A stretch of DNA of 6,296 nucleotides, taken from contig SLMR01000201.1 of NCBI GenBank assembly GCA_007133445.1, forward strand, positions 1 through 6,296, written 5' to 3'. Under the pieces are notes generated by a model that ran no database searches, was not told the origin of the DNA, and saw only the letters and a program-made list of their open reading frames with translations. The translations under genes and the position numbers were made by a program. The DNA comes from Aquisalimonas sp. (GTDB lineage Bacteria > Pseudomonadota > Gammaproteobacteria > Nitrococcales > Aquisalimonadaceae). Below, in pieces: positions 1 to 6,296 of this stretch. The first letter of the stretch is position 1. Each line of letters starts with the position of its first letter.

Positions 1-2645
<2,645 letters not shown>

Positions 2646-2707
2646 GGTTTCCTGCTCGTATGTCGCGGTGCGCGCTCGCGGGCGAATTCGGGTGAACGGG
2701 AGCCGGT

Positions 2708-3850
2708 TCAGGCGCGGTATTCGCGGATCAGCTCCACGAAGTGCGCGAACAGTGGGCGCACGTCGTGCGGCCCGGGGCTGGCCTCGGGGTGTCCCTGGAA
2801 GCTGAACGCCGGCTTGTCGGTGCGGTGAATCCCCTGCAGGGAGCCATCGAAGAGGGAGCGCTGAGTGGCCCGCACGTTCGCCGGCAGGCTCTCCTCGTCC
2901 ACGGCGAAACCGTGGTTCTGACTGGAGATCATCACGCGCCCGGTGTCCAGGTCCTGGACCGGGTGGTTGGCGCCGTGGTGGCCGAACTTCATCTTCACCG
3001 AGCGGGCACCGCTGGCAAGACCCAGCAGCTGGTGCCCCAGGCAGATGCCGAAACTCGGCACGCCGGCGTCCACCAGCGTGCGGATGGCCTCGATGGCGTA
3101 GTCGCACGGCTCCGGATCCCCGGGCCCGTTGGAGAAGAAAACGCCGTCCGGGTCCATGGCCAGCACGTCGGCAGCCGGCGTTTTCGCCGGTACCACGGTG
3201 ACCCGGCAGCCGTGATCCACCAGCATGCGGAGAATGTTGCGCTTGATACCGTAGTCGTAGGCCACCACGTGCCAGGGCAAGTCGGCATCGGTGCGGTCCG
3301 GGGCATCGGCCCGCCCCAGCGGCAGGGACCAGGAGCCCTGACGCCATTCGTAGGGCTCCGTCGTGGAGGCGCCGGCAGCCAGATCCATGCCCTTGAGGCC
3401 CGGAAAATCCCGCGCCGCCGCCACGGCCTGCTCCGGGTTCACCTCGCCGGCCATGATGCAGCCATCCTGGGCACCCTTCTCGCGGAGGATCCGGGTGAGC
3501 TTGCGGGTGTCGATCCCGGCAATGGCCACCACGTTGCGGCTCTCGAGATAGGCCCCCAGGTCCTCGGCATTGCGCCAGCTGCTGGAACGCAGGGGCAGGT
3601 CGCGGATGATCAGCCCGGCGAGCTTGGGGCCGTCCGCCTCTTCGTCCACCGGGTTGGTGCCGGTGTTGCCAATGTGCGGGTAAGTGAGCGTGACCAGCTG
3701 TCGGCTGTAGGAGGGGTCGGTACAGATTTCCTGATACCCCGTCATGGCGGTGTTGAACACCACCTCGCCGGCGCTGACACCATCGGCGCCGATGGCCTCG
3801 CCGTGAAACAGGGTCCCATCCTCGAGTGCAAGAATTGCTGGCCTGCTCAA
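2708..3850 (-). CDS. carA: Carbamoyl-phosphate synthase small subunit (glutamine amidotransferase)
   Basis: The product hydrolyses glutamine and channels ammonia to CarB. It is 380 residues long when started at the TTG at 3848-3850, close to the 382 of E. coli CarA. The N-terminal CPSase small-chain domain shows [16 protein letters not shown], then [20 protein letters not shown] and [16 protein letters not shown]. The class I glutaminase domain starts near residue 194 and carries the triad Cys270 (in [15 protein letters not shown]), His354 and Glu356 (in [13 protein letters not shown]). The TTG start is chosen because AGGAG at 3859-3863 lies 8 nt upstream and the resulting [13 protein letters not shown] matches the family N-terminus. 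The longer in-frame reading from 3907 adds 19 residues unlike CarA. The start codon overlaps the stop of a small leader ORF as TTGA, which would allow translational coupling. Expression is probably controlled by the promoter and attenuator-like hairpin upstream. Confidence 0.97.
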
Positions 3851-3927
3851 CTGCGCATCTCCTGACTGTACCGGTGACCGCGGCGGGGACGGATCACGTG
3901 CGCGCAAAAACGGGAGGAATCAACCAC
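3847..3927 (-). CDS. Candidate 26-residue leader peptide of carAB
   Basis: This short ORF starts at GTG (3925-3927) and ends in TGA at 3847-3849, which overlaps the carA TTG start as TTGA. A strong ribosome binding sequence, GGGAGGAG at 3932-3939, sits upstream; its GGAGG core is 6 nt from the GTG. Both the binding sequence and the start codon lie inside the terminator hairpin, in the 5' arm and loop. The peptide has six arginines in 26 residues, including a PRR stretch at residues 14-16, which fits a gene supplying arginine precursors but is also expected from GC-rich DNA. A ribosome starting here would disrupt the terminator and could reinitiate at carA. The frame is open upstream as far as 4062, but that longer reading overlaps the divergent gene's start and has no comparable support. 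No homologue is recognised. Confidence 0.35.
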
Positions 3928-3947
3928 GTGACTCCTCCCGTCTCCAT
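3894..3947 (-). CDS. Alternative 17-residue leader ORF spanning the attenuator
   Basis: An ATG at 3945-3947 opens a 17-codon ORF ([17 protein letters not shown]) ending at TGA 3894-3896. It begins just before the terminator stem and ends 10 nt past the U-tract. This resembles the topology of pyrBI-type attenuation, where a ribosome closely following RNA polymerase prevents the terminator from forming. The ribosome binding site is weak (AGAATCG directly upstream). It overlaps the 26-residue ORF in another frame, so at most one of them is likely to be the main leader peptide. Confidence 0.25.
3906..3940 (-). terminator. Intrinsic terminator hairpin in the carA leader (probable attenuator)
   Basis: Read on the minus strand, CGGGAGGAGTCA (3940 to 3929) pairs with TGATTCCTCCCG (3922 to 3911). 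This gives a 12-bp stem with one G-U pair and a six-base loop, CGTGGT. Five T's follow directly (3910-3906), which is the form of a Rho-independent terminator. It lies about 33 nt after the predicted carAB transcription start and 56 nt before the carA TTG. The gene upstream is divergent, so the only minus-strand transcript it could stop is the carAB leader, which points to attenuation. The 5' arm contains a GGGAGGAG ribosome binding sequence and the loop contains a GTG codon, so translation and termination would be mutually exclusive. Attenuation as a function is inferred; the stem and U-tract are seen directly. Confidence 0.7.
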
Positions 3948-3980
3948 CGATTCTGATCGCCCGGCCGCGAAGTGCGCAGT

Positions 3981-4009
3981 ATTTTACGGACCGCACCCGG
4001 CACTGTCCA
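3981..4009 (-). promoter_or_regulatory. Predicted sigma70 promoter of carAB
   Basis: On the minus strand a -35 hexamer TGGACA (4004-4009; 5 of 6 consensus bases) is followed by a 17-bp spacer and a -10 hexamer TAAAAT (3981-3986; 5 of 6). Spacing and hexamers are both near ideal. Transcription would begin around 3973, giving a carA leader of about 120 nt. I saw no convincing ArgR or PurR operator by eye. The start site is inferred from spacing only. Confidence 0.7.
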
Positions 4010-4060
4010 TCGCCCAAACCTCTGCTAGTGTCCGGTAACGGCGAAGAAGGAGGAACCGCC

Positions 4061-4480
4061 ATGCCAGCGATTGACGGCGTTCTGGAAACCGCCCTCTATG
4101 TGAAGGACATGGCCTCGGCCCGGGCCTTCTTCGAGGATGTCATGGGGTTCGAGGCATTCACGGCCGACCACCGCTTCACTGCTTACGATGCCGGCGCCGG
4201 CACGGTACTGCTGCTGTTCCTGCACGGGCAGACCACCGAAACCGTCGTGCTTCCGAAGGACATGGGCATCATTCCGCCCCACGACGGTGACGGGCGCCTG
4301 CACGTGGCGTTCGCCATTGCCGCCGACGCGTTGCCCGACTGGGAGGCCAGGCTCGCACACCACGGCGTCCTCATCGAAGGCAGGACACACTGGCCGCGGG
4401 GTGGAGAGAGCATCTATTTCCGCGACCCCGACGGGCATCTGCTGGAGCTGGCGACACCGGGGGTGTGGCCGACGCGGTGA
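4061..4480 (+). CDS. VOC-family (glyoxalase/dioxygenase fold) protein
   Basis: The product is a 139-residue cytosolic protein of the vicinal oxygen chelate superfamily, with two beta-alpha-beta-beta-beta modules and no signal peptide. Module one starts LETALYVKDMASARAFFEDVMGFE, with Glu9 where the family's first metal ligand usually sits. Module two contains GRLHVAFAI (His81) and ends in SIYFRDPDGHLLELATPG (Glu129). Glu9, His81 and Glu129 therefore form a plausible partial metal site, by alignment from memory. The length is typical of single-domain VOC proteins. The ATG at 4061 is preferred because AAGGAGG (4047-4053) lies 7 nt upstream; a GTG at 4028 in the same frame lacks such support. The gene is divergent from carA and convergent with the downstream reductase. 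The substrate cannot be deduced: lyase, dioxygenase and antibiotic-modifying members share this fold. Confidence 0.88.
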   Translation: MPAIDGVLETALYVKDMASARAFFEDVMGFEAFTADHRFTAYDAGAGTVLLLFLHGQTTETVVLPKDMGIIPPHDGDGRLHVAFAIAADALPDWEARLAHHGVLIEGRTHWPRGGESIYFRDPDGHLLELATPGVWPTR

Positions 4481-4496
4481 TCGAGCGTGGTTATTT

Positions 4497-4518
4497 GGTG
4501 CATCAAGATGCACCCTAC
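4497..4518 (+). repeat. Left terminal inverted repeat of the palindromic array
   Basis: These 22 bases are the exact reverse complement of 4800-4821. They consist of the 18-nt palindromic core (8-bp arms around AA) plus CTAC. The match stops on both sides, and no flanking target-site duplication was visible. The repeat begins 17 nt after the VOC gene's stop codon. Confidence 0.85.
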
Positions 4519-4799
4519 CGACTCCGGAGATCGGCCAGCGCGGTGACGGCGTGGATGTCGGTGTATCAGGTGCGCCGTGCGGCACCAGGCGCCGAGAGGC
4601 GGCGCGCCGACGATGCGGATCGGTACATCGAGATGCACCCTACCGACTCCGGGGCTCGGCCGGCATGGTGACGGCGTGCTTGTCGGTGCATGAAGGTGCG
4701 CCGTGTGGCACCGGGTTCGGCCGGCGCGGTGACGGGGTGGGGTTGTTGGTGTATCAATATGCGCCGCACGGTGCCGTGACTGCGGCGCTTTGCCGATGC

Positions 4800-4821
4800 G
4801 TAGGGTGCATCTTGATGCACC
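4800..4821 (-). repeat. Right terminal inverted repeat of the palindromic array
   Basis: This is the perfect 22-bp inverted partner of 4497-4518 and the only array unit in the opposite orientation, as shown by GTAG preceding rather than CTAC following its core. It ends 19 nt before the stop codon of the minus-strand reductase. Confidence 0.85.
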
Positions 4822-4840
4822 GACACAACACCGGACCGGC

Positions 4841-5984
4841 TCACGGCGCGATTTGCAGGGGCGGCTGGTGGCGCTGGAAGAACCAGCGGTTGAGAACCAG
4901 GTGGCGCGCGAACCAGCGCGAGGCCAACAGTCTGCCGGCGATGGCGCGTTTCACACTGGACGGAACCACGGCCCTGTTGACGCCGGGATCACGCCCGTCG
5001 CGGCGCCCGAAGCGTTGTTCCAGTCGGTCCACGTACGGCTGCAGCTGGTCCTTGCCGAAACCGTTCCGGCAGCCGCTCACCACCTCCGCTGCCAGCAACG
5101 CCGACTCGATCGCCGGCCGGATGCCTTCGCCGCTGCGGGGATAAGCCAGCCCAGCGGCATCACCCAGCAGTAGCACCCCGTCGTCGACGATCCGCCGCGG
5201 CGTTTCGCCGTGAAGCAGGTAGGCGTGCCCCTGGAAGCGCTCCGGGACCGGAGCCGGCAGTTTGCCGCTCGCCGTCAGCCACGCGATGAACGCATCCAGG
5301 TGGTGGCCGAGGCGGTGCGTGTCCTGGCGACCCAGCCCGATATTGAGCCAGTCGCCCTTGCGGAACACCCAGCCGTAGCCCTTGAGATCCTCGCAGAAGA
5401 AGAGTTCCGGCACATCCGCGCGAATGCCGCAGGCGCGAGCCTGCTCCCGGGGCATCTCGAACTCCACTTCCTTGGCGGCAACGGCCGCCTCCCCGCTACC
5501 AGGGCGCGCCCCCAGGTGCCTGGCCACCGGGCAGAAATGGCCGCCGGCACCGATCACGAGGGGGGGTACGGATGCGATGGTTCACCACCCACTTGCCGTC
5601 GTCGTCACGGCGCATGTCCGCGAACGGCTCGCCCGGGAACAGGCGGGCGCCGCTGCGCCCGAGCAGGTAGTCGTCGAACTCGCACCGGCGGATGCCATAG
5701 CTGACCGGCTCGCCATACTGCACATCCGCCTCCCGGCGCCCCATCATGCTGACGCGGAATCCGTGCAGTGGCTGCAGGGTGCGTTCCCGGGCGTAGTCCG
5801 CCAGGTCCAGCTCCAGGGCGTTCACCACCGCCGGCGTGATCCAGCCGGCGCAGACCTTGTCGCGCGGGAAGGCCTGCTTGTCCAGCACGGCCACGTCCAT
5901 GCCGCTGCGGCGCAAGGCCCTGGCACAGGTGGACCCGGCGGGGCCACCGCCGATGACGAGGGCATCGGTATCCACGATACTCAC
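4841..5984 (-). pseudogene. Geranylgeranyl-reductase-family FAD oxidoreductase, frameshifted
   Basis: This is a FAD-dependent oxidoreductase of the geranylgeranyl reductase / para-hydroxybenzoate hydroxylase-like group. Members typically reduce isoprenoid or acyl C=C bonds, or hydroxylate. The N-terminal part, from GTG at 5982-5984, has the dinucleotide motif ALVIGGGPAGSTCARAL and then FPRDKVCAGWITP. The C-terminal part has VIGAGGHFCPVARHLG, KGYGWVFRKGDWLNIGLGR and the second FAD motif LLLGDAAGLAYPRSGEGI. The parts lie in different frames. The join is at a run of seven G (seven C on the coding strand) at 5560-5566; removing one base gives an uninterrupted 380-residue protein, a normal family length. 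As written, the first frame reads off into unrelated residues and stops at 5496-5498. GGGAG at 5993-5997 is a suitable ribosome binding site. The start overlaps the methyltransferase stop by 4 nt (GTGA), implying coupled translation. Sequencing error, recent mutation and phase variation all remain possible. Confidence 0.88.
5560..5566. repeat. Seven-base G homopolymer at the reductase frameshift
   Basis: The run of seven G on the plus strand (C on the coding strand) is exactly where the two reductase frames must be joined. Six bases would give T-P-L-V-I-G-A-G-G in a continuous frame. Such tracts are prone both to slippage in vivo and to length errors in sequencing. Confidence 0.9.
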
Positions 5985-6296
5985 CGGTTCACTCCCGCGG
6001 GATACAGGTGCTCACGGGTCAGCGGGGCGCTGTTGCACGTCGCGCGGTTGAAGGCCACCTGGAACAGCTGCAGCTCGCCGGTGGTGAAGGCGGCCACGGA
6101 ACCGGAGAGATACAGGCGCCAGGCACGTACAAAGGCCTCATCGAACATGGCACGCACGTCCGCTTCATGCTGCTCATAGCGCTGCAGCCAGTGACGCAGG
6201 GTAGCCGCGTAGTGCAGGCGCAGGTTCTCCACGTCCAGCACCGAGAAATCACGGTGCTCGAATAGCGTCATCATCTCCCGCAGGGAGGGCGGATAC
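5981..6296 (-). CDS. Cyclopropane-fatty-acyl-phospholipid synthase-family methyltransferase, C-terminal end
   Basis: Only the last 104 residues are in the window; the gene begins beyond the right edge. The family transfers a methyl(ene) group from S-adenosylmethionine to unsaturated acyl chains of membrane phospholipids. The visible part starts YPPSLREM, the segment that follows the PGG motif in these enzymes. It continues through SVLDVENLRLHYAATLRHWL and ends with FVRAWRLYLSGSVAAFTTGE and LQLFQVAFNRA, the characteristic C-terminal helices, closely parallel to the end of E. coli Cfa. The SAM-binding motifs are outside the window. The TGA stop at 5981-5983 overlaps the reductase GTG start, so the two genes form one transcription unit. 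Whether it makes cyclopropane, methyl-branched or other modified chains cannot be told from this fragment, so no symbol is given. Confidence 0.9.
   Translation of the reverse strand, partial: YPPSLREMMTLFEHRDFSVLDVENLRLHYAATLRHWLQRYEQHEADVRAMFDEAFVRAWRLYLSGSVAAFTTGELQLFQVAFNRATCNSAPLTREHLYPAGVNR

Follow-up and report, generated by a model that had tools for sequence, protein, structure and literature searches.

A conserved, attenuator-like terminator hairpin in the carA leader of Aquisalimonas and other Gammaproteobacteria

carAB supplies both arginine and pyrimidine synthesis, and a hairpin in the leader of carA raises the question whether transcription is decided there by termination and, if so, what does the sensing. 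We analysed a 6,296-nt stretch of Aquisalimonas sp. DNA (contig SLMR01000201.1; the whole stretch is called the window below), in which carA, for the small subunit of carbamoyl phosphate synthase, occupies 2708..3850 on the minus strand (P0001; TIGR01368, 465.6 bits), with the start codon TTG at 3850-3848 and the Shine-Dalgarno (SD) sequence AGGAG at 3862-3858. Upstream on the same strand, at 3981..4009, lies a sigma-70-like promoter, TGGACA-17-TAAAAT, with 10 of 12 consensus matches and a predicted transcription start at about 3974, 32 nt before the stem. The promoter scan counted one promoter-like site on the minus strand in the interval upstream of carA, with a predicted start. The hairpin, also on the minus strand, consists of a 5' arm ACGGGAGGAGUCA (3929..3941) that holds both the SD-like GGGAGGAG (3939-3932) and a conserved core CGGGA, a loop CGUGGU (3923..3928) that includes GTG at 3927-3925, and a 3' arm UGAUUCCUCCCGU (3910..3922) that is pyrimidine-rich beside the U-tract. 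Positions 3940-3929 pair with 3922-3911 in 12 pairs, one of them G-U, and A3941-U3910 adds a thirteenth; this U is the first of the five in the U-tract (3906..3910), which is kept in relatives and is followed by an alternating purine-pyrimidine tract GCGCGCACG (3897..3905). The fold has a free energy of -26.6 kcal/mol (z = -6.4), and none of 200 shuffles is as stable; in the predicted fold of the window, a long-range helix surrounds the terminator. The original prediction had described a 12-bp stem, a six-base loop and five U's between a near-consensus promoter and carA, with an SD in the 5' arm and a loop GTG opening a frame that ends on the carA start, and the letters of the window bear out every one of these features. 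A simple terminator scan missed the hairpin, its sole hit being a different minus-strand site at 4072-4054, and an Rfam search extended to E = 1 matched no family around the hairpin, none reaching the gathering score.

The hairpin is conserved among near relatives in stem and U-tract alike. The closest CarA found, that of G149, shares 94% identity; among named loci, those of Methylonatrum and an Ectothiorhodospiraceae bacterium come nearest. All 23 genomes of the G001 family carry carA, and in 22 of them CGGGAGG-(5 to 20)-CCTCCCGTTTT is matched exactly a single time, always just upstream of carA; the reversed control of this pattern occurs in none of the 23. For the order of G001 (the order, below), 48 carA upstream regions were compared after two with partial carA (G148 and G157) were left out. 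The covariance model R1 matches 43 of the 48 at E ≤ 1e-3 and model R2, trained on sequences from outside the order, matches 43 at E ≤ 0.01. Among the five missed at E ≤ 0.01, L205 and L210 still have a shorter GGGAGGG hairpin (R1 E = 0.09), and L081, L198 and L199 have no carA-leader hairpin by either test; L212 is matched some 265 nt upstream of its carA start. The Methylonatrum-like group (L001/L081, L198 and L199) is without a terminator upstream of carA, and L001 and L198 have a GACGGGGACTTC..GAAGCCC-like hairpin, with no U-tract, at the terminator's place. The leader start CACTTCGCG, or a sequence near it, just 3' of the -10 (window 3980-3960), is kept among the nearest relatives, L190-L195.

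The element reaches well beyond the order. Of 185 genomes searched in the class, 140 had a CarA match, and from these 100 were fetched, most similar first, with 38 left out and G001 and G170 already included. In 65 of 110 relatives (10 from the order and 100 from the class sample), a simple rule detects a terminator-like hairpin no more than 200 nt upstream of carA; applied to dinucleotide shuffles, the same rule gave 2 hairpins in 550. R1 matches 67 of the 100 class upstreams at E ≤ 1e-3; 40 of the 67 are training sequences, and among untrained upstreams the count is 27 of 58. Even at E ≤ 0.01, 26 of the 100 lack the element by R1. Of 80 named loci, 18 give an R1 match of at least 20 bits on the sense strand, and none of these 18 is from Vibrio, Photobacterium, enterobacteria, Aeromonas or Shewanella. 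In the G003 family (116 genomes), a cognate pattern GCGAGG..CCTCGCTTTTT is found in 67 genomes, judging by coordinates at carA in 61 and only elsewhere in 6, and its reversed control matches 3 of the 116. The U-tract match is three or less in 8 of 96 aligned hairpins. We found no description of a class-wide carA-leader element in the literature, which is weak evidence of absence given that subscription literature fell mostly outside the search. In many leaders of the G003 family (L009, L120, L125, L133 and others), transcription would start near GTTTGCC right after the -10. In E. coli, the initial sequence GUUUGC of carAP1 is the place of UTP-dependent slippage; by analogy, the GTTTGCC leader start may be a second possible pyrimidine-sensing point in the G003 family.

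The stem is backed by strong covariation. R1, whose training sequences include the window, scores it at 39.1 bits, and R2, trained on 49 sequences none of which is from the order, still scores it at 34.3 bits (E = 4.4e-8); together the two models set the extent of the conserved element at 3895..3945 (minus strand). In an alignment of 64 sequences (A1), 90% of the cells pair and changes on both sides of a pair number 147, against 37 in shuffled alignments; sliding A1 out of register leaves about half the pairing. Without the order, pairing is 90.8% and both-side changes are 122 versus 35 shuffled. The original prediction had suggested such a comparison of related carA upstreams for covariation in the stem. 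The outer pairs are also conserved in sequence (e.g., C-G in 61 of 64 and G-C in 63 of 64), and the inner pairs exchange types. Conserved features of the element are its outer stem CGGGA/UCCCG with a 3' arm rich in pyrimidines, the U-tract and the alternating tract that follows. The class-wide core is CGGGA, not GGAGG, with the variants CGGGAUGG, CGGGAAUG and CGGGACG. The last eight bases of the 3' arm are 84% pyrimidine, as against 62% in 65 other terminators, a bias whose P value is inflated by this small background and by the relatedness of the sequences. Across the 96 aligned hairpins, the tract 3' of the U-tract has the consensus GYRYGYRYG, with successive fractions of R 0.79, Y 0.93, R 0.86, Y 0.68, R 0.79 and Y 0.92. 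Its T-G-Y-G start resembles the consensus pause of RNA polymerase, and its distance would put the RNA end within the usual termination zone.

It should be said that the model score by itself is partly that of a generic terminator. Run through 54 whole genomes, R2 matched many further sites. Leaving carA aside, the 12 with the highest scores all stand downstream of a same-strand open reading frame (ORF): the gap from its end is 15-143 nt, no more than 60 nt in 9 cases and 116-143 nt at L337, L339 and L341. The flanking ORFs typed at L334, L337, L339 and L341 include transporter subunits, a thiolase, an exonuclease III and an aminotransferase (L339 gave no family), with no pyrimidine gene among them. 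The case is carried by position and covariation.

A counterpart tied by experiment to pyrimidine control is known in Pseudomonas. The passages of PMC4997734 on the carA leader of P. syringae DC3000 describe P32, an RNA transcribed from a single promoter, with its 3' end right after a terminator and co-transcribed with carA. There, uracil lowers expression of the full-length leader fusion, and breaking or removing the stem gives higher expression; arginine raised the fusions, and qRT-PCR showed the P32 and carA transcripts unaltered by arginine plus uracil (PMC4997734). For P. aeruginosa, loss of the stem-loop abolished the pyrimidine response (Kwon et al. 1994, as cited in PMC4997734), and carA attenuation had been predicted in another P. 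syringae strain (cited in PMC4997734). The window shares the arrangement of P32, a terminator hairpin between a single promoter-like site and carA, as well as the anatomy of a GC stem with a U-tract. It differs in belonging to another order and in its letters: the Pseudomonas stem, as represented by the Rfam P31 consensus only, is GCGGGG..CCGC followed by U6 and GCAACCU, not CGGGAGG. Rfam P31 (RF01676, Pseudomonas sRNA P31) is filed on the strand opposite to the carA leader; when reverse-complemented, it reads as the carA-leader stem, U6, GCAACCU and an SD-like ACGGGAGGU. It matches L033 (2435-2501) and L066 (2435-2501) on the minus strand at 27-28 bits, below its gathering score of 40, with no match in the window or the other loci scanned. 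On this reading of its consensus, P31 may be the carA leader filed on the wrong strand; it looks like the carA-leader element seen from the opposite strand. On the sequence comparisons, the element is homologous across Gammaproteobacteria, the link to Pseudomonas running through Rfam P31 and the carA passages of PMC4997734 rather than through a named Pseudomonas locus.

The window hairpin thus joins the Pseudomonas-type carA leader as an attenuator-like terminator. Nor is the layout, which the original prediction set apart from the classic pyrBI and amino-acid leader schemes, of a new kind: for Pseudomonas, a terminator that separates one promoter from carA had already been published. We consider it likely that the element is an intrinsic terminator acting as an attenuator, with pyrimidine control by homology to P32; judged from sequence, the terminator probably attenuates carAB. 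Termination in vivo at the window's copy and the sign of the control we infer by analogy. Some transcripts from the upstream promoter would end just past the hairpin, giving a short RNA (about 65-70 nt), and carAB mRNA would come from the read-through transcripts alone. By homology with P32, plentiful pyrimidines would increase termination and scarce pyrimidines would decrease it. Sensing would then take place at RNA polymerase or the nascent hairpin, not via a ribosome sitting in the stem, either through a factor that reads the conserved CGGGA/UCCCG stem and its flank or through pausing that depends on nucleotides, at the 3' arm with its many pyrimidines and at the tract that follows the U-tract.

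Alternatively, the hairpin could be an unregulated partial terminator that sets a constant low level of carAB. The window itself shows no regulation and some relatives lack the element, as this explanation would allow; nevertheless, the outer stem is conserved at the sequence level and the P. syringae leader fusion responds to uracil in the experiments of PMC4997734, so that we regard it as unlikely.

Somewhat less probable than this is control of the hairpin by UMP-bound PyrR. Of the order's 54 genomes, 53 have PyrR, and in 39 genomes of named loci (element at R1 ≥ 20 bits) both occur in 12, the element only in 2, PyrR only in 6 and neither in 19. However, the corresponding counts in the class sample are 62, 5, 26 and 7, an association short of significance (P = 0.057, Fisher's exact test, ignoring kinship), and the element occurs with no PyrR match in Halomonas L065, in L049 and in five class genomes (element at E ≤ 1e-3), some of these genomes being possibly incomplete. 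PyrR is therefore not present with every copy of the element. The RADxVGKN stretch, which matters for RNA in PyrR, reads RADxVGKN in the solved PyrRs but AADVVGTR in G149. Furthermore, none of 10 pyrR upstreams carries the element. A pyr regulon sharing it was considered and rejected on this count, on the uniqueness of the pattern per genome in 22 of 23, and on the 12 top R2 sites away from carA, which trail ORF ends and, at the four typed, have no pyrimidine gene beside them. Gram-positive PyrR-binding attenuators likewise achieve pyrimidine control by termination, but the carA-leader element differs from them in that no antiterminator pairing was found. The 40 nt upstream show no excess complementarity to the 5' arm (mean z = +0.17) or to the 3' arm (mean z = +0.08), and, in contrast to his/trp-type amino-acid attenuators, no upstream antiterminator alternative was found. 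The predicted transcription start lies a median of 36 nt from the stem (103 leaders), a short distance that leaves little room for an antiterminator. The carA SD region is complementary to the 3' arm to some degree (mean z = -0.70; 16 of 104 below -2), as is expected because SDs are purine-rich.

The E. coli pyrBI leader also places a pyrimidine-responsive terminator ahead of a pyrimidine gene. By this scheme, a leader peptide would be translated across the hairpin, and at low UTP a slow polymerase would let the ribosome melt it. The window does have an ATG ORF (3894..3947, minus strand) that crosses the stem and U-tract, and a leader peptide was reported for P. aeruginosa (Kwon et al. 1994, cited in PMC4997734), whereas the carA passages of the same source state that no start codon was found for a leader peptide in P. 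syringae DC3000. By eye, no clear SD precedes this ORF of the window. In 104 non-redundant hairpins (from 190, window included), we counted leader ORFs that begin no more than 40 nt upstream and run on without a stop through the U-tract, and found 25 with ATG, against a null of 29.8, and 62 with ATG, GTG or TTG, against 68.5. In 23 of 103 leaders, the predicted transcription start is 20 nt or less from the stem. The leader peptide was accordingly rejected as a shared feature, such ORFs being slightly fewer than in shuffles although the window has one; its own ORF is judged incidental. With no conserved leader peptide found, the carA-leader element departs from the pyrBI attenuator, and we consider a mechanism of that type improbable.

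The reading with which the original prediction started has fared still worse. It held that a ribosome bound at GGGAGGAG, with its start at the loop GTG, blocks terminator folding, so that untranslated leaders terminate. In the window, the SD and the GTG are well spaced, and the GTG opens an ORF of 26 codons (3847..3927, minus strand) whose TGA (3849-3847) overlaps the carA TTG; the nearest relative, L190, keeps the SD and the GTG, and GGAGG lies inside the many CGGGAGG stems of the order. In spite of this, an SD in the 5' arm followed 3-10 nt on by ATG, GTG or TTG is found in 13 of the 104 hairpins, where shuffles predict 14.6 ± 3.2, and an SD pentamer is present in just 53 of the 104 5' arms. 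For the 45 hairpins of the order, counting the window's, a start codon of any kind 2-11 nt past the SD is present in 14; in 4 (the window, L190, L105 and L213), an ORF opened by a start behind the SD runs to a stop at the carA start. The GTG together with the carA-coupled ORF is shared, among the order loci, by L190 only, in which the interval differs by 6 nt, and the loop GTG is lost in L191-L193, whose CarA is 87-91% identical. These chance-level counts, the loss of the GTG and a class-wide core of CGGGA leave the ribosome without support as a gate, and we hold this mechanism to be very improbable. The SD-start pair in the stem was rejected as a functional feature, the ribosome binding site being what chance gives in a purine-rich arm, and the GTG ORF is judged incidental. 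The comparison that the original prediction had suggested, for conservation of GGAGG and GTG across carA upstreams, found the GTG not conserved and a class-wide core other than GGAGG. What survives of the proposed translation-gated attenuator is the conserved leader terminator, which probably attenuates carAB; what is lost is its translational gate.

That the two arms form a DNA palindrome could point to an operator for a regulator instead of an RNA element, but this is hardly credible, as arm spacing varies (matched lengths 29-35 in the G001 family), the U-tract is kept on one side only, and partner bases change together with pairing retained.

Attenuation through the terminator stays the preferred explanation. 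It is conceivable, though we would not yet favor it, that the element represents a widespread translation-independent pyrimidine attenuator of Gammaproteobacteria, in which the polymerase or a factor would read CGGGA/UCCCG, the 3' arm and GYRYGYRYG with no leader peptide, antiterminator or ribosome. If true, this would be a compact kind of attenuation outside the pyrBI, PyrR and riboswitch models. Outside the enterobacterial and Vibrio groups, the sensing of pyrimidines at carA has been described as attenuation for Pseudomonas, and the account of PMC4997734 settles on no sensor. By the present comparison, the element seems to extend far past Pseudomonas, with constraint on its sequence and not on its fold alone, and the usual partners, a leader peptide and an antiterminator, leave no trace despite this wide sequence-level conservation. 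It thereby narrows the sensor question to one testable in vitro with polymerase, nucleotides and candidate factors. Another RNA element immediately upstream of carA, the carA motif (SRC-12-1) of beta-proteobacteria, mostly from Polynucleobacter, is an extended imperfect hairpin beside the ribosome binding site and was proposed to be a riboswitch acting on translation (PMC8632094). It shares with the window element its place upstream of carA, and a terminator role is not described for it in the section of PMC8632094 on this motif.

Elsewhere in the window, a repeat cluster at 4497-4825, between a glyoxalase-like gene and a reductase, contains direct repeats of 70 nt together with perfect inverted copies, 22 nt long, of GGTGCATCAAGATGCACCCTAC. 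A geranylgeranyl-reductase-like gene at 4841-5984 on the minus strand is split over two frames near a G run at about 5560; both halves match TIGR02032, which suggests either a frameshift or a sequencing error.
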